DNA of 64,000 bases, taken from assembly GCF_030296935.1 (NCBI RefSeq), contig NZ_AP028032.1, positions 2,108,001-2,172,000 of the forward strand, in the 5' to 3' direction. Of the stretch, positions 1 through 64,000 are shown in pieces. The notes under the pieces were generated by a model. It made no database searches, was not told the origin of the DNA, and saw only the letters and a program-made list of their open reading frames with translations. The first letter of the stretch is position 1; each line of letters begins with the position of its first letter. Origin of the DNA: Coprobacter fastidiosus (GTDB taxonomy: Bacteria > Bacteroidota > Bacteroidia > Bacteroidales > Coprobacteraceae). A program made the translations under genes and the position numbers.

Positions 1-184
1 TGGGATAGGTCAATGTCAAATCACCCGCTATCTCATAATTGTCGGAACCATCTCCCAAATCGATAACTTCTCCGGTGACAGCAGGATCGTCCCCATTGTC
101 ATCATCATCGTTACAACTCGTAAATCCGGCTGCACAAACAGCACCGATTACTGCTAAAACAAAAAATTTCAATTTTGATTTCAT
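1..184 (-). CDS. Lipoprotein, N-terminal part (runs off the window)
   Basis: Partial gene; only the first 61 codons are inside the window. It begins MKSKLKFFVLAVIGAVCAAG and has a lipobox FTSC with the lipidated Cys at residue 24, followed by an Asp-rich stretch (NDDDDNGDD) typical of exported Bacteroidetes lipoproteins. The start lies 23 bp after the stop of the TonB-dependent receptor upstream on the same strand, so the two are probably co-transcribed and this may be the surface or periplasmic partner of that receptor. No family can be named from this fragment. Confidence 0.8.
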   Translation of the reverse strand, partial: MKSKLKFFVLAVIGAVCAAGFTSCNDDDDNGDDPAVTGEVIDLGDGSDNYEIAGDLTLTYP

Positions 185-207
185 CGTTTTTTAATTTTGG
201 TTTATGA

Positions 208-3045
208 TCAAAACTTTAAAGAAAGACTTAGTGATATCGATCTTCCGGGCGTATATTTCCGGGTAATCTGTTCCCGTTCTTGTTTTACGCCATTGATCGT
301 CGTAGTGGGAAATTGTTTCATGATAACCGACTGTGCCAGAATATCCTTGATCCCCAATTTCAAAGAAACTATCTTCCCGAATGTTTTATTTATAGTCAAG
401 TCAAGGACATTACGGGGCATCTCGTATGCGTCAGGGACATCATAATCGCTGTTTCCATCGACAGAGGTAGATTTTCCGACCCCGACAATACGTTTACCGA
501 TAATGTTATATAATAAACTTGCCGATAATCCTATCTTTTCGGAAGAAGTATAATAAAGTCCGGCATTCACGATATACGGAGACTGACCTTGTAGAGGACG
601 GTCTTTCTCTTTTACCAACCCTTCATCGCTAAATTTGACCCGGCTTTTCACCCATGCCGCATTAAGAACTAAAGTCAAGTCGGGAATATTTATAAAGTCA
701 AGCGATTTTCGAATATCCACCTCAACTCCGGTCGTATAAGCACTACGGGCATTTTCGTAACTGTAACGATAACTGCCACCCATATCGATAAAATTCCATT
801 CTATCGGATTTCTGAAATTCTTATAAAATAATCCGACACTGACGGTTTCTCCGGCCGAAGGATAAAGCTCATATCGCAGATCGACATTATCAATCGTAGC
901 CATCTTCAAATCGGGATTTCCCTGTACTTCGGCAAAAAGCTCAAAATCATAATAAACAGCGGGAGAAACTTCACGAAATTCGGGACGATTGACCGAACGT
1001 CCGTATGCCAACCGGATAAGATTTTTGTCATTAAAACTATAAGTAACATTAAAAGACGGAAGAACCGAAACTTTATCGTACTTATATTCTGTCATCAGTA
1101 TCTGTGACGCACTGATCGCACGGTCATATTTTATCGACATATTCCACCACTCGGCACGCACACCCAAATTCGCTTGAAATGCACCGAACGGAAACACTCC
1201 TTCTACATAAGCAGCCGCAATACTGTTCTTTCCGTCATACGCATTCGATTTGCGCGTTGTCTCCTCTATATAAACTTTATCATAACCAAGCCATTTTTCA
1301 TTCATCATCTCGGTATAAGGTAAGTTTATATAATCTACCCGTTCGTCTCCCGAAAGTCTGTCATAGCGATAAATAAATTCTCTCGGCGTATATTCACGAA
1401 TGCGATACTCACCATATATTCCCGATTTTATTTCAGGATTCCATGAGCGATCGGAAAAACTTTTTTTATAATCTGCCCCGACCGAAGCAATATGATCATA
1501 CAATTTCTGGTCATAACGGTTTATCATATCGTTATAAGAAGGTAAATCGGGAGTAATTACCTTATCGGCAGGAATTCCCCCGATATTTTTTATAATCCGA
1601 CGATCAGGTTCCATTTTATTGGCATACGAATAATCGACAGTCCAGTTCAAAGTCTGAGTCATATCCTCATCCAACGTATGCAGTCCGGCAAGCTGCCCCA
1701 CATAACTTAATCTTGAAGAATATAGCATCTCCGTCTGATTTTCATAATACTCACCGCTTACCGTACTCGTCCCGTAACGTTCTGTAAACCGATTTTTCCC
1801 GATCTGAGAGAAAAGATTCCTGAACTCGAATCGATTTCTCGAATCAAGGATAAAAGACCAGTTATTCATCGCGTTGATTTTCACCTCGTTTGTAAATTGA
1901 TTATCAATATAATTTTTCTCAATAGTAGGAACATCCGCTGTGGCACTATATATTCCGTATCGAGTATTCTGCATATCCGGAATTGTCTTGTTTGCATTAC
2001 TATATCCGAAAGTAAGAATCGTACCAACTTTATCTCCGATTTTCCGATTCCATGTCAGATTAAGTTTCAAGTCGGGAAGAGGACGAAATGTCTTTACATT
2101 CCAATCATTATTAAATCCGGTTTTCGTATAATAAGTAATTTGAGATGGATCGGTCATCGAACCCAGATGCGAAGGAAAATCTTTAGATAAAGGACGTGCA
2201 CACCGATCGAATCCCAACCATTCGGTCGAAGAAGATTGCAACAACGAAAAATCTTTAAAATGGGTAACTGTATTTATCCCAGTACCGACACTTAACGAGA
2301 GAGAATTTTCATCCGGCATATTTTTTGTCGAAATTTTTATAAAACCTCCGGAAAAATCACCCGGCAATTCTGCTGTCGGGGATTTGATAATCATCATATT
2401 GTCAATATTGGAACTGGGTATAATATCGAAAGAAAAAGCTCGGCCGTCGGCTTCGGAACTCGGTACCGCACCATTATTGATCGACACGTTATTATACCTT
2501 TGAGAAAGTCCTCTTACAATAATAAATCGGTTCTCAATAAGGGAAATGCCCGGTACTCTTTTGATAATCTCAGCAGCATCGCTGTCTGATGTTTTGACGA
2601 TCTGTGCAGCCGATATACCTGTAGAAACGGTCAAGGCGTTCTTTATATTCGAAATCATCGCTGTCTCGGTATTTCGTCTTCGTACACCTGTAACAACGAC
2701 TCCGTCAAGTTGCTTATCTTCTGAGACCAAAAAGAAATCGATATTTTTCGTCTCTCCTTTCTGAAGCATGATAGTCTCTTTATGAACACTATATCCGATA
2801 AAACGGCACTCTATTTCCAAAGATTTATTTGCCGGCAAGTTTTTTAACAGGTATGAACCGTCTTCTCCCGATGCTGTCGCAACAGAAGATCCGGTTAATA
2901 AAATGGTTGCACCCAATACCGGTTCTCCGGTCTCTTTATCAAATACTTTACCTGAAATAGTTTGTGCGACTGATGCAGTAGAAGAAAATAGGGAAAAAAC
3001 TATTACTAAAAAAGAAAGTTGTTTCAATGTAATTCTGTTCATCAT
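208..3045 (-). CDS. TonB-dependent receptor with carboxypeptidase-like regulatory domain
   Basis: Outer-membrane active transporter of about 945 residues. The most likely start is the ATG-ATG pair at 3042-3045, because it is followed directly by a signal peptide (MNRITLKQLSFLVIVFSLF... ASVAQ); a longer in-frame start at 3087 would add a charged stretch before it. After the signal comes a carboxypeptidase-regulatory-like beta-sandwich (TISGKVFDKETGEPVLGAT), then a TonB plug (DAAEIIKRVPGIS, IIVRGLSQRYNN), then a long beta-barrel ending in an aromatic-rich strand (SLSLSLKF). No SusD partner is adjacent; the gene downstream encodes a lipoprotein instead, so this is not a classic SusCD pair. The substrate cannot be read from the sequence. 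Confidence 0.9.
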   Translation of the reverse strand: MMNRITLKQLSFLVIVFSLFSSTASVAQTISGKVFDKETGEPVLGATILLTGSSVATASGEDGSYLLKNLPANKSLEIECRFIGYSVHKETIMLQKGETKNIDFFLVSEDKQLDGVVVTGVRRRNTETAMISNIKNALTVSTGISAAQIVKTSDSDAAEIIKRVPGISLIENRFIIVRGLSQRYNNVSINNGAVPSSEADGRAFSFDIIPSSNIDNMMIIKSPTAELPGDFSGGFIKISTKNMPDENSLSLSVGTGINTVTHFKDFSLLQSSSTEWLGFDRCARPLSKDFPSHLGSMTDPSQITYYTKTGFNNDWNVKTFRPLPDLKLNLTWNRKIGDKVGTILTFGYSNANKTIPDMQNTRYGIYSATADVPTIEKNYIDNQFTNEVKINAMNNWSFILDSRNRFEFRNLFSQIGKNRFTERYGTSTVSGEYYENQTEMLYSSRLSYVGQLAGLHTLDEDMTQTLNWTVDYSYANKMEPDRRIIKNIGGIPADKVITPDLPSYNDMINRYDQKLYDHIASVGADYKKSFSDRSWNPEIKSGIYGEYRIREYTPREFIYRYDRLSGDERVDYINLPYTEMMNEKWLGYDKVYIEETTRKSNAYDGKNSIAAAYVEGVFPFGAFQANLGVRAEWWNMSIKYDRAISASQILMTEYKYDKVSVLPSFNVTYSFNDKNLIRLAYGRSVNRPEFREVSPAVYYDFELFAEVQGNPDLKMATIDNVDLRYELYPSAGETVSVGLFYKNFRNPIEWNFIDMGGSYRYSYENARSAYTTGVEVDIRKSLDFINIPDLTLVLNAAWVKSRVKFSDEGLVKEKDRPLQGQSPYIVNAGLYYTSSEKIGLSASLLYNIIGKRIVGVGKSTSVDGNSDYDVPDAYEMPRNVLDLTINKTFGKIVSLKLGIKDILAQSVIMKQFPTTTINGVKQEREQITRKYTPGRSISLSLSLKF

Positions 3046-3629
3046 TCTTGCTTTGTTCTTTTTACGATGCAAATATCCGACACGCAAATTACAAGCTCAA
3101 TGCAACAAGGCTACATTTATTTTATAAAGACGTAACAATCATATTACACAAATCCGTAAAAAATTAGAACATGCAAATTATAAAAAGAACCCAGTTCAAA
3201 GAATTATCGGAACAAAAGTTAGACAAGCGCTAAAAATAGTGTACCGTATTTTAATATAAACCCCTATCATCTTTACACATCGCTTTTCAAAGTATTTCAA
3301 TACTTAATAAAGTACAGAGCAAAAAAGTAAACAAAACATTTTGCATACTATTATTTGCTTTCTCTTGACTGATTTATTACCTTTGCTAAGATTTGACAAG
3401 TCTGTTATTTACTGATAAAGCAGGCATATAAATAAGCATGAATTATTATATTTCAAATGATCAGTTATATTTATTCATAGATAGAAAGGATTAAAAAATC
3501 AACTAAAAAAGAATAAGGAAGAGATAAAATATCCGCACCTCTGAATATAGGATGTGCAGACGTTTATAGAAAATCTACATAAATACCCCAAAGTAATAAT
3601 TAAATTGCAGATAAACAAATACAATTATA
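3046..3629. other. Intergenic region between divergent TonB receptor and RM island
   Basis: About 580 AT-rich bases with no convincing ORF. It separates the divergently transcribed TonB receptor and the DNA methyltransferase gene. The only signal I can support is a Bacteroidetes-type promoter at 3354-3385 pointing toward the methyltransferase. It probably marks the left edge of the restriction-modification island. Confidence 0.6.
3354..3385 (+). promoter_or_regulatory. Predicted Bacteroidetes promoter for the methyltransferase gene
   Basis: TTTG at 3354-3357, 20 bp, then TACCTTTG at 3378-3385, matching the -33 TTTG / -7 TAnnTTTG consensus exactly. Transcription from here would give a leader of roughly 240 nt before the methyltransferase ATG at 3630. 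Prediction from consensus only. Confidence 0.55.
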
Positions 3630-5366
3630 ATGGCGTCAGACTTTGCAAAAGCAAACTTAACAGTAATTTCAGATACTCAACTCAAAAATCTAACTGATTC
3701 GTATGATGCAATTATTCTAAATACTTCATTCGAAGTCAATGATATAGGTAAAACGTCAAATGAAGCACAAATATTAGAATTTGTTAATCAGACTATAAAG
3801 ACCATCGATATAGCAAAGAATTTATTAAAAGACGGCGGATTATTGTTCGTGTATGGTTTGACTAACTATCTGGCATATTTTGGCGAATACTTAGACAAAC
3901 TTAATAATCAAGAGAAAGTCGATTACCACTATCTTTTTAAATATTGGATTGCTTGTGAGTTTGGCGCTAGTGCTACTGAAAACAGTATTCCGACATCCCA
4001 TATCGGTCTTTTAATGTATCTTAAATCAAAGAGCAAAAAAAGTGTTACTCCGTTCAATTTAAATACCAAATTTGTAAGAATACCATATAAAAATTGCATT
4101 CATTGCGGTCAGAACACAAAAGATTGGGGAGGGAAAAAGCATTTGCTCAATCCTTTGGGTACAGCAATCTCCGACGTATGGCATTTTATTGAATTTCCTG
4201 TTAAAGACGCAAACAAATTACCAAAACCGGTAATAGATAGAATATTATTACTTTTATCAGAAGGAAATGAAGTCCTGGCGGTAGAACAGACCGCTGAATC
4301 ATTAAACTTACCCAAACAAGAAGAAAACATCTCTATTTTTGAACCGCAAAAGCAGATAGATCATTTGGATACTGTCGTACACTCCGACTGTATAGCATAT
4401 CTTAAAAAATTGAAAGAAAAATATCCGCAGGGTAGCTTTGATTTAGCTTTTGCCGATCCACCATATAATTTGGCCAAAAATTACTCTACATATAAAGATG
4501 ATAAAGAAGATCAAAAATACATCAATTGGTGTAATGAATGGCTTGGAGGAATGTGCGATAATCTTAAGCCCGGAGGTTCTTTACTGGTCTTAAATATCCC
4601 GAAATGGGCAATTCATCATTTCACTTTTTTGAATAAGAGACTACTTTTCAAAAATTGGATTGTTTGGGACGCATTGTCAACTCCAGCAGGCAAATTATTG
4701 CCTGCTCATTACTCATTATTATACTTTGTTAAAGAAGGCGGTATACCCACTGTCAATATAGACAAACTTCAATATATAGACAGTCGAGATTATTGCTTGA
4801 GAGCAAAATGTGTAAAGGAAAGAAAAGATAGCGGAGATGATAAAAAAGAACTGCTTTCAGATATTTGGCAAGATGTATATAGGATAAAACATAAAAAAGA
4901 CCGGGATCATCATCCTTGTCAGCTTCCTACAAAATTAATGGAAAGAATAATAGAGTTGTTTACAAATGAAGGAGATGTGATCTTTGACCCTTTTGGAGGT
5001 GCCGGAACATCCGCTATCGCAGCTAAGCTCTTAGGTAGGCATTATGTTATTACCGAGTTAGACAAGAATTATGTTGAAATTGCAAAGAAAAATATCTCAA
5101 AGGTAGTACCAGATCTAATGGGTAACTTGTATTATCAAAGAGAATCTGTTTCAAATGCTCCGAAGCCGACAAACTTAGCAAAGAACCAATTTGAAAAAAA
5201 ATACATTAATCTTTGTATAAAAAAAGAGAAAGTGCTAAATTCTGAAGACCTTAAGAATGAGCATTCCGAACTATTCACACTTCTCTCTGATTATTCAGGT
5301 GATTTTAACAAATTACAAACGTTTGTTAAAAGGCAGATGGAATATCTTAATCAAAAAGAGCTTTAA
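3630..5366 (+). CDS. Type II DNA methyltransferase (beta-class order) with degenerate N-terminal duplicate
   Basis: Modification enzyme of a type II RM system, 578 aa; transfers methyl from SAM to a base in the recognition site. The C-terminal half has motif IV DPPY at residues 276-279 and the SAM-binding motif I DPFGGAGT at 453-460; motif IV before motif I is the beta-class order. The N-terminal ~235 residues appear to repeat the same fold without its active motifs: SYDAIILNTSF aligns with SFDLAFADPPY, LLKDGGLLFVYGL with NLKPGGSLLVLNI, LFKYWIACE with LFKNWIVWD, and LPKPVIDRILLLLSEGNEVL with LPTKLMERIIELFTNEGDVI. A CxxC-like CIHCGQ lies between. It converges on the endonuclease gene, overlapping it by 20 bp. 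Whether the product is N6-A or N4-C methylation cannot be decided here. Confidence 0.9.
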   Translation: MASDFAKANLTVISDTQLKNLTDSYDAIILNTSFEVNDIGKTSNEAQILEFVNQTIKTIDIAKNLLKDGGLLFVYGLTNYLAYFGEYLDKLNNQEKVDYHYLFKYWIACEFGASATENSIPTSHIGLLMYLKSKSKKSVTPFNLNTKFVRIPYKNCIHCGQNTKDWGGKKHLLNPLGTAISDVWHFIEFPVKDANKLPKPVIDRILLLLSEGNEVLAVEQTAESLNLPKQEENISIFEPQKQIDHLDTVVHSDCIAYLKKLKEKYPQGSFDLAFADPPYNLAKNYSTYKDDKEDQKYINWCNEWLGGMCDNLKPGGSLLVLNIPKWAIHHFTFLNKRLLFKNWIVWDALSTPAGKLLPAHYSLLYFVKEGGIPTVNIDKLQYIDSRDYCLRAKCVKERKDSGDDKKELLSDIWQDVYRIKHKKDRDHHPCQLPTKLMERIIELFTNEGDVIFDPFGGAGTSAIAAKLLGRHYVITELDKNYVEIAKKNISKVVPDLMGNLYYQRESVSNAPKPTNLAKNQFEKKYINLCIKKEKVLNSEDLKNEHSELFTLLSDYSGDFNKLQTFVKRQMEYLNQKEL

Positions 5367-6009
5367 ACTCTTTTTTCTGTTCATCTGTCAGTTTAGGAAC
5401 AAGTGTACTTTTAATGTTTTCTTTCCAGCGATAAATTAATGAAATATCAATGCCTTTATGAAAATCGTCGTCAGTTTTCCAGTAAACAATTTCATTATCA
5501 AAGTCCGACCAAGTTTTCGGTCTAACTTTTCCATCATAAGGGCGATACTTAATGCCCTTACAGTCAGGTCTCATACCAACAACTTCTCTAAACTTCAGGA
5601 AATAAGCTTTTAGGAACTTTCCATTATCTTCGCTGTCATATTTAATTATTAATTCCCACTCATAAACATATTTATTGATCCTCTCTTTGTATATCGTATC
5701 TAATCGCGCCATATCAAACCATGGATCTTTACTCGCTTCATTACACTTAACATCTATAGCATACAAATCTCCATTAGGAGCTGTAATTTTTATATCAGGA
5801 TACGTACTCTTACCTTTAGGTATATAGAACTCACAGTTAGGAAGTAAAGGTTTTAGAATATCAACAACGACTTCGGCAGCCTCGTCTTGAAGAGCTTTCC
5901 AGGCAGTTATATAGTCTTCAGTACCTGATGTTAAATGCGATAATTTTTCAGAAACAGCATTTCTGATTGTTTCTGAATTATTGTCGATAATACTTTTGAT
6001 GTCAGTCAT
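5347..6009 (-). CDS. Type II restriction endonuclease (PD-(D/E)xK type), putative
   Basis: 220-aa cytoplasmic protein placed where the endonuclease of a C-R-M system is expected: downstream of the controller gene on the same strand (70 bp gap) and convergent with the methyltransferase. It has a plausible nuclease motif, P71-D72 followed by D86-V87-K88 (YPDIKITAPNGDLYAIDVK), which fits PD-X13-DxK, where the conserved acids and Lys bind metal and catalyse phosphodiester cleavage. No family name is recognised and the recognition site is unknown. The identification rests on motif plus context. The overlap of 20 bp with the methyltransferase 3' end ties the two genes together genetically. Confidence 0.75.
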   Translation of the reverse strand: MTDIKSIIDNNSETIRNAVSEKLSHLTSGTEDYITAWKALQDEAAEVVVDILKPLLPNCEFYIPKGKSTYPDIKITAPNGDLYAIDVKCNEASKDPWFDMARLDTIYKERINKYVYEWELIIKYDSEDNGKFLKAYFLKFREVVGMRPDCKGIKYRPYDGKVRPKTWSDFDNEIVYWKTDDDFHKGIDISLIYRWKENIKSTLVPKLTDEQKKEFKALFD

Positions 6010-6079
6010 AATGCGATTTTAAAGTTTTATGATGTATAATAAAGTCACGAATATCAACGTGAAGAGTATTTGATAATGG

Positions 6080-6286
6080 TTAGAACAACTCCGGTATGCT
6101 AATTTTTAACGCCTTTGCAATTTTTTCAATATTCACAAGAGTCACGTTTTTTTCTGCTCTTTCTATCATGCCAATATATGTACGATGCAATCCTGCTTCC
6201 TCAGCCAACTGCTCTTGAGACAATTTCAATTCTTTACGCCTCATCTGCACCTTGCGCCCAAACGAAACTAAAATTTCGTGTTTCAT
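6080..6286 (-). CDS. XRE-family controller protein of the RM system
   Basis: 68-aa helix-turn-helix protein (LSQEQLAEEAGLHRTYIGMI is the HTH region, about residues 20-40). The preferred start is the ATG at 6286 (MKHEILVSFG); an upstream start at 6322 would add residues that are unlike C proteins and would overlap the likely operator. Known controller proteins of type II RM systems are small HTH dimers that activate their own C-R operon and delay endonuclease expression until DNA is methylated. Gene order C then R on one strand and M facing them supports this role. Confidence 0.85.
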   Translation of the reverse strand: MKHEILVSFGRKVQMRRKELKLSQEQLAEEAGLHRTYIGMIERAEKNVTLVNIEKIAKALKISIPELF

Positions 6287-6304
6287 GTTGATAGATTTTA
6301 ACTC

Positions 6305-6316
6305 ACTAATTATAGT
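6305..6316. promoter_or_regulatory. Candidate C-box operator upstream of the controller gene
   Basis: ACTA-ATTA-TAGT, a short inverted repeat 19 bp upstream of the controller ATG, followed by GTATAC (6315-6320). Its ACT...AGT halves resemble known C-boxes. Short and AT-rich, so it could be chance. Confidence 0.35.
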
Positions 6317-6579
6317 ATACAAATTTATAAGAATACAGCCAAGATTTCAACATATTATAATTAGCATTAATATTAGAAACAGTTTAAATTTTACACAAAC
6401 ATTCTTTGAAAATCTTTTAGGGATGCCTTTTCGATTCTGATAAAAAATGCAACGGAGCTCATGACATAGAGAAATGAAGAGACAAACAAAACAAAAAATT
6501 AAAAAGTTTGAACATATAACTTTATCAGAAAATTTAAACAGACTCTAAATCAAGAAAACTCATAATGACTACAAAACAA

Positions 6580-6602
6580 GAAAGCAGCCCATAACAGGCT
6601 GC
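6580..6602 (-). terminator. Rho-independent terminator for the DUF2795 gene
   Basis: GCAGCC (6584-6589), loop, GGCTGC (6597-6602). Read on the minus strand the hairpin is followed by TTTCTTGTTTTG, a T-rich tail. It lies 44 bp past the stop of the DUF2795 gene. Confidence 0.6.
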
Positions 6603-6645
6603 CTCACATATTATAATTCCTACTTTAATTATGCATCAAAAGAGA

Positions 6646-6867
6646 TCAATACTCCTCCTCATTGAAGAAGAAATCTTCTTTACTAGGATAGTCGGGCCAA
6701 ATATCTTCTATACACTCATATATCTCACCTTCATCTTCCATTTCTTGTAAATTTTCGATTACCTCAAGAGGGGCTCCCGAACGCATTGCATAATCAATCA
6801 ACTCATCTTTAGTTGCAGGCCAAGGCGCATCTTCCAATTTAGATGCTAATTCTAACGTCCAGTACAT
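6646..6867 (-). CDS. DUF2795 family protein
   Basis: 73-aa acidic protein beginning MYWTLELASKLEDAPWPATK and continuing with DELIDYAMRSGAPLEVIENL, which matches the short DUF2795 domain that is widespread and highly conserved in Bacteroidales. Its molecular function is unknown. The C-terminal end is very acidic (DFFFNEEEY). It has its own downstream terminator and lies 59 bp after the adenosyltransferase gene start-to-stop direction on the same strand, so it may be the last gene of that transcript or an independent unit. Confidence 0.85.
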   Translation of the reverse strand: MYWTLELASKLEDAPWPATKDELIDYAMRSGAPLEVIENLQEMEDEGEIYECIEDIWPDYPSKEDFFFNEEEY

Positions 6868-6925
6868 AATTATATGCTTTTAATGTTTTCCTTCCAAATT
6901 TTCCGCAAAAATAGAATAAAATTTC

Positions 6926-7492
6926 TCATTCGCAACTATTATTCCAATAAATTTCTTCTATGCCTTCTTCTACATTCATAAAGCGCGATAAGACAAACAG
7001 ATAATCCGACAATCGATTTATAAAACGAAGAATAAGTTCATCTACTTCATATTGTCCGGCAACTTCACAAATACGTCTTTCCGCCCGGCGACAAACCGTC
7101 CGGCAAATATGAGCTTTAACCGCAGCCGGAACTCCTCCGGGCAAAACAAATCGATTGAGCGGCGGCAATACACGGTCAATTTCATCGATACGCCGTTCTA
7201 TACGCTCTACATCCGTAGCTTTCATTCGGCTTGCTTCGCGCAATTCGGTAAATGCGGTATCAGTTGCCAGATAAGAACCTACGACAAACAGCTTATTTTG
7301 GATAAACTGCAATAGTTCTGTATCTGAAGATGAAACGGGCAAAGTCGCTATCAACATACCCAAGTATGAATTCAACTCATCAACTGTTCCATAAGCCTCT
7401 AAACGCACATCATATTTCGAAACACGCTTTCCTCCTACCAAAGAAGTTTGCCCCCGGTCTCCTGTCCTCGTATAAATTTTACTTTTCTCCAT
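6926..7492 (-). CDS. Cob(I)yrinic acid a,c-diamide adenosyltransferase, PduO type
   Basis: 188-aa cytoplasmic enzyme that attaches the 5'-deoxyadenosyl group from ATP to cob(I)alamin, giving adenosylcobalamin for B12-dependent mutases. The N-terminal ATP-binding signature TRTGDRGQTSL (residues 8-18) is characteristic of the PduO family, as are VDELNSYLG and the C-terminal arginine-rich helix region CRTVCRRAERR and LIRFINRLSDYLFVLSR-like segment (LILRFINRLSDYLF). Length is normal for the family. It is followed by DUF2795 on the same strand and preceded by a likely terminator after galM, so it probably has its own promoter in 7493-7526. Confidence 0.92.
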   Translation of the reverse strand: MEKSKIYTRTGDRGQTSLVGGKRVSKYDVRLEAYGTVDELNSYLGMLIATLPVSSSDTELLQFIQNKLFVVGSYLATDTAFTELREASRMKATDVERIERRIDEIDRVLPPLNRFVLPGGVPAAVKAHICRTVCRRAERRICEVAGQYEVDELILRFINRLSDYLFVLSRFMNVEEGIEEIYWNNSCE

Positions 7493-7526
7493 AATTCATC
7501 AATTATATCGATATAATAAACAAATC

Positions 7527-7556
7527 AGCACCGCTCGGTTCTACCGAAGCAGTGCT
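7527..7556 (-). terminator. Probable terminator downstream of galM
   Basis: Imperfect hairpin AGCACCGCTCGG / CCGAAGCAGTGCT with one mismatch and one bulge; on the minus strand it is followed by GATTTGTTTATT. It lies 39 bp after the galM stop and before the adenosyltransferase gene. Confidence 0.45.
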
Positions 7557-7595
7557 AATTTAATCAAATTATATGATTTTCACACAATCATCCGA

Positions 7596-8723
7596 TCATT
7601 TTATCCGGAACTTATAAACACATGTCTGCTGATAAGTTTCTCCGGGTTTAAGAATCGTATTCGGGAAATCCGGATGATTAGGAGAATCCGGGAAATGCTG
7701 TGTCTCCAAAGCAATACCACAACGGTAATCATACGGCTGTCCGGATTTTCCGGTAGCTGCCCCATCAAAGAAATTTCCGCTATAAAATTGTAATCCGGGC
7801 TCTGTGGTCCAAACTTCAAGCTGACGCCCTGTTCCCGGTTCGAAAACAGTTGCTGCCCATTCCAAATTCTTATCAGTATGACGATCTAACACCCAGTTAT
7901 GATCATATCCCTGACCATTTCGCAATTGAGGGTCATCCATATCTATACGGCTGCCGATTTGACGTGGTTTCTGAAAGTCAAAAGGAGTTCCGAGAGTTTC
8001 CTTTAATTCACCTGTGGGAATCAAAAGACTATCCACCGGAGTAAAATGAGAAGCCCGTATAGTCAACTCATGGGCTAATATATCCCCATTCCCCTCACCC
8101 TTAAGATTAAAGAAAGTATGGTTCGTCAAATTAACCGGTGTAGCTTTATCTGTGGTAGCAGTATAATTAATCTCAAAATCATCATTGTCCGTAAGCTCAT
8201 AAGTCATTTTGACATTCAAATTACCCGGGAAATTCTCTTCTCCATCCGGAGATAAATAAGAGAAACATATCTTATTCGGCATCACGCTATCTACATTCCA
8301 AACCACCCGGTCAAAACTTTTAAGACCACCATGCAAACATTGTCCATTATTATAAGCAGCCAACTGATATTCCTTGCCATCTAAAGTAAATTTACCGTTT
8401 GCAATGCGATTCCCGTACCTGCCGATAGCCGCACCGAGAAAACGTTCGCCCGGATTATTGACATAACTATGAATATCCTTATATCCGAGAACTACATCAG
8501 ACATCTTTCCTGCCCGGTCAGGAGCCCATAAAGAGACCACCCGAGCTCCGTAATTCGTCACTTGCATAGCCATTCCTTTGGCATTTTTCAACGTATAAAG
8601 CGCGACTTTTTTACCATCTATAATGGTATCAAATTGCGAATCAGGCAACAAGGTCACTTTCGGACCGGAGTTGCACCCCACTAATAAAGGAAGTAGGAAA
8701 CATAAAGATAATAACCGTTTCAT
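7596..8723 (-). CDS. galM: Aldose 1-epimerase (galactose mutarotase), lipoprotein-type
   Basis: 375 aa. Interconverts alpha and beta anomers of aldoses such as galactose, feeding the Leloir pathway. Family features: NYGARVVSLWAPDR, IGRYGNRIANGKF, CLHGG, NLTNHTFFNL (catalytic His region), YDHNWVLD, EPGLQFYSGNF and ALETQHFPDSPNHPDFP with the catalytic acid region. The N terminus is a lipoprotein signal (MKRLLSLCFLLPLLVGC, Cys at 17), so this copy acts outside the cytoplasm, anchored to a membrane, as is common in Bacteroidetes. A GH2 beta-galactosidase with a signal peptide lies 2.4 kb away, which could supply galactose. Confidence 0.92.
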   Translation of the reverse strand: MKRLLSLCFLLPLLVGCNSGPKVTLLPDSQFDTIIDGKKVALYTLKNAKGMAMQVTNYGARVVSLWAPDRAGKMSDVVLGYKDIHSYVNNPGERFLGAAIGRYGNRIANGKFTLDGKEYQLAAYNNGQCLHGGLKSFDRVVWNVDSVMPNKICFSYLSPDGEENFPGNLNVKMTYELTDNDDFEINYTATTDKATPVNLTNHTFFNLKGEGNGDILAHELTIRASHFTPVDSLLIPTGELKETLGTPFDFQKPRQIGSRIDMDDPQLRNGQGYDHNWVLDRHTDKNLEWAATVFEPGTGRQLEVWTTEPGLQFYSGNFFDGAATGKSGQPYDYRCGIALETQHFPDSPNHPDFPNTILKPGETYQQTCVYKFRIK

Positions 8724-8863
8724 TTGCGTATGTGATTAGTGATTAACAAATTCAACAAATCGAAAAAGAGATACCCTCTTCACTATGAAACAAAACAACA
8801 GGTACACCTTATTTCTAATTATTTTGCGAAAGCAAGATACAAATTTTTTTTGAAAAGCAATAT

Positions 8864-9592
8864 TTAGAATGCAACAATATAATCTTGTTTATTTAATTTA
8901 GGATCACAAAATGCAATTCCCAAGTCAAACAGGTCCATTGTCACTCGAATTCTTTCGTCCGATATAAATCTGCGCCACGCATCTAAAGCTCTACTCTCCG
9001 AATGTATTCCTTCTATGAGGATAACGGTATTCTCTCCCAAACAGGGAAATAACCGATTATAAATCAATTCATATTCTTGTATATCAGATGGACGGTGAAT
9101 GCAAATAAAATCGGGCGTGCCAAATTTCAAACATTCTAACAACCCTTCTGAAAAATAAGAGTTGAAAAAACGGATATTTTGCAAGTCAGAAGGTATGACA
9201 TCTTTCGAGAAATTATAAATACGAGTATCTGGATCTGCGCAAAAAAGTTGAGACCGAGTATTCCCTAAATAAAGACACAAAGACGAAATACCCCAACAAG
9301 AACCATATTCAAATATTATATCCGGACGAAATCGGTTGACCATACGGAAAAGCAAGCGCCCATATTTTTCCGAAACAGGTTTGCGTCGTTGAAAATCGTC
9401 TTGAGTAAGCTGGTTACACACCCGGGTATGCCAAACTTCCTCGATCTGTTGATAGGCATAATAACTATAAGTTTCTTCTATTACTTTGGTTATTAAATTA
9501 TAAGCAAACGGGGAGTGGACACCGAAACCTTTCCGATGTCTTATTTTACGAAAATTTTTAGTACAATATTGCTTTAAGATACGTTTCGACAT
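8864..9592 (-). CDS. SAM-dependent methyltransferase-like protein
   Basis: 242 aa, cytoplasmic, no signal peptide. A Rossmann methyltransferase motif I is visible as FEYGSCWGISSLCL (residues 94-107), followed by an acidic end of strand 2 at CADPD (118-122) that would bind the ribose of SAM. The N terminus (HRKGFGVHSPFAYNLITKVI) resembles a conserved Bacteroidetes family annotated as O-methyltransferase-like. The substrate is unknown. It stands alone, divergent from the Nudix gene, with a -7-like box at 9643-9650. Confidence 0.7.
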   Translation of the reverse strand: MSKRILKQYCTKNFRKIRHRKGFGVHSPFAYNLITKVIEETYSYYAYQQIEEVWHTRVCNQLTQDDFQRRKPVSEKYGRLLFRMVNRFRPDIIFEYGSCWGISSLCLYLGNTRSQLFCADPDTRIYNFSKDVIPSDLQNIRFFNSYFSEGLLECLKFGTPDFICIHRPSDIQEYELIYNRLFPCLGENTVILIEGIHSESRALDAWRRFISDERIRVTMDLFDLGIAFCDPKLNKQDYIVAF

Positions 9593-9642
9593 ATCGTAAT
9601 CAAACTATTTTCTCAATACAGAACTTAATTTAAGGTCGAGCG

Positions 9643-9650
9643 CAAAGGTA
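9643..9650 (-). promoter_or_regulatory. Candidate -7 box for the methyltransferase-like gene
   Basis: On the minus strand this reads TACCTTTG, a perfect TAnnTTTG. No good -33 TTTG is visible at the expected distance. It lies 51 bp upstream of the start at 9592. Confidence 0.45.
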
Positions 9651-9712
9651 TTGTTTTTTATTTAAAGATGAAAAACAGCTCATAAAATTACTCGTAAACA
9701 AATCACATGATA

Positions 9713-9720
9713 TATATTTG
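9713..9720 (+). promoter_or_regulatory. Candidate -7 box for the Nudix gene
   Basis: TATATTTG matches TAnnTTTG. If used, transcription would start near 9727, which excludes the longest in-frame start at 9707 and favours the ATG at 9749. No clear -33 element. Confidence 0.45.
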
Positions 9721-9748
9721 TTCCCCAAACTACTTTATTTACAAAGAA

Positions 9749-10318
9749 ATGAAAGAAAAAGACAGCATGGAATGGAAAGTATTGAGCAGTCAGTACATAT
9801 CTCAAGAACCATGGTTTACCGTACGTAAAGAAAAAGTGCAACTTCCTAACGGAAACACGATCGATTCATATTATGTTTTAGAATACCCTAATTGGGTTAA
9901 CGTAATCGCAATTACCAAAGACGGGAAATTTATTTTCGAACGACAATATCGTCATGGATTGCGAAACACTTCATACGAACTGTGTGCCGGAGTTTGTGAA
10001 AAAGAAGATTCATCTCCGTTAATCTCCGCACAAAGGGAATTAATGGAAGAGACCGGTTATGGGAAAGGCGAGTGGGAAGAGTTTATGATCATATCTCCCA
10101 ACCCGGGAACCCATACAAACTTAACCTATTGCTATCTTGCTACTAATGTAGAAAAAATATCCGAACCACATTTAGAAGCGACAGAAGATATACAAGTAAA
10201 ACTCTTGACTATCGAAGAAGTAAAAGATCTATTGGAAAATAATAAAATAACTCAAGCCCAACATGCTGCTCCCTTATGGAAGTATATTGCATTATACGGG
10301 GAAAACAGACATTTTTAA
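9749..10318 (+). CDS. NUDIX hydrolase
   Basis: 189 aa from the ATG at 9749 (MKEKDSMEWKVLSSQ); a shorter start at 9767 is also possible, and the longer one at 9707 lies upstream of the likely transcription start. Nudix enzymes hydrolyse nucleoside diphosphates linked to another group. The catalytic core REL-MEETGY is intact (RExxEExGU), with the N-terminal Gly of the box in AGVCEKEDSS; the spacing between them is one residue longer than the consensus. The fold and position resemble ADP-ribose/NDP-sugar pyrophosphatases (FERQYRHG, ELCAG). Followed 6 bp later by the next gene, so the two are probably co-transcribed. Confidence 0.87.
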   Translation: MKEKDSMEWKVLSSQYISQEPWFTVRKEKVQLPNGNTIDSYYVLEYPNWVNVIAITKDGKFIFERQYRHGLRNTSYELCAGVCEKEDSSPLISAQRELMEETGYGKGEWEEFMIISPNPGTHTNLTYCYLATNVEKISEPHLEATEDIQVKLLTIEEVKDLLENNKITQAQHAAPLWKYIALYGENRHF

Positions 10319-10324
10319 ATTTTT

Positions 10325-10849
10325 ATGGATCAACTAGAACAGCTATCAAAGCAAGAGCTCATCGAGTTAGTACATATTTTTGCTAAAAACATGCTGGCAT
10401 TAGATGGTGTATGGTTTCAATCCATAGAGACTAAGCTCGGCATGGATGAAGCCATAGAGCATGATCAAAATGCATGGAGGAAATATACTGTAATTGAAGC
10501 CAAACGTATTAAAACGTTTTTAAAATTACCGGAAAAACCGGGTATAAACGGCTTAAAAAAAGCGCTTGATTTTCATTTTAACGCTTTTCTGAACCAAACA
10601 GAAACCCGGATAACCGAAGATACACTTATTTACAAAGTTATTGACTGTCGTGTACAGACTGCCCGTACTCGTAAAGGAATGCCTTTGCATCCTTGCAAAT
10701 CGGTAGGGATCATAGAATATTCTTATTTTGCAAAAGAGATCGATTCAAGATTCGATTGTGAAACGATAAGCTGCTTTCCCAATATTACCGACCCGACATG
10801 TGCCTGCTGTTGGAAATTCACATTACGAAACGAGACTAAAACAGACTGA
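10325..10849 (+). CDS. Cys-rich protein of unknown function (DUF6125-like)
   Basis: 174-aa cytosolic protein, six bases downstream of the Nudix gene and likely in its operon. The N-terminal half is helical (LSKQELIELVHIFAKNMLALDGVWF). The C-terminal third holds seven cysteines (108, 124, 145, 150, 159, 161, 162) including CACC, which suggests metal or cluster binding. It resembles a Bacteroidetes/Firmicutes family named DUF6125; that assignment is from memory of the pattern and is tentative. No catalytic function can be assigned. Confidence 0.75.
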   Translation: MDQLEQLSKQELIELVHIFAKNMLALDGVWFQSIETKLGMDEAIEHDQNAWRKYTVIEAKRIKTFLKLPEKPGINGLKKALDFHFNAFLNQTETRITEDTLIYKVIDCRVQTARTRKGMPLHPCKSVGIIEYSYFAKEIDSRFDCETISCFPNITDPTCACCWKFTLRNETKTD

Positions 10850-10974
10850 AAAAGCCCGGAAATATAATTCTATCAAATATCTTAAGCAAACTCCTAAGTT
10901 ATAATAACACAATACGATTAAACATAAAAAATAACTTTCTGACATTATAATAAAGTATTTTATCGATTTTTTAC

Positions 10975-11004
10975 TTTGATAACCAATTGAAATACTTATC
11001 TTTG
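10975..11004 (+). promoter_or_regulatory. Strong Bacteroidetes promoter with no protein gene downstream
   Basis: TTTG at 10975-10978, 18 bp, TATCTTTG at 10997-11004; both boxes match the consensus. The only thing downstream before the convergent lacZ gene is a structured 90-nt segment ending in a terminator, so this promoter probably drives a small RNA. Confidence 0.65.
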
Positions 11005-11010
11005 TAGCGG

Positions 11011-11097
11011 AAATACTAAAAGAGTGTTATTTTAGTATGTGTGTGTATTGTGAATGTAAAAGCAGGAACTGGCAATATTGCCGATTCCTGCTTTTCT
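11011..11097 (+). ncRNA. Candidate small RNA (promoter, two hairpins, terminator)
   Basis: Predicted transcript of about 85-90 nt. Hairpin 1 is a perfect 9-bp stem, ATACTAAAA (11013-11021) with TTTTAGTAT (11030-11038), and an 8-nt loop. A GU-rich single-stranded linker (GTGTGTATTGTGAATGTA) follows. Hairpin 2 is the 11-bp terminator stem at 11058-11095 with an inner GGCAATATTGCC palindrome. A consensus promoter ends at 11004. There is no ribosome binding site or conserved ORF. I do not recognise an RNA family; the GU-rich linker would be the likely pairing region. Confidence 0.55.
11058..11095. terminator. Bidirectional rho-independent terminator
   Basis: AAAAGCAGGAA (11058-11068) pairs with TTCCTGCTTTT (11085-11095); an inner perfect palindrome GGCAATATTGCC extends it. 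T-rich tails occur on both sides, so it can end the candidate small RNA on the plus strand and lacZ on the minus strand. Confidence 0.8.
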
Positions 11098-11115
11098 CTT
11101 TTAAACATTCCTATA

Positions 11116-14628
<3,513 letters not shown>

Positions 14629-15693
14629 ATGCTCATAAATATCCGTTTATATAGCCAGCAATTAACAGAACCGACATTCGATACCCCTAAAGAAATCGTA
14701 TCATGGATGGGAGCTATTCAAGCACAAAACTACAATATGGCGAAATGGGCAATCGGTATCCGGCTCAAGCACGTCACAGATAACATCATAGAAAAAGCCT
14801 TCCAACAGGGAGAAATATTACGAATGCACATATTGCGTCCTACATGGCACTTTATTATTGCAGAAGATATACATTGGATGCTGAAGCTCTCGGCGCAGCG
14901 AATAAGATCTGCCAATGAGTCCTTCGGGAAAAATCTAGAAATAACAGAAAAGCTATACACAAAATGCAACCGGTTAATCGAAAAACACTTAACAGGAAAT
15001 AACCACCTCACCAAACAAGAAATCGGAGACATTTTGAAGAAAGAAAATATAAAAACCGATATACCTCGGTTAAATAGATTTCTTATCCGGGCAGAGACAG
15101 AAAAAATCATTTGTAGCGGAATAAATAAAGGGAACAAACAAACTTATGCTCTACTCAACGAACGTGTTTCTCCTGCCAAGGAAATAACGAAAGACGAAGC
15201 TCTTGCCAAGCTGGCAAACAAATATTTTCAAAGTCATTCTCCCGCCACATTAGAAGATTTTACATGGTGGTCAGGATTATCTGTTACGGAGGCCCGACAA
15301 GCTATTGATTACATCAACTCTTCCCTGCTAAAAGAGCAACTCGACAATCAAAAAGAAATATTCATCCATGAATCATATTCAAACAAAAATTTACCTCAAA
15401 AAAACATTCTCCATTTTTTACCCTCATTCGATGAATATTTGATCAGTTATAAAGACCGAAGCGAGGTCTTAAACGAAAAATACCGGGCAATGGCATTTAA
15501 CAATTACGGTACATTTTACCCCGTTATTTTATATAATGGAAAAATTTCGGGTAACTGGAAACTTCTTCGAAATAAATCAGGAATAACTATAAAAACATCT
15601 TTTTTTGAAAAAACGACTTCTATTAATCAACATCTTATCGAAAATGCAGAAAAACGATATAAACAATTTATCGATTCTTTTTCTACCACCTAA
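14629..15693 (+). CDS. Winged-helix DNA-binding protein, AlkZ-like DNA glycosylase family
   Basis: 354-aa protein of the HTH_42 / AlkZ-like superfamily. Signature features: N-terminal RLYSQQL, then WMGAIQAQNYNMAKWAIGIR, where Q-A-Q is the QxQ-type catalytic motif of this glycosylase family; ILRPTWHFI and a C-terminal FLPSFDEYLISYKDR. Characterised relatives are monofunctional glycosylases that unhook bulky or crosslinked N-alkylated bases; some protect producers of natural products and others are general. The start at 14629 puts the conserved core only a few residues from the N terminus, as in other members. Isolated gene with no DNA-repair neighbours. Function is inferred from family. Confidence 0.8.
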   Translation: MLINIRLYSQQLTEPTFDTPKEIVSWMGAIQAQNYNMAKWAIGIRLKHVTDNIIEKAFQQGEILRMHILRPTWHFIIAEDIHWMLKLSAQRIRSANESFGKNLEITEKLYTKCNRLIEKHLTGNNHLTKQEIGDILKKENIKTDIPRLNRFLIRAETEKIICSGINKGNKQTYALLNERVSPAKEITKDEALAKLANKYFQSHSPATLEDFTWWSGLSVTEARQAIDYINSSLLKEQLDNQKEIFIHESYSNKNLPQKNILHFLPSFDEYLISYKDRSEVLNEKYRAMAFNNYGTFYPVILYNGKISGNWKLLRNKSGITIKTSFFEKTTSINQHLIENAEKRYKQFIDSFSTT

Positions 15694-15702
15694 AAGCCTA
15701 TA

Positions 15703-17223
15703 TTAAAAAGATATTCCTATCGCCCCTGATATATAGTCAGACTTGACTTTGCTCATGTAGCAACCATGCTTCCAAGCAGCTTTAATCTGTAACAGATAGT
15801 TCTTCAAAATCCGATGCGAGAACTGTATGCCAATATCAGAAAATATGCTGTTCGATGAAATAAAACGGTAATTATGATAAAGCATATTCAAAACTCCGGA
15901 ATCTGTTATTTCCGTTTCCGACAAGGCAATATCCGTGTTAAAAGCACGAGAATAGCCAACTCCGGCATCTATCTGCAAAAAACAATTTTCCCATGTCTTA
16001 TATCCTCGAACAGAAACGTTTCCGGACAAACGATTTTCCTCAAGTGAACGAGACGGATAAATATATGATGTTTTATTGCGCTTATAGGTAACTTCAGGCG
16101 ACAAAGACAATTTATAACCTTTCGCAATTTCCGCCTCATACATACCGACAATACCGGAGTAGAATATATTGTTATGATACTGTTCTACCTCGCCTATTTT
16201 CGGATAAATTTCATTCGCTGCATCACCGAACAGATTTTCAATTCCATTTCTACAAGAAACATTACCATACCCTTTTACCCCCCATACCCTGTATGTCGTG
16301 GCATTACGGTAACCTATTTCAATTTTTCCGGAATGTTCATATATCAAAGCCATCGGTAATTCATTCAAAGATGAAATTATTTTCTCACAAGAATAATAAC
16401 GATAGGAGAACGTCCCGGAAAATCCGCTTTGTTCATGAGAAGAGATTCCTATATTTCCGCCAAAAGATTTTCCTTTATAATACGCACTGTTATTATTCCC
16501 CGAGAAACGGGCATAGTCCATTCCCATTCCGGTAAAATGATAAACTTTCGACTGACCTAATTCGCTATAAAATTTTATTTCATTAGATTGTTTATATTTT
16601 GTTGCAAAAGCAGATATCCCGATGCCATAATGAGTTTTTGTCCGCAACGAGATGCCTAACGAAGCATTCAACTCTCCAACAACATTTTTAGGACGAGGGT
16701 CGATATTCCTAAACTCCACGGCAGCCCGATAATCCAACGTTCCGCCCCAAGTGACACGACCATATTCCCGTGCATATCCTCCGGCAAAATAATATTCCTC
16801 GCATCTTAAATCTCCGCCGACCGAATCTCCCAAAACATAAGGATACACCCAATCATAATCGGATGTCTCGTTCCAAACGACATCTCGTTTCACGCCGTTT
16901 CTATAATAAGCCTGCCCCCATAATTTTCTATTTTTCAGAGAAATATACGAATCCACATCAAACGATCCGCAGATCAAACCGTCTCCTTTTTGCAGAAATA
17001 TCGGTTGATCTTCATCCGAATATTCCACGATTGCATTTACCTCGGTAAGAGTTAAGGCATGCTGATAATATTTTTCTGCAGGATTACGATAAAGCAAATC
17101 GAAAAAAGTCTCTCCGAAAGAATTATTCCGCAAATTTCGCTGCATGACAGAAAGCGTATCCCCGGCATACAAGAAAGCCGGACACAATAAAAACAACATA
17201 ACGACAGCATATCCTTTTTTCAT
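15703..17223 (-). CDS. DUF6850-type outer-membrane beta-barrel protein
   Basis: 506 aa with signal peptide (MKKGYAVVMLFLLCPAFLYA). The rest is a run of amphipathic, aromatic-rich strands (for example SGFSGTFSYRYYSC, IGISFATK-like segments) ending in AIGISF, typical of an outer-membrane barrel. It matches the DUF6850 family, which accompanies DUF4876 lipoproteins and a TonB receptor. It is the last gene of a three-gene operon (TonB receptor, DUF4876, this protein), 17 bp after the DUF4876 stop. The role is unknown; a pore or assembly partner for the receptor is an inference. Confidence 0.8.
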   Translation of the reverse strand: MKKGYAVVMLFLLCPAFLYAGDTLSVMQRNLRNNSFGETFFDLLYRNPAEKYYQHALTLTEVNAIVEYSDEDQPIFLQKGDGLICGSFDVDSYISLKNRKLWGQAYYRNGVKRDVVWNETSDYDWVYPYVLGDSVGGDLRCEEYYFAGGYAREYGRVTWGGTLDYRAAVEFRNIDPRPKNVVGELNASLGISLRTKTHYGIGISAFATKYKQSNEIKFYSELGQSKVYHFTGMGMDYARFSGNNNSAYYKGKSFGGNIGISSHEQSGFSGTFSYRYYSCEKIISSLNELPMALIYEHSGKIEIGYRNATTYRVWGVKGYGNVSCRNGIENLFGDAANEIYPKIGEVEQYHNNIFYSGIVGMYEAEIAKGYKLSLSPEVTYKRNKTSYIYPSRSLEENRLSGNVSVRGYKTWENCFLQIDAGVGYSRAFNTDIALSETEITDSGVLNMLYHNYRFISSNSIFSDIGIQFSHRILKNYLLQIKAAWKHGCYMSKVKSDYISGAIGISF

Positions 17224-17240
17224 CTCACTTTCAATTTATG

Positions 17241-18521
17241 TTACTCAGTCTTAGGCGTTACACCGTCATAAGTAATATTCACAGCCGGAGTACCATTGGC
17301 ATCCGTGGCCGTATGTTGTTCTTCGATCAAAGAAGGTACGCACTCGGTATTGAAATCGTCAGAAGAGTTATTCGTGTCTTTCAACACCTTTCTACCGTCA
17401 CGAGTAATATATAACAACTTCCGACGTACGCTTTTAAAATAACGAGTTTTATCTCCATCGATCGTTCCGCAATGAGTCCAACCCGAATCCAAAGACGGAT
17501 CAGTAACATTCCATACATAACGAGACTCGACACTTGTATTCACAGCATCTATAATCCACTCATTAGGAACTTTATAGGCTGTTTGTTCCATAGGGAAAGT
17601 CCCGGCAGGCAATACCATGACATACTTATAAGTATAAAGATAATCCTTTAAAAAGTCTTCTTTCTTTTCCGGAATACGAGCTAAAGCAAAAGCCCTGAAC
17701 CCCCGATTATGTAGAATCCAGAAACTAAGTGTATAACAATAGTACTTATCCAAATTCGGAACTGTCGGGCTGTCGATATCCATATGCGCAGGAACAGAAG
17801 ATTCATCATACCATTCGAAGTCAGCACGACTCAAGTCAAATGAATTCGGATTGGCAACCCGATGATCCATACCGGTATCACAAATTATCAAAGACTCCCC
17901 CGGCTGTACAGGATGGTCTGTCCCATTCCCGGGTATCGTATAAATGGCATGTACCGTCATTGCCTCTTTCATAATATCCGGAGTATAGTCATATTTGGCA
18001 ACCGTTGTAAACTTAGATTCCATAAAAGACACACCGTCAGCATACAGGACATGATCGGTATTGTTATAGATTTTGACATATTGATCGCCATTATACTGTT
18101 TTCCAGAAGGTTGCAACGTGCCGGTAAAAAAAATTTCTTCAATAATGAAGTCGTTTTTATCTTCTAACAAATAAGACTCTAACGTAACCTTCACATCTGT
18201 CCCGAGTACTTTTAAAGAAGCCTGATAACCCCTTAATTTTCCTTCTGTCATTTCCCCATTTTTCAAATAAGTGACACTTGCTTCATAACTACAGTCATAC
18301 AATCCCTCAGGTAGCGAAAACTGTTTAGAATTAGAATACTCGGTTTCCATTCCGGAAGATATATTCTTGAATTTCACTGCCTCATACTGCACAGACAGTT
18401 CTTCTAAATCGGATGGATACTCAATCAATATATCCACCGTTGTATGCGGAATATCGCTTTTCTCCTCACAACTGACAAAAAGAATTAAAAAAATAACCAG
18501 AAAGAATAACTTGGATCTCAT
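17241..18521 (-). CDS. DUF4876 lipoprotein
   Basis: 426 aa; lipoprotein signal MRSKLFFLVIFLILFVSC with Cys at residue 18. An N-terminal Ig/CNA-like beta-sandwich (TVDILIEYPSDLEELSVQYE) is followed by a lamin-tail-like region (FIIEEIFFTGTLQPSGKQYN, QYVKIYNNTDHVLYADG), the pattern of DUF4876. Bacteroidetes members are found between a TonB receptor and a DUF6850 barrel, as here. Likely a surface or periplasmic accessory subunit of the receptor; biochemical role unknown. Confidence 0.85.
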   Translation of the reverse strand: MRSKLFFLVIFLILFVSCEEKSDIPHTTVDILIEYPSDLEELSVQYEAVKFKNISSGMETEYSNSKQFSLPEGLYDCSYEASVTYLKNGEMTEGKLRGYQASLKVLGTDVKVTLESYLLEDKNDFIIEEIFFTGTLQPSGKQYNGDQYVKIYNNTDHVLYADGVSFMESKFTTVAKYDYTPDIMKEAMTVHAIYTIPGNGTDHPVQPGESLIICDTGMDHRVANPNSFDLSRADFEWYDESSVPAHMDIDSPTVPNLDKYYCYTLSFWILHNRGFRAFALARIPEKKEDFLKDYLYTYKYVMVLPAGTFPMEQTAYKVPNEWIIDAVNTSVESRYVWNVTDPSLDSGWTHCGTIDGDKTRYFKSVRRKLLYITRDGRKVLKDTNNSSDDFNTECVPSLIEEQHTATDANGTPAVNITYDGVTPKTE

Positions 18522-18544
18522 TGTTCTTATTATAATTTGATATA

Positions 18545-21349
18545 TTACAAACTAAAATTCAATTCCATACCGAAATAAGGATTTACATTTCTTCTTATCT
18601 GCAATCCGTTAGAGGTATAATCCGGAAGATAATCCAAAATACGGTTAGCGAATAAAGCAAGCTTCAGATATTTACCGATCTGTTTCGTCGCTTTAAAATT
18701 GACATACATAGCCATCGGAACAGTTTGTTTCTTAAACGAATCGGCATTATACGTCTTCACCAAAAACTGCAACTTCATATCTTCTGCAGACTCCTGCGTA
18801 TAAGGATGTAAAAGTCCGTCATTCACATCAAGATAACTTACCGGCACCCCGTTCTGATACATTCTTTGCGTAGAGACAAACCACATGCACTGTACCGATG
18901 TCGAGAAAATAAGTCCCCATTCCGGGACTTGCGTATCCAACATAAAATTGGTATTGAATTGTTGATTTATCCTCCCGCTATTCCAATCATACAATCCGAC
19001 ATATTCTTCTTGAATCGGACGGTTATCCACCACTTCCGAAACCGTTTCAAACATAGGTTGACTATTCGTATAAGTAGATTTGAACCAGGCCCCGTTAATA
19101 ATCACGGATGTTCTCAACGGCCTGATACGTTGAGATGTAAATTGAAATTCCACCCCTTCTTTTTCTAACCGACTGCCATTCGCCGCTTGCGTATATCCAT
19201 CCAGTTTCCGGGTATCTGTATAAGAAATATCCTCCAATGCGGGAGGGCCTTGTAAAGATCCTGCATCAATAGAAGATGCATCATATTTACGATACTCAAA
19301 AGGCATATAATAAGAAGAGTAACGAAATCCGGATGTCAATCTTTCTCTAAAATATGTCACAGACAGGCGATTACCGTTATAAGATATATCACTTCTTACT
19401 TCCCATTTCCGATTCCTCGAAGGTTTTAACCGGTAATTCGTGATATCCTTGATATAAGTACGTACATTAATTCGACTATATTCCAACGGTTTATTAACAT
19501 CATAATAGTTTAGCTGAATAATATCGTTATACCATTTGTTAGGGTACAAATAATCTATGGTCGGCATTTTTGTCGTCAGACCATATCCTCCTGATATATC
19601 TATATTCAAATCATGGTTACCCAACCGAATGCCCGGAAAACTCCATCGGGAATTGATACGCGGATCAAGATAAACTTTTCCTTGTAGCAAATAAGCTGGA
19701 CTCATACCGACCAAAGAGATCGAACGGACACCGGCCAACGTCTCCCATTTATGTTTACCCATACGAGCAGTAATATTATCTTCCAGAAAAAAAGAGAGGT
19801 TTTGCAATGCAGGTATATCCTTATAAGCCCTCGGTCGTGTAGTCCATCCGCTTGTTACGATCGGGTGGCTTATATCATATACTTGTCCCCGACCTCTGTT
19901 CTTCGAATAGTTCCATTCCCCTCCGGCTTTCATACCATTTTTAACCTTACCTAAAAAAAATTCCAATTCTCCCTTTATTTTCAAAAACGCATTCAACGGT
20001 TTACCCTCACTTAAATAATCGGCAACATATTGTCCCAAAAGATAAGTTCCGTCATGTACCCCCTCTTCCATACTGGTCGGAGCTACCGTCGCACGTTGAG
20101 GAGACATCAGTTTCGTCCTCTTCAACCTGTCCGACTGAATACTTACAGAAGAGTTGAGCTCTATAGATTTTATCAAATCCACCTTAGGGAAAGTCCACGA
20201 AAAATTATTTGTAAAAGCCGTCCGGTTATACGTAGATTTATATTTATCTATTTTCTGATATGACAAGTCGGGATCAGTTTTTACATTATCGAACGAACCG
20301 GTATAATCGACACCGGAGTTCCATCCCATATTCCACATCTCTTTTTTAAGATTCCACGTCGAACGCACCGAAGCATTGATACGTTTATAATTCTCGAGAT
20401 TATTTCGCGGATCTACTTTCGAATCGAGATATCCCCCGTCTATATTCAAAATCAGATCTTGTCCCGGAACGGCAAATCCCTTACCGACAGAAAAAAGCTT
20501 ACTGTATTCATCTGCCTTAAAACGAGCGGTAAACGGAGTCGATTTCCTTATCCGCTTAATATTCACCAAACCGCTGGTAAGATTTCCATATTCCGCAGAA
20601 GGAATTCCACGAACGATCTCCACGCTTTCTATATCATCGGTAGATATGGAACGCATATCCACACCTTTATTCGTTATATTTCTTTTATACTCGGGAGAAC
20701 TCGAGTCAGAGCCCGAAGGAATATACTGCATATTGGCATCACCGTTAATCGGAGCTCCATCGACAAGGAATAAAGTACCCAAAGAGGAGATAGAATAATC
20801 GGGATTGTCGCTTTTTCCTCCGGAAGCATTCAATGTACCCGTTTCACGCAACGTTATTGTATTAGCCACCCCCATGTTCGGAGTTTGGGAAATATTCCCC
20901 GGTAAGAGTTCTAATAAATCTGCAAAACTCGTAGGTTGCAAATGCGCCATTGCAGCTCTATCGATTTTCGACGAACTAACGATCCCCGGTGACTCGGCAG
21001 CAGTTATCACAACCTCTTTCAACTTATTAGACCGGGCAGTCATATTTATCTGTAAAAAAAGGTCGCTCTTCAGTTCGATCTTTTTCTGCCACGACACATA
21101 TCCCAAATAAGACACCTGCAAAACATACTCCCCGGGCAAGACAGAAGAAAATTTAAAATTTCCGTTCTTGTCAGACAACACGGAAAATGTATTTTTCCCT
21201 TTTAATTGTATCGTAGCGAACTCAAGTAACTCCTTCGTGAGCGTATCTCTTACACAGCCACTGAAAATTACTTTATCCGGGACAGCCCGGACAAAAGGGA
21301 AATACAAAAACGTCACAAAAAAAATCAGAATTATTTTCTTCAAATTCAT
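18545..21349 (-). CDS. TonB-dependent receptor (DUF4876/DUF6850-linked)
   Basis: 934 aa outer-membrane transporter. Signal peptide (MNLKKIILIFFVTFLYFPFVRA), carboxypeptidase-regulatory-like domain (VIFSGCVRDTLTKELLEFA, residues ~25-110), plug with FADLLELLPGNIS and DDIESVEIVRGIPSAEYGN, then the barrel ending YFGMELNFSL. First gene of the receptor / DUF4876 / DUF6850 operon and divergent from a secreted propeller protein, an OB-like lipoprotein and an ABC transporter. There is no SusD. The substrate is unknown; metal-chelate or peptide import would be typical for receptors lacking SusD. Confidence 0.9.
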   Translation of the reverse strand: MNLKKIILIFFVTFLYFPFVRAVPDKVIFSGCVRDTLTKELLEFATIQLKGKNTFSVLSDKNGNFKFSSVLPGEYVLQVSYLGYVSWQKKIELKSDLFLQINMTARSNKLKEVVITAAESPGIVSSSKIDRAAMAHLQPTSFADLLELLPGNISQTPNMGVANTITLRETGTLNASGGKSDNPDYSISSLGTLFLVDGAPINGDANMQYIPSGSDSSSPEYKRNITNKGVDMRSISTDDIESVEIVRGIPSAEYGNLTSGLVNIKRIRKSTPFTARFKADEYSKLFSVGKGFAVPGQDLILNIDGGYLDSKVDPRNNLENYKRINASVRSTWNLKKEMWNMGWNSGVDYTGSFDNVKTDPDLSYQKIDKYKSTYNRTAFTNNFSWTFPKVDLIKSIELNSSVSIQSDRLKRTKLMSPQRATVAPTSMEEGVHDGTYLLGQYVADYLSEGKPLNAFLKIKGELEFFLGKVKNGMKAGGEWNYSKNRGRGQVYDISHPIVTSGWTTRPRAYKDIPALQNLSFFLEDNITARMGKHKWETLAGVRSISLVGMSPAYLLQGKVYLDPRINSRWSFPGIRLGNHDLNIDISGGYGLTTKMPTIDYLYPNKWYNDIIQLNYYDVNKPLEYSRINVRTYIKDITNYRLKPSRNRKWEVRSDISYNGNRLSVTYFRERLTSGFRYSSYYMPFEYRKYDASSIDAGSLQGPPALEDISYTDTRKLDGYTQAANGSRLEKEGVEFQFTSQRIRPLRTSVIINGAWFKSTYTNSQPMFETVSEVVDNRPIQEEYVGLYDWNSGRINQQFNTNFMLDTQVPEWGLIFSTSVQCMWFVSTQRMYQNGVPVSYLDVNDGLLHPYTQESAEDMKLQFLVKTYNADSFKKQTVPMAMYVNFKATKQIGKYLKLALFANRILDYLPDYTSNGLQIRRNVNPYFGMELNFSL

Positions 21350-21479
21350 CCCCGGAGATACCTATATTAATGCGATGCGAAAATAGAGTGGATATTATCA
21401 TCATACAATACCTACAAATACTGATTAATACTTTATAAAATACCTAAATCAAGTGATTTCACAATTTTTCTTCGGTACA

Positions 21480-21487
21480 TATTTTTG
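21480..21487 (+). promoter_or_regulatory. Candidate -7 box for the propeller-protein operon
   Basis: TATTTTTG matches TAnnTTTG; a TTTC 19 bp upstream could serve as a weak -33 element. Predicted transcription start near 21494, giving a leader of about 28 nt to the ATG at 21522. Confidence 0.5.
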
Positions 21488-21521
21488 CCGTGCAATAAAA
21501 TATATCTAAAACTAAGTGATA

Positions 21522-23315
21522 ATGAAAAAGATTTTACTATTTGTTTCGATTTTATGTGGGTTGACTGCCTATGCGAACGACATCGATTTTCAATGGGCAA
21601 AAACATTTGTTTCTCCTATGGGAACAAGTGCACATTCTCTTGCAAAAAGTGCAGACGATAAAGTCTTCTCATTTGCCGGTTTCGGGTCCTCCGGAGCTGC
21701 AGATTCTCTTTCTTATGGTGAAACTCTAATCGGACACGGAGCTCCCTACGACGGAAGCAGCTCCTCCGGAAACTCAAACATCGTATTCCAAAAATTAGAA
21801 AAAAACGGAGATCTTGTCTGGTCTGTATATAGCTGCTGGGGCGGAGCCTCTCTTTCTGACTGTGCTTACACCCCGACTGCCGACGGAGGAGCATTCCTTG
21901 CTCTGAAATTTTATCATACCAACTACGATGCTGCAAAAAACGGGAAATTATTGTCTTTGGTCGATGCATCGGGTAAAACGACAGATGTCATTTGGGAATA
22001 TCCGGGATACTGGGTATATCAAGGAATTTTAGTAAAAATCAGTACGGAGGGAAACGTTGAATGGACTAAACTGATCAATGTAGATTATTCTCCTGTACCA
22101 GGAACGACATCGAGTACCTACAAAAACTATACTCCGCAAGGATTCTATTTCTATGGTGCAGCCGAAGACAATGAAGGAAATCTGTATATTGCCGGAAATT
22201 ATCGGAAAGAAATGACTTTCGTTAAAAAGGGAGGAGAAAAAGTCATATTGACACCTCACAATACCGAAGGCTGGACCGGAGATCCCCAATCGAGTGTCGG
22301 AGACCTGTTTTTAGTAAAATTAGATGACGCAGGAAATTATCTGGGACATATAACTACTACCGGAACTGCTGCAAGAGAAAGCATCAACAATATCACGTAT
22401 GCCGATGGAAAAATTTATTTCTTGGGTATGGTAAAAGGCGCATCGACAGAAGATTCTGAAATAAAATTAGGAAACACCACAATACAGCCGACAAAATTCG
22501 ATGATATACTCGTAGGAGCTGTTAATACCGATATGACCGTCGCATGGGTAAAACATTTTCCCGCTTTCGGTGCGAGCAACGGAAAACATACTACCCAAAA
22601 CAAAAAAATGGAATTGCAAAACGGGAATTTATATCTGATGGGACACGTTGTCGGAGGTTTCGGGACAGACAAAACCGAAGCGCTGATCAAAGGATCATCC
22701 ACTATGCAGACTGGTTTCCTTATCAAATGCAGCGCAACTGACGGGACTTGGTTAGGCGGAGCTATCGGTGAGAACTCGATCGGAGGATATTATGGCGCAT
22801 TCGAAGATGAAAACGGAAAAATCTACACATACGGTTATGCTTTAGGAAATGCTTATCTTATAACCTATAATACTTCTACATGGGAGATAGAGAATGAATA
22901 TAGTTTGGTAAAAGGCGGATCAACTACCGCATGGGGATGCCTGTTCGACGAAGGACAACTTCTGACTCTCGCCCGCAGTAACGCAAAATCTGCTAACACT
23001 ATTTTAGATGGTGCTTATACAATAGAAAGCCGAAAAGATGCCGGATCATGGATCACGATTCTTACTTCTTTCGAAATTCCGGAACTGGGACAAACTACCG
23101 GATTGATTTCTTCAGAAACAGCCAAAGAGCAAAGCGTCAAAGTGTACAGCGGAAAAAATCAGATATTTGTAGAAGCCGGAGAATCTTCTGAAATACAAAT
23201 TCTGAATACTTACGGACAAATCGTGAAAAGCATGACCGTATCGACAGGTAAACATGCGATTTCGATGCCAAAAGGAATTTATATCGTGAACAAGACTAAA
23301 GTGGTTGTATATTAA
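21522..23315 (+). CDS. Secreted beta-propeller-like protein with C-terminal sorting-type domain
   Basis: 597 aa from the ATG at 21522; the longer reading starts at GTG 21516 and adds two residues. Signal peptide MKKILLFVSILCGLTAYA. The body has repeated motifs of the type ILVKISTEGNVEWTKL, LFLVKLDDAGNYLGHI and GNLYIAGNYRKE, as in beta-propeller (SBBP-like) repeats. The last ~65 residues (VKVYSGKNQIFVEAGESSEI, LNTYGQIVKSM, ISMPKGIYIV) resemble a type 9 secretion C-terminal domain or the related DUF6383. It is divergent from the TonB receptor and separated from the next gene by a terminator. Probably cell-surface attached or secreted; its ligand is unknown. Confidence 0.75.
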   Translation: MKKILLFVSILCGLTAYANDIDFQWAKTFVSPMGTSAHSLAKSADDKVFSFAGFGSSGAADSLSYGETLIGHGAPYDGSSSSGNSNIVFQKLEKNGDLVWSVYSCWGGASLSDCAYTPTADGGAFLALKFYHTNYDAAKNGKLLSLVDASGKTTDVIWEYPGYWVYQGILVKISTEGNVEWTKLINVDYSPVPGTTSSTYKNYTPQGFYFYGAAEDNEGNLYIAGNYRKEMTFVKKGGEKVILTPHNTEGWTGDPQSSVGDLFLVKLDDAGNYLGHITTTGTAARESINNITYADGKIYFLGMVKGASTEDSEIKLGNTTIQPTKFDDILVGAVNTDMTVAWVKHFPAFGASNGKHTTQNKKMELQNGNLYLMGHVVGGFGTDKTEALIKGSSTMQTGFLIKCSATDGTWLGGAIGENSIGGYYGAFEDENGKIYTYGYALGNAYLITYNTSTWEIENEYSLVKGGSTTAWGCLFDEGQLLTLARSNAKSANTILDGAYTIESRKDAGSWITILTSFEIPELGQTTGLISSETAKEQSVKVYSGKNQIFVEAGESSEIQILNTYGQIVKSMTVSTGKHAISMPKGIYIVNKTKVVVY

Positions 23316-23321
23316 CTATTA

Positions 23322-23364
23322 AAAAGCATCCATGAACCTGTTAGCGCAGGAAATGGGTGCTTTT
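23322..23364 (+). terminator. Rho-independent terminator between propeller gene and lipoprotein gene
   Basis: AAAAGCATCCAT (23322-23333) pairs with ATGGGTGCTTTT (23353-23364) with one G-T pair; an inner CCTG/CAGG stem surrounds a six-base loop. Followed by ATTATA. It also explains why the long in-frame start of the next gene at 23332 is false: it lies inside the hairpin. Confidence 0.75.
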
Positions 23365-23382
23365 ATTATAAAAAAAATTATT

Positions 23383-23970
23383 ATGAATAAGACAATGACT
23401 TACATCGCTTCTTTATTATTATGCATAGGGAGCGTCAGTTGCGGAAACAACACAAAACAACAATCTCAGAATACGGCAGAAGAACAAGCAATCGTATCTA
23501 CCGGAATGGAAGTCGATTCTCTTCTCGCAAACGCTGATTCGCTGGCTGAAAAAAATATAACGGTACAAGGTATTTGCACACACACTTGCAAACACGGTGC
23601 TAAAAAAATATTCTTGATGGGAAGTGACGATACGCAGACGATACGTATCGAAGCAGGTGAATTAGGACAATTCAGCCCCGATTGCGTAAACAGTATTGTC
23701 GAAGTAAACGGTATATTAAAAGAACAGCGGATCGATGAAAACTATTTGGTACAATGGGAAGAACAAACCAAAGCGAAAACCGAAGAGAAGCATGGAACAG
23801 GAGAAGCCGGATGCAGCACCGAGAAAAAAGCTCGGGGAGAAACCGGAAACACGACAGAAGAACGGATTGCAGACTTCAGAAAAAAAATAGCGGAACGCAA
23901 AGCGAAAACCGGAAAAGATTATCTCTCTTTTTATTTTGTAGAAGCAGAGTCTTATAAGATCTTAGAATAA
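23383..23970 (+). CDS. Cys/His-motif lipoprotein, OB-fold-like
   Basis: 195 aa from the ATG at 23383; the longer reading begins inside the upstream terminator. Lipoprotein signal MNKTMTYIASLLLCIGSVSC with Cys 20. Residues ~55-125 look like a small OB-type barrel (ITVQGICTHTCKHGAKKIFL, TQTIRIEAGELGQFS, SIVEVNGILKEQ) and include a C-T-H-T-C-K-H cluster at 65-71 that could bind a metal. The C-terminal part is highly charged and likely coiled. Five bases before the ABC ATPase gene, so it is the first gene of a four-gene operon with the ABC transporter and DUF4857. A ligand-binding or sensor role is inferred. Confidence 0.78.
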   Translation: MNKTMTYIASLLLCIGSVSCGNNTKQQSQNTAEEQAIVSTGMEVDSLLANADSLAEKNITVQGICTHTCKHGAKKIFLMGSDDTQTIRIEAGELGQFSPDCVNSIVEVNGILKEQRIDENYLVQWEEQTKAKTEEKHGTGEAGCSTEKKARGETGNTTEERIADFRKKIAERKAKTGKDYLSFYFVEAESYKILE

Positions 23971-23975
23971 GAATA

Positions 23976-24860
23976 ATGGAAAACGTCATATCATGTAAAA
24001 ACCTGACCCATTATTATGGGAAAAGGCTTATTTATAAAGATTTGAGTTTCAATGTCCCGAAGGGCCGCATTTTAGGGCTTTTAGGAAAAAACGGAACGGG
24101 AAAGACAACAACGATCAATATCTTGAACGGCTATTTGAAGCCTAAATCGGGAGAATGCCTTATCTTCGGGCGGGATGTACAAAACATGGAACCGTCATTA
24201 CGTCGTAATATAGGCTTACTGATAGAAGGTCATATCCAATACTCGTTCATGAATATCCGGCAAATCGAGAAATTCTATGCCTCTTTTTATCCGAAATGGA
24301 AAAAAGAGGCTTTTTACGAACTGGTCGGAAAATTAAAAATCACCCCGACTCAACGCATCAGCCGCATGTCTTGCGGACAAAGATCTCAAATAGCTCTCGG
24401 ACTTATTCTCGCCCAAGATCCCGAATTGTTGATTTTGGATGATTTTTCGTTAGGTCTTGATCCCGGTTACCGAAGGCTTTTTGTCGATTATTTGCGTGAA
24501 TATGCCCGTGCAGAGCAAAAGACGGTTTTTCTCACTTCTCATATCATTCAGGATATGGAACGCCTTATCGACGATTGTATTATCATGGATTACGGACACA
24601 TAATGATCCAACAACCGGTAAAAGAGCTTTTAGGCTCTGTAAAACGGTATGAGTTTACCGTACCCGACCGATATGAACCAAACGGATATTCAGGATTCTA
24701 CTATCCTTCGAAAATACGAAATCATGTAGAAACCTTTTCTTTCTTTTCGGAAAAAGAGGCAGAAGAGAAACTCAAGTCTCTTGGAGTTCCCTTTTCCGGA
24801 CTAAAAGCCGAATCAGTCAATCTGGAAGACGCATTTATCGGTCTCACCGGAAAATATTAA
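23976..24860 (+). CDS. ABC transporter ATP-binding protein
   Basis: 294 aa cytoplasmic ATPase of an ABC-2-type exporter-like system. Walker A GKNGTGKT (37-44); signature motif MSCGQ (131-135) in place of LSGGQ; Walker B LLILDDFSLGLDP, with Asp156 where the catalytic Glu normally stands; H-loop TSH (His189). The changed signature and D-for-E in Walker B suggest slowed or altered ATP hydrolysis. The C-terminal ~80 residues form an extra domain (YSGFYYPSKIRNHVETFSFF). In an operon with a membrane permease and DUF4857. Confidence 0.9.
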   Translation: MENVISCKNLTHYYGKRLIYKDLSFNVPKGRILGLLGKNGTGKTTTINILNGYLKPKSGECLIFGRDVQNMEPSLRRNIGLLIEGHIQYSFMNIRQIEKFYASFYPKWKKEAFYELVGKLKITPTQRISRMSCGQRSQIALGLILAQDPELLILDDFSLGLDPGYRRLFVDYLREYARAEQKTVFLTSHIIQDMERLIDDCIIMDYGHIMIQQPVKELLGSVKRYEFTVPDRYEPNGYSGFYYPSKIRNHVETFSFFSEKEAEEKLKSLGVPFSGLKAESVNLEDAFIGLTGKY

Positions 24861-24882
24861 TACATTAAAGACTCTTCTCAGA

Positions 24883-25554
24883 ATGGAAAAAGCATTATGT
24901 TATAAAGAATGGATCAAAACCCGATACTATTACTTCTTGGCAATACTCGTGTCATGGGGTATGACCGGATACTGCATACTTAAAATCAACCGGGCAATAA
25001 CGATGAAAGGCGCACCTCATCTATGGGAGGTAATGCTCGGGAAAGACGTAGTTTTTATCGACTTGTTGACTTATTTACCATTGTTGATCGGGATATTTTT
25101 GGCATGGGTACAATTTGTTCCTGAGATGCAGCAGAATCGGCTGAAACTAACATTGCATCTGCCGGTATCGCAATACAAGACAATCTCGATCATGTTATCT
25201 TTCGGAATCATCTTGCTGCTTATCGGATTTGCATCCGACTTTTTGCTGTTATGGCTTTATTTGCAGAAGTTCTTTGCAACAGAACTGACATCCAGAATAT
25301 TGCTGACCGCGATTCCCTGGTTTACAGCCGGAATTACCGGATATCTATTAACCGCATGGATATGCCTCGAGCCCACATGGAAACGCAGAATACTCAATAT
25401 TCTTATTTCCACAGCAATACTCCGCATCTTCTTTTTATCTTCTGTTCCCGAATCTTATAACTGTTTTTTACCTATACTCATTCTATTTACAATACTGACT
25501 CTATTCTTCAGCTTATTATCGGTATCACGATTCAGAGCAGGAAAACAGGATTAA
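24883..25554 (+). CDS. ABC transporter permease subunit (ABC-2-like)
   Basis: 223 aa, about six hydrophobic segments (YYFLAILVSWGMTGYCIL, LLTYLPLLIGIFLAWVQFV, MLSFGIILLLIGFASDFLLL, AIPWFTAGITGYLLTAWICL, ILISTAILRIFFL, LPILILFTILTLFFSLLS). MEKALCYKEWIKTRYY at the start is typical of ABC-2 permeases of Bacteroidetes. It lies 22 bp after the ATPase gene and should be its membrane partner. Substrate unknown. Confidence 0.8.
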   Translation: MEKALCYKEWIKTRYYYFLAILVSWGMTGYCILKINRAITMKGAPHLWEVMLGKDVVFIDLLTYLPLLIGIFLAWVQFVPEMQQNRLKLTLHLPVSQYKTISIMLSFGIILLLIGFASDFLLLWLYLQKFFATELTSRILLTAIPWFTAGITGYLLTAWICLEPTWKRRILNILISTAILRIFFLSSVPESYNCFLPILILFTILTLFFSLLSVSRFRAGKQD

Positions 25555-25584
25555 TATTAAGATACTAATATAAAACTAAAAATC

Positions 25585-26637
25585 ATGATACGTTTCAGTA
25601 AAATACTCCTATATATAACCATAATTCTGTTATTATTCTGGTTGATTCCGTGGGGATACGGCTTCATTTTTTCAAAACCTCAAAAAAATCCGTTTATTTT
25701 ATACAGTACGGTAATAAACGATTTCGCCATTTTGGAAAATAACGGAAAAGGAACGGAAAGAAAAGATCTGAAAGGGAAATACTATACCGAATCGGAATTC
25801 GACAGCATATTGCCGATGTTCTACTACCGGCAATTAATCGCGGACGAAAGATTCCCGGAGGAAATAAACGGTGTCGCCTTGTCTCCGAAAATCGCACAAA
25901 CGGAAAATTTCATCTTCCGCCATCAGCCGTCTGACGTGAATTGTAAAAAACCGGGACTTTATCCTCTTCTGGAATCAATGTCCGGCAGAGTCGATCTGAA
26001 AATGCCGGATGATGTTTTCAGGATAAACAACAACGGTATCGAGTTCATAGATATAAAAACAAACAGTATCGACGAAAAGAAAAGCCGCATTTACACAGAT
26101 GCCATGAAGAAAAAAGGATTTTGTTTCCCGGCGAATATCATAGCCGGAAATCCGACTGCCCGAAAAGATTATGACGAAGGTTATCTCATTACAGACCGGA
26201 CAGGATCTTTATATCATTTGAAACAGGTAAAAGGACGCCCGTATTTCAGGAAAATAGAAATTCCGAACGGACTGAAAATAAAATATATTTTCCCGACAGA
26301 GTTTAAAAATCGGAAATACCATGCTTTCCTGACCGATGACAAAAATGATTTGTATGTTTTATATACCAAAACTTACGAACTCAAAAAAAGCGGTATTCCT
26401 CACTTCAACCCGCAGAAAGATGAAATTTCTATTTTCGGAAACATTTTCGACTGGACGGTATCTTTATCTAATCCTGAAGAAAACAAAATATATGCATTAG
26501 ATGCCGAAAGTCTCCGGTTATTAAAACAAATAGACTTGGCGAGGCTTTATCCGGATATCCAGCAGAATAATTTTCCTGTCCGACTTACTTTTACATCATT
26601 ATCCGATAAATACGTATTCCCCCGTATCTCAATGTAA
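25585..26637 (+). CDS. DUF4857 family membrane-anchored protein
   Basis: 350 aa with one N-terminal membrane anchor (ILLYITIILLLFWLIPWGYG) and a large periplasmic part rich in beta strands (YLITDRTGSLYHLKQVKG, YHAFLTDDKNDLYVLYTK), consistent with a propeller-like domain. It matches DUF4857, a Bacteroidetes family encoded next to ABC-2-type ABC transporters. Last gene of the lipoprotein-ATPase-permease-DUF4857 operon. Function unknown. Confidence 0.8.
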   Translation: MIRFSKILLYITIILLLFWLIPWGYGFIFSKPQKNPFILYSTVINDFAILENNGKGTERKDLKGKYYTESEFDSILPMFYYRQLIADERFPEEINGVALSPKIAQTENFIFRHQPSDVNCKKPGLYPLLESMSGRVDLKMPDDVFRINNNGIEFIDIKTNSIDEKKSRIYTDAMKKKGFCFPANIIAGNPTARKDYDEGYLITDRTGSLYHLKQVKGRPYFRKIEIPNGLKIKYIFPTEFKNRKYHAFLTDDKNDLYVLYTKTYELKKSGIPHFNPQKDEISIFGNIFDWTVSLSNPEENKIYALDAESLRLLKQIDLARLYPDIQQNNFPVRLTFTSLSDKYVFPRISM

Positions 26638-26648
26638 CTTTACAAAAA

Positions 26649-26681
26649 TGCGCCCGGAAAGATGAATTGCTTCCGGGCGCA
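26649..26681. terminator. Strong bidirectional terminator
   Basis: TGCGCCCGGAA (26649-26659) pairs perfectly with TTCCGGGCGCA (26671-26681). On the minus strand it is followed by TTTTTG, ending the PepSY-like transcript; on the plus strand CTCTTATAATC follows, ending the DUF4857 operon. Confidence 0.88.
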
Positions 26682-26703
26682 CTCTTATAATCTTCTGCAA
26701 AGA

Positions 26704-27141
26704 TCAATCATCATAATCTATCAGGCGAAACTGCTTGTCAAATGTCAACTCTATACCACCTTTCAACTTCACTTCATACTCTTTCGTATCTTGTTCAAAC
26801 TTAATAACCGGTATATCCGGATGATTTTCCTTTAAATATTCAACAATCGGAACAGGAACAATACCGGCAGGAACCATACTGTATTTACAATCCACCTCTT
26901 TCAGATCGCCATATTTACGAAATTCGACTTTATTGCCATTCACGAAAATCACTTCATATTCCTGATCGAACCAACTCTTATCCACTTTTGCCAATGCAAC
27001 TTTCAGATCGGGAAAATATTTTTTGATAAATTGCTGGGCTTTAGCAGGTAGCTGATCCACACGAATAGGACGATCTTCTCTCGCATAAGTCGCAGTACTA
27101 AGGGTAAACAAACAGATAAACAGAACAAATAATTTTTTCAT
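26704..27141 (-). CDS. Periplasmic PepSY-like protein
   Basis: 145 aa with a signal peptide (MKKLFVLFICLFTLSTATYA) and two PepSY-like (DUF2874) repeats: LPAKAQQFIKKYFPDLKVAL...EYEVIFVNGNKVEF and VEYLKENHPDIPVIKFEQDT...YEVKLKGGIELTF. Members are small exported proteins often found beside two-component systems, as here; an inhibitory or sensory role has been suggested for PepSY domains generally. It lies 174 bp downstream of the histidine kinase on the same strand. Exact function unknown. Confidence 0.85.
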   Translation of the reverse strand: MKKLFVLFICLFTLSTATYAREDRPIRVDQLPAKAQQFIKKYFPDLKVALAKVDKSWFDQEYEVIFVNGNKVEFRKYGDLKEVDCKYSMVPAGIVPVPIVEYLKENHPDIPVIKFEQDTKEYEVKLKGGIELTFDKQFRLIDYDD

Positions 27142-27315
27142 AATCTCTTTTTTTCGTTTATAAAAAGACCTTTAACTCAACTGTCATACAACCGTTAAGA
27201 ATGACCTATGTGACAAAAATGAAACACAAATCTGAAATGAACTTGAAATAGAGACAGTAAAACAAACCGAAAGAAATTATCCAAACCGCCGACCCGAACA
27301 AAATTTGAACAGGTT

Positions 27316-28599
27316 CTAAGGCAGTTTATTCCATGAAAGGATAAAACGATGCTCTCCCCCGACATACCGATAATCGACCTCTATTCCATAATATTGTCCT
27401 ATAGCTTTAACAATAGCCAAACCCAAACCGGTCGATCCTTTCTTCTTAGAACCTTGATAAAAACGGTCAAAAATACGCTCTCCGTCTAAAGCTCCGGAAT
27501 CTGCACCGTTACAAAACATAATTCCCGAAGCGTCCGTTATGATACGGATATAACCATTGTCCGAATTGTGGACATAGGCATTCTTCAATAAATTCGTGAC
27601 AAGTGCCGTCGCTAATGACTCATTCATATCAACAATCAACTGAGAGCGCTTTTCCAATTCCACCTTTATGTTCCGGTAGCTATATATATCTTTGTACAAA
27701 TCCAGTTGCCGCTCCAATAATTCGTTCATATTTACAGAAACATTATCGGTAAACTGTCCGCTATCTATTTTAGAAAGGAACAAAAGAGATTTATTGAGGC
27801 GGACTATATACTCGATCGTCTGCCGGGTTTTCAAGATTTCGACCAATTGTTCCTCCGTAAGCTCGGTATTGTCCGTCAGCCATTCGAGACGGTTTTGGCA
27901 AACCGCCAACGGGGTCTGTATCTCGTGAGAAGCATTCCCGATAAACTGCTTTTGCTGATCGAAGAGCTGTTCGGTTCTTCTCGCATAACGAATCGCCGCA
28001 TCATTCAATTTTTTAAACTCCGATATCTTCGTATCATTTTTCAAAAGTTTGTTTTCTCCCCCGACAGTATAATCATCCAGCCAATGCAATAATGTATAAA
28101 GCGGACGCATACTCCGGTAAAAAACCCATGTGTTTATCCCGATAATAATCAACAATAAAGTAACATATAGCACGATGATCCAGTTCAGAATAGAATTACG
28201 CAAGTCTTCTTTCTCAAAAGAAGGTGTCGCTACAGTCAGCTCAAAATAAACACCCGAGTCATTTTGAAATATGGTTTTCAAGATTCTTGCCGGTTCGGTA
28301 TCTTGCAAACGGGGAATGTAAATTTTCGCATCCGTATAGCTGATAGCCGAACGGCTTTCGGCATATTCCCGGGTTACTTCTCTGATCTGATAACTGTTAT
28401 TCGACCCGTCACCTGATGAAAGTGTCTTCTCTCCTGCCAGTACCTGCATAATAATCATATCGGAATAGTTCTCGAGCGCATCATCCACCTCATCGTTAAT
28501 CTCCGTCTGCAATGCAAAATAAAAAAAGGCCGCCCAAGCCGTCAGTAAAATCACCAAGGCGACCGAAACCCGCAATATGATCTGATATATAAGCTTCAT
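27316..28599 (-). CDS. Two-component sensor histidine kinase
   Basis: 427 aa inner-membrane kinase. Two membrane segments (residues ~7-32 and ~138-160) enclose a periplasmic sensor loop of about 105 residues. The H-box is GNASHEIQTPL with the phosphorylated His225; N-box LVTNLLKNAYVHN; G-boxes IFDRFYQGSKKKGSTGLGLA. The gene begins 14 bp after the response regulator stop, so the two form an operon. Stimulus not evident; the neighbouring PepSY-like protein may be a target or accessory. Confidence 0.93.
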   Translation of the reverse strand: MKLIYQIILRVSVALVILLTAWAAFFYFALQTEINDEVDDALENYSDMIIMQVLAGEKTLSSGDGSNNSYQIREVTREYAESRSAISYTDAKIYIPRLQDTEPARILKTIFQNDSGVYFELTVATPSFEKEDLRNSILNWIIVLYVTLLLIIIGINTWVFYRSMRPLYTLLHWLDDYTVGGENKLLKNDTKISEFKKLNDAAIRYARRTEQLFDQQKQFIGNASHEIQTPLAVCQNRLEWLTDNTELTEEQLVEILKTRQTIEYIVRLNKSLLFLSKIDSGQFTDNVSVNMNELLERQLDLYKDIYSYRNIKVELEKRSQLIVDMNESLATALVTNLLKNAYVHNSDNGYIRIITDASGIMFCNGADSGALDGERIFDRFYQGSKKKGSTGLGLAIVKAIGQYYGIEVDYRYVGGEHRFILSWNKLP

Positions 28600-28613
28600 C
28601 CCACTATAACCGG

Positions 28614-29294
28614 TTATCCGGCAACGACAAGTTTATAACCGAATCCGTACACCGATTTTATTTCAATTTCAGCTCCCGCATCTCTCAGCTTTTTCCTCAG
28701 GTTTTTCATCTGCGCATATATGAAATCGAAATTATCCGCCTGATCGATATGATCGCCCCATACGGCTTCCGCCAATACCGATTTATCGACCAAATGACCG
28801 GGACGAAGAATAAAATAATACAATATATCATACTCTTTACGAAGCAGAGGCACATCAGCGCCATTTACCGATACTTGAAATTTATCGGGCGACACGACCA
28901 CATTTCCCAACTTGATCGTATTTTCTCCATTCCCGCGATTACGGCGCATCACACTTTTTATTCGTGCAGACAGTTCCGCCAGATGAAAAGGTTTCGCCAG
29001 ATAATCATCCGCACCTAAATCAAGACCCGACACCTTATCCTCTATCGAATCTTTTGCCGATATAATAATGACATTCCCCTGCTTTCGTAACGCTTTAAAA
29101 CGGTCGAGCAAATCTAAACCGCTACCGTCCGGCAGCATAATATCCAGTAAAATGCAGTCATAACTGTAATCTTCGATCTTTTGCAAAGCCTGACCGTAAG
29201 TTGCGGCAACCTCGACAACATAACGCTCTTTCTCCAATGTTCTCTGCATCAACTCTCTCAAAGAAGGTTCATCTTCGACAATCAGAATTTTCAT
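28614..29294 (-). CDS. OmpR-family response regulator
   Basis: 226 aa. Receiver domain (1-120) with acidic pocket E7-D8, phosphoacceptor D51 in CILLDIMLPDG, and Lys in AKPFHLAEL; C-terminal winged helix (130-223) with LLRKEYDILYYFILRPG and VDKSVLAEAVWGD. Partner of the kinase encoded directly downstream. A TATCTTTG box on the minus strand at 29384-29391 could be its promoter. Confidence 0.94.
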   Translation of the reverse strand: MKILIVEDEPSLRELMQRTLEKERYVVEVAATYGQALQKIEDYSYDCILLDIMLPDGSGLDLLDRFKALRKQGNVIIISAKDSIEDKVSGLDLGADDYLAKPFHLAELSARIKSVMRRNRGNGENTIKLGNVVVSPDKFQVSVNGADVPLLRKEYDILYYFILRPGHLVDKSVLAEAVWGDHIDQADNFDFIYAQMKNLRKKLRDAGAEIEIKSVYGFGYKLVVAG

Positions 29295-29383
29295 TTCCTA
29301 CTGTTTTAAAATAAAGAATCGCATCCGATTTATTCTCGGATCGTCTCTGTCCTTTTTCGATAAACTAAAAACAACCTGCAATT

Positions 29384-29391
29384 CAAAGATA
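29384..29391 (-). promoter_or_regulatory. Candidate -7 box for the two-component operon
   Basis: Reads TATCTTTG on the minus strand, a perfect TAnnTTTG, about 90 bp upstream of the response regulator start. The -33 element is poor. Confidence 0.42.
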
Positions 29392-29495
29392 AAAGATAAT
29401 CCTGAAATAAAACTGAAACTCCGAGAGAAATATACAGACATCCTTCTATAATCATCTAACTTTTAGAGGCATTCCGTTTAAGATAGCCTTCCATT

Positions 29496-32045
29496 TTATC
29501 TTATTTCCAGAGTATCTTTAATAATCTCCATAAAAGAATATTGATATTCTACGCCTAATGTCGTATAATATTCCTTACAGAATGCATCATAAACACTTTT
29601 AGCAACACCTTTCTTACCTTGGGTACAGAGTATACGTATCTTGGTTGACAAAGCATTCTCATTGAGGTAATCATGTTGGAATAAAACATCAGATATTCGT
29701 ATTTTGAGGGGATCCGGTAAGTCTTCCTGTTTAAGTAAGTTACAAAGTAAATCAATTGTTTGGCTGGAGAAATCACTTTTAAACGTATCTACCCATTCTG
29801 TTTCAATATTAGGCAGCATCATTCCATGCAATAATAATTCCAATAATTGTTCAATATTATTATTGTTGCCATTTTTGTTATAGAGATATAATACTTCAAG
29901 ATAATCGCATGTAACATCGGTATCTAATTTTATGCTCCAAAATCCTTTCTGGTTAATAATTTTGATATCACCGATCTTTTCAAGTATGTTACGTAATTTG
30001 CTCATATATACATTACGGATATTTTGTGCGGCATCTTCAGGTTTTCCGGGCCATAACATTTGGATGAGTTTATTACCATTTATGCCTTTTTCACATTTTC
30101 CGGTATATAATATCAATGCTATAAGTAACATTTTCAGAGTACGTGTAAATAATAAGGTTATATCATTTCCCTCTTTATCTACAATGCGAAAGCCTCCCAA
30201 AAAACAGATGCATCGTTTCGAAAAATCATATTGCTTTGCAGAGAATATTTCTTCATGTATATTATTGACATCTAAATTATTATTAAGACTTGCCTTATAT
30301 TCGGGGGCAACCTTATGTTTTCTTTTCTTGATATAGATAATGTAGCTTAAGATCGCGATAGCAATAAGGGATAATAATATAATAATAGTTGCCCAATAAT
30401 TATGTGTTTGTGATGTCTCTTGCGTATTGTTGGTTTGTATAAAACTTGTTGCAGGAATTGGCGGGTAGTCTAATTCGTAAATTTCTACATAAGATTTTCC
30501 CGATACCTCAGCTTCATGTATGACTAAATATAGTTTATTTAATTGTCGGGAGAAATATATATTGGTATATAAATATTGTAAATCAAATTTTTTGCCTATG
30601 GGGAGTGACATCTTTTCAAAATGGGGATTGTCTCTATTTATTTTTATTAATACTCCTCCTTCTTGGGTGCAGAATACATAAAAACAATTATTGGCTTTAT
30701 CATAAATCATGTGTTCGCAAGGTTGGAATTCTCCTCCTTCTATTGGGGTGATATGTTGCCATAATCGGTGTACATTATAAGTCTTTAAATCAATAGCATA
30801 TAAATCATAATAATTTTGTGGAGATAATTCTTGCCTTCCGGATGGGCATCCTCGTCCGCCAAAAACATACAAAGTATCATTGACTATCACTGAGGCACAT
30901 GAATATCGTGGATCTATCTCTTTTAATATATATCTCTGTTGAGGCTTCGTATGGAACGGATAGCTGATCAAGAGTTCATTATTATAACGATAATGTCCAT
31001 ATCCTCCAAAACTAATCAGACTGGAATCTTCAGGGTTAAATACACAAGTATTGTTCCAATAATCATGGTCCTTTTGGGAGACTATATTATTGCCCCATCG
31101 ATGGCTGATAGGGTTCAACGATGAGTATATGTTCTCATCCAAGTTATATGAGAGAAGTTGATTCTGATCAGGGATAAACACTAATTGATTAGGATAATTT
31201 GATGCTATTTCTCCTCCTTTTATAGAAATTGTATCTGTTTTCTTTTCTCCAAGATGGTACACATATAAATTATTTTTATCCGTAGCCATATAAAAAGTCC
31301 CTATATTAGGATCAAACGCTATAGAAAGAGATGAATCGAACGTCGCGGAATATAATTTGTTCCAAGTTATGTATTGGTCGATAATCCAATGAGGGTTATA
31401 GGTAGTCGCAGGTTTGTAAAATAGCTCGTCATAACAAGTATTTCTGTCATGATGACCCAATTTCCATCTTCGTATTTCTTCTTTCCCTCTGTTGATAGTT
31501 ATGTCTTTGACATTGACTGATGCAACATCTGCTAAAGAAAAGTTTTCAAACGGACAATATCCAAAAGCGATTCGAACACTCTCGGTATCTTTCAATTCCG
31601 GAAATTTAATAAATGCGGAAGTCTTATCATAGATCAGGTTTATATCACCGGTCTTGGGGTCAATACTTATTGAGACGTTAACCCATACTCCTTTTTTTAC
31701 ATTCTCGTCAGAAAGAGGATGTACTGTTTTACCTGTGACTAAAATAGGGTAGCGCTTATCATTTTTATCAACGCTATATAATAAATCTATATTCTGATTA
31801 TTGTTGGTTATTATTCGGAATATGCTACCAAAAACATTTTCTTCTCTTGTGAATATACTGAAACTTAAAGTGAGTTTCTTTTGGAAAGTTCTTATCGGAT
31901 ACCCATTTTCTAATACGACACTGGTAAATTCGTCTTTGGGGTATGGATATGTTCGAATATATAACCCATACTCTTTTGGAGATGCAGCAATCGCCGTACA
32001 TATTGAAATAAACAAAAACGTTAATAAATTCAGTATGCTTTTCAT
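29496..32045 (-). CDS. Transmembrane kelch/SARP-like transcriptional regulator of the PUL
   Basis: 849 aa. Order seen: signal peptide (MKSILNLLTFLFISICTAIA); a LamG-like sandwich (~35-190, LTLSFSIFTREENVFGSIFR, WVNVSISIDPKTGDINLIYD); a kelch-type propeller (~210-530, LVFIPDQNQLLSYNL, SLISFGGYGHYRYNN, YVFGGRG); one membrane span (~550-571, IIILLSLIAIAILSYIIYI); a winged helix (~612-710, CFLGGFRIVDKEGNDIT, LWPGKPEDAAQNIRNVYMSK); and a C-terminal TPR-like BTAD segment (~715-849, ending ILCTQGKKGVAKSVYDAF...TTLGVEY). The last two resemble SARP regulators. It is divergent from a SusCD locus, so it probably senses a glycan outside the inner membrane and activates that locus. It is not a hybrid two-component system, SusR or anti-sigma factor. 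Confidence 0.8.
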   Translation of the reverse strand: MKSILNLLTFLFISICTAIAASPKEYGLYIRTYPYPKDEFTSVVLENGYPIRTFQKKLTLSFSIFTREENVFGSIFRIITNNNQNIDLLYSVDKNDKRYPILVTGKTVHPLSDENVKKGVWVNVSISIDPKTGDINLIYDKTSAFIKFPELKDTESVRIAFGYCPFENFSLADVASVNVKDITINRGKEEIRRWKLGHHDRNTCYDELFYKPATTYNPHWIIDQYITWNKLYSATFDSSLSIAFDPNIGTFYMATDKNNLYVYHLGEKKTDTISIKGGEIASNYPNQLVFIPDQNQLLSYNLDENIYSSLNPISHRWGNNIVSQKDHDYWNNTCVFNPEDSSLISFGGYGHYRYNNELLISYPFHTKPQQRYILKEIDPRYSCASVIVNDTLYVFGGRGCPSGRQELSPQNYYDLYAIDLKTYNVHRLWQHITPIEGGEFQPCEHMIYDKANNCFYVFCTQEGGVLIKINRDNPHFEKMSLPIGKKFDLQYLYTNIYFSRQLNKLYLVIHEAEVSGKSYVEIYELDYPPIPATSFIQTNNTQETSQTHNYWATIIILLSLIAIAILSYIIYIKKRKHKVAPEYKASLNNNLDVNNIHEEIFSAKQYDFSKRCICFLGGFRIVDKEGNDITLLFTRTLKMLLIALILYTGKCEKGINGNKLIQMLWPGKPEDAAQNIRNVYMSKLRNILEKIGDIKIINQKGFWSIKLDTDVTCDYLEVLYLYNKNGNNNNIEQLLELLLHGMMLPNIETEWVDTFKSDFSSQTIDLLCNLLKQEDLPDPLKIRISDVLFQHDYLNENALSTKIRILCTQGKKGVAKSVYDAFCKEYYTTLGVEYQYSFMEIIKDTLEIR

Positions 32046-32076
32046 AGATAAAACACAAGAAATATATGCAATTAAA

Positions 32077-32084
32077 CAAAAGTA
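32077..32084 (-). promoter_or_regulatory. Candidate -7 box for the regulator gene
   Basis: Reads TACTTTTG on the minus strand (TAnnTTTG), 32 bp upstream of the ATG; a TTCG 20 bp further upstream is a weak -33 element. The 290-bp divergent region (32046-32335) must also hold the PUL promoter, which I could not identify by consensus, in keeping with an activator-dependent promoter. Confidence 0.45.
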
Positions 32085-32335
32085 ACTTTTCCTATAAATA
32101 AATACGAAAATTATCCGCGAATATTTTCTGCTTATTTCTATAAGAGCCTGTCGTACAACTTTATATAATAATAATATAATAGCAACAATTTTAGATACAT
32201 AGCGTATTTATTAATGTTTTTTTAAGGAAAATATTAAGGTCGCAAGCATACTTTTATCTCGAAATAACTCCGCTCAAATATTGAATTACAATGCCTTGAT
32301 TTCATTATTTTTTTCATTTATAAATTTAATCATGT

Positions 32336-34063
32336 ATGAATAAACACATTTTAAATGCGTTCCTATTAGGAACAATTATCCTTTCTTGTAATGGTTTTAC
32401 TTCGTGTAACGATGATGTTGATGAATTAAAATCTCGAATGTCTGTGGTAGAAATTGCCATTGATGATATTAAGTCGCAATTGCAGAATGCTCTTGTTACA
32501 GGTGCTAGTATAACGAAGGTAGAACAAAAAGACGACGGAAGTTGGAACATTACTTTAAGTAATGGGCAGACTATTGAAATTAAGAACCAGGCAGGAGGAG
32601 GTTCTAATATCTCTGTTGTAGTAACAGATACCAATGCAGTTATAACAATAGATGGTCAAGAATATATCCTTCCTTTAGGAGCATCTGTAAGTTCATTGGT
32701 ATATGTCCCTGAAACATTGGATGGTATCGTAGAAATCGGAAATGACGGTGCGGTCGTAAAATTTTTAGTAAGACCTTCATTAAATAATCTGGATGGTGCT
32801 GAGTTCTCTATTGCCGAGTCACATGCGGTAACCCGTGCAGGAGATGGTGAGCAGTTTAAAGTAAATGGTCAGGCAACTTTGGATAACGGATTCATTTCTG
32901 TTCCTCTTAAGGCTTTAAACGTTGAGGCCGGAAATCATTATGCAATCTCTCTGCAAATGAATATGCGTGGAACAGTCATAGGATCTAATTATTTCAATGT
33001 GCATATTGCCGAGGATTTTTCTTTTATCGGTGAACAAATCGGTGGTTATGAAATAAAATCAGAATATAACCCTGCCAGTTTGGACGAAAATTATAGTGAA
33101 ATGACTGTAAACGGTGTTACTCTATTAAAAAATTTGAATTTTAAGGACTTCTTCTCTCAATTACCGGAAAATGCAGAATTTAGAATTGCAGGTATAGATC
33201 AGCAGCCTGTCGGTGATGCGCAGAATAAATATACTCTGTTGGCAAACAGTTTGCAGAAAGATGGAACATGGGCATTTGCCGAAAGACCGGGAACAAGTTT
33301 TAATTCCAATCAAGACCGTCCCGGATTCTTGTTTAATATAGTATCCAATGATGTAGTAAAGGCCAAAATTTATTTGAAAATTATTGATGAATTGGCTGAT
33401 GTTGATTTTAATGCAGGTTTAAAACAAGCTGAAGCAGAATGGGGAGGTCGTGAAAAATCGCTGTCATTAGGAGCACAGACTATTGATATTCAAGCTACAT
33501 TTACTAACTATGAAAGTGATTATACAATAATTCATAGCGGAAAAGATGACTTCTTTGCAAAATGGTCAAGTATCGCTATTTCTACTCCTAATGAGGATAA
33601 CATTATTTATTGCGACGGAACTAAATTAGTTTTAGGAGATTTGGGCGCAGAATATGCTGCGAAATCTCGTGGGATTTATTGGTTCTATCGCGGATTTGCA
33701 ATTTATGTTCCTGAAACATTGGCCGTAGAAGATGGTAAATACATCGGGACAAATGGTAAATCTTATGCCGGAGGAGAAGGATATGATTATGATCTCTGGT
33801 TAGGCTCTTATAGTGAATATATCAATAATCCGACAACTTTCTATGATCCGGTTTCATCCTGGAATTTTAAGATTGATGAACAGACAGGTGTCATCACCCT
33901 TCCTGAAACATATACAGGCTATGGCTTCCGTATCGGTGTAGGTGCAGGATATGAATATGCTTATGGAGTCAAGAAGATAGGTGAAGCAGACCAATTCGGA
34001 TTATTCTTCTTTAATCGTCGTTTGGCTCCGGAAGGTGCTACAATGCCGGCTCCTAAAGAATAA
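32336..34063 (+). CDS. Surface lipoprotein with DUF4988 (PL29 N-terminal-type) coiled coil
   Basis: 575 aa; the start MNKHILNAFLLGTIILSCNG gives a lipoprotein-like signal. Residues ~28-60 form a coiled coil (DVDELKSRMSVVEIAIDDIK) followed by VTKVEQKDDGSWNITLSNGQ-like text, the DUF4988 pattern seen at the N terminus of surface glycan-binding proteins and PL29 lyases. The remainder is beta-rich with no recognised catalytic motif, ending in a domain with many aromatics (YWFYRGFAIYVPE, YGFRIGVGAGYEYAYG). First gene of the PUL, 38 bp before susC. Probably a surface glycan-binding protein; lyase activity is not supported. Confidence 0.72.
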   Translation: MNKHILNAFLLGTIILSCNGFTSCNDDVDELKSRMSVVEIAIDDIKSQLQNALVTGASITKVEQKDDGSWNITLSNGQTIEIKNQAGGGSNISVVVTDTNAVITIDGQEYILPLGASVSSLVYVPETLDGIVEIGNDGAVVKFLVRPSLNNLDGAEFSIAESHAVTRAGDGEQFKVNGQATLDNGFISVPLKALNVEAGNHYAISLQMNMRGTVIGSNYFNVHIAEDFSFIGEQIGGYEIKSEYNPASLDENYSEMTVNGVTLLKNLNFKDFFSQLPENAEFRIAGIDQQPVGDAQNKYTLLANSLQKDGTWAFAERPGTSFNSNQDRPGFLFNIVSNDVVKAKIYLKIIDELADVDFNAGLKQAEAEWGGREKSLSLGAQTIDIQATFTNYESDYTIIHSGKDDFFAKWSSIAISTPNEDNIIYCDGTKLVLGDLGAEYAAKSRGIYWFYRGFAIYVPETLAVEDGKYIGTNGKSYAGGEGYDYDLWLGSYSEYINNPTTFYDPVSSWNFKIDEQTGVITLPETYTGYGFRIGVGAGYEYAYGVKKIGEADQFGLFFFNRRLAPEGATMPAPKE

Positions 34064-34101
34064 TTTAATATTATTCGTCTAATTCTTTAAGAATCTAAAA
34101 C

Positions 34102-37100
34102 ATGAAACATAAAAGACTAATAATAGGAAGCCCATATTTATGGAAAACTATGATGATACTATTTCTTTTCTGTTCATCGCTTCCTTCTTTCGCTCAGAAT
34201 AGAGCTCTACATGGTGTCGTCTTAGATACTTCTGGTGAACCGGTTATCGGGGCCAATGTGAGAGTGGATGGTAGTACTCGAGGTACTGTAACAGGCCTTA
34301 ATGGAGAGTTTGATATAAATGTCTCAAATAATGAGAAACTTACCATATCGTTTATCGGTTATTTAGATGCCGTAATTTCTGTCGGTAATAAACGAAATAT
34401 TAAGGTCATTTTGAAAGAGGATACCAAGACTTTGGATGAAGTGGTAGTGGTAGGATATGGAGTTCAAAAAAAAGCTACTTTAACAGGTGCCGTATCTGCC
34501 GTAACCAATAAAGAAATTACAGTTACCAAGAATGAGAACGTTGTCAATATGCTTACCGGTAAAATTCCGGGAGTCAGAATTTCTCAAAATAGTTCTCAAC
34601 CCGGTGAGTTTGATAACACCATTGATATTCGTGGTATGGGAGAGCCATTAATTGTTGTTGATGGAATTCCAAGAGATAAGGCATATTTTTCACGTATGGA
34701 TGCCAATGAGATAGAAAGCGTATCTGTTTTGAAAGATGCATCAGCTGCTATTTATGGTATCCGAGCTGCAAACGGTGTTATTTTGGTGACTACAAAACAC
34801 GGTGATAGCTCCGATGGCAAGTTTAACATTACATTTTCTGCAAATTACGGATGGCAACAATTCTTATATGTCCCGGAAACAGCAAGTGCAGTAGATCATA
34901 TGCTCCTTATCAATGAGAAAGGCTATAATTCATTCGACGGAAACTATCCTATCCGCACAACTCCCAAATATACTTGGGAGCAGATGATGGAATATAGTAC
35001 AGGGAAAAAACAGAGTACAAATTGGACAAACGAGTTGTTTGACAGCAATGTACCTCAGGAACAATATAATATCAGTATGGATGGTGGCTCGGACAGGATC
35101 AAGTACTTCTTCAACTTGGGCTATTTGAAACAGGAAGGTTCATATAAAAGCGGTTCTTTGAATTACGATAGATGGAATTTCCGTTCAAATATAGATGCAA
35201 AGATCACTAACCGTTTGAAAGCTACCGTTGCTTTGAGTGGTTATATAGATGAAAAGAATCAACCGTTTACTGATATTTGGGCAGTATATAAGAAGGCATG
35301 GACATTCAGACCTACATCGTCTGCATGGGTTGACGGTGACCACAGTCTGCCAGCGTATGATGATGAAATGTTGGACAGTGAAAATCCGGTGGCTGCAACA
35401 AATAGCGAATTTACCGGCTATCGTAGAGAAAAGCGGTACAATTTTAATGGATCATTAGCTTTGAACTATGATATACCTGGCGTTAAAGGTTTGTCTGCAA
35501 AAGCATTCTACAGTTATGATTATTATACAACGAATAATACAGAATATCGTCGTACTTATAAACTGTATAATAGAGGGGGAGATGGCGAATTACAATCATT
35601 CATTAGAAATAGTGACAGTTATTTGCGTAGAAATACGGATCCAAGATATGGAACCGTACTGCAACTTTCTTTGAATTATGCGAATAAGTTCGGTGATCAT
35701 AATGTAAGCGGTATGCTTTTGTTCGAGGAACAATATGATAATTGGGATAATTTTTATGCTCAGCGTGTGATGATGCTTGATGGAGATTATCTGATTTATG
35801 GTGAAGATGAAGAACAGGTCGGTTCAATGTCCGGTGCCGGTGATAAGACCAGAAAGGCTCTGGTTGGTAAATTCAATTATGACTATAAAGGTCGATACAT
35901 GGTTGATTTTTCTTTCCGTTACGACGGAACATCAAGTTTCCCTAAAGAATCTCGTTGGGGATTCTTCCCTGCGATATCTGCCGGTTGGCGAATAAGCGAG
36001 GAACATTTTATAAAAGAGGCGGTGCCATTCTTGACCAATTTAAAGCTCCGTGCATCTTATGGTGAAATGGGAGATGACAGCGGTGCAAATACATATCCTC
36101 AGACGCAAATTGCCTATAATATCAATAAAGATCAGATAGGTTATTTTTATAATGGGAAATTTATGGCAGGTGTTTCTGCAACATCGATCCCTAATCCGAA
36201 ACTGACATGGTATACAGCTAAAACATATAATTTGGGATTGGATTTTGACTTATGGAGTCAGAAACTTACCGGTACATTGGAATTATTTAAACGTAAACGT
36301 GAAGGCTTGTTAGCTACGTCATCGGCTGTTATTCCAGGTACTGTGGGAGCCTCTATGCCTCAAGAAAATATCAATAGTGACGAAACTTTCGGTTGGGAAA
36401 TCAGTTTGGGACACCATAACCGTGTAGCAAATATCGATTATTGGGTAAATACTCAGATTTCAGCAACTAAGAATCGTTGGGATTATCACTTGGACAGTCA
36501 AGCCGGTAACTCGATGGAGAATTGGTACCGTTCCGATGTATCAGGACGTAATAAGGATATTTGGTTTACATACGAAGAAGGCGGGCGCTTTACAAGTTAT
36601 GAAGAAATTCGGTATCATGGAACGACCGGTGCGAATTATAACCAAGGAACATTGCCGGGTGACTATTGGTATAAAGACTGGAATGAAGACGGTATCGTAA
36701 ATGATGCGGACAGACATCCTGTAGCCACATTTAATCTGCCGGTTTTCAACTATGGTATTTCTATGGGAGCATCATGGAAAGGCATTGACCTATCAATGAA
36801 TTGGCAAGGTGCTGCAGGTGTATATAATTCGTATAATGAAGTGTTTACAGAAGTCGGACCATTCAACGGTGGTGCAGTCCTTGACATGTATAAGGACCGT
36901 TGGCATACAGTAAATGTCAATGATGATCCGTGGAATCCTAATACTCAATGGGTAGAAGGATTGTATCCGGCTACGGGACATAGCTTTAACACAGGTTCGA
37001 CAGGTATACACAATACATCTTATATACGTCTGAAAACACTCGAACTCGGCTATACTTTCCCTAAAGTATGGATGAATAAGATCGGAGTAAAAAATCTGAG

Positions 37101-37269
37101 AGTATATGTAAATGCATATAACTTGTTAACCTTTAGCGGATTGGATAATATCGACCCTGAACGACCCGGATATCAAGGGGGAAGTAATAGTGGTAGTAGC
37201 AGTGGTATCCTTTACTATAATTATCCTGTAAATCGTACATTTAATATTGGTGCGACTATTAAATTCTAA
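34102..37269 (+). CDS. SusC/RagA-family TonB-linked outer membrane protein
   Basis: 1055 aa glycan importer. Signal peptide ending FAQN, carboxypeptidase-regulatory-like domain (LHGVVLDTSGEPVIGANVRV, ~35-110), the SusC signature DEVVVVGYGVQKKATLTGAV, plug with NVVNMLTGKIPGVRI and SVLKDASAAIYGIRAANG, then the 22-strand barrel ending TFNIGATIKF. It pairs with the SusD-like lipoprotein 15 bp downstream. In known systems SusC imports oligosaccharides held under the SusD lid. Confidence 0.96.
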   Translation: MKHKRLIIGSPYLWKTMMILFLFCSSLPSFAQNRALHGVVLDTSGEPVIGANVRVDGSTRGTVTGLNGEFDINVSNNEKLTISFIGYLDAVISVGNKRNIKVILKEDTKTLDEVVVVGYGVQKKATLTGAVSAVTNKEITVTKNENVVNMLTGKIPGVRISQNSSQPGEFDNTIDIRGMGEPLIVVDGIPRDKAYFSRMDANEIESVSVLKDASAAIYGIRAANGVILVTTKHGDSSDGKFNITFSANYGWQQFLYVPETASAVDHMLLINEKGYNSFDGNYPIRTTPKYTWEQMMEYSTGKKQSTNWTNELFDSNVPQEQYNISMDGGSDRIKYFFNLGYLKQEGSYKSGSLNYDRWNFRSNIDAKITNRLKATVALSGYIDEKNQPFTDIWAVYKKAWTFRPTSSAWVDGDHSLPAYDDEMLDSENPVAATNSEFTGYRREKRYNFNGSLALNYDIPGVKGLSAKAFYSYDYYTTNNTEYRRTYKLYNRGGDGELQSFIRNSDSYLRRNTDPRYGTVLQLSLNYANKFGDHNVSGMLLFEEQYDNWDNFYAQRVMMLDGDYLIYGEDEEQVGSMSGAGDKTRKALVGKFNYDYKGRYMVDFSFRYDGTSSFPKESRWGFFPAISAGWRISEEHFIKEAVPFLTNLKLRASYGEMGDDSGANTYPQTQIAYNINKDQIGYFYNGKFMAGVSATSIPNPKLTWYTAKTYNLGLDFDLWSQKLTGTLELFKRKREGLLATSSAVIPGTVGASMPQENINSDETFGWEISLGHHNRVANIDYWVNTQISATKNRWDYHLDSQAGNSMENWYRSDVSGRNKDIWFTYEEGGRFTSYEEIRYHGTTGANYNQGTLPGDYWYKDWNEDGIVNDADRHPVATFNLPVFNYGISMGASWKGIDLSMNWQGAAGVYNSYNEVFTEVGPFNGGAVLDMYKDRWHTVNVNDDPWNPNTQWVEGLYPATGHSFNTGSTGIHNTSYIRLKTLELGYTFPKVWMNKIGVKNLRVYVNAYNLLTFSGLDNIDPERPGYQGGSNSGSSSGILYYNYPVNRTFNIGATIKF

Positions 37270-37284
37270 TCAAAGGAATAGCAT

Positions 37285-39267
37285 ATGAAAACTTTTAAAT
37301 ATTTATTTATATTAGCCGCTTTGGGAGTCTCGATTACTTCTTGTAATGATCTGGAGCTGGAACCAAAAGGATTACTATACGAAAATGTTTTGTTTCAGTC
37401 AGACAATGGTATAAAGAAATATATGGCCCTTATATACCAAGATTTGCCTATTGAAGACTTCAATTATAAACAAAATGGTGATGAAAAAGGCTTTGCGACA
37501 GTCAATCAAGGAGGTTGGCATACCGGTAATAAATGGCAAGCCCAAAAAGGTAGCCCGGCTGCCGCTGGAGCAGAAGCTGCCGGTCGCGATCCTTCATATG
37601 GTGATGGTTGGGGATATTGGCCTTATGACAGAATCCGTGATATCAATAATTTCATAGAGAAACTTCCTGAATATCGTAGCTATTATACAGAAGAAGATTA
37701 CAATGCGTATATAGGAGAAGCACGTTTCTTACGCGCTTTCTACTATTTCGGTATCGTAAAAAGATATGGAGGAGTCCCTATTGTAGATAAAGTATTGGAT
37801 CCAAGTGCTCCGACGGCTGAACTCCAACAGCCGAGAGATACCGAATACGATTGCTGGAAGTTTATCTACAATGATTTGTTATATGCAATGAATAATGCAT
37901 CTGCATCCAAAGCTGAAATCGGTAGAGCAAATCGGTATGCTGCAGCGGCATTAATGTCAAGAGCGATGTTATATGCCGGAACAATTGCCAAATACGGAGG
38001 TTATGTCGGGACGACAGGTCCTGCAGTTACTGCAGGATTGATGGGAATCCCGTCGGACAAAGCGGCAGAGTTTTTCCAATATGCCTATGATGCTTGTGTG
38101 TTCTTGAAAAAAGCCGGTTTTACATTGCATACCGGGTCTGATAAGGAAAAAGCTTATCTTGAAACTTTCTTGATAGACAATGAAGAAGATATCTTTGTTA
38201 AACAGTATGGACCCAAGACGACTACTCCGGCAAACACGAGCTTGTTTCATTCTTGGGATACTATGATTTTACCGAGAGGTGAAGGTCTGGCCAGTGATGT
38301 CGGATGTGCTTTACAACCGGTTTGGGAAATGATAGGTTTATATGAAATGCCGGCAATAAAAGATGCAGAAGGTAAACCGATTCGCTTCAATAGTGTCGAT
38401 GAATTGTGGAATACAGACGAGATGGAAGCTCGTTGCCGTGCCAATTTCTTCTTTCCTGGCATGACCGAGTCTGTTTCCGGGGTTAGCATTGACATACGGG
38501 GTGGTGTATATAAGGAATATCCGGGTTTGGCAAGTGATGGAGAGTCTGAAATTCCCGGAAGTATTAACGATTATACTGACACTTACAGAGTAAGGGCAGC
38601 AAGTCCCGGTGAAACTCAAGTCATTAACGGACAATCTGTTCAAGTAAGTGGGAAGCATGGATTGGCCGAAGGAACCGGTGATGAAGGATATTCCCGTACA
38701 GGTGCGTTTATACGCAAATATGTCAATTATAATGCTGACGCATCGAGTAGAGTTCTGCATGGAAGTTCTCAGTCATGGAAAGTATTCCGTTACGGAGAGA
38801 TTCTGTTGAATTGGGCAGAAGCCGCTTATGAACTTGGACTCATCAAGAATGATAATAACCTAAAACGAGAAGCGTTTGATCATATCAACGAAATTCGTGA
38901 TAGAGCCGGTGCCCATCGCCATGATATGGTAGAAAGTCCGCAAGATATAGGTTCTGAAATTTATGGTTTCCCTATCGATGAGAATCTTCAGTATATCCGT
39001 GATGAGCGTGCTCGTGAATTATGTTATGAGAACCATCGTATTTTCGACTTACGTCGTTGGAGAGTTGCGGATATCATGTTCCAGAATGGTATGTATACTC
39101 ACACATTATTGCCATATTATGTAATGGACGAAAATAAGTGGATTTTCTTGAATGAAGTGGAACGTGAAGGACGTAAAGTAACGTTTGAAAAACGTTGGTA
39201 CTATGAACAGATTCCAAGTGGTGAAATCGGAAAGAATCCAAATTTGATCCGCAATGATGGTTATTAA
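37285..39267 (+). CDS. SusD/RagB-family nutrient-binding lipoprotein
   Basis: 660 aa; lipoprotein signal MKTFKYLFILAALGVSITSC (Cys 20). TPR-rich SusD fold: RDINNFIEKLPEYRSYYT, GEARFLRAFYYFGIVKRYGG, GRANRYAAAALMSRAMLYAG, and near the C terminus WAEAAYELGLI, INEIRDRAG, IRDERARELCYENHRIFDLR, which are classic SusD motifs. Somewhat longer than average. Acts at the cell surface as the lid of the SusC transporter encoded just upstream. Confidence 0.95.
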   Translation: MKTFKYLFILAALGVSITSCNDLELEPKGLLYENVLFQSDNGIKKYMALIYQDLPIEDFNYKQNGDEKGFATVNQGGWHTGNKWQAQKGSPAAAGAEAAGRDPSYGDGWGYWPYDRIRDINNFIEKLPEYRSYYTEEDYNAYIGEARFLRAFYYFGIVKRYGGVPIVDKVLDPSAPTAELQQPRDTEYDCWKFIYNDLLYAMNNASASKAEIGRANRYAAAALMSRAMLYAGTIAKYGGYVGTTGPAVTAGLMGIPSDKAAEFFQYAYDACVFLKKAGFTLHTGSDKEKAYLETFLIDNEEDIFVKQYGPKTTTPANTSLFHSWDTMILPRGEGLASDVGCALQPVWEMIGLYEMPAIKDAEGKPIRFNSVDELWNTDEMEARCRANFFFPGMTESVSGVSIDIRGGVYKEYPGLASDGESEIPGSINDYTDTYRVRAASPGETQVINGQSVQVSGKHGLAEGTGDEGYSRTGAFIRKYVNYNADASSRVLHGSSQSWKVFRYGEILLNWAEAAYELGLIKNDNNLKREAFDHINEIRDRAGAHRHDMVESPQDIGSEIYGFPIDENLQYIRDERARELCYENHRIFDLRRWRVADIMFQNGMYTHTLLPYYVMDENKWIFLNEVEREGRKVTFEKRWYYEQIPSGEIGKNPNLIRNDGY

Positions 39268-39294
39268 TTTCAAACCTATATAAACGATCACAAT

Positions 39295-40020
39295 ATGAAA
39301 AAGACAATATATAGTATTCTGTTTGTTGCATCCGTGTTAGCAAGTTCTTCATGCATGAAAGTAGATAACTTTGATGCCCCTGAAGCTCATGTAACCGGCC
39401 GTATCATAGATAGTACTACAGGTGAAAATATTTTGGCAGACCAGGGCGAATGCAGAGTCCGTATCTGGGAGAAAAGTTTCAGCCTGAATCCTGCAAATCA
39501 GGATATTCCTGTGAAACAAGATGGTACATATAATAATTCAAAATTATTTTCCGGAACATACGATGTCGTTCCGGAAGGAGCCTGGTGGCCTTGTGATACT
39601 ATCCGTGTCGGGATTGGAAAGAAAACGGTAACTCAGAATTTTGAGGTAACTCCCTATCTGAAGTTAATAGATTTTCAAGTGAATCTGGAAGGCGAAAATC
39701 TTACGATGTCCTGCCGTCTGGATGCACCTATAACCGAGGGATTGCCACAAATAATGGAAGTCCGTCCATATTTGAGCTTAAATCAGTTCTGTGGAGCATC
39801 CAACTGCATTAACTATTATAATACCAATGATTTTAGAGTTAATGTGATGAAATCATGGGACAAGATCGAAAAAGAGGGAGATGGCAGAACTATTCCATTT
39901 GAGGTTACTGTTCCTGTAAAACGCGGATATATTTACTTTGTTCGTATGGGAGCAAAAGTTAAGGATTCGTTTGAAAAACATAACTATACCGAAATAGTAA
40001 AGGTCGAAGTGCCTCAGTAA
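39295..40020 (+). CDS. DUF3823 lipoprotein
   Basis: 241 aa; lipoprotein signal MKKTIYSILFVASVLASSSC (Cys 20). Two beta-sandwich domains: an N-terminal carboxypeptidase-regulatory-like part (AHVTGRIIDSTTGENIL, LFSGTYDVVPEGAWWP) and a C-terminal Ig-like part (LKLIDFQVNLEGENLTMSC). It matches DUF3823, commonly the third gene after susCD, and is thought to be a surface glycan-binding accessory. 27 bp after susD. Confidence 0.88.
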   Translation: MKKTIYSILFVASVLASSSCMKVDNFDAPEAHVTGRIIDSTTGENILADQGECRVRIWEKSFSLNPANQDIPVKQDGTYNNSKLFSGTYDVVPEGAWWPCDTIRVGIGKKTVTQNFEVTPYLKLIDFQVNLEGENLTMSCRLDAPITEGLPQIMEVRPYLSLNQFCGASNCINYYNTNDFRVNVMKSWDKIEKEGDGRTIPFEVTVPVKRGYIYFVRMGAKVKDSFEKHNYTEIVKVEVPQ

Positions 40021-40100
40021 TAGACATATTAAAGTTAATAAAATTCGATTCGGGAAAGGAGAAATCTTTTCCCGAACGTAAAAAAAACGAATAGTTGCTT

Positions 40101-41579
40101 ATGAAATTGAAATATAATTTATACATATTTTGGGCTGTAATAGGCTTGTGCTGTATTTCTTGTAGTAATAAAGATGATGACCATATCCCTCCTGCCATTC
40201 AAGAACCGGAAAAACCGGCAGCTCCTGAAATCTATAATGATTTAGGATTTACACCCCACGTAGATGGAGAACCCTTCAATACTTATCGCGGGTTGGTTAT
40301 GGCCGGATATCAAGGATGGTTTGGCGCTCCCGGTGATGGATGTCCGCACAGTGACCATTCCAATACCGCATGGTACCATTATCGTGAAAACGACCGCTTT
40401 GAACCCGGAGTTTTGAGAAATTCAATTGATTTTTGGCCAGATATGAGTGAGTATGAAACTCAATATACTCCCGGCAAATTTATTCTTCCTAATGGTGAAA
40501 AAGCGACAGTATTCAGCTCTTATGATGAATCTACCGTTATGTTACATTTTAAATGGATGAAGGATTACGGATTAGATGGTGTCTTTATGCAGCGATTCGT
40601 AGGTGAAGTTATAAATAATCCTGACGGAAAAGCACATTTCAATAAAGTACTGGCTTCTGCAATGAAAGCGTCAAATCAGTATCAGCGTGCTATTTGTGTC
40701 ATGTATGATTTGGGAGGATTTATGTCTGATAATACTCGTAATGCAGATGCTGTTTTGGCCGATGCACAGGAAATATTGGATACATATCGATTGAAAGACA
40801 GGAATGTGCAGAAATACTATTTGTATGAAAACGAGAAACCGCTGATCGTATTATGGGGCGTCGGATTTAACGATAATCGTCCTTATAACATGAATGATGT
40901 AGAGCAACTGATGAATGGACTGAAGGAAAAAGGTTTCAGTATCATGTTGGGAGTTCCGACTTATTGGAGAGAAAGAAGAAATGATGCAATACCAGATGCC
41001 AAACTACATGACCTTATCAAGATGGCTGATGTGATTATGCCTTGGTTTGTCGGAAGGTATGGGAAAAGTGATTATTCTAACTTCCATAATTTGATTCAGC
41101 AAGATATTGCATGGTGTAAAGAAAATAATGTAGCCTATGCTCCTTTATGTTTTCCAGGCTCTTCAGACCGTAATATGCACCCGAATAATTCGATTAATCC
41201 GCGTTACGGAGGCCAATTCTTGTGGGATCAGATGTATTTCTGTATCAAGTCCGGTGCGCAAATGTTGTATATTGCCATGTTCGATGAAATAGACGAAGGT
41301 ACAGCTATTTTCAAATGCTTGAATGAAAGTGATGTGCCAAGCAATGAAGCTGAAGACGATTATTATGTTGTATATCAAAATAATAGTTATCGCATGACTC
41401 AATCTAAGGTAGAAGTGACCGGGGCTAATGAATGGTGTCAGTTGGCTAAGGATCTAAAGGTTAAATTTCAGGGAGTGGAAGACGGGCTTCCGACAGACCA
41501 TTATTTATGGCTTACCGGGCAAGGTCGCAAGATGCTTAGAGGAGAGGTTCCTTTGAAGTCATCCTGGCCGGCAAGATAA
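40101..41579 (+). CDS. Glycoside hydrolase family 71/99-like lipoprotein (copy 1)
   Basis: 492 aa from the ATG at 40101 (a TTG two codons upstream also opens the frame). Lipoprotein signal MKLKYNLYIFWAVIGLCCISC. TIM-barrel enzyme of the GH71/99-like group: YRGLVMAGYQGWFGAPGDG, FSSYDESTVMLHFKWMKDYG, DGVFMQRFVGE, GVPTYWRERR, ADVIMPWFVGRYG, and MFDEIDEGTAIFKC. The E396-x-x-E399 pair has the spacing of the two catalytic Glu residues in GH99 endo-alpha-mannosidases. Surface or periplasmic. It is followed by a paralogue, suggesting duplication and specialisation within this PUL. The precise linkage cleaved is unknown. Confidence 0.85.
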   Translation: MKLKYNLYIFWAVIGLCCISCSNKDDDHIPPAIQEPEKPAAPEIYNDLGFTPHVDGEPFNTYRGLVMAGYQGWFGAPGDGCPHSDHSNTAWYHYRENDRFEPGVLRNSIDFWPDMSEYETQYTPGKFILPNGEKATVFSSYDESTVMLHFKWMKDYGLDGVFMQRFVGEVINNPDGKAHFNKVLASAMKASNQYQRAICVMYDLGGFMSDNTRNADAVLADAQEILDTYRLKDRNVQKYYLYENEKPLIVLWGVGFNDNRPYNMNDVEQLMNGLKEKGFSIMLGVPTYWRERRNDAIPDAKLHDLIKMADVIMPWFVGRYGKSDYSNFHNLIQQDIAWCKENNVAYAPLCFPGSSDRNMHPNNSINPRYGGQFLWDQMYFCIKSGAQMLYIAMFDEIDEGTAIFKCLNESDVPSNEAEDDYYVVYQNNSYRMTQSKVEVTGANEWCQLAKDLKVKFQGVEDGLPTDHYLWLTGQGRKMLRGEVPLKSSWPAR

Positions 41580-41687
41580 ATCTGTGTATTTGTCCTACTG
41601 CTTGGTTTCTATGATCAGGCAGTAGAACAAATCAAGTTAAAAAATAAATAGTCGATTGTTGTTCTAAATCTGTAATATAATTGATTG

Positions 41688-42989
41688 ATGATATATTCTG
41701 TTACTAAAAAATATTGTAGTCTCAAGACATGTAGAATCCGGATAAGCATATTCCTTTTATTTAATGGTTTTGTATTAAGTTTGTCTGCATCTCCCAAGCA
41801 TGCAGCAGATACAAATTATCCGTCTTATCACGGACTTGTTATGGCCGGGTATCAAGGATGGTTCCATAAACCGGAAAAAGGAATGATGTATCCTGATGAG
41901 AAGAATGTGCGAATTGACATGTGGCCTGATGTAAGTGAATATCCAGAAACTTATCCAACAGGTCTGAAACATGCCGACGGTTCTACTGCACGATTCTTTT
42001 GTTCTTCCGACGAGAGTACTGTAGACCTCCATTTCCGTTGGATGAAAGAGTATGGAATAGACGGTGTCTTTATGCAGCGTTTCTTCAACGCTGCCCGTAA
42101 AGATAACACAAAAGGGAATGCTGTTATCAGTCATGCCTTTAAAGCAGCTTCCAAGTATAACCGCGCAATCGGCATCATGTATGATTTGTCAGGGCTGAAA
42201 GCTCATGGTGAGGATTGTTCATCTTTGATTGAAGACTGGAAATTCTTAGTCGATTCTTTAAAAGTTACAAATCAGGACGGAGCTCATACTTATATTTTCC
42301 ATAATGGAAAGCCATTGGTTACAATTTGGGGAGTAGGTTTTCCTGACAGACCTTACGATATTCGGGACATCGGCCTGAAACGTTTTATAGATTTTTTATG
42401 TAATGATCCCGAGTATGGAGGATGCAGCATTATGTTGGGAGTACCTACCTATTGGCGTGAACTTGGTGCCGACTGTGTGCATGATCCTTATTTGCATGAA
42501 ATTATCCGCGAAGCAGATTTAATTATGCCTTGGATGGTACAAAGATTTACTCCTTTGTTGCATAATGACATGGATCGTTATCGCGATGTTATACTGCGTG
42601 ATATGTCATGGTGTAAGGAGAACGGTATAGAATACGTTCCTTGTGTTACACCCGGATTCAGTTGGCATAATTTAAGTCGATATGCATTTCCGGACGACGT
42701 TAAACCATCCGGTTCAATACCTCGCCAAGGTGGTCGTTTTTATTGGCAGCAGATCTCTACGGCCATAAACTGCGGTGCCAGAATGCTGTATATAGCTATG
42801 TTCGATGAAGTGAATGAGGGCACGGCTATCTTTAAATGTACTGATAATCCACCGGTAGGCAAGAATATTCAATTTGTGGGAATGGACAATATGCCTTCTG
42901 ATCACTATTTATGGTTGACAGGAGAGGCTTCGTTAATTCTCAAGGGGAAGAAATCCTTGACATTTACATTGCCCAAGCGTCCGCATTAA
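41688..42989 (+). CDS. Glycoside hydrolase family 71/99-like enzyme (copy 2)
   Basis: 433 aa from ATG 41688; the reading can also open at TTG 41685. Hydrophobic N-terminal signal (IRISIFLLFNGFVLSLSAS) without an obvious lipobox, so probably periplasmic whereas copy 1 is a lipoprotein. Shares GLVMAGYQGWF, SSDESTVDLHFRWMKEYG, DGVFMQRFF, GVPTYWREL, ADLIMPWMVQRF and MFDEVNEGTAIFKC, with the Glu pair E374 and E377. Same strand, 108 bp after copy 1. A surface-plus-periplasm division of labour with copy 1 is an inference. Confidence 0.85.
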   Translation: MIYSVTKKYCSLKTCRIRISIFLLFNGFVLSLSASPKHAADTNYPSYHGLVMAGYQGWFHKPEKGMMYPDEKNVRIDMWPDVSEYPETYPTGLKHADGSTARFFCSSDESTVDLHFRWMKEYGIDGVFMQRFFNAARKDNTKGNAVISHAFKAASKYNRAIGIMYDLSGLKAHGEDCSSLIEDWKFLVDSLKVTNQDGAHTYIFHNGKPLVTIWGVGFPDRPYDIRDIGLKRFIDFLCNDPEYGGCSIMLGVPTYWRELGADCVHDPYLHEIIREADLIMPWMVQRFTPLLHNDMDRYRDVILRDMSWCKENGIEYVPCVTPGFSWHNLSRYAFPDDVKPSGSIPRQGGRFYWQQISTAINCGARMLYIAMFDEVNEGTAIFKCTDNPPVGKNIQFVGMDNMPSDHYLWLTGEASLILKGKKSLTFTLPKRPH

Positions 42990-43023
42990 AACTGATTGTT
43001 TGACTTTTGAATATAAAGAAATA

Positions 43024-43131
43024 ATGAAGAATAATATTCTATATCTCATAATGTGTTTGATCTTTACAGGATGTGGAACATCCCGTAAAGATATGATATG
43101 CCAAATAAGGAATGGGGGCGTAAAAGGGTGA
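43024..43131 (+). pseudogene. Remnant of a lipoprotein gene (signal peptide only)
   Basis: 35-codon ORF with a clear lipoprotein signal (MKNNILYLIMCLIFTGC, then GTSRKD) that ends after only about 18 further residues. After the stop a second frame continues (MPNKEWGRKRVSSSVNSL) to a stop near 43160. It lies between the second GH71/99 gene and the GH43 gene, where PULs normally carry another full lipoprotein enzyme. Best read as the debris of a deleted gene, though a real 35-aa peptide cannot be excluded. Confidence 0.45.
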
Positions 43132-43182
43132 GTTCCTCCGTCAATTCATTGATATTTGTTTCATGATTAATACTAACTGCTT

Positions 43183-44160
43183 ATGAAAGTTTTACACACT
43201 ATTGGAGCTTTATGCTTTATTGGTTGCATGATGTCGTGCCAGTCGGTCAAGAATAAGATTACAGAAAAAAGTGGTATAGACAGCTTGGCATCCAACCCTT
43301 TTATTACGCATATGTATACAGCAGACCCTTCGGCGCATGTATGGGAGGATGGAAGACTTTATATCTATGCATCCCACGATATCGATCCTCCACGGGGATG
43401 TGATCTGATGGACCGTTATCATGTCTTTTCTACCGATGATATGGTACATTGGACAGATCATGGAGAGATACTGAATTCATCTCAGGTTGCTTGGGGGCGT
43501 AAAGAAGGAGGTTTCATGTGGGCTCCCGATTGTGCCTATAAAAATGGAACTTATTATTTTTATTTCCCGCATCCGAGTGAAACGGCTTGGAATGATTCCT
43601 GGAAAATCGGAGTGGCAACCAGTCGGTATCCTGACCGAGATTTTAAAGTTCAAGGATATATAAAAGGTATGGATTCATTGATCGATCCGTGCGTATTTAT
43701 TGACGATGATGGACAGGCCTATATATACCATGGAGGAGGTGGTATATGTAAAGGCGGAAAGCTTAAAGATAACATGATGGAACTGGATGGTGAAATGCTC
43801 CGAATGGAAGGATTGGTAGATTTTCATGAAGCACCATGGGTACATAAATATAACGGAAAGTATTATCTGTCATACTCGGATAATCACGATGAAAATATGA
43901 ATGATGGAGTCAAAGGTGATAACCGAATGCGTTATGCTATCAGTGATAGCCCGTTGGGACCATGGAAACATCAAGGTATCTATATGGAACCTACCGACAG
44001 TTATACAAATCATGGCTCTATTGTAGAATATAAAGGCGAATGGTTTGCTTTCTATCATAATAGTGCATTGTCTAATCATGATTGGTTGAGATCCATTTGT
44101 GTAGACCGATTGTATTATAATGAAGATGGAACTATTCAGATGGTAAAGCAAAGAAAATAA
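43183..44160 (+). CDS. Glycoside hydrolase family 43 lipoprotein
   Basis: 325 aa; lipoprotein signal (MKVLHTIGALCFIGCMMSC). Five-bladed propeller of GH43 with the expected acids: D48 (TADPSAHVWEDG, general base), D168 (LIDPCVFIDDDG, pKa modulator) and E216 (FHEAPWVHKYNG, general acid). Also GGFMWAPDCAYKNG and TNHGSIVEYKGEWF. GH43 enzymes act on arabinofuranosides, xylosides or galactofuranosides; the specific activity cannot be told. Single-domain length without a C-terminal sandwich. Last gene of the PUL, followed by a strong terminator. Confidence 0.9.
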   Translation: MKVLHTIGALCFIGCMMSCQSVKNKITEKSGIDSLASNPFITHMYTADPSAHVWEDGRLYIYASHDIDPPRGCDLMDRYHVFSTDDMVHWTDHGEILNSSQVAWGRKEGGFMWAPDCAYKNGTYYFYFPHPSETAWNDSWKIGVATSRYPDRDFKVQGYIKGMDSLIDPCVFIDDDGQAYIYHGGGGICKGGKLKDNMMELDGEMLRMEGLVDFHEAPWVHKYNGKYYLSYSDNHDENMNDGVKGDNRMRYAISDSPLGPWKHQGIYMEPTDSYTNHGSIVEYKGEWFAFYHNSALSNHDWLRSICVDRLYYNEDGTIQMVKQRK

Positions 44161-44200
44161 GCCTGAACGACTAAGTAGATTCAGTAAATAATAAAAATTA

Positions 44201-44246
44201 GCCAACTAATTCACAATGATATAATTATGAATTAGTTGGCTTTTTA
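44201..44246 (+). terminator. Rho-independent terminator at the end of the PUL
   Basis: GCCAACTAATTC (44201-44212) pairs perfectly with GAATTAGTTGGC (44229-44240), followed by TTTTT. Lies 40 bp after the GH43 stop. Confidence 0.88.
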
Positions 44247-44419
44247 TATCAAACTCATGTTATTTTAATATAATAAACGTAATATTCCATTGGCTTGCAA
44301 CATGACTGATAAAATTAATAGAGATGAACATGTTATAGAACTTGCCGGACAAATGAAGATTCACACATATATAAATGTAGGAAAATCCGAAAACTGTTGA
44401 AGAAAGAACTCTAAACGAT

Positions 44420-45007
44420 TTACCAATTGTCAATATAAATAGAATATTCGTTGGCTGGCAATAATTCTTCGAATTCCAGACTATCATCCGGTTTCAGCAT
44501 AATAATCGGATATTCGTGGGCATTGGAATTCAACATACCCGGAGAGTCTTCCAAAATATTATTCACGCCTAAGATCGTGCCCGAAAGAGGCATATACAAA
44601 TCACAAACCTCGCTAATCGATTCTATAGTGGCAAATACAGTGTTCTTATCAAAATATTCATCGATTCCATCGACAGAGACATATACGATATCTCCCAAAC
44701 GTTCTTGAAGATAATCGGTTATCCCGACCCAACAATAATCGCCTTCGGGTTGTACCCAAACATGGTTTGTTGTATATCTGCGCCCCTCCGGATAATTCCT
44801 GACCGAGCGGTTTTGCCGTCCCGGATTATACCGCACCGCTGACTCGGAATTTTTATTTATTCCGATACTCTCCGGTTCGGAAGCATCTTCAACCTCTTCT
44901 GTACCGGTATCGATCCCGACCTGTTTTCCCGAATCATTCCTCAAATTAATACCCCAAACGAAACAAGCAATCAACACCAAACAGGCAATAATCATAAACT
45001 TTTTCAT
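44420..45007 (-). CDS. Exported glycine-cleavage-H-like protein lacking the lipoyl lysine
   Basis: 195 aa. N-terminal hydrophobic segment (MIIACLVLIACFVWG) with a possible lipobox LIAC at 12-15, then an acidic linker, then a GcvH/biotinyl-lipoyl fold from residue ~78: YTTNHVWVQPEGDYCWVGIT, DYLQERLGDIVYVSVDG, TIESISEVCDLYMPLSGTIL, LEDSPGMLNSNAHEY. In true H-protein the motif is ESVKAxSDLY and the Lys carries lipoate; here residue 132 is Ser (ES-I-S-E). So this is an H-fold protein outside the cytoplasm that cannot be lipoylated at the usual place. No gcvT/gcvP nearby. Function unknown; a structural or binding role is inferred. Confidence 0.8.
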   Translation of the reverse strand: MKKFMIIACLVLIACFVWGINLRNDSGKQVGIDTGTEEVEDASEPESIGINKNSESAVRYNPGRQNRSVRNYPEGRRYTTNHVWVQPEGDYCWVGITDYLQERLGDIVYVSVDGIDEYFDKNTVFATIESISEVCDLYMPLSGTILGVNNILEDSPGMLNSNAHEYPIIMLKPDDSLEFEELLPANEYSIYIDNW

Positions 45008-45097
45008 GGCAAATCCGATTTAAATGTTACACAAAAACATATTTTTTATTTCATAACTCGTTTAAGAATCCGTCTAAGAGCCTATTTAATTCTGTCC

Positions 45098-45553
45098 TCA
45101 AAAAAAACGTATTCCGTCTTTATCGGTAAACGTAAATATTCTCTCTTCAACACCTCCGGTAAGACACTTCAGCCAATACAACGCCCCGGCAGGCACATCT
45201 TCATATTCCACATTATAATCCTCAGCCCGTTTTATCCCCAACGATTCCCATCCGTCCATACCATAATAAAACAGTTCATAGACAGAGCCCGGGAAAACCG
45301 AATTTCCGTCATTTCGAGGCACACATACGATCCGGGTTATCCCGACAAGACTTTTCAGATCGATTACCATTTCTTTCTTATTATCTCTTACATAGCGGAC
45401 ATACGTCAACGGGGCACGATCGGTACTTTTTTTAAAACAAGAGTCTGTCGGCACGCAACCGACCGCATGTCCTTTTTCATCATATACAACAATCTCGGAC
45501 AAATCGGCAACAGGTTTGCGGCTCTTTGATAGCTCCGGCTCTCTTTGCTTCAT
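45098..45553 (-). pseudogene. C-terminal fragment of a transglutaminase-type/discoidin-like protein, chimeric 5' end
   Basis: The open frame encodes 151 aa. From about residue 14 (PVADLSEIVVYDEKG) on it matches the C-terminal beta-sandwich region that ends larger Bacteroidetes proteins, with PGSVYELFYYGMDGWESLG, VPAGALYWLKCLTGGVEERI and FTFTDKDGIRFF. The first dozen codons lie in the remains of an integrase gene, in another frame. There is no signal peptide and the N-terminal catalytic part is missing, so this is the truncated tail of a gene whose front was lost at a junction near 45515. Confidence 0.65.
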
Positions 45554-46101
45554 TCATCAAAGTACGAATATTTCTCATGTGCATACCGATTGTAGAAACG
45601 TTTCTTGTCTTTGACCAAAGTTTCTCGCATTTCTGCAACCATTCAACGGTAATGGCACTGAACGGAATATCTTTACCTCCAACTTCTTCAACCATGACTA
45701 AAGTACATTTAAGAATTGCATTGTTCCGATTCTATCTTCGCTTTTCAATTCCTCAATTTTTGCTCTTATGGCACTATTTAGAGTGTCTCCGGTTGCTTTT
45801 CCAAAACGTAAATTGAGCGTATTGAAGGAGAGAATGTTCTCTTTTCTACCAGTGCTTCAATATTCATCCGGACTAAAGAAAAACTGCTTTCAATGGCTTG
45901 TTTGATTTTCCTGCTTTCAAACGATTTACTATCCGGCAGCTTATTCCATTCTTCTTTTGTCATACAAAGGCCAATGGAATAATATTTTGGCTTCTTCTAA
46001 TAATAAACCTTGATTTTAACAGGATATTTACCCTCCTTGTTGATTGTACGTGCATCCAGTACCGTAGACACTACGACACCATCTTTAGAATAATTGAACA
46101 T
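45515..46101 (-). pseudogene. Tyrosine recombinase (integrase) pseudogene, N-terminal half
   Basis: Starts at ATG 46101 (MFNYSKDGVVVSTVLDARTI), the Arm-type N terminus of Bacteroidetes integrases. An in-frame TAG occurs at codon 35 (45997-45999); a two-base insertion in CTCTCC near 45826-45834 shifts the frame; another stop (TAG at 45698-45700) and shift follow. The core-binding segment is still readable as AITVEWLQKCEKLWSKTRN and MHMRNIRTLMNEAKRAG. The sequence stops at about 45515, before the catalytic R-H-R-Y domain, and joins another gene's tail. A dead remnant of a mobile element. Confidence 0.8.
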
Positions 46102-46308
46102 GATTTTTAGTAATTACATGCAAGCGGAATTGCCTGCAATAATCTATATATCCATTTTTTAAGGGAAATATAAACGGTTTCGAAACATTTTGAAGTCTTT
46201 TGAATATTGGTTTTGAATGATTTAAATGTTATCTGAATAAGTTAAAACATCATTCATGTGTATCTATTTAGGAAATCATCTAAATAACTATAAATAAGCA
46301 AACTTATC

Positions 46309-46353
46309 GTGGCAATATTTGTATATATAATAACTTATAGGTAATTTTGCCAC
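46309..46353. promoter_or_regulatory. Inverted repeat spanning the promoter, likely XRE operator
   Basis: GTGGCAA (46309-46315) and TTGCCAC (46347-46353) are perfect inverted copies 31 bp apart and bracket the -33 and -7 boxes. Binding of the XRE product at both arms would block RNA polymerase, giving autorepression. Confidence 0.5.
46318..46349 (+). promoter_or_regulatory. Bacteroidetes promoter of the XRE-ImmA-PIN operon
   Basis: TTTG at 46318-46321, 20 bp, TAATTTTG at 46342-46349: exact match to both boxes. Predicted start near 46356. The XRE ATG at 46375 is preceded by AAAGGAGA, an unusually strong Shine-Dalgarno for this phylum. Confidence 0.65.
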
Positions 46354-46374
46354 AGAAATTAAAGGAGAACACTC

Positions 46375-46728
46375 ATGAAAACGATTAATCAAATTATTGG
46401 AGAAAATCTAAAGAAAATTAGAGAGTTATCCGGTTTTACGCAAGAGAAGATAGCTAAATCCATTGGGATTGAGCGTTCTGCATATAGTAATTATGAAGGA
46501 GGCATAAGGGAAGTTCCGTATGATATTTTAGAAAAACTATCAAACCTATTTGGTTGTGAGCCTTTTATTCTGTTTGAAGATAATGTCCAAACAGATAATG
46601 AGATTTTGGCTACGGCTTTCAGAATTTCCGATTTAGAAGATGACGATTTGAAAGAAATAGCCAATTTCAAGGATATTGTGAAATCATACCTTAAAATGGA
46701 ACGAATAGCCCAAAATGAAGTTGAATAA
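46375..46728 (+). CDS. XRE-family transcriptional regulator (antitoxin-like)
   Basis: 117 aa. Helix-turn-helix in the first 65 residues (LKKIRELSGFTQEKIAKSIG, RSAYSNYEGGIREVP) and a short C-terminal helical tail (LEDDDLKEIANFKDIVKSYL). First gene of a tightly overlapping operon: its end overlaps the start of the metallopeptidase gene by 14 bp. Such XRE/ImmA-type pairs act as repressor and anti-repressor protease in mobile elements and as antitoxin modules. It is preceded by a strong ribosome binding site and an inverted repeat over its promoter, fitting autoregulation. Confidence 0.87.
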   Translation: MKTINQIIGENLKKIRELSGFTQEKIAKSIGIERSAYSNYEGGIREVPYDILEKLSNLFGCEPFILFEDNVQTDNEILATAFRISDLEDDDLKEIANFKDIVKSYLKMERIAQNEVE

Positions 46729-47449
46729 ATTTATTATAGAAAGACAAGTTTCAGAGTTTCGCACAGATAATGGGCTTAGCTCGTCCGAGCCTATTACATT
46801 GAAGAGTCTGCTCCTAAAGTTAAACGTACTTACTATTTTCAGACCTCTGTCTGAAAATTTTTCTGGTATGTGTTTAAAGGATAATTCCGGACACCGTTTT
46901 ATGCTTATCAATTCTAACCAGCCACGAGGAAGACAACATTTTACGATTGCTCACGAATTATACCACTTATTTATAGAAGAAAAACCAACTCCACATAAAT
47001 GTAATCCAGGACACAGCAAAAATAAAGTAGAACAATACGCAGATATGTTTGCTTCTTCCTTATTAATGCCGGAAGCTGGAATTTGCCAGTTAATACCGGA
47101 AGTAGAACTAAATACCAGAAACATTTCCATAGCAACGATTTTAAAGCTCGAACACTATTTTTCTGTTTCTCGTTCAGCTCTGCTATATCGATTATTAAAC
47201 ATTGGCCTCATAACTGAAAATACACGTTCCCAGCTTGCAGAGATAGGAGTAAAACACTCTGCAAGATGTTTCGGATATGACATTGCTCTATACGAACCCG
47301 CAAATGAGGGGTTAGTTATCGGTGATTTTGGAGAAAAGGCACGTAGTTTATTCGATAAAGAAAAAATTTCAGAGAGCCATTATATGGAATTACTCAGTAA
47401 AATAAGTATCAATGGGACACAAGAAAACGAAAATAGTACTCGATGCTGA
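46715..47449 (+). CDS. ImmA/IrrE-family zinc metallopeptidase
   Basis: 244 aa. Zinc motif HELYH (His80-Glu81-His84) with the third ligand region VEQYADMFASSLLMP (Glu107 or Asp110). The N terminus (FIIERQVSEFRTDNGLSSSE) and C-terminal part (SVSRSALLYRLLNIGLI) are typical of the COG2856 group. Characterised relatives cleave the partner XRE repressor upon a signal. Overlaps the XRE gene by 14 bp and the PIN gene by 38 bp, so translation of the three is coupled. Here it may degrade the antitoxin/repressor. Confidence 0.9.
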   Translation: MKLNKFIIERQVSEFRTDNGLSSSEPITLKSLLLKLNVLTIFRPLSENFSGMCLKDNSGHRFMLINSNQPRGRQHFTIAHELYHLFIEEKPTPHKCNPGHSKNKVEQYADMFASSLLMPEAGICQLIPEVELNTRNISIATILKLEHYFSVSRSALLYRLLNIGLITENTRSQLAEIGVKHSARCFGYDIALYEPANEGLVIGDFGEKARSLFDKEKISESHYMELLSKISINGTQENENSTRC

Positions 47450-47936
47450 TGTGATTATCCATTTTATAGAAGCGGGTAACTTTTCATTATTACCGGATAT
47501 ATTCCCCGAATATGAATATATAGTACTGGATGTGGTTTACAATGAAGTTTCAAAGAATAATAAAACGAAAAAATTCATAGACAACTATCTTCACCATTTT
47601 CCAAAATTGAAACAAGAAACATTTGCTCCAAAAGGAGAATCAATAAAAGAATATTTTTCATTGCAACGAGTATTGGGAAAAGGAGAGAGTGCCTGTATGG
47701 TATATTGTAGGGACAATAGAGATGTATTGGGGAGTAGTAATTTAAGAGATATAAAGGACTACTGTTCAAAGAACTGCATAACTTATTTAACGACTCTTGA
47801 TTTTCTATATTACGCTTATTGCAAAAAGAAAATGACACAACAAGAATGTACTAAATTTATGCAAGCTGTAAACGATGCAGGAAGCAAACTTCCTATTATT
47901 GACATAACCCAATATACATGTACCGTACAAATCTAA
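47412..47936 (+). CDS. PIN-domain-like protein (toxin-like nuclease)
   Basis: 174 aa. Begins with the PIN-type first strand KIVLDADVIIHFIEAG carrying D11 and D13; further acids at E92 (GKGESACMVYCRD), D113/D116 and D130 (LTTLDFLYYA) fit the metal site of PIN ribonucleases. Third gene of the XRE-ImmA/IrrE-PIN operon, beginning 38 bp inside the protease gene. PIN proteins are usual toxins of type II systems that cleave RNA; the antitoxin role would fall to one or both upstream products. RNase activity is inferred. Confidence 0.78.
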   Translation: MGHKKTKIVLDADVIIHFIEAGNFSLLPDIFPEYEYIVLDVVYNEVSKNNKTKKFIDNYLHHFPKLKQETFAPKGESIKEYFSLQRVLGKGESACMVYCRDNRDVLGSSNLRDIKDYCSKNCITYLTTLDFLYYAYCKKKMTQQECTKFMQAVNDAGSKLPIIDITQYTCTVQI

Positions 47937-47956
47937 TTGCACACAATTTGCACACA
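47937..47956. repeat. Tandem TTGCACACA repeat at the end of the TA-like module
   Basis: TTGCACACA at 47937-47945 and again at 47948-47956, two bases apart, immediately after the PIN stop. Similar repeats are found by integrase and attachment regions of Bacteroidetes elements; here it sits between the module and a truncated gene and may mark an element end. Confidence 0.4.
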
Positions 47957-48060
47957 TCTTAAGAAAATAGAAAAAAACAAGAGAGATTATTTGAAAAAGA
48001 AATACTACCTTTAGTCTTGAAAATCAAGGAGTATGAGCCTGAAAAGAAACAAAGATCAAA

Positions 48061-49035
48061 TTGTTAAAAATCAATCATTTGCGACTCCTGATCTGGAGAG
48101 TATGTTCGGAAATGATCTGTCATAAGCCGTTCTCAGGATACGGAACTGCATCATTCGGACAGGATTATATGCTGCACCAAGCGCACTATTTCGAAACGCA
48201 TCCCGACTCGCGCTTTTCTCAAACTGCCGATGATACGGTCTACCCTTTCAATGAGTTTCTACATATATTGGTAGAACTCGGAATCCCGGGATTATCGGCA
48301 ATCGGAGTTTTTTTACTCTCTCTATTTTTATCCCGATCGAAAAACGGGACAAAACGGATTTTAAAAGCCGGATTAATCACTTATTTATGCTTTTCGTTGT
48401 TTTCCTATCCGAATTCGGTCTTCCCTCTATTTGTCCTTTTCGGAATATTTTCGGGATGCATCGAGAGCCGGAAGGTATTTAAAATACCGGTATCCGCCTT
48501 GACAACGGGAAGCCTGCTAATTCTATCGGTTCTGGTCTGTTCCGTTTCAATTCGGGAAATCAGATTTTATTATAACGGAGCGAAAACTCTCGAAAAATTT
48601 TTCACGGGAAACAGTTCGGAAGCGATTTTATTTTCAGACCGACATTATGAACAGCTAAAATATAGCGAATCATTCAACAATATTTACAGCATGTGGCTGG
48701 AAAAACATCCGGATATAAAAAAGTTGCCGAGACTGCCGGCGGGATGCAACAATTATTGCAATATAGGAAAAACATATATGCTCTCTGAACAATACGACTA
48801 TGCAGAAGAATATTTGAAAACAGCGTCTTTTATGGTTCCCGAGAAAATAACTCCCAACTATTTGTTATGGCAAAACTCATTACAAAGAGGGGACACGACG
48901 AACGCAATTACCATTGCCGAACGGATATTGAAACAACCTTTAAAAGCAGAAAGCACTTATACTCTCCGCGTCAAAAGCGAAATACGTAGATTTTTAGAAA
49001 CCGAACAGGGAAAAACACAAGTTCCTGCCCAATAA
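48061..49035 (+). pseudogene. 5'-truncated O-antigen ligase/polymerase-like membrane protein
   Basis: The frame opens only at TTG (48061), with an in-frame TGA 18 bp upstream, and enters the family in its middle: LRLLIWRVCSEMICHKPFSG, GYGTASFGQDYMLHQAHYFE, EFLHILVELGIPG. This is the Wzy_C-type O-antigen ligase region, followed by a few membrane spans and a C-terminal TPR-like tail (CNIGKTYMLSEQYDYAEEYL). The N-terminal 8-10 membrane spans expected in the family are absent. Best explained as truncation by the adjacent mobile module; probably not functional, and its translation start is uncertain. Confidence 0.75.
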
Positions 49036-49046
49036 ATACTTAGCAT

Positions 49047-50420
49047 CTATCTGAGCGCTAAATATTTTTCCAACTTATCGAATCCGGTCATTACAATCTT
49101 ATTCGTCACCGTAAAGAACCATACGCAAGGGACAAAGCAGAAAAGGAAACGCTTGGCGGAATAAGCCAAAACATTTTCTATCGTATCCCATTTATAATCG
49201 ATCTGATATAAAATAATCACATAGAACAGAGATGCCAACAGAATCATAGATAACAGACGAAGGTTATCACGTGTCTTTATCACATTCCGGATATTGACAA
49301 GCAGCGAAAGAAGAGCAGCGGAAAACGACCAGCCGTAATAATAATTATTGACATAAAGATTTTTCATATAGTTATAGATAGTCTCGACCTTCTCCCCATC
49401 CCAAAAAAGGCGGACAATGGCTATACCTTCGGCATACAGTCCGTTCAGTTTCATAAACAGACTCCAAAGCAAAGCGGGAGACAATGACAACAAAACCGGC
49501 AATAAGTCTTTATACTGTTTTCTTCTGAAAGAGTCGTAACTGACAACACAAAGTGCAGCACCGATAAATACGATTCCTTCGGTACGTATCCAAATATTCA
49601 ATGCCAGCAAAAGGGAGGCCAGATACAGGTCTTTCCGCTCACGATACCGAAACCAGACGGCAAGATATATGACTCCCAAAGAAGCGGTTACGGCATGTAT
49701 GACGTTTGTCCCCGAAAGCGAAGAGAAACCAAGCATATCGGGAGTTATCAACATAAAGAAAGTGGCTATTACAGCGCCTGTACGGTTAACTACCCGGCAT
49801 AAGACCGCATAAAAAGCAATCAGGAAGAAAAGATACATCAACCCCGGAATCAACTTCGACATGGGTGCTCCCAATAAATAAACATAGGCATAACTGAGCT
49901 GAACCATAGGAGTATAGGTAATATAACTTCCCGGTCGGTGTATAGACGGCATATAATCTCCCTGAAATATGGAAAGGCCTTTTAACGTATGCTCTTGGGA
50001 AATGATGTACCCGATCGTATCGAACCCCGAAAGACTGTCCCGGTCATAAGTAGGGAAATAGACACACCGGGAGAAATTCATATATTCCAAAATGATAATG
50101 AGGAGAACAAACAGCAGCCATACCAGATTAAAACTGGAGAAATCGAAAGAGACCGGTTTCCGAATCTCCTGAACAAGTTCTTTCCGACGGAAAATCATCG
50201 GGAACGAAAGCGATAGGATGAGCAAGACACTCGCCACTAAAATCGAGACTCTTGTAAGCGGAATACCGACGGCATCCATCAACAGCATCAACAAAGTCTG
50301 CAAAGCTATACCTATCGGGAAAGAGAGTCCCAGTTTCTCGATCAAACTGAACTTCAATGATATAAGATTAACCGTCACAAATCCTGTCAGGAATGAAAGA
50401 AATATACCAAACGATACCAT
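49047..50420 (-). CDS. Multi-spanning membrane glycosyltransferase-like protein (GT39/ArnT type)
   Basis: 457 aa with about ten hydrophobic segments. The first periplasmic loop after span 3-4 has FPTYDRDSLSGFDTIGYIIS, which resembles the acidic catalytic loop of GT-C enzymes that use polyprenyl-phosphate sugars (DRDS... region). Last gene of a three-gene operon, 5 bp after the previous one, with a DPM1-like GT2 first. That order suggests the GT2 makes a polyprenyl-phosphate sugar and this protein transfers it in the periplasm. Acceptor unknown. Confidence 0.75.
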   Translation of the reverse strand: MVSFGIFLSFLTGFVTVNLISLKFSLIEKLGLSFPIGIALQTLLMLLMDAVGIPLTRVSILVASVLLILSLSFPMIFRRKELVQEIRKPVSFDFSSFNLVWLLFVLLIIILEYMNFSRCVYFPTYDRDSLSGFDTIGYIISQEHTLKGLSIFQGDYMPSIHRPGSYITYTPMVQLSYAYVYLLGAPMSKLIPGLMYLFFLIAFYAVLCRVVNRTGAVIATFFMLITPDMLGFSSLSGTNVIHAVTASLGVIYLAVWFRYRERKDLYLASLLLALNIWIRTEGIVFIGAALCVVSYDSFRRKQYKDLLPVLLSLSPALLWSLFMKLNGLYAEGIAIVRLFWDGEKVETIYNYMKNLYVNNYYYGWSFSAALLSLLVNIRNVIKTRDNLRLLSMILLASLFYVIILYQIDYKWDTIENVLAYSAKRFLFCFVPCVWFFTVTNKIVMTGFDKLEKYLALR

Positions 50421-50425
50421 AATGC

Positions 50426-50986
50426 TTATTTGTTTTCAGGTTTCTTAATCGGTAAAATACCGTTTTCGAACTTTTCCACTTCATAAGGGACATATTCAAA
50501 TCCTTCACCGTTTACAATGGCGACATGGGTAATCTCATCGACATAATGGCTTTTTCCGAAATCAAAAGGGATAACCAATTTTCGGGGATAAAGGAAGCGG
50601 AGTGCATATATTTTATTCGATATCTCAGCCGTAAAAGGGCTCTTCCCTTTTGTAAAAGCTTCTGAAGAAGGCCATAAAATAACCGCATTCTCCGGTGTAT
50701 GTTCCCGAGTATTTTTCAGATACATATAATTAGCCCCGAGCTTTATAGACATTCTACCGTCATAATTAAGGTTCGGATATTTCCTGACAATTTCCATATT
50801 TTCAGGAAGCATCGTAAAGCATACCCAGTTATAGGTAGGCTGCAAAACCATGACGACCTTCAATAAAAACAACGTAAGCGCAACAGCTACGATATTCTTA
50901 AACAACCATCTGGAATAAGCCGGTTTCACGGCTTTTCCGTTTATTTCCGTTTTCGGGCTTTTTACTGTTCTTTCCTTACTTCCCAT
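50426..50986 (-). CDS. Membrane-anchored hypothetical protein of the glycosyltransferase operon
   Basis: 186 aa. A charged cytoplasmic N terminus (KERTVKSPKTEINGKAVKPA), one membrane span (FKNIVAVALTLFLLKVVMVL, ~29-48), and a globular periplasmic domain (GANYMYLKNTREHTPENAVI, LYPRKLVIPFDFGKSHYV). No family recognised. It lies between the GT2 and the GT-C-like genes with gaps of 4 and 5 bp, so it is part of that pathway, perhaps a subunit; function unknown. Confidence 0.75.
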   Translation of the reverse strand: MGSKERTVKSPKTEINGKAVKPAYSRWLFKNIVAVALTLFLLKVVMVLQPTYNWVCFTMLPENMEIVRKYPNLNYDGRMSIKLGANYMYLKNTREHTPENAVILWPSSEAFTKGKSPFTAEISNKIYALRFLYPRKLVIPFDFGKSHYVDEITHVAIVNGEGFEYVPYEVEKFENGILPIKKPENK

Positions 50987-50990
50987 AATA

Positions 50991-51707
50991 TCACCTTATC
51001 CGATATTTCAACAAAACCCAGATCGCCTCAAGGCCATCTGTCCATTTTATTTTTTTCCCATCCTCCATAGATCGAGGAGTATAGCTTATTGCCACCTCTT
51101 TTATCTTATATCCTTTTTTTAAAACTTTAGCCGTTATTTCCGGACAAAACTCAAAGCCGGTGCAGTCAAGAGGTATCGATTTTAACAAAGACGACCTGAA
51201 CATTTTATAACACGTCGGTTCGTCGGTCAAGACCTGCCCGTACAACAAACTCGCAATAAACGAGACTAAACGGCCTCCCCAATAAAATGCCGGATAAGAA
51301 TGCCGGTTTTGCCTATTCAGGAAACGAGAACCGTACACAACCGAATATTCACCGGAATGCAAATAAGGCAAAAGCAAAGAATAATCGTGCGGATCATACT
51401 CTAAATCGGCATCTTGTATAATCACATACTCTCCGGTAATATGTTTTATCCCGGTACGGATAGCCATCCCTTTTCCCCGATTTATATCATGAACGACATA
51501 TTTTATCGGAACTTCCGGATGTTCCCGGATAAATGATTCGACAAGCATTCCGGTCTCATCGGCAGAACCGTCATCGACAACCACGATCTCCTTTTTTATT
51601 TCGAACGGCAATAACACCGACAAAACCCGAGTCAAGATATGACAAATGGTCTTTCCTTCGTTATACGAAGGAATGATCACCGACAAAGTTTTTTCATGAT
51701 CTGCCAT
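50991..51707 (-). CDS. GT2 glycosyltransferase, dolichyl-phosphate-mannose-synthase-like
   Basis: 238 aa from ATG 51707 (MADHEKTLSVIIPSYNEGKT); the frame is open to 51776 but the upstream residues are not typical. Features: IIPSYNEGKTI nucleotide-binding start, VVDDGSADET, VVHDINRGKGMAIRTGIKH, IIQDADLEYDPHDY (metal-binding DxD equivalent), GSRFLNRQNRH. These define the DPM1-like group, which transfer a sugar from an NDP-sugar to polyprenyl phosphate at the inner leaflet. First gene of a compact three-gene operon with the GT-C-like protein. Confidence 0.9.
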   Translation of the reverse strand: MADHEKTLSVIIPSYNEGKTICHILTRVLSVLLPFEIKKEIVVVDDGSADETGMLVESFIREHPEVPIKYVVHDINRGKGMAIRTGIKHITGEYVIIQDADLEYDPHDYSLLLPYLHSGEYSVVYGSRFLNRQNRHSYPAFYWGGRLVSFIASLLYGQVLTDEPTCYKMFRSSLLKSIPLDCTGFEFCPEITAKVLKKGYKIKEVAISYTPRSMEDGKKIKWTDGLEAIWVLLKYRIR

Positions 51708-52029
51708 AGACAATAACTGTTTCAGAACATATCTCCGTTCGGACCGACTTCTAATCGTGTCACGGTATAATTGCACCCTATCTCAGAATGAGAAAACAAA
51801 GTTATGATTTTTTCTTTAAGTAAATAAATTTAATTTTATATTTCAACAGATCAAAACTATGTTTAGGATTACGCATAAGGGCATTTGACAAACTCTCAAT
51901 CAGGACTTTGCATATATAAAAAATTTCAGACTTTTCTTTGTTATAGAAATAAGTCTCTATTCATACAATAAACATGTAACCTTCAATTTATATTTTTGTA
52001 TATTTACGAAAATATAAATATACGTAAAA
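51708..52029. other. Divergent intergenic region before the GNAT gene
   Basis: About 320 AT-rich bases. Apart from the -7 box at 51991-51998 for the plus-strand gene I see no further feature. It marks the transition from the core glycosyltransferase operon to the accessory block beside tRNA-Leu. Confidence 0.5.
51991..51998 (+). promoter_or_regulatory. Candidate -7 box for the GNAT gene
   Basis: TATTTTTG (TAnnTTTG), 32 bp before the ATG at 52030. No -33 TTTG is seen at the right spacing. Confidence 0.42.
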
Positions 52030-52608
52030 ATGAATTGCTTAAAAACAAAACGATTGATATTAAGGCATTTCACGGAAAAAGATATAAATGCTCTATTCGC
52101 CATTTTAAGTGATAAAGATGTAAACACGTTTCTCCCCATGTATCCTTTGAGAAACATAGAAGAGACAAAAAGATACTTTCAATATATAAAAAATTATATT
52201 CAACAGAAAGGACTCTACTATGCTATTTGTCTTAAAGAAGACAATATACCTATCGGCTGTATTCATGTAAGTGCTGACGACAGTCATGATTTAGGATATA
52301 GCATCAAGAAAGAGTTCTGGCATAAAGGGATTTGCACCGAATCTTGCTTGGCAATAATCGATATGCTGAAACAAACAAATATCCCCTATATCACAGCTAC
52401 ACATGATGTAAATAATCCGAGAAGCGGAAAAGTAATGAAAGCCATAGGCATGACATATCAGTACTCTTATGAAGAACTGTGGCAACCTAAAAATTTTCTG
52501 GTCACATTCAGAATGTACCAACTAAATTTTGATGGACAAAAAGACAGAGTATATAAAAAATATTGGGATAAATACCCCAACCATTTCATAGAGGAAATGC
52601 CTTTATAA
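52030..52608 (+). CDS. GNAT-family N-acetyltransferase (RimJ/RimL-like)
   Basis: 192 aa. KTKRLILRHFTEKDINALFA at the start is the common opening of RimJ/RimL-type enzymes; AICLKEDNIPIGCIHV and LGYSIKKEFWHKGICTESCL give the acetyl-CoA-binding beta4-beta5 region, and VNNPRSGKVMKAIGM the end of the fold. Transfers acetyl from acetyl-CoA to an amine; the substrate is unknown (ribosomal protein N termini, antibiotics or small molecules in relatives). AT-rich accessory gene; the P-loop kinase gene follows by 63 bp. Confidence 0.87.
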   Translation: MNCLKTKRLILRHFTEKDINALFAILSDKDVNTFLPMYPLRNIEETKRYFQYIKNYIQQKGLYYAICLKEDNIPIGCIHVSADDSHDLGYSIKKEFWHKGICTESCLAIIDMLKQTNIPYITATHDVNNPRSGKVMKAIGMTYQYSYEELWQPKNFLVTFRMYQLNFDGQKDRVYKKYWDKYPNHFIEEMPL

Positions 52609-52671
52609 TGATGAGATCGTTGATAAAAAGCATAGCATAAGATTTGAAATTTCAGATAACCCAAAAGATTT

Positions 52672-53187
52672 ATGATTATTCTTATTGCAGGAGATACGCA
52701 TACGGGAAAGACCTTATTAGCGCAAAAGTTGCTGGGAAAATATAAATATCCCTACTTTTCGATAGACCATTTGAAAATGGGAGCTATTAGAAGCGGACAA
52801 TGTAAATTGTCAACTGATAGCAATGATATGGAATTAACCAATTATCTGTGGCCGATTGTCAAAGAAATAATAAAGACCTGCATCGAGAATTCGCAAAACC
52901 TGATTATTGAAGGATGCTATATTCCTTTCGGCTGGGAAAATGACTTTACTGATGAATATAGAAAACAGATAAAATACGTCTGTCTTATATTCAGTCAGGA
53001 ATATATACGACAAAATTTTCAAGATATCTTGAAATATGAAAATGTTATAGAAAAGAGGCAAACAACAGATATAATCTTGAAAAATATGAACAAAACTAAT
53101 AGATATAACCTGGAACAGTGTATGTCAAGAAAATACAATTACATTCTAATTGACAAGAGCTATTTAATAAATATAGATGACATATAA
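52672..53187 (+). CDS. P-loop kinase-like protein
   Basis: 171 aa. Begins with MIILIAGDTHTGKTLLAQKL, a Walker A loop (GDTHTGKT, residues 7-14), followed by YPYFSIDHLKMGAIRSGQ and LIIEGCYIPFGWEN with an acidic residue of Walker B type. The layout resembles small nucleoside/2-phosphoglycerate-kinase-like proteins. Substrate unknown. It is likely co-transcribed with the GNAT gene and followed by a strong terminator. Confidence 0.75.
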   Translation: MIILIAGDTHTGKTLLAQKLLGKYKYPYFSIDHLKMGAIRSGQCKLSTDSNDMELTNYLWPIVKEIIKTCIENSQNLIIEGCYIPFGWENDFTDEYRKQIKYVCLIFSQEYIRQNFQDILKYENVIEKRQTTDIILKNMNKTNRYNLEQCMSRKYNYILIDKSYLINIDDI

Positions 53188-53290
53188 TATAATCCATTGG
53201 TGATGAAGGGTATTCCCCATATAAAAGAAAAAAACTTAATGTAATTATTTTATTCCTAAGACACGTGGAAACAATCTGGAAAACCTATAA

Positions 53291-53334
53291 AAAGAAAGAA
53301 GTCAAATGATTTACATTTGACTTCTTTCTTTTTT
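53291..53334 (+). terminator. Strong rho-independent terminator
   Basis: AAAGAAAGAAGTCAAAT (53291-53307) pairs perfectly with ATTTGACTTCTTTCTTT (53315-53331); a run of T follows. It ends the GNAT-kinase transcript. Confidence 0.85.
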
Positions 53335-53356
53335 CGTACCAAGACCCGTTCTGTTC

Positions 53357-53367
53357 TCGAACCAATT
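53357..53367. repeat. Direct repeat TCGAACCAATT, left copy
   Basis: Identical 11-mer at 54384-54394, on the other side of the HNH gene. The bases before this copy (GTACCAAGACCCG...TCGAACC) loosely resemble the 3' part of tRNA-Leu (GTACCCAGAGCCG...TCGAACC), which would fit an old attachment site. Confidence 0.4.
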
Positions 53368-53449
53368 TTTACACAATTTGGATTTGATTTGGGAATTAAG
53401 AAAATGGATACCTAAAACCTAGAGTACAATCTATGCAGTATTGATACTT

Positions 53450-54247
53450 CTATAAACGCATTTCAATTTTATCTTTGAATACATGTTTATTGTGATATTC
53501 AAGATATTTCTTATTTTCTTCGAACAAATTAATTCTCATATCACTATTAATCCCTAATAATTCAATATCTTTTAGTTCTTTAGACAACAAAATTTTGCCA
53601 TTATTACAGTCAAAAGTTATCAAGCCTTTATCAAATAATCTGTCCAAAGTTGGTGTTAACAACAGACCATTAAATTTATCCAATCGTTCGAAATTATTTG
53701 AGAATCTCCATGGTTTTATATGTGATGCTATCAATAATTCTCCATTAGAATACCCCGTTACACAACATTTTTTCCAAAGTTTAAGCAGATTTAATCTAAA
53801 AATCCCTTGTCCCCTCCGACAAAGCACTATAGCCTCAATATTAGTACTTGATAACTCTACACCTTTATAAATATCTTCTATTACCTCGACCCTAAAATCA
53901 CTAATGGGAACAAAAATATTAGGCTTTTTTAATCGTTGTAGTTTGTACTCCGTATCTATATTTGTCAAATCATGTACCAAAGAATTATAATACATCTTTC
54001 CTATAGGGGTTATAGACCATTCATATCTATTTAATGCGTCTATCTCAACCAAATGTTGCCTAACATAAGCTAACTCATTTCGCCATCTTATTTCTTTACG
54101 GGATACCAAAAGTTCTTTATCTACATCCTCTAATGCAATCAAATCATTTTCAATGATAAAGTCCAAAACTTCTTTTTTGTTGGAATTACCACCCAAATTC
54201 AATATTGCATATAATAATAAAATCCTATTCTCTAATTCTTTTGTCAT
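53450..54247 (-). CDS. HNH endonuclease with N-terminal winged-helix domain
   Basis: 265 aa. The N-terminal ~90 residues (LLLYAILNLGGNSNKKEVLD, ELAYVRQHLVEIDALNRYEW, SITPIGK) look like an Mrr-type winged helix. The C-terminal HNH domain has CCVTGYSNGELLIASHIKPW (161-180), ERLDKFNGLLLTPTLDRLFD (187-206), KGLITF: the ASHIKPW...NGLLL...D pattern of HNH_2 nucleases, usually restriction or defence enzymes. Single gene without a methyltransferase, between an 11-bp direct repeat pair and next to tRNA-Leu, so likely acquired. A modification-dependent nuclease is plausible but inferred. Confidence 0.83.
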   Translation of the reverse strand: MTKELENRILLLYAILNLGGNSNKKEVLDFIIENDLIALEDVDKELLVSRKEIRWRNELAYVRQHLVEIDALNRYEWSITPIGKMYYNSLVHDLTNIDTEYKLQRLKKPNIFVPISDFRVEVIEDIYKGVELSSTNIEAIVLCRRGQGIFRLNLLKLWKKCCVTGYSNGELLIASHIKPWRFSNNFERLDKFNGLLLTPTLDRLFDKGLITFDCNNGKILLSKELKDIELLGINSDMRINLFEENKKYLEYHNKHVFKDKIEMRL

Positions 54248-54383
54248 AAAGCGATATGTTTAAATTGTATTCAAATATAATAGAAAACAACAGACTTTGT
54301 TACAATCTAGTGCATTTTCCTGTTATACAATATCTCAATCTTTAAATTACCTTCTTTTTTTCTACGTTTGATGAGAATGTATA

Positions 54384-54394
54384 TCGAACCAATT
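54384..54394. repeat. Direct repeat TCGAACCAATT, right copy
   Basis: Second copy of the 11-mer found at 53357-53367; the pair encloses the HNH gene, about 100 bp from the 3' end of tRNA-Leu. Confidence 0.4.
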
Positions 54395-54494
54395 CTTAAA
54401 ATAAAAGACTCGACTTAATCTATCAGTGAATCAAATAGTTGCGAGGGAGTAGAAAAGAAAAGCGGAGAGAGTATTTCTACTTTCCCCGCTTCAG

Positions 54495-54578
54495 TACCCA
54501 GAGCCGGGATCGAACCGGCATGGAAGTGAATCCACTGGTGTTTGAGACCAGCGCGTCTACCAATTCCGCCATCTGGGC
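54495..54578 (-). tRNA. tRNA-Leu (CAA)
   Basis: 84 nt, type II tRNA with a long variable arm. On the minus strand: acceptor GCCCAGA pairing with TCTGGGT (one G-T pair), D-arm GGCGGAATTGGTAGACGC, anticodon stem-loop CTGGT-CTCAAAC-ACCAG with anticodon CAA, variable arm GGATTCACTTCC-like, T-arm GCCGGTTCGATCCCGGC. The discriminator is A at 54495; CCA is not encoded (CTG follows). It borders the HNH island and is a plausible integration site. Confidence 0.96.
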
Positions 54579-54661
54579 TTTTAGACGGGGCAAAAGTAGA
54601 TATTCTTTTTGATTGTGGCAAGCTTTTCAGACTTTTTTTTCAAAAAAAGGATATATATAGA

Positions 54662-54690
54662 TTTGTAAAGAAAAATATTAGTTACTTTAG
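54662..54690 (+). promoter_or_regulatory. Candidate promoter for manC
   Basis: TTTG at 54662-54665, 17 bp, TACTTTAG at 54683-54690, which differs from TAnnTTTG at one position. Leader of about 100 nt to the ATG at 54799. Confidence 0.4.
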
Positions 54691-54798
54691 CAAACGGTAT
54701 AAATACAAAATATATTTCGGAATAGAATCGGACAAATAAATGAAAAACAGCATTTAATCTGTATTTTATTCGCCCAACCGACACAAAAAAGCTATAGT

Positions 54799-55875
54799 AT
54801 GAAAAATAGATATTGTATCATTATGGCTGGCGGAATCGGAAGCCGATTCTGGCCTGTCAGCCGAACAAACCGCCCTAAACAGTTTTTAGATTTTTTCGGA
54901 ACCGGACATACTCTCTTGCAACTGACCTATGATCGTTTCCGCAAAATTATTCCTCCCGAAAATATCTTCATCGTAACGAACGAACAATATGAAGGTTTGG
55001 TAAAACAACAAATACCGGATGCCGATGATAAACACATTTTGTTAGAACCCCAACGAAGAAATACAGCTCCTTGTATTGCTTGGGCAGCATACCGCATACA
55101 GTCTATCGATCCGGAAGCCAATATCGTAGTAACCCCGTCAGACCATCTTATTCTCAAAGAAGATGCTTTTGCGGAATGTATCGATAAAGGATTAGAATTT
55201 GTAGAAAAATTTCCGGCTCTTCTTACATTAGGAGTAAAACCCAACCGTCCGGAAACCGGATACGGATATATACAGATCGGAGATGAAAGTAACGGAGATA
55301 TCAACACCGTTAAAACGTTTACGGAAAAACCCAATCAGGAATTGGCTGAAGTTTTTGTAGAAAGCGGAGAATTTTTCTGGAACTCCGGAATATTCATCTG
55401 GAATGTGCAGACCATTATTAAAGCGTTCCAACGATATCTTCCCGAAGTCTCGGCTCGATTCGAATCTGGAATCGGAAAATTCAATACATCTGAAGAAAAA
55501 GAATTTATTCAGGAAAATTTCCCCGCTTGCCAAAACATCTCCATAGATTTCGGACTGATGGAAAAAGCATCGAACGTATTTGTTCTCTGCGCCGATTTCG
55601 GATGGGCAGATGTAGGGACATGGGGATCTCTTTATGATATTTCGTCTAAAGATAAAAACGGCAATGTAAATCAAGAAGGAAAATCTCTCATTTATGAAAG
55701 TGATAACAACATCATTGCTGTTCCGAAAGATAAATTGGTCGTCATCGAAGGCTTAAAGAACTATATTGTCGCCGATTCGGACAATGTATTGCTCATTTGC
55801 AGAAAAGATGAAGAAGAACGTATCCGACAGATCGTGAATGATGCAAAAGCAAAATTCGGGAACGAATTTATTTGA
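54799..55875 (+). CDS. manC: Mannose-1-phosphate guanylyltransferase
   Basis: 358 aa. Makes GDP-mannose from mannose-1-phosphate and GTP for glycans. The nucleotide-binding signature is MAGGIGSRFWPVSRTNRPKQ; the sugar-phosphate site includes NEQYEGLVKQQI, EPQRRNTAPCIAWAA, VVTPSDHLI, GYIQIGDES, FTEKPNQELA and FFWNSGIFIWN; the ending WADVGTWGSLYD is typical. No C-terminal phosphomannose isomerase domain, so it is the single-function form common in Bacteroidetes. It probably supplies the nearby envelope glycan pathways, including the DPM1-like enzyme at 51 kb. Confidence 0.95.
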   Translation: MKNRYCIIMAGGIGSRFWPVSRTNRPKQFLDFFGTGHTLLQLTYDRFRKIIPPENIFIVTNEQYEGLVKQQIPDADDKHILLEPQRRNTAPCIAWAAYRIQSIDPEANIVVTPSDHLILKEDAFAECIDKGLEFVEKFPALLTLGVKPNRPETGYGYIQIGDESNGDINTVKTFTEKPNQELAEVFVESGEFFWNSGIFIWNVQTIIKAFQRYLPEVSARFESGIGKFNTSEEKEFIQENFPACQNISIDFGLMEKASNVFVLCADFGWADVGTWGSLYDISSKDKNGNVNQEGKSLIYESDNNIIAVPKDKLVVIEGLKNYIVADSDNVLLICRKDEEERIRQIVNDAKAKFGNEFI

Positions 55876-55910
55876 TAAATGGTCCTATAATTTGTCAATT
55901 TGAATTTATA

Positions 55911-55948
55911 ACATAAAACGGCAGATTCTTGTAGAAAGGACCTGCCGT
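55911..55948 (-). terminator. Terminator of the ruvB-flippase-DUF389 operon
   Basis: ACGGCAG (55918-55924) pairs with CTGCCGT (55942-55948). Read on the minus strand the stem is followed by TTTATGTTATAAA. The plus strand has no T-run after it, so it mainly serves the DUF389 side. Confidence 0.5.
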
Positions 55949-55968
55949 CTCTATATAGAAGTAATGAA

Positions 55969-57330
55969 CTATTCCATCACTATCTTTATACTCTTTACAG
56001 CCAGTCTTGCCTCAAGCCATCGGACAAAACGCGATTGTTCCGCTTTCGACATAGGTTTCGCATAGCGTACCACAGCTAACGTCATCGTATCCAGTTTTCC
56101 GGTTTCTACACTACTGAATACAGATTTCGTAACTGCAATATTTTCAACTAACGGGAAAAGGACTTTAATCTCGGGTGAAATTGCAACACCTATCGTATCA
56201 TACTGCTGATAACGAGACACGACTGTCCGCAAAGAATCGACTTTCTTATTCAATAAAGCAATCTGCTGCTGATTATCCTTATAAATATCTTGAAACATCA
56301 TGCTGTTCAGGCTCTTCAAATCAATCTCCTTATTGGATGCAAATCCTTGTGAAAGGATCAATTTTGTACCGGCTAACCCATATTTGGGCAGTCGAGACTC
56401 GATCGCCAATATCGAATCTTTCGAAAGTTCTTGTCCTATAAGAGAAACCCGAATAACTTTCTGTCCGCTCTCAAATGAAGCCGTTTTACTTAAAACCTGA
56501 ATATCAGGTAAATTAAACTGCTGATTCACAAACTGGAATGCAGATGTCTCGAAGTAATTCTGACGTATCATATTATAGGTAATGATCACGCTCGGTGTCA
56601 TTGTAAGGAGCAGAATAGAATATACAATACGTTGTACGGTTTTCTCACGGTCTTTATCGACAAACTGCTTTTTAGAAAACTTCATTGCTTTTACTCCCAT
56701 TGTCGTTGCAAAAGCAATAAAAACAGAATTGATAAAGAACAGATAAAACGCTCCGAAAAAATAGTGCATATTTCCATTGGCCAGGCCGAAACCTGCCGTA
56801 CATAAGGGAGGCATCAAAGCCGTAGCAATAGCCACTCCCGGAATTACGTTTCCCTTTTGTTTGGTAGCCATGGCTACAATGCCTGCCAATCCGCCAAAAA
56901 GAGCAATCAACACATCATATATCGTCGGGGATGTACGTGCCAGCAATTCCGACCGGGCTTCATTCAACGGAGAAATCAAAAAATAGAGCGTAGAGGTCAA
57001 TACACTGAAAATAGTCGCCACACCTAAATTCCGAAAAGACTTTTTTATCAATTCGAAGTCATTGATTCCAAGTCCCAATCCAATGCCCATTATAGGACCC
57101 ATTAATGGAGAAATCAACATCGCGCCAATAATAACCGCCGTAGAGTTTGTATTAAGCCCTAAAGAAGCAATAAAAATGGCAAAAATAAGTATCCATATGG
57201 TAGAGCCTTTAAATTCTATCCCTTCACGGATGGCCTCGACTGTCACCTGTTCACTTTCTCGGTCCTGACTCTGGTCTAAATAATGCCCCAAAAACTGCCT
57301 GACAGCAAGAAACGACTCTTTAAAAAACAT
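55969..57330 (-). CDS. DUF389 (TIGR00341) membrane protein
   Basis: 453 aa. N-terminal multi-span domain of the DUF389 type: STIWILIFAIFIASLGLNTN, STAVIIGAMLISPLMGPIMG, LGLGINDFELIKKSFRN, ALFGGLAGIVAMATKQKGNV, ALMPPLCTAGFGLANGNMHY; then a membrane-anchored periplasmic or cytoplasmic C-terminal half (~270-453) with a coiled region (NQQIALLNKKVDSLRTVVSR). Function unknown. It begins 4 bp after the flippase stop, so it shares that transcript. Confidence 0.88.
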   Translation of the reverse strand: MFFKESFLAVRQFLGHYLDQSQDRESEQVTVEAIREGIEFKGSTIWILIFAIFIASLGLNTNSTAVIIGAMLISPLMGPIMGIGLGLGINDFELIKKSFRNLGVATIFSVLTSTLYFLISPLNEARSELLARTSPTIYDVLIALFGGLAGIVAMATKQKGNVIPGVAIATALMPPLCTAGFGLANGNMHYFFGAFYLFFINSVFIAFATTMGVKAMKFSKKQFVDKDREKTVQRIVYSILLLTMTPSVIITYNMIRQNYFETSAFQFVNQQFNLPDIQVLSKTASFESGQKVIRVSLIGQELSKDSILAIESRLPKYGLAGTKLILSQGFASNKEIDLKSLNSMMFQDIYKDNQQQIALLNKKVDSLRTVVSRYQQYDTIGVAISPEIKVLFPLVENIAVTKSVFSSVETGKLDTMTLAVVRYAKPMSKAEQSRFVRWLEARLAVKSIKIVME

Positions 57331-57334
57331 ATCC

Positions 57335-58834
57335 TCACTTTTTTATCAATTTATTTATCAACGGAATCTCTTTTATCGGCAAATCCCGTTTTACCATATA
57401 AACAACGAAAACAGATAAAAGTGCTGTACGGAACAATAATTTTAAAACCAGATTATCTATATCCACCCATATCGCAACAGCATATAAAACAAGAGTCAAT
57501 ACCGCATAACGTCCCATCGAGGGCAAGTCGTATTTAATCGGGTATTTTTTTTGTCCTATAAAATAGGAAGCCATCATCATCGAGAAATAACAGAAAAAAG
57601 CAGCCCATGCACATGCCATATACCCGAAACGAGGGACGAACATTATATTTATAGCCGCCGTAACAACAAACCCGAATAAAGAAAACCAAGCCCCCCATTG
57701 CGTCTGGTCCGTGAGCTTATACCAGAGAGAAAGATTAAAAAATATTCCGAAAAACAACTCTGCCAACATAACGATAGGAACGACTTCGATGCCTGTAAAA
57801 TACTCCTTCGGCATAAGAAAACGTACCAGATCCAAATAAAACATCACCCCCAAGAATATGAAGAGTCCGAAAATAACAAAATACTTCATCGCATCTGAAT
57901 AGGATTTTTTATTTTCATCTCCGGATTCTTTGTTTTTTGCAAAAATAAACGGTTCATAAGCAAAACGAAACGCCTGCGTAAACATAACCATGACAATAGC
58001 TATCTTATAAGCCGCACCGTATATTCCCAACTCAGACATCGCATTAGGCCGGGATTCCGCCAGCAACGGATAAAACATTTTATCAAATGTCTGATTCATA
58101 ATTCCGGCAATACCCAATATCAACAACGGGAATGAGTAACGAAGCATACGTTTCCAGATCACCGCATCAAAACGATAACGAATCTTAAATATTTCGGGAA
58201 TCAACATCAATAATACAGCTCCCGAACTGATCAAATTGGAGACTAAAATATAGCCTACCATAAAATCAGGATCAAAAAACCATGAAATCAGGGTGGGATT
58301 AGTTTTGTATATCCACGGACACAATAAGAAAAAAAACAGATTCAATGCGATATTCAAAAATATAGAAAAAAGTTTAAGCGCGGCAAAGCGTATCGGACGT
58401 TTCTGATAACGCAAATAAGCAAACGGCAAAGCGGTAAAAGCGTCTATTGCGATTATCAATGCCACCATCCAAACATAATCGGTATGAGCGGGATACCCCA
58501 ACCATGCAGAAACCGGTTTCAAAAAAATAAGCACCAATATAAAGAACAAAGACGATGTGGATGCTAAAGAAATCAGTCCGGTAGTATATACTTTAAGAGG
58601 GTCTTTATACTCCTTATCATTGGCAAAACGAAAAAATCCGGTTTCGAGTCCATAGGTCAGAATAATCAACAACAAAGCCATATAGGCATATAAATTTGTA
58701 ACTATCCCGTACTCTGCGGTAGTTTTTAGTGCGTTAATATACAAAAAAACAAAGCACCAATTCAAGAAACGCCCCAAGATACTGCTCAATCCGTATATCG
58801 CAGTATCCTTGGCAAGAGTTTTCATTCCGGACAT
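57335..58834 (-). CDS. Oligosaccharide flippase (Wzx/MATE-like)
   Basis: 499 aa, about 14 membrane spans, of the polysaccharide-transport group: TAIYGLSSILGRFLNWCFVF at the start, GIVTNLYAYMALLLIILTYG, LETGFFRFAND, and RYSFPLLILGIAGIMNQTFD in the middle. Flips lipid-linked sugars across the inner membrane. Start at 58834 (MSGMKTLAKD); MKTLAKD at 58825 is equally possible. It is 11 bp after ruvB and 4 bp before DUF389, a linkage that recurs in Bacteroidetes as far as I recall. Confidence 0.9.
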   Translation of the reverse strand: MSGMKTLAKDTAIYGLSSILGRFLNWCFVFLYINALKTTAEYGIVTNLYAYMALLLIILTYGLETGFFRFANDKEYKDPLKVYTTGLISLASTSSLFFILVLIFLKPVSAWLGYPAHTDYVWMVALIIAIDAFTALPFAYLRYQKRPIRFAALKLFSIFLNIALNLFFFLLCPWIYKTNPTLISWFFDPDFMVGYILVSNLISSGAVLLMLIPEIFKIRYRFDAVIWKRMLRYSFPLLILGIAGIMNQTFDKMFYPLLAESRPNAMSELGIYGAAYKIAIVMVMFTQAFRFAYEPFIFAKNKESGDENKKSYSDAMKYFVIFGLFIFLGVMFYLDLVRFLMPKEYFTGIEVVPIVMLAELFFGIFFNLSLWYKLTDQTQWGAWFSLFGFVVTAAINIMFVPRFGYMACAWAAFFCYFSMMMASYFIGQKKYPIKYDLPSMGRYAVLTLVLYAVAIWVDIDNLVLKLLFRTALLSVFVVYMVKRDLPIKEIPLINKLIKK

Positions 58835-58845
58835 AAATAATCGTT

Positions 58846-59868
58846 TTAAAATAAAGAACCCTGTTCCGAGAAACGGGAACGACGCAAATGCGTATATGCC
58901 AAATCGGTCACTTCCCGCCCACGTGGAGTCCGTTTAATAAATCCTTCTTTAATTAAATACGGCTCATAAACTTCTTCAAGAGTACCCGGATCTTCGCCTA
59001 AAGCAGTAGCTATAGTCGTAAGCCCCACAGGTCCGCCCTTAAATTTATCGATAATCGTGATCAGTATCTTGTTATCGATTTCGTCCAATCCATATTGGTC
59101 TATATTCAAAGCCTCCAGAGAGAACTTGGCAATATCTATCGTTATCTTTCCGCTACCTTTTACTTGTGCAAAATCCCGCACACGGCGTAATAAAGCATTT
59201 GCTATACGGGGTGTTCCCCGACTACGCATGGCAATCTCATCCGCAGCTTCGATCGTACAAGGGACTTGCATAATCGAGGCAGAGCGTAAGACGATACGAC
59301 TCAATACCGTATGATCATAATATTCAAGATGGCAATTAATGCCGAATCGAGCACGTAAAGGACTGGTCAACAACCCGCTTCGGGTAGTAGCTCCGATCAG
59401 AGTAAAAGGATTCAAATCGATCTGTATAGAACGAGCGCTCGGACCTTTATCGATCATAATATCGATACGATAGTCTTCCATAGCGGAATAAAGATATTCT
59501 TCTACTACGGGACTCAGCCGATGTATTTCATCGATGAAAAGAACATCGTTAGGTTCTAACGAAGTCAAAATCCCGGCCAAATCTCCGGGTTTATCCAATA
59601 CCGGTCCGGAAGTGATTTTAAATCCCACACCTAACTCATTCGCCACGATATTCGAAAGAGTTGTCTTTCCCAATCCGGGAGGCCCGTGCAGCAGGACATG
59701 ATCTAAAGCCTCTTCCCTCATACGGGCAGCCATAACAAAAACCCTCAGATTCTCTATAATTTTATCTTGTCCGCTAAAATTATCAAAAGTCAGCGGACGA
59801 AGGGCTTTTTCAAACTCCCGTTCATTTTCAGAAATATTTTGCTCTCTTATATTAAAATCAGATTCCAT
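58846..59868 (-). CDS. ruvB: Holliday junction branch migration helicase subunit RuvB
   Basis: 340 aa AAA+ motor that with RuvA drives branch migration during recombination and repair. [20 protein letters not shown], Walker [29 protein letters not shown], Walker [12 protein letters not shown], sensor 1 [19 protein letters not shown], and a C-terminal winged helix ([20 protein letters not shown]). Length normal. First gene of the operon with flippase and DUF389; ruvA and ruvC are not in the window. Confidence 0.98.
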
Positions 59869-59979
59869 ATACAGGCTAAATGTTTCATACTTTCGAAAAA
59901 CAAACTTAGATATTTATTTCGGGACAAACGATCTTTATGAAAAAGTATCTGGTTAAACTTCAAAACAAAATCGTTAAAA

Positions 59980-60726
59980 TCAAGAATCTTTGCGCATTTT
60001 ATTTTTCAGGGCCGCTTTTTTAGCTACTTTTTCCCAAAACTTTCTCTTATAATATAATGCTGTTTCCACTGAAGAAGCAATATCCCAGCCCCGAAGACGG
60101 GAATATTCGGTAACAATATACGAAGTTACTTCATCACTCGGGCTGATTCTATCAAAATTACGAAGACACTCCTTTTTCGTCAGCTTGCCAAAACGCATCC
60201 TGTTCAAATCTACCAAACTAAAGTGCACGTCATCTCCGACTTGTTCATAAAGGACATTTCCCGGAGAATAATCCAGATGCAAGATTCCCGACTCATGAAC
60301 TTTTAAAGTAAACTCGGCAAACTTGTCGAGGATATATTCACCCGACCCTATCGAATTATAAAAGTCACGCATCATTCGAGGATAATTTTCCATTTTACTT
60401 ATAAAATATCCTTGATAAAAAAACAGACCTTTTTTTACTTCTATATAGGCTATCGGTTCAGGAGTGCGTATTCCTTTACTCAAAAGAAACATAGCATAAT
60501 CATAAGCTCTCTTCGCTTTACTAGGGCGAAAAAAAGCATAGATAATACGGTTGATACAAATCGGAACTTTATAGCGTTTCACTACAACATCGATATCTTG
60601 TACCCTGAATTTCTTAATTTGATTACGGGCCTCATAAATCATATCCCCCCCATTACTGAAATCAGAGGGAAGTTGCTTTATAAAAAGTGAAAGTTTCGAA
60701 TAATCCGGATTAATTACAATATTCAT
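59980..60726 (-). CDS. LPS core heptose/Kdo kinase-like protein (InaA type)
   Basis: 248 aa protein-kinase-like fold. Catalytic loop H150-L-D152-YSPGN157 (HxDxxxxN) and, in place of DFG, D173-L-N; IDVVVKRYKVP holds the ATP-binding Lys. InaA/Kdo-type enzymes phosphorylate inner-core sugars of lipopolysaccharide, which fits the neighbours: a GT9 heptosyltransferase-like gene and DUF4254 upstream on the same strand, 75 bp away. Substrate sugar not determined. Confidence 0.83.
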   Translation of the reverse strand: MNIVINPDYSKLSLFIKQLPSDFSNGGDMIYEARNQIKKFRVQDIDVVVKRYKVPICINRIIYAFFRPSKAKRAYDYAMFLLSKGIRTPEPIAYIEVKKGLFFYQGYFISKMENYPRMMRDFYNSIGSGEYILDKFAEFTLKVHESGILHLDYSPGNVLYEQVGDDVHFSLVDLNRMRFGKLTKKECLRNFDRISPSDEVTSYIVTEYSRLRGWDIASSVETALYYKRKFWEKVAKKAALKNKMRKDS

Positions 60727-60801
60727 ATCACCGAGTTAAAACTCTTCTTCGTTAATTCTATACAAATATACCTATTTTCTTGAATATAGCTTTTTACAAA
60801 A

Positions 60802-61884
60802 CTATTTTTGGGCATATATTTCCTTTTTTATCTTATCCGCTATCTCTTCAGGAGAAATTTCATTTAAACAAGCATAATCATTCCGCCAACAAGGACGATT
60901 TCCAAATATCGAGCATGGACGACAGGGTAAATCGAGCTGAACAACATTATCCAGAGATTGTCTCCACCCTAAAAAACCCGCATAGGGATGAGTCGCACCC
61001 CAAACAGATATAACCGGAAGTCCGACTAAAGAAGCCAAATGCATATTTGCAGAATCCATCGAAACCAACAATTTCAAATGACTCATCAAGGCCAATTCTC
61101 CGGAGAAACCCAGTTTCATATCCGTTAAAGAAACAACCTTATCCGGAAAATCAGATGCCCATCGGTTTAAAACCAAAGACTCTTTTTCCCCTCCGCCGAA
61201 AAGAAATATTTTATATTCTCCCGTTTTTGCCAACATCGATATTAGTTGTTCCATCTTTTTTTCCGGATATATCTTTCCTTGATGTTTTGCAAATGGCGCT
61301 ACACCTATACAGTGCTCCTCAGAAGAGAACTCCGATAATAAGATTTCCGGTAAAGCGGCTTTTTGCTTTCCATAAATCGAAACGAAATTTTCAGGAAAAG
61401 AAAAGCCGAGTTTCCTGAACACATCCGTATAACGATGAAAGGATGTAGGTAATTGCCGCAACTTTTTATGTCGACGTGCCGTAATTTCACATTTAGCAAT
61501 TCGCCCCTTATTTATATGAATACTTTTCACACCTGAAAGACGCAATAATGCGCACAATAAACGTGAACGCAAAACATTATGAAGATCAGCTATCCCGTCA
61601 AAAGATAACGCCCGAAGCTCTTTATATAGTACATAAATACCTTTTATCCCCCTATGCCGTCCCCGAATTTCAGCCGGATAAATCTTCAAATTATCCGGTC
61701 GGTTTATGAATATCCGAGATATCACAGGAGTAGTCAGCATTGTAAAATTCACATCGGGATAAGCTTCACACAACGAGTAAACCACCGGAATAGTCATCGC
61801 AACATCTCCCAATGCGGAAAGCCGAATAATCAAGATATTTCTTAATGGTCGGGGGAAAATCACAGAACAATTATTTTTTACCAT
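60802..61884 (-). CDS. Glycosyltransferase family 9 (heptosyltransferase-like)
   Basis: 360 aa. RNILIIRLSALGDVAMTIPV at the N terminus and ISVWGATHPYAGFLGW near the C terminus are the GT9 signatures, with FLFGGGEKESLVL and VSMDSANMHLASLVGLPVIS between. Such enzymes add heptose to the LPS inner core in the cytoplasm. It overlaps the DUF4254 gene by 14 bp (coupled translation) and is followed by the LPS kinase-like gene. Confidence 0.92.
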   Translation of the reverse strand: MVKNNCSVIFPRPLRNILIIRLSALGDVAMTIPVVYSLCEAYPDVNFTMLTTPVISRIFINRPDNLKIYPAEIRGRHRGIKGIYVLYKELRALSFDGIADLHNVLRSRLLCALLRLSGVKSIHINKGRIAKCEITARRHKKLRQLPTSFHRYTDVFRKLGFSFPENFVSIYGKQKAALPEILLSEFSSEEHCIGVAPFAKHQGKIYPEKKMEQLISMLAKTGEYKIFLFGGGEKESLVLNRWASDFPDKVVSLTDMKLGFSGELALMSHLKLLVSMDSANMHLASLVGLPVISVWGATHPYAGFLGWRQSLDNVVQLDLPCRPCSIFGNRPCWRNDYACLNEISPEEIADKIKKEIYAQK

Positions 61885-62476
61885 ATAGCACCGGATTCAG
61901 GGCCGGATCATTATACATTTTCATTTGCTTATATACTTTCATATATTTCTTCCCCGACTCAATATCAAGTAAAAGCTGATCTATCGCAGAAGACAAATCG
62001 ATTCGTTGCTCAAGCAACACCCGCAATTTTTCACGGCACTTTTCTATATGTTCCGGAGAAGCGTCACGGCGTTCTACCTCCTGCTGCATATGATAAATCT
62101 TAAGGGCCAGAATAGAAAGTCGATCTATTGCCCATGCAGGACTTTCGGTATTGATCTTTGCATCTGCTTCCACCTTTACATTCTTATACTTATCCCAGAA
62201 ATAACTGTCTATCAATTCGACCAAATCGGTACGATCCTGATTCGACTTGTCAATACGGCGTTTTATCTGCAACGCTTCTGAGGGATCGATAGCCGGATTG
62301 CGAATAATATCTTCCAAATGCCACTGGACGGCATCGATCCAATTTTTCAGATACAAATAATAATCGATTGTTTTTTCTTCAAAAGGATTCTGAATCTCAG
62401 CATCCACGTCATCTATATTGTGATAAGCCAATGTGGCATTCCAAAATATCCGGTTACTTTTTTCACTAAAAGTCAT
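61871..62476 (-). CDS. DUF4254 family protein
   Basis: 201 aa, entirely helical, soluble: IFWNATLAYHNIDDVDAEIQ, YYLYLKNWIDAVQWHLEDII, LQIKRRIDKSNQDRTDLVEL, WAIDRLSILALKIYHMQQEV. It matches DUF4254, which in Bacteroidetes sits just before a GT9 gene, as here (14-bp overlap). No enzymatic motif. An accessory role in LPS core synthesis is suggested by synteny only. Confidence 0.88.
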   Translation of the reverse strand: MTFSEKSNRIFWNATLAYHNIDDVDAEIQNPFEEKTIDYYLYLKNWIDAVQWHLEDIIRNPAIDPSEALQIKRRIDKSNQDRTDLVELIDSYFWDKYKNVKVEADAKINTESPAWAIDRLSILALKIYHMQQEVERRDASPEHIEKCREKLRVLLEQRIDLSSAIDQLLLDIESGKKYMKVYKQMKMYNDPALNPVLYGKK

Positions 62477-62622
62477 ATCGAGTCTGTTATTGTATAGTTA
62501 AGTCTACAAACATAACAATTGTTTCATAAACGAACAATCTTTCGGACAAATAAATACGGTTTAACGCCCTTTACCGAATACATACCGAAAAAAGAGTTAA
62601 TTTTGTACCATTTCCCGTAGAT

Positions 62623-63750
62623 ATGAAAAAGAATATCAATATTATTATCGATAATAAAATACCTTTCATCAAAGGTATTCTCGAACCGTATGCAAACGTT
62701 AGATATTTACCCCCTTCGGAGATAACAAAAGATCAAGTAAAGGATACTGATATTTTGATCATACGCACTCGTACACGCTGCAATGAAAATCTTCTTTCAG
62801 GAAGCCGTTGCAAATTTATCGGTACGGCAACAATCGGATTCGACCACATCGATACCGAATATTGCAAACAAAACGATATCGAATGGAAGAATGCGCCGGG
62901 ATGCAATGCCTCATCGGTCGGGCAATATATATTAGCATCTTTGCTTCTGCATGCAGAACAAAACAATTATTCGCTTAAAGGGAAAAAGATCGGAATAGTC
63001 GGTGTCGGTCATGTCGGTTCGATAGTCGCTCACCATTGCCGAACTATCGGGATGACTGTTTTGCTCAATGATCCGCCTCGGGCAAATACGGAACAAAACG
63101 GTACTTTCGTTTCTTTAGACACGATTGCCGAAGAATGCGATTTTATCACTTTTCATACACCGCTTAATCGCACGGGGATATACCGAAGTTTTCATCTGGC
63201 CGACAATAGCTTTTTCAAAAAGTTGAGAAAGCAACCCGTTATCATCAATTCTTCCCGAGGAGAAGTTGTCGATAATAAAGCCTTATTAACCGCATATCAA
63301 AAGAAAGAAATATCGGATATAATCATCGATTGTTGGGAAAACGAACCGGATATACTTCCTGAATTACTTGAGAGCGCCTTTATCGCAACACCTCATATTG
63401 CCGGCTACTCAGCCGACGGAAAATCGAATGCCTCCCGGGCTATGGTTCGGGAAATATCCCGAATACTCGGGATCGAGATCGACACCTCAAAAATAACACC
63501 TCCGCCAGCCCCTTTTCCGGAAATAGATCTAAATGTATGTTCGGGAGATCCGATAACGAATGCCGTAATCGCGTCATACGATCCCCGAACCGACACAACC
63601 AATTTGCGTTCCGCACCTGAACAATTCGAAAATTTACGCGGGAATTACGGACTTCGTCGAGAATTCGGAGCATATAAAATCATGCTTTCCGCATCCGAAA
63701 AAATTCCGGTTTTAAAAGAATTAGGGTTCATTAGCCCCTCAAAATCATAG
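62623..63750 (+). CDS. pdxB: 4-phosphoerythronate dehydrogenase
   Basis: 375 aa. Second step of the DXP-dependent pyridoxal 5'-phosphate pathway: oxidises 4-phosphoerythronate with NAD. IIIDNKIPFIKGILEPYANV at the N terminus, IIRTRTRCNENLL, GTATIGFDHIDTEYC, the dinucleotide fold KIGIVGVGHVGSIVAHHC, ITFHTPLNRTG, VIINSSRGEVVDNKALL, IIDCWENEPDI and TPHIAGYSADGK with catalytic Arg, Glu and His. The extra C-terminal domain (residues ~280-375) separates PdxB from other 2-hydroxyacid dehydrogenases. Convergent with purN, overlapping its 3' end by 6 bp. Confidence 0.95.
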   Translation: MKKNINIIIDNKIPFIKGILEPYANVRYLPPSEITKDQVKDTDILIIRTRTRCNENLLSGSRCKFIGTATIGFDHIDTEYCKQNDIEWKNAPGCNASSVGQYILASLLLHAEQNNYSLKGKKIGIVGVGHVGSIVAHHCRTIGMTVLLNDPPRANTEQNGTFVSLDTIAEECDFITFHTPLNRTGIYRSFHLADNSFFKKLRKQPVIINSSRGEVVDNKALLTAYQKKEISDIIIDCWENEPDILPELLESAFIATPHIAGYSADGKSNASRAMVREISRILGIEIDTSKITPPPAPFPEIDLNVCSGDPITNAVIASYDPRTDTTNLRSAPEQFENLRGNYGLRREFGAYKIMLSASEKIPVLKELGFISPSKS

Positions 63751-64000
63751 TCGTGAGACAATATCCTCAATTATCCGAGGATAAAACTCATACTCCAATC
63801 GGTGCACTTTTCGAGCTACATCTTCATAAGTATCAGCCGGATCTACCGTACATTTTTCTTGATGAATAATAGCCCCTGAATCATAGTGTTCGTTTACATA
63901 ATGTATCGTTATACCGCTTTCTTTCTCTCCCGCCTCGACAACAGCTTTATGAACATGATCTCCATACATACCCTTCCCACCGAAACGAGGTAACAACGCA
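63745..64000 (-). CDS. purN: Phosphoribosylglycinamide formyltransferase, C-terminal part (runs off the window)
   Basis: Partial, 84 complete codons with no start in the window. ALLPRFGGKGMYGDHVHKAV, SGITIHYVNEHYDSGAIIHQ and VARKVHRLEYEFYPRIIEDI are the GAR transformylase C-terminal half, with the conserved folate-loop Asp in YDSG. It formylates GAR in purine synthesis. The stop overlaps the end of pdxB on the opposite strand. Confidence 0.93.
   Translation of the reverse strand, partial: ALLPRFGGKGMYGDHVHKAVVEAGEKESGITIHYVNEHYDSGAIIHQEKCTVDPADTYEDVARKVHRLEYEFYPRIIEDIVSRL

Follow-up and report, generated by a model that had tools for sequence, protein, structure and literature searches.

The window analysed here, a 64-kb stretch of DNA, contains on its reverse strand a gene for a predicted regulator of 849 residues (29496..32045 (-)), and the open reading frame is real, with 22 homologs that could be aligned to it over the whole length and further ones recovered via the output module. 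The genome (3.44 Mb, one contig) carries six full-length members of this family, the other five being 35-38% identical to the window protein. From its N-terminus, the protein is composed of a signal peptide (residues 1-22, 31980..32045, with a hydropathy peak at residues 4-22), an all-β domain (residues ~24-222, 31380..31976), a kelch propeller (residues ~223-531, 30453..31379), a transmembrane helix (residues 554-572, 30330..30386), a winged helix of the OmpR/SARP type (residues ~611-709, 29919..30215) and a BTAD-like helical domain (residues ~711-844, 29514..29915), all encoded on the (-) strand. The all-β domain and the propeller are N-terminal to the single transmembrane helix, and the module with the SARP fold is C-terminal to it. 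Judged only by the signal peptide, the hydropathy and the basic residues, the side bearing the propeller is predicted to be periplasmic. Genes for a histidine kinase and a response regulator of the OmpR type (26704-29294) adjoin the regulator gene on the same strand, and a small exported protein (26704-27141) is encoded next to this pair.

The kelch propeller proposed in the preliminary description is borne out by several comparisons: Pfam kelch models match all 22 aligned homologs, the profile of the middle region retrieves solved kelch propeller chains from the PDB at 2e-21, and the corresponding part of the ectodomain model (model residues 200-508, protein residues ~223-531) matches Muskelin and LZTR1 with Z scores of 16.2 and 15.2, respectively, in a model of low confidence (pLDDT 57.5). 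The AlphaFold2 predictions used 3-row alignments, which yielded a good model of the output module and a poor one of the ectodomain. A single transmembrane helix had likewise been predicted correctly, as residues 554-572 have a hydropathy of 2.9 and are followed by the basic stretch KKRKHK, and a hydrophobic segment in the same position followed by basic residues is present in 21 of the 22 homologs by the hydropathy cut-off used. The exported, LamG-like N-terminal region fared less uniformly: an all-β fold is indeed predicted, but the LamG label is unproven, since the sole profile match in the PDB is to neurexin (E=0.09), the Laminin_G_2 model matches one of the 22 homologs and a profile comparison with real LamG domains was negative. 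No kinase, receiver or AraC domain was matched in the window protein by the domain-model search, and no viral relatives of the regulator were found. DUF6377, considered as a link to other membrane regulators, was discarded, the only gene matching it genome-wide at E<=0.001 being a hybrid histidine kinase; the window protein's own match to this model is weak (E 0.014) and covers the transmembrane region.

The output module (residues 600-849) was modelled by AlphaFold2 with a pLDDT of 85.7 and a pTM of 0.78, and the predicted structure consists of an OmpR-type winged helix, located after the transmembrane helix, followed by a BTAD-like helical domain. A Foldseek search of the PDB initiated with this model returned six matches below E 0.001, every one of them an AfsR or EmbR chain, and a second structure aligner superimposed the module on AfsR with a Z score of 15.5 over 231 residues and on EmbR with a Z score of 14. 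The next matches score at most 7.8 and are for the most part isolated winged helices or proteins with helical repeats; among them, the winged helix matches TcpP with a Z score of 7.8 and ToxR with 6.4. Since the matches to AfsR and EmbR span the whole domain and lie far above the next ones, the earlier assignment of a winged helix with a TPR-like tail of SARP type is right by fold. At the level of sequence, the profile of the module detects only the winged helix (PhoB-type and SaeR, E 0.016-0.06), no curated Pfam model of SARP or BTAD reaches its cut-off on the window protein or its homologs, and a search of the genome with the BTAD model gave nothing at E<=0.001; the BTAD model touches one of the 22 homologs, at 0.037, and a model of AfsR gives 0.055.

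The module resembles those of AfsR of Streptomyces and EmbR of Mycobacterium in the winged helix and BTAD fold across the whole domain. Unlike in these proteins, the module of the window protein is located at the C-terminus, preceded by a kelch sensor and a transmembrane helix, and it shares little sequence similarity with them; its family goes with a TTAAYC heptamer and is tied to glycan loci. We have not filed the regulator as a SARP because the SARP module is N-terminal in a soluble protein and is recognized by curated BTAD/SARP sequence models, neither of which holds here. SARPs have been reviewed as exclusively actinobacterial (PMC10972967), whereas the present family occurs in Bacteroidales and elsewhere in their phylum. 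Nevertheless, the regulator likely works like a membrane-tethered SARP.

Family members were found in 15 of 295 Bacteroidales genomes, in six of the 296 genomes of a phylum-wide sample and in 41 of 101 genomes of one taxonomic family. Among the six paralogs of the source genome, identity is 54% in the winged helix, 45% in the BTAD-like part and 34-35% in the two sensor domains, and a better conserved output than sensor is as expected for one output that serves varied ligands. Variants are also present: members that lack the kelch propeller are encoded at L040:5059-6594 (511 residues) and L084:9181-10620 (479 residues), with others of ~512-530 residues in genomes G961 and G928; two family members lie side by side at L044:8324-12818; and at L045:7901-10458 the regulator gene is in two open reading frames, which could be a frameshift or a real split.

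Divergent from the regulator gene in the window is a predicted target operon of the order DUF4988-susC-susD-DUF3823-GH99-like-GH99-like-GH43, all on the (+) strand. It starts with a DUF4988 gene of lipoprotein type (32336..34063, assigned by domain model) and continues with the susC (34102..37269, TIGR04056, 863.6 bits) and susD (37285..39267, PF07980) genes of the neighbouring susCD locus that had been recognized from the outset, a DUF3823 gene (39295..40020, assigned by domain model), two GH99-related genes (40095..41579, PF16317 below cut-off at 3.6e-5, and 41685..42989) and a GH43 gene (43183..44160, PF04616; solved GH43 enzymes are annotated as β-xylosidases and others). In the best match of the second GH99-related protein, DEVNEG aligns with the NEWHEG of a solved GH99 enzyme, the motif that holds the catalytic pair. 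Both GH99-related genes have TTG starts as called and are distant from curated GH99, and this group of enzymes recurs beside the family.

The promoters beside family members contain a candidate operator. The idea of an 11-bp spacing came from a single locus (L089), in which three direct repeats precede the susC operon. In the discovery set, the 42 kb of intergenic sequence near the family contain 11 copies of the exact motif TTAAYC-N5-TTAAYC and the 85 kb of control sequence contain two, of which one (L038) lies in the promoter region of a SusC gene at a family locus. As the motif had been suggested by this discovery set itself, an independent set was tested, comprising 40 loci of another taxonomic family and 20 control regions, none of which had been used for the motif, and here the exact motif was found eight times near the family and not once far from it. 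When the first set alone was used to train a heptamer matrix, and three copies at 11 or 12 bp were required, arrays were detected in 37 of 143 nearby as against one of 196 distant intergenic regions of the independent set, and in 32 of its 40 loci (p=1.6e-14). With the spacing instead fixed at values of 8-10 or 13-17 bp, as a control, there was no excess of arrays near the family. The loci are partly orthologous; grouped at 50% identity, the regulators form 15 clusters, of which 12 have an array. Most arrays lie in the intergenic region that adjoins the regulator gene, commonly 50-250 bp upstream of where the neighbouring gene starts. Boxes of the Bacteroidetes -7 type (TAnnTTTG) are over-represented within ~30 bp of the arrays, and 14 of 26 SusC promoters near the family have an array, as opposed to none of 15 in controls. 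The paralog locus L028 has more arrays, upstream of a GH99-like gene and in the gap that separates two GH2 genes of divergent orientation, and no TTAA triple was found near the paralog loci L027, L030 and L031 of the same genome. Promoters beside the family are strongly enriched in arrays, usually of three TTAAYCN heptamers at a spacing of 11-12 bp, a geometry that recalls published SARP operators, in which heptamers with 4-nt spacers lie ~11 bp apart, three of them in that of PimR (PMC5930380).

It is very improbable that these arrays belong to some other regulator with 11-bp repeats, for example a PhoB-type response regulator, and accompany the family by mere proximity. Such a reading could appeal to the Pho-box-like look of similar arrays in some control regions and to the OmpR type of the response regulator next door, but arrays occur in 65 of 276 intergenic regions near the family as against nine of 413 in pure controls, and the excess sits at the regulator's own neighbouring promoters in many genera. 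The background of the array search includes two control regions (L119:7592-7786 and L126:11864-12194) with TTAACC repeats at 11 bp that resemble Pho boxes. Palindromes of the AAACGNNCGTTT type, conserved beside the promoter box TATATTTG in intergenic DNA of two orthologous loci (L027:11287-11592 and L047:6500-6751), were also considered as a family site and rejected, as they are absent from the other intergenic regions inspected and probably belong to another regulator.

In the window itself, the predicted operator (TTAATGT-N4-TTAAGGA-N5-TTAAGGT, 32211..32240 (+)) reads TTAATGT-TTTT-TTAAGGA-AAATA-TTAAGGT, has the same strand as the target operon, whose first start codon follows 95 bp downstream; no other TTAA triple with a spacing of 11-12 bp exists within the 64 kb. 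This site is a variant of the family motif, with a low score of 5.0 on the general matrix, and rests on a TTAANG form of the heptamer. When the intergenic region was shuffled 4,000 times, TTAANG triples never arose and generic TTAA triples arose in 61 of the shuffles, and in 2.66 Mb of other DNA TTAANG triples were confined to loci of the regulator family. The recognition-helix region of the window protein (NIRNVYMSKLR) differs from that of most family members, a divergence that would fit the altered heptamer.

The genes near family members include those for GH92, GH125, GH99-like, GxGYxYP, GH3 and sulfatase proteins. Among the matches listed, GH92, GH99 and GH125 together account for at least 10 of 72 immediate neighbours, compared with at least two of 80 in random regions of the carrier genomes (p=0.01). 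GH99-like genes occur at seven of 37 family loci and at none of 40 controls (p=0.004), and four of the six in the source genome are within ~12 kb of a family regulator. For SusC, 18 of 37 loci in the first set had a gene within 8 kb as against 12 of 40 controls, a difference that is not significant (p=0.07), and in the second set 27 of 40 loci had one within 6 kb as against six of 20 controls (p=0.006). Some family members have no susCD next to them. A link of the family to glycan loci is supported by the operator arrays in adjacent promoters together with the GH92, GH99-like, GH125 and SusC neighbours. These over-represented neighbours also weigh against a different reading, in which the regulator senses something other than an imported glycan, such as a cell-surface polymer, a peptide or a partner protein (for example, a periplasmic enzyme), and glycan genes are one kind of target. 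In favour of this reading, proteins are frequent ligands of kelch propellers, SusC is lacking within 8 kb at many loci, and kelch-less members such as that of L084 lie beside genes for a DcuC-type carrier, an amidohydrolase and a carboxypeptidase; even so, we hold it to be rather unlikely. The neighbours at L084 (the carboxypeptidase being of the M14 type) recur in part at L086, where the family member is nearly full-length, and therefore another substrate class may be involved there.

Several known membrane regulators resemble the window protein in part. ToxR, TcpP and CadC similarly combine a single transmembrane helix with a cytoplasmic winged helix of the OmpR type and a sensor outside; the winged helix of ToxR is N-terminal. 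In the window protein this order of cytoplasmic winged helix, transmembrane helix and periplasmic domain is reversed, and ToxR, TcpP and CadC have neither BTAD nor propeller. The HTCS of PULs also drive PUL transcription from a large periplasmic sensor that contains propellers, as is predicted for the window regulator, which unlike them is without kinase, receiver and AraC domain. The preliminary description had regarded a one-component transmembrane architecture as distinct among PUL regulators; this does not hold, as SusR, too, is a one-component protein crossing the inner membrane, and has a periplasmic sensor and a cytoplasmic DNA-binding domain (PMC3878776). What is new is therefore the kelch sensor, together with a SARP-like output module and an array spaced at 11-12 bp. 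SusR and the window regulator have in common this topology (predicted here), a location that often adjoins susCD, and direct-repeat sites, but the predicted SusR repeats are 67 or 77 bp apart between centres (PMC3878776) as opposed to the 11-12 bp observed here, owing to which we do not file the window regulator as SusR-like. The DNA-binding domain of SusR was described as unlike other known ones (PMC3878776), and the window regulator differs from SusR in sensor, output module and operator spacing.

Based on the domain order, the SARP fold and the operator arrays, we consider it probable that the protein is a membrane-tethered, one-component, SARP-like regulator, which activates the adjacent glycan locus and would sense in the periplasm an oligosaccharide imported by SusCD. 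The propeller side would face the periplasm and bind this oligosaccharide, and binding may rearrange the regulator or pair it with another copy. Adjacent heptamers could then be occupied, on a single face of the DNA, by two or three SARP modules, whose BTAD-like part would recruit RNA polymerase to the adjacent operon, which here extends from the DUF4988 gene to the GH43 gene. The same protein and operator could conversely serve in repression, the unliganded form keeping the glycan operon off until ligand frees it. This we judge improbable: arrays that often overlap or abut promoter boxes are compatible with repression too, but SARP/BTAD proteins with such a fold and operator geometry are known activators (PMC5930380, PMC10972967), and SusR is an activator as well (PMC3878776).

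An activator of this kind, seated in the inner membrane with a periplasmic kelch sensor and with an operator of three heptamers that is legible in the sequence, on balance appears to represent an undescribed class of PUL regulator in Bacteroidota, in which lineage expansions match many loci to many glycans. In the open-access literature searched, no regulator of Bacteroidota with a kelch or SARP part was found, though this does not prove that none has been described. If the reading is true, PUL control gains a class beside SusR, HTCS and ECF/anti-sigma systems, and a SARP-type output would exist outside Actinobacteria under a transmembrane sensor. As the operator is recognizable from sequence, the regulons of orphan glycan loci would then be predictable, and the modular design would offer new glycan-responsive switches for laboratory strains.
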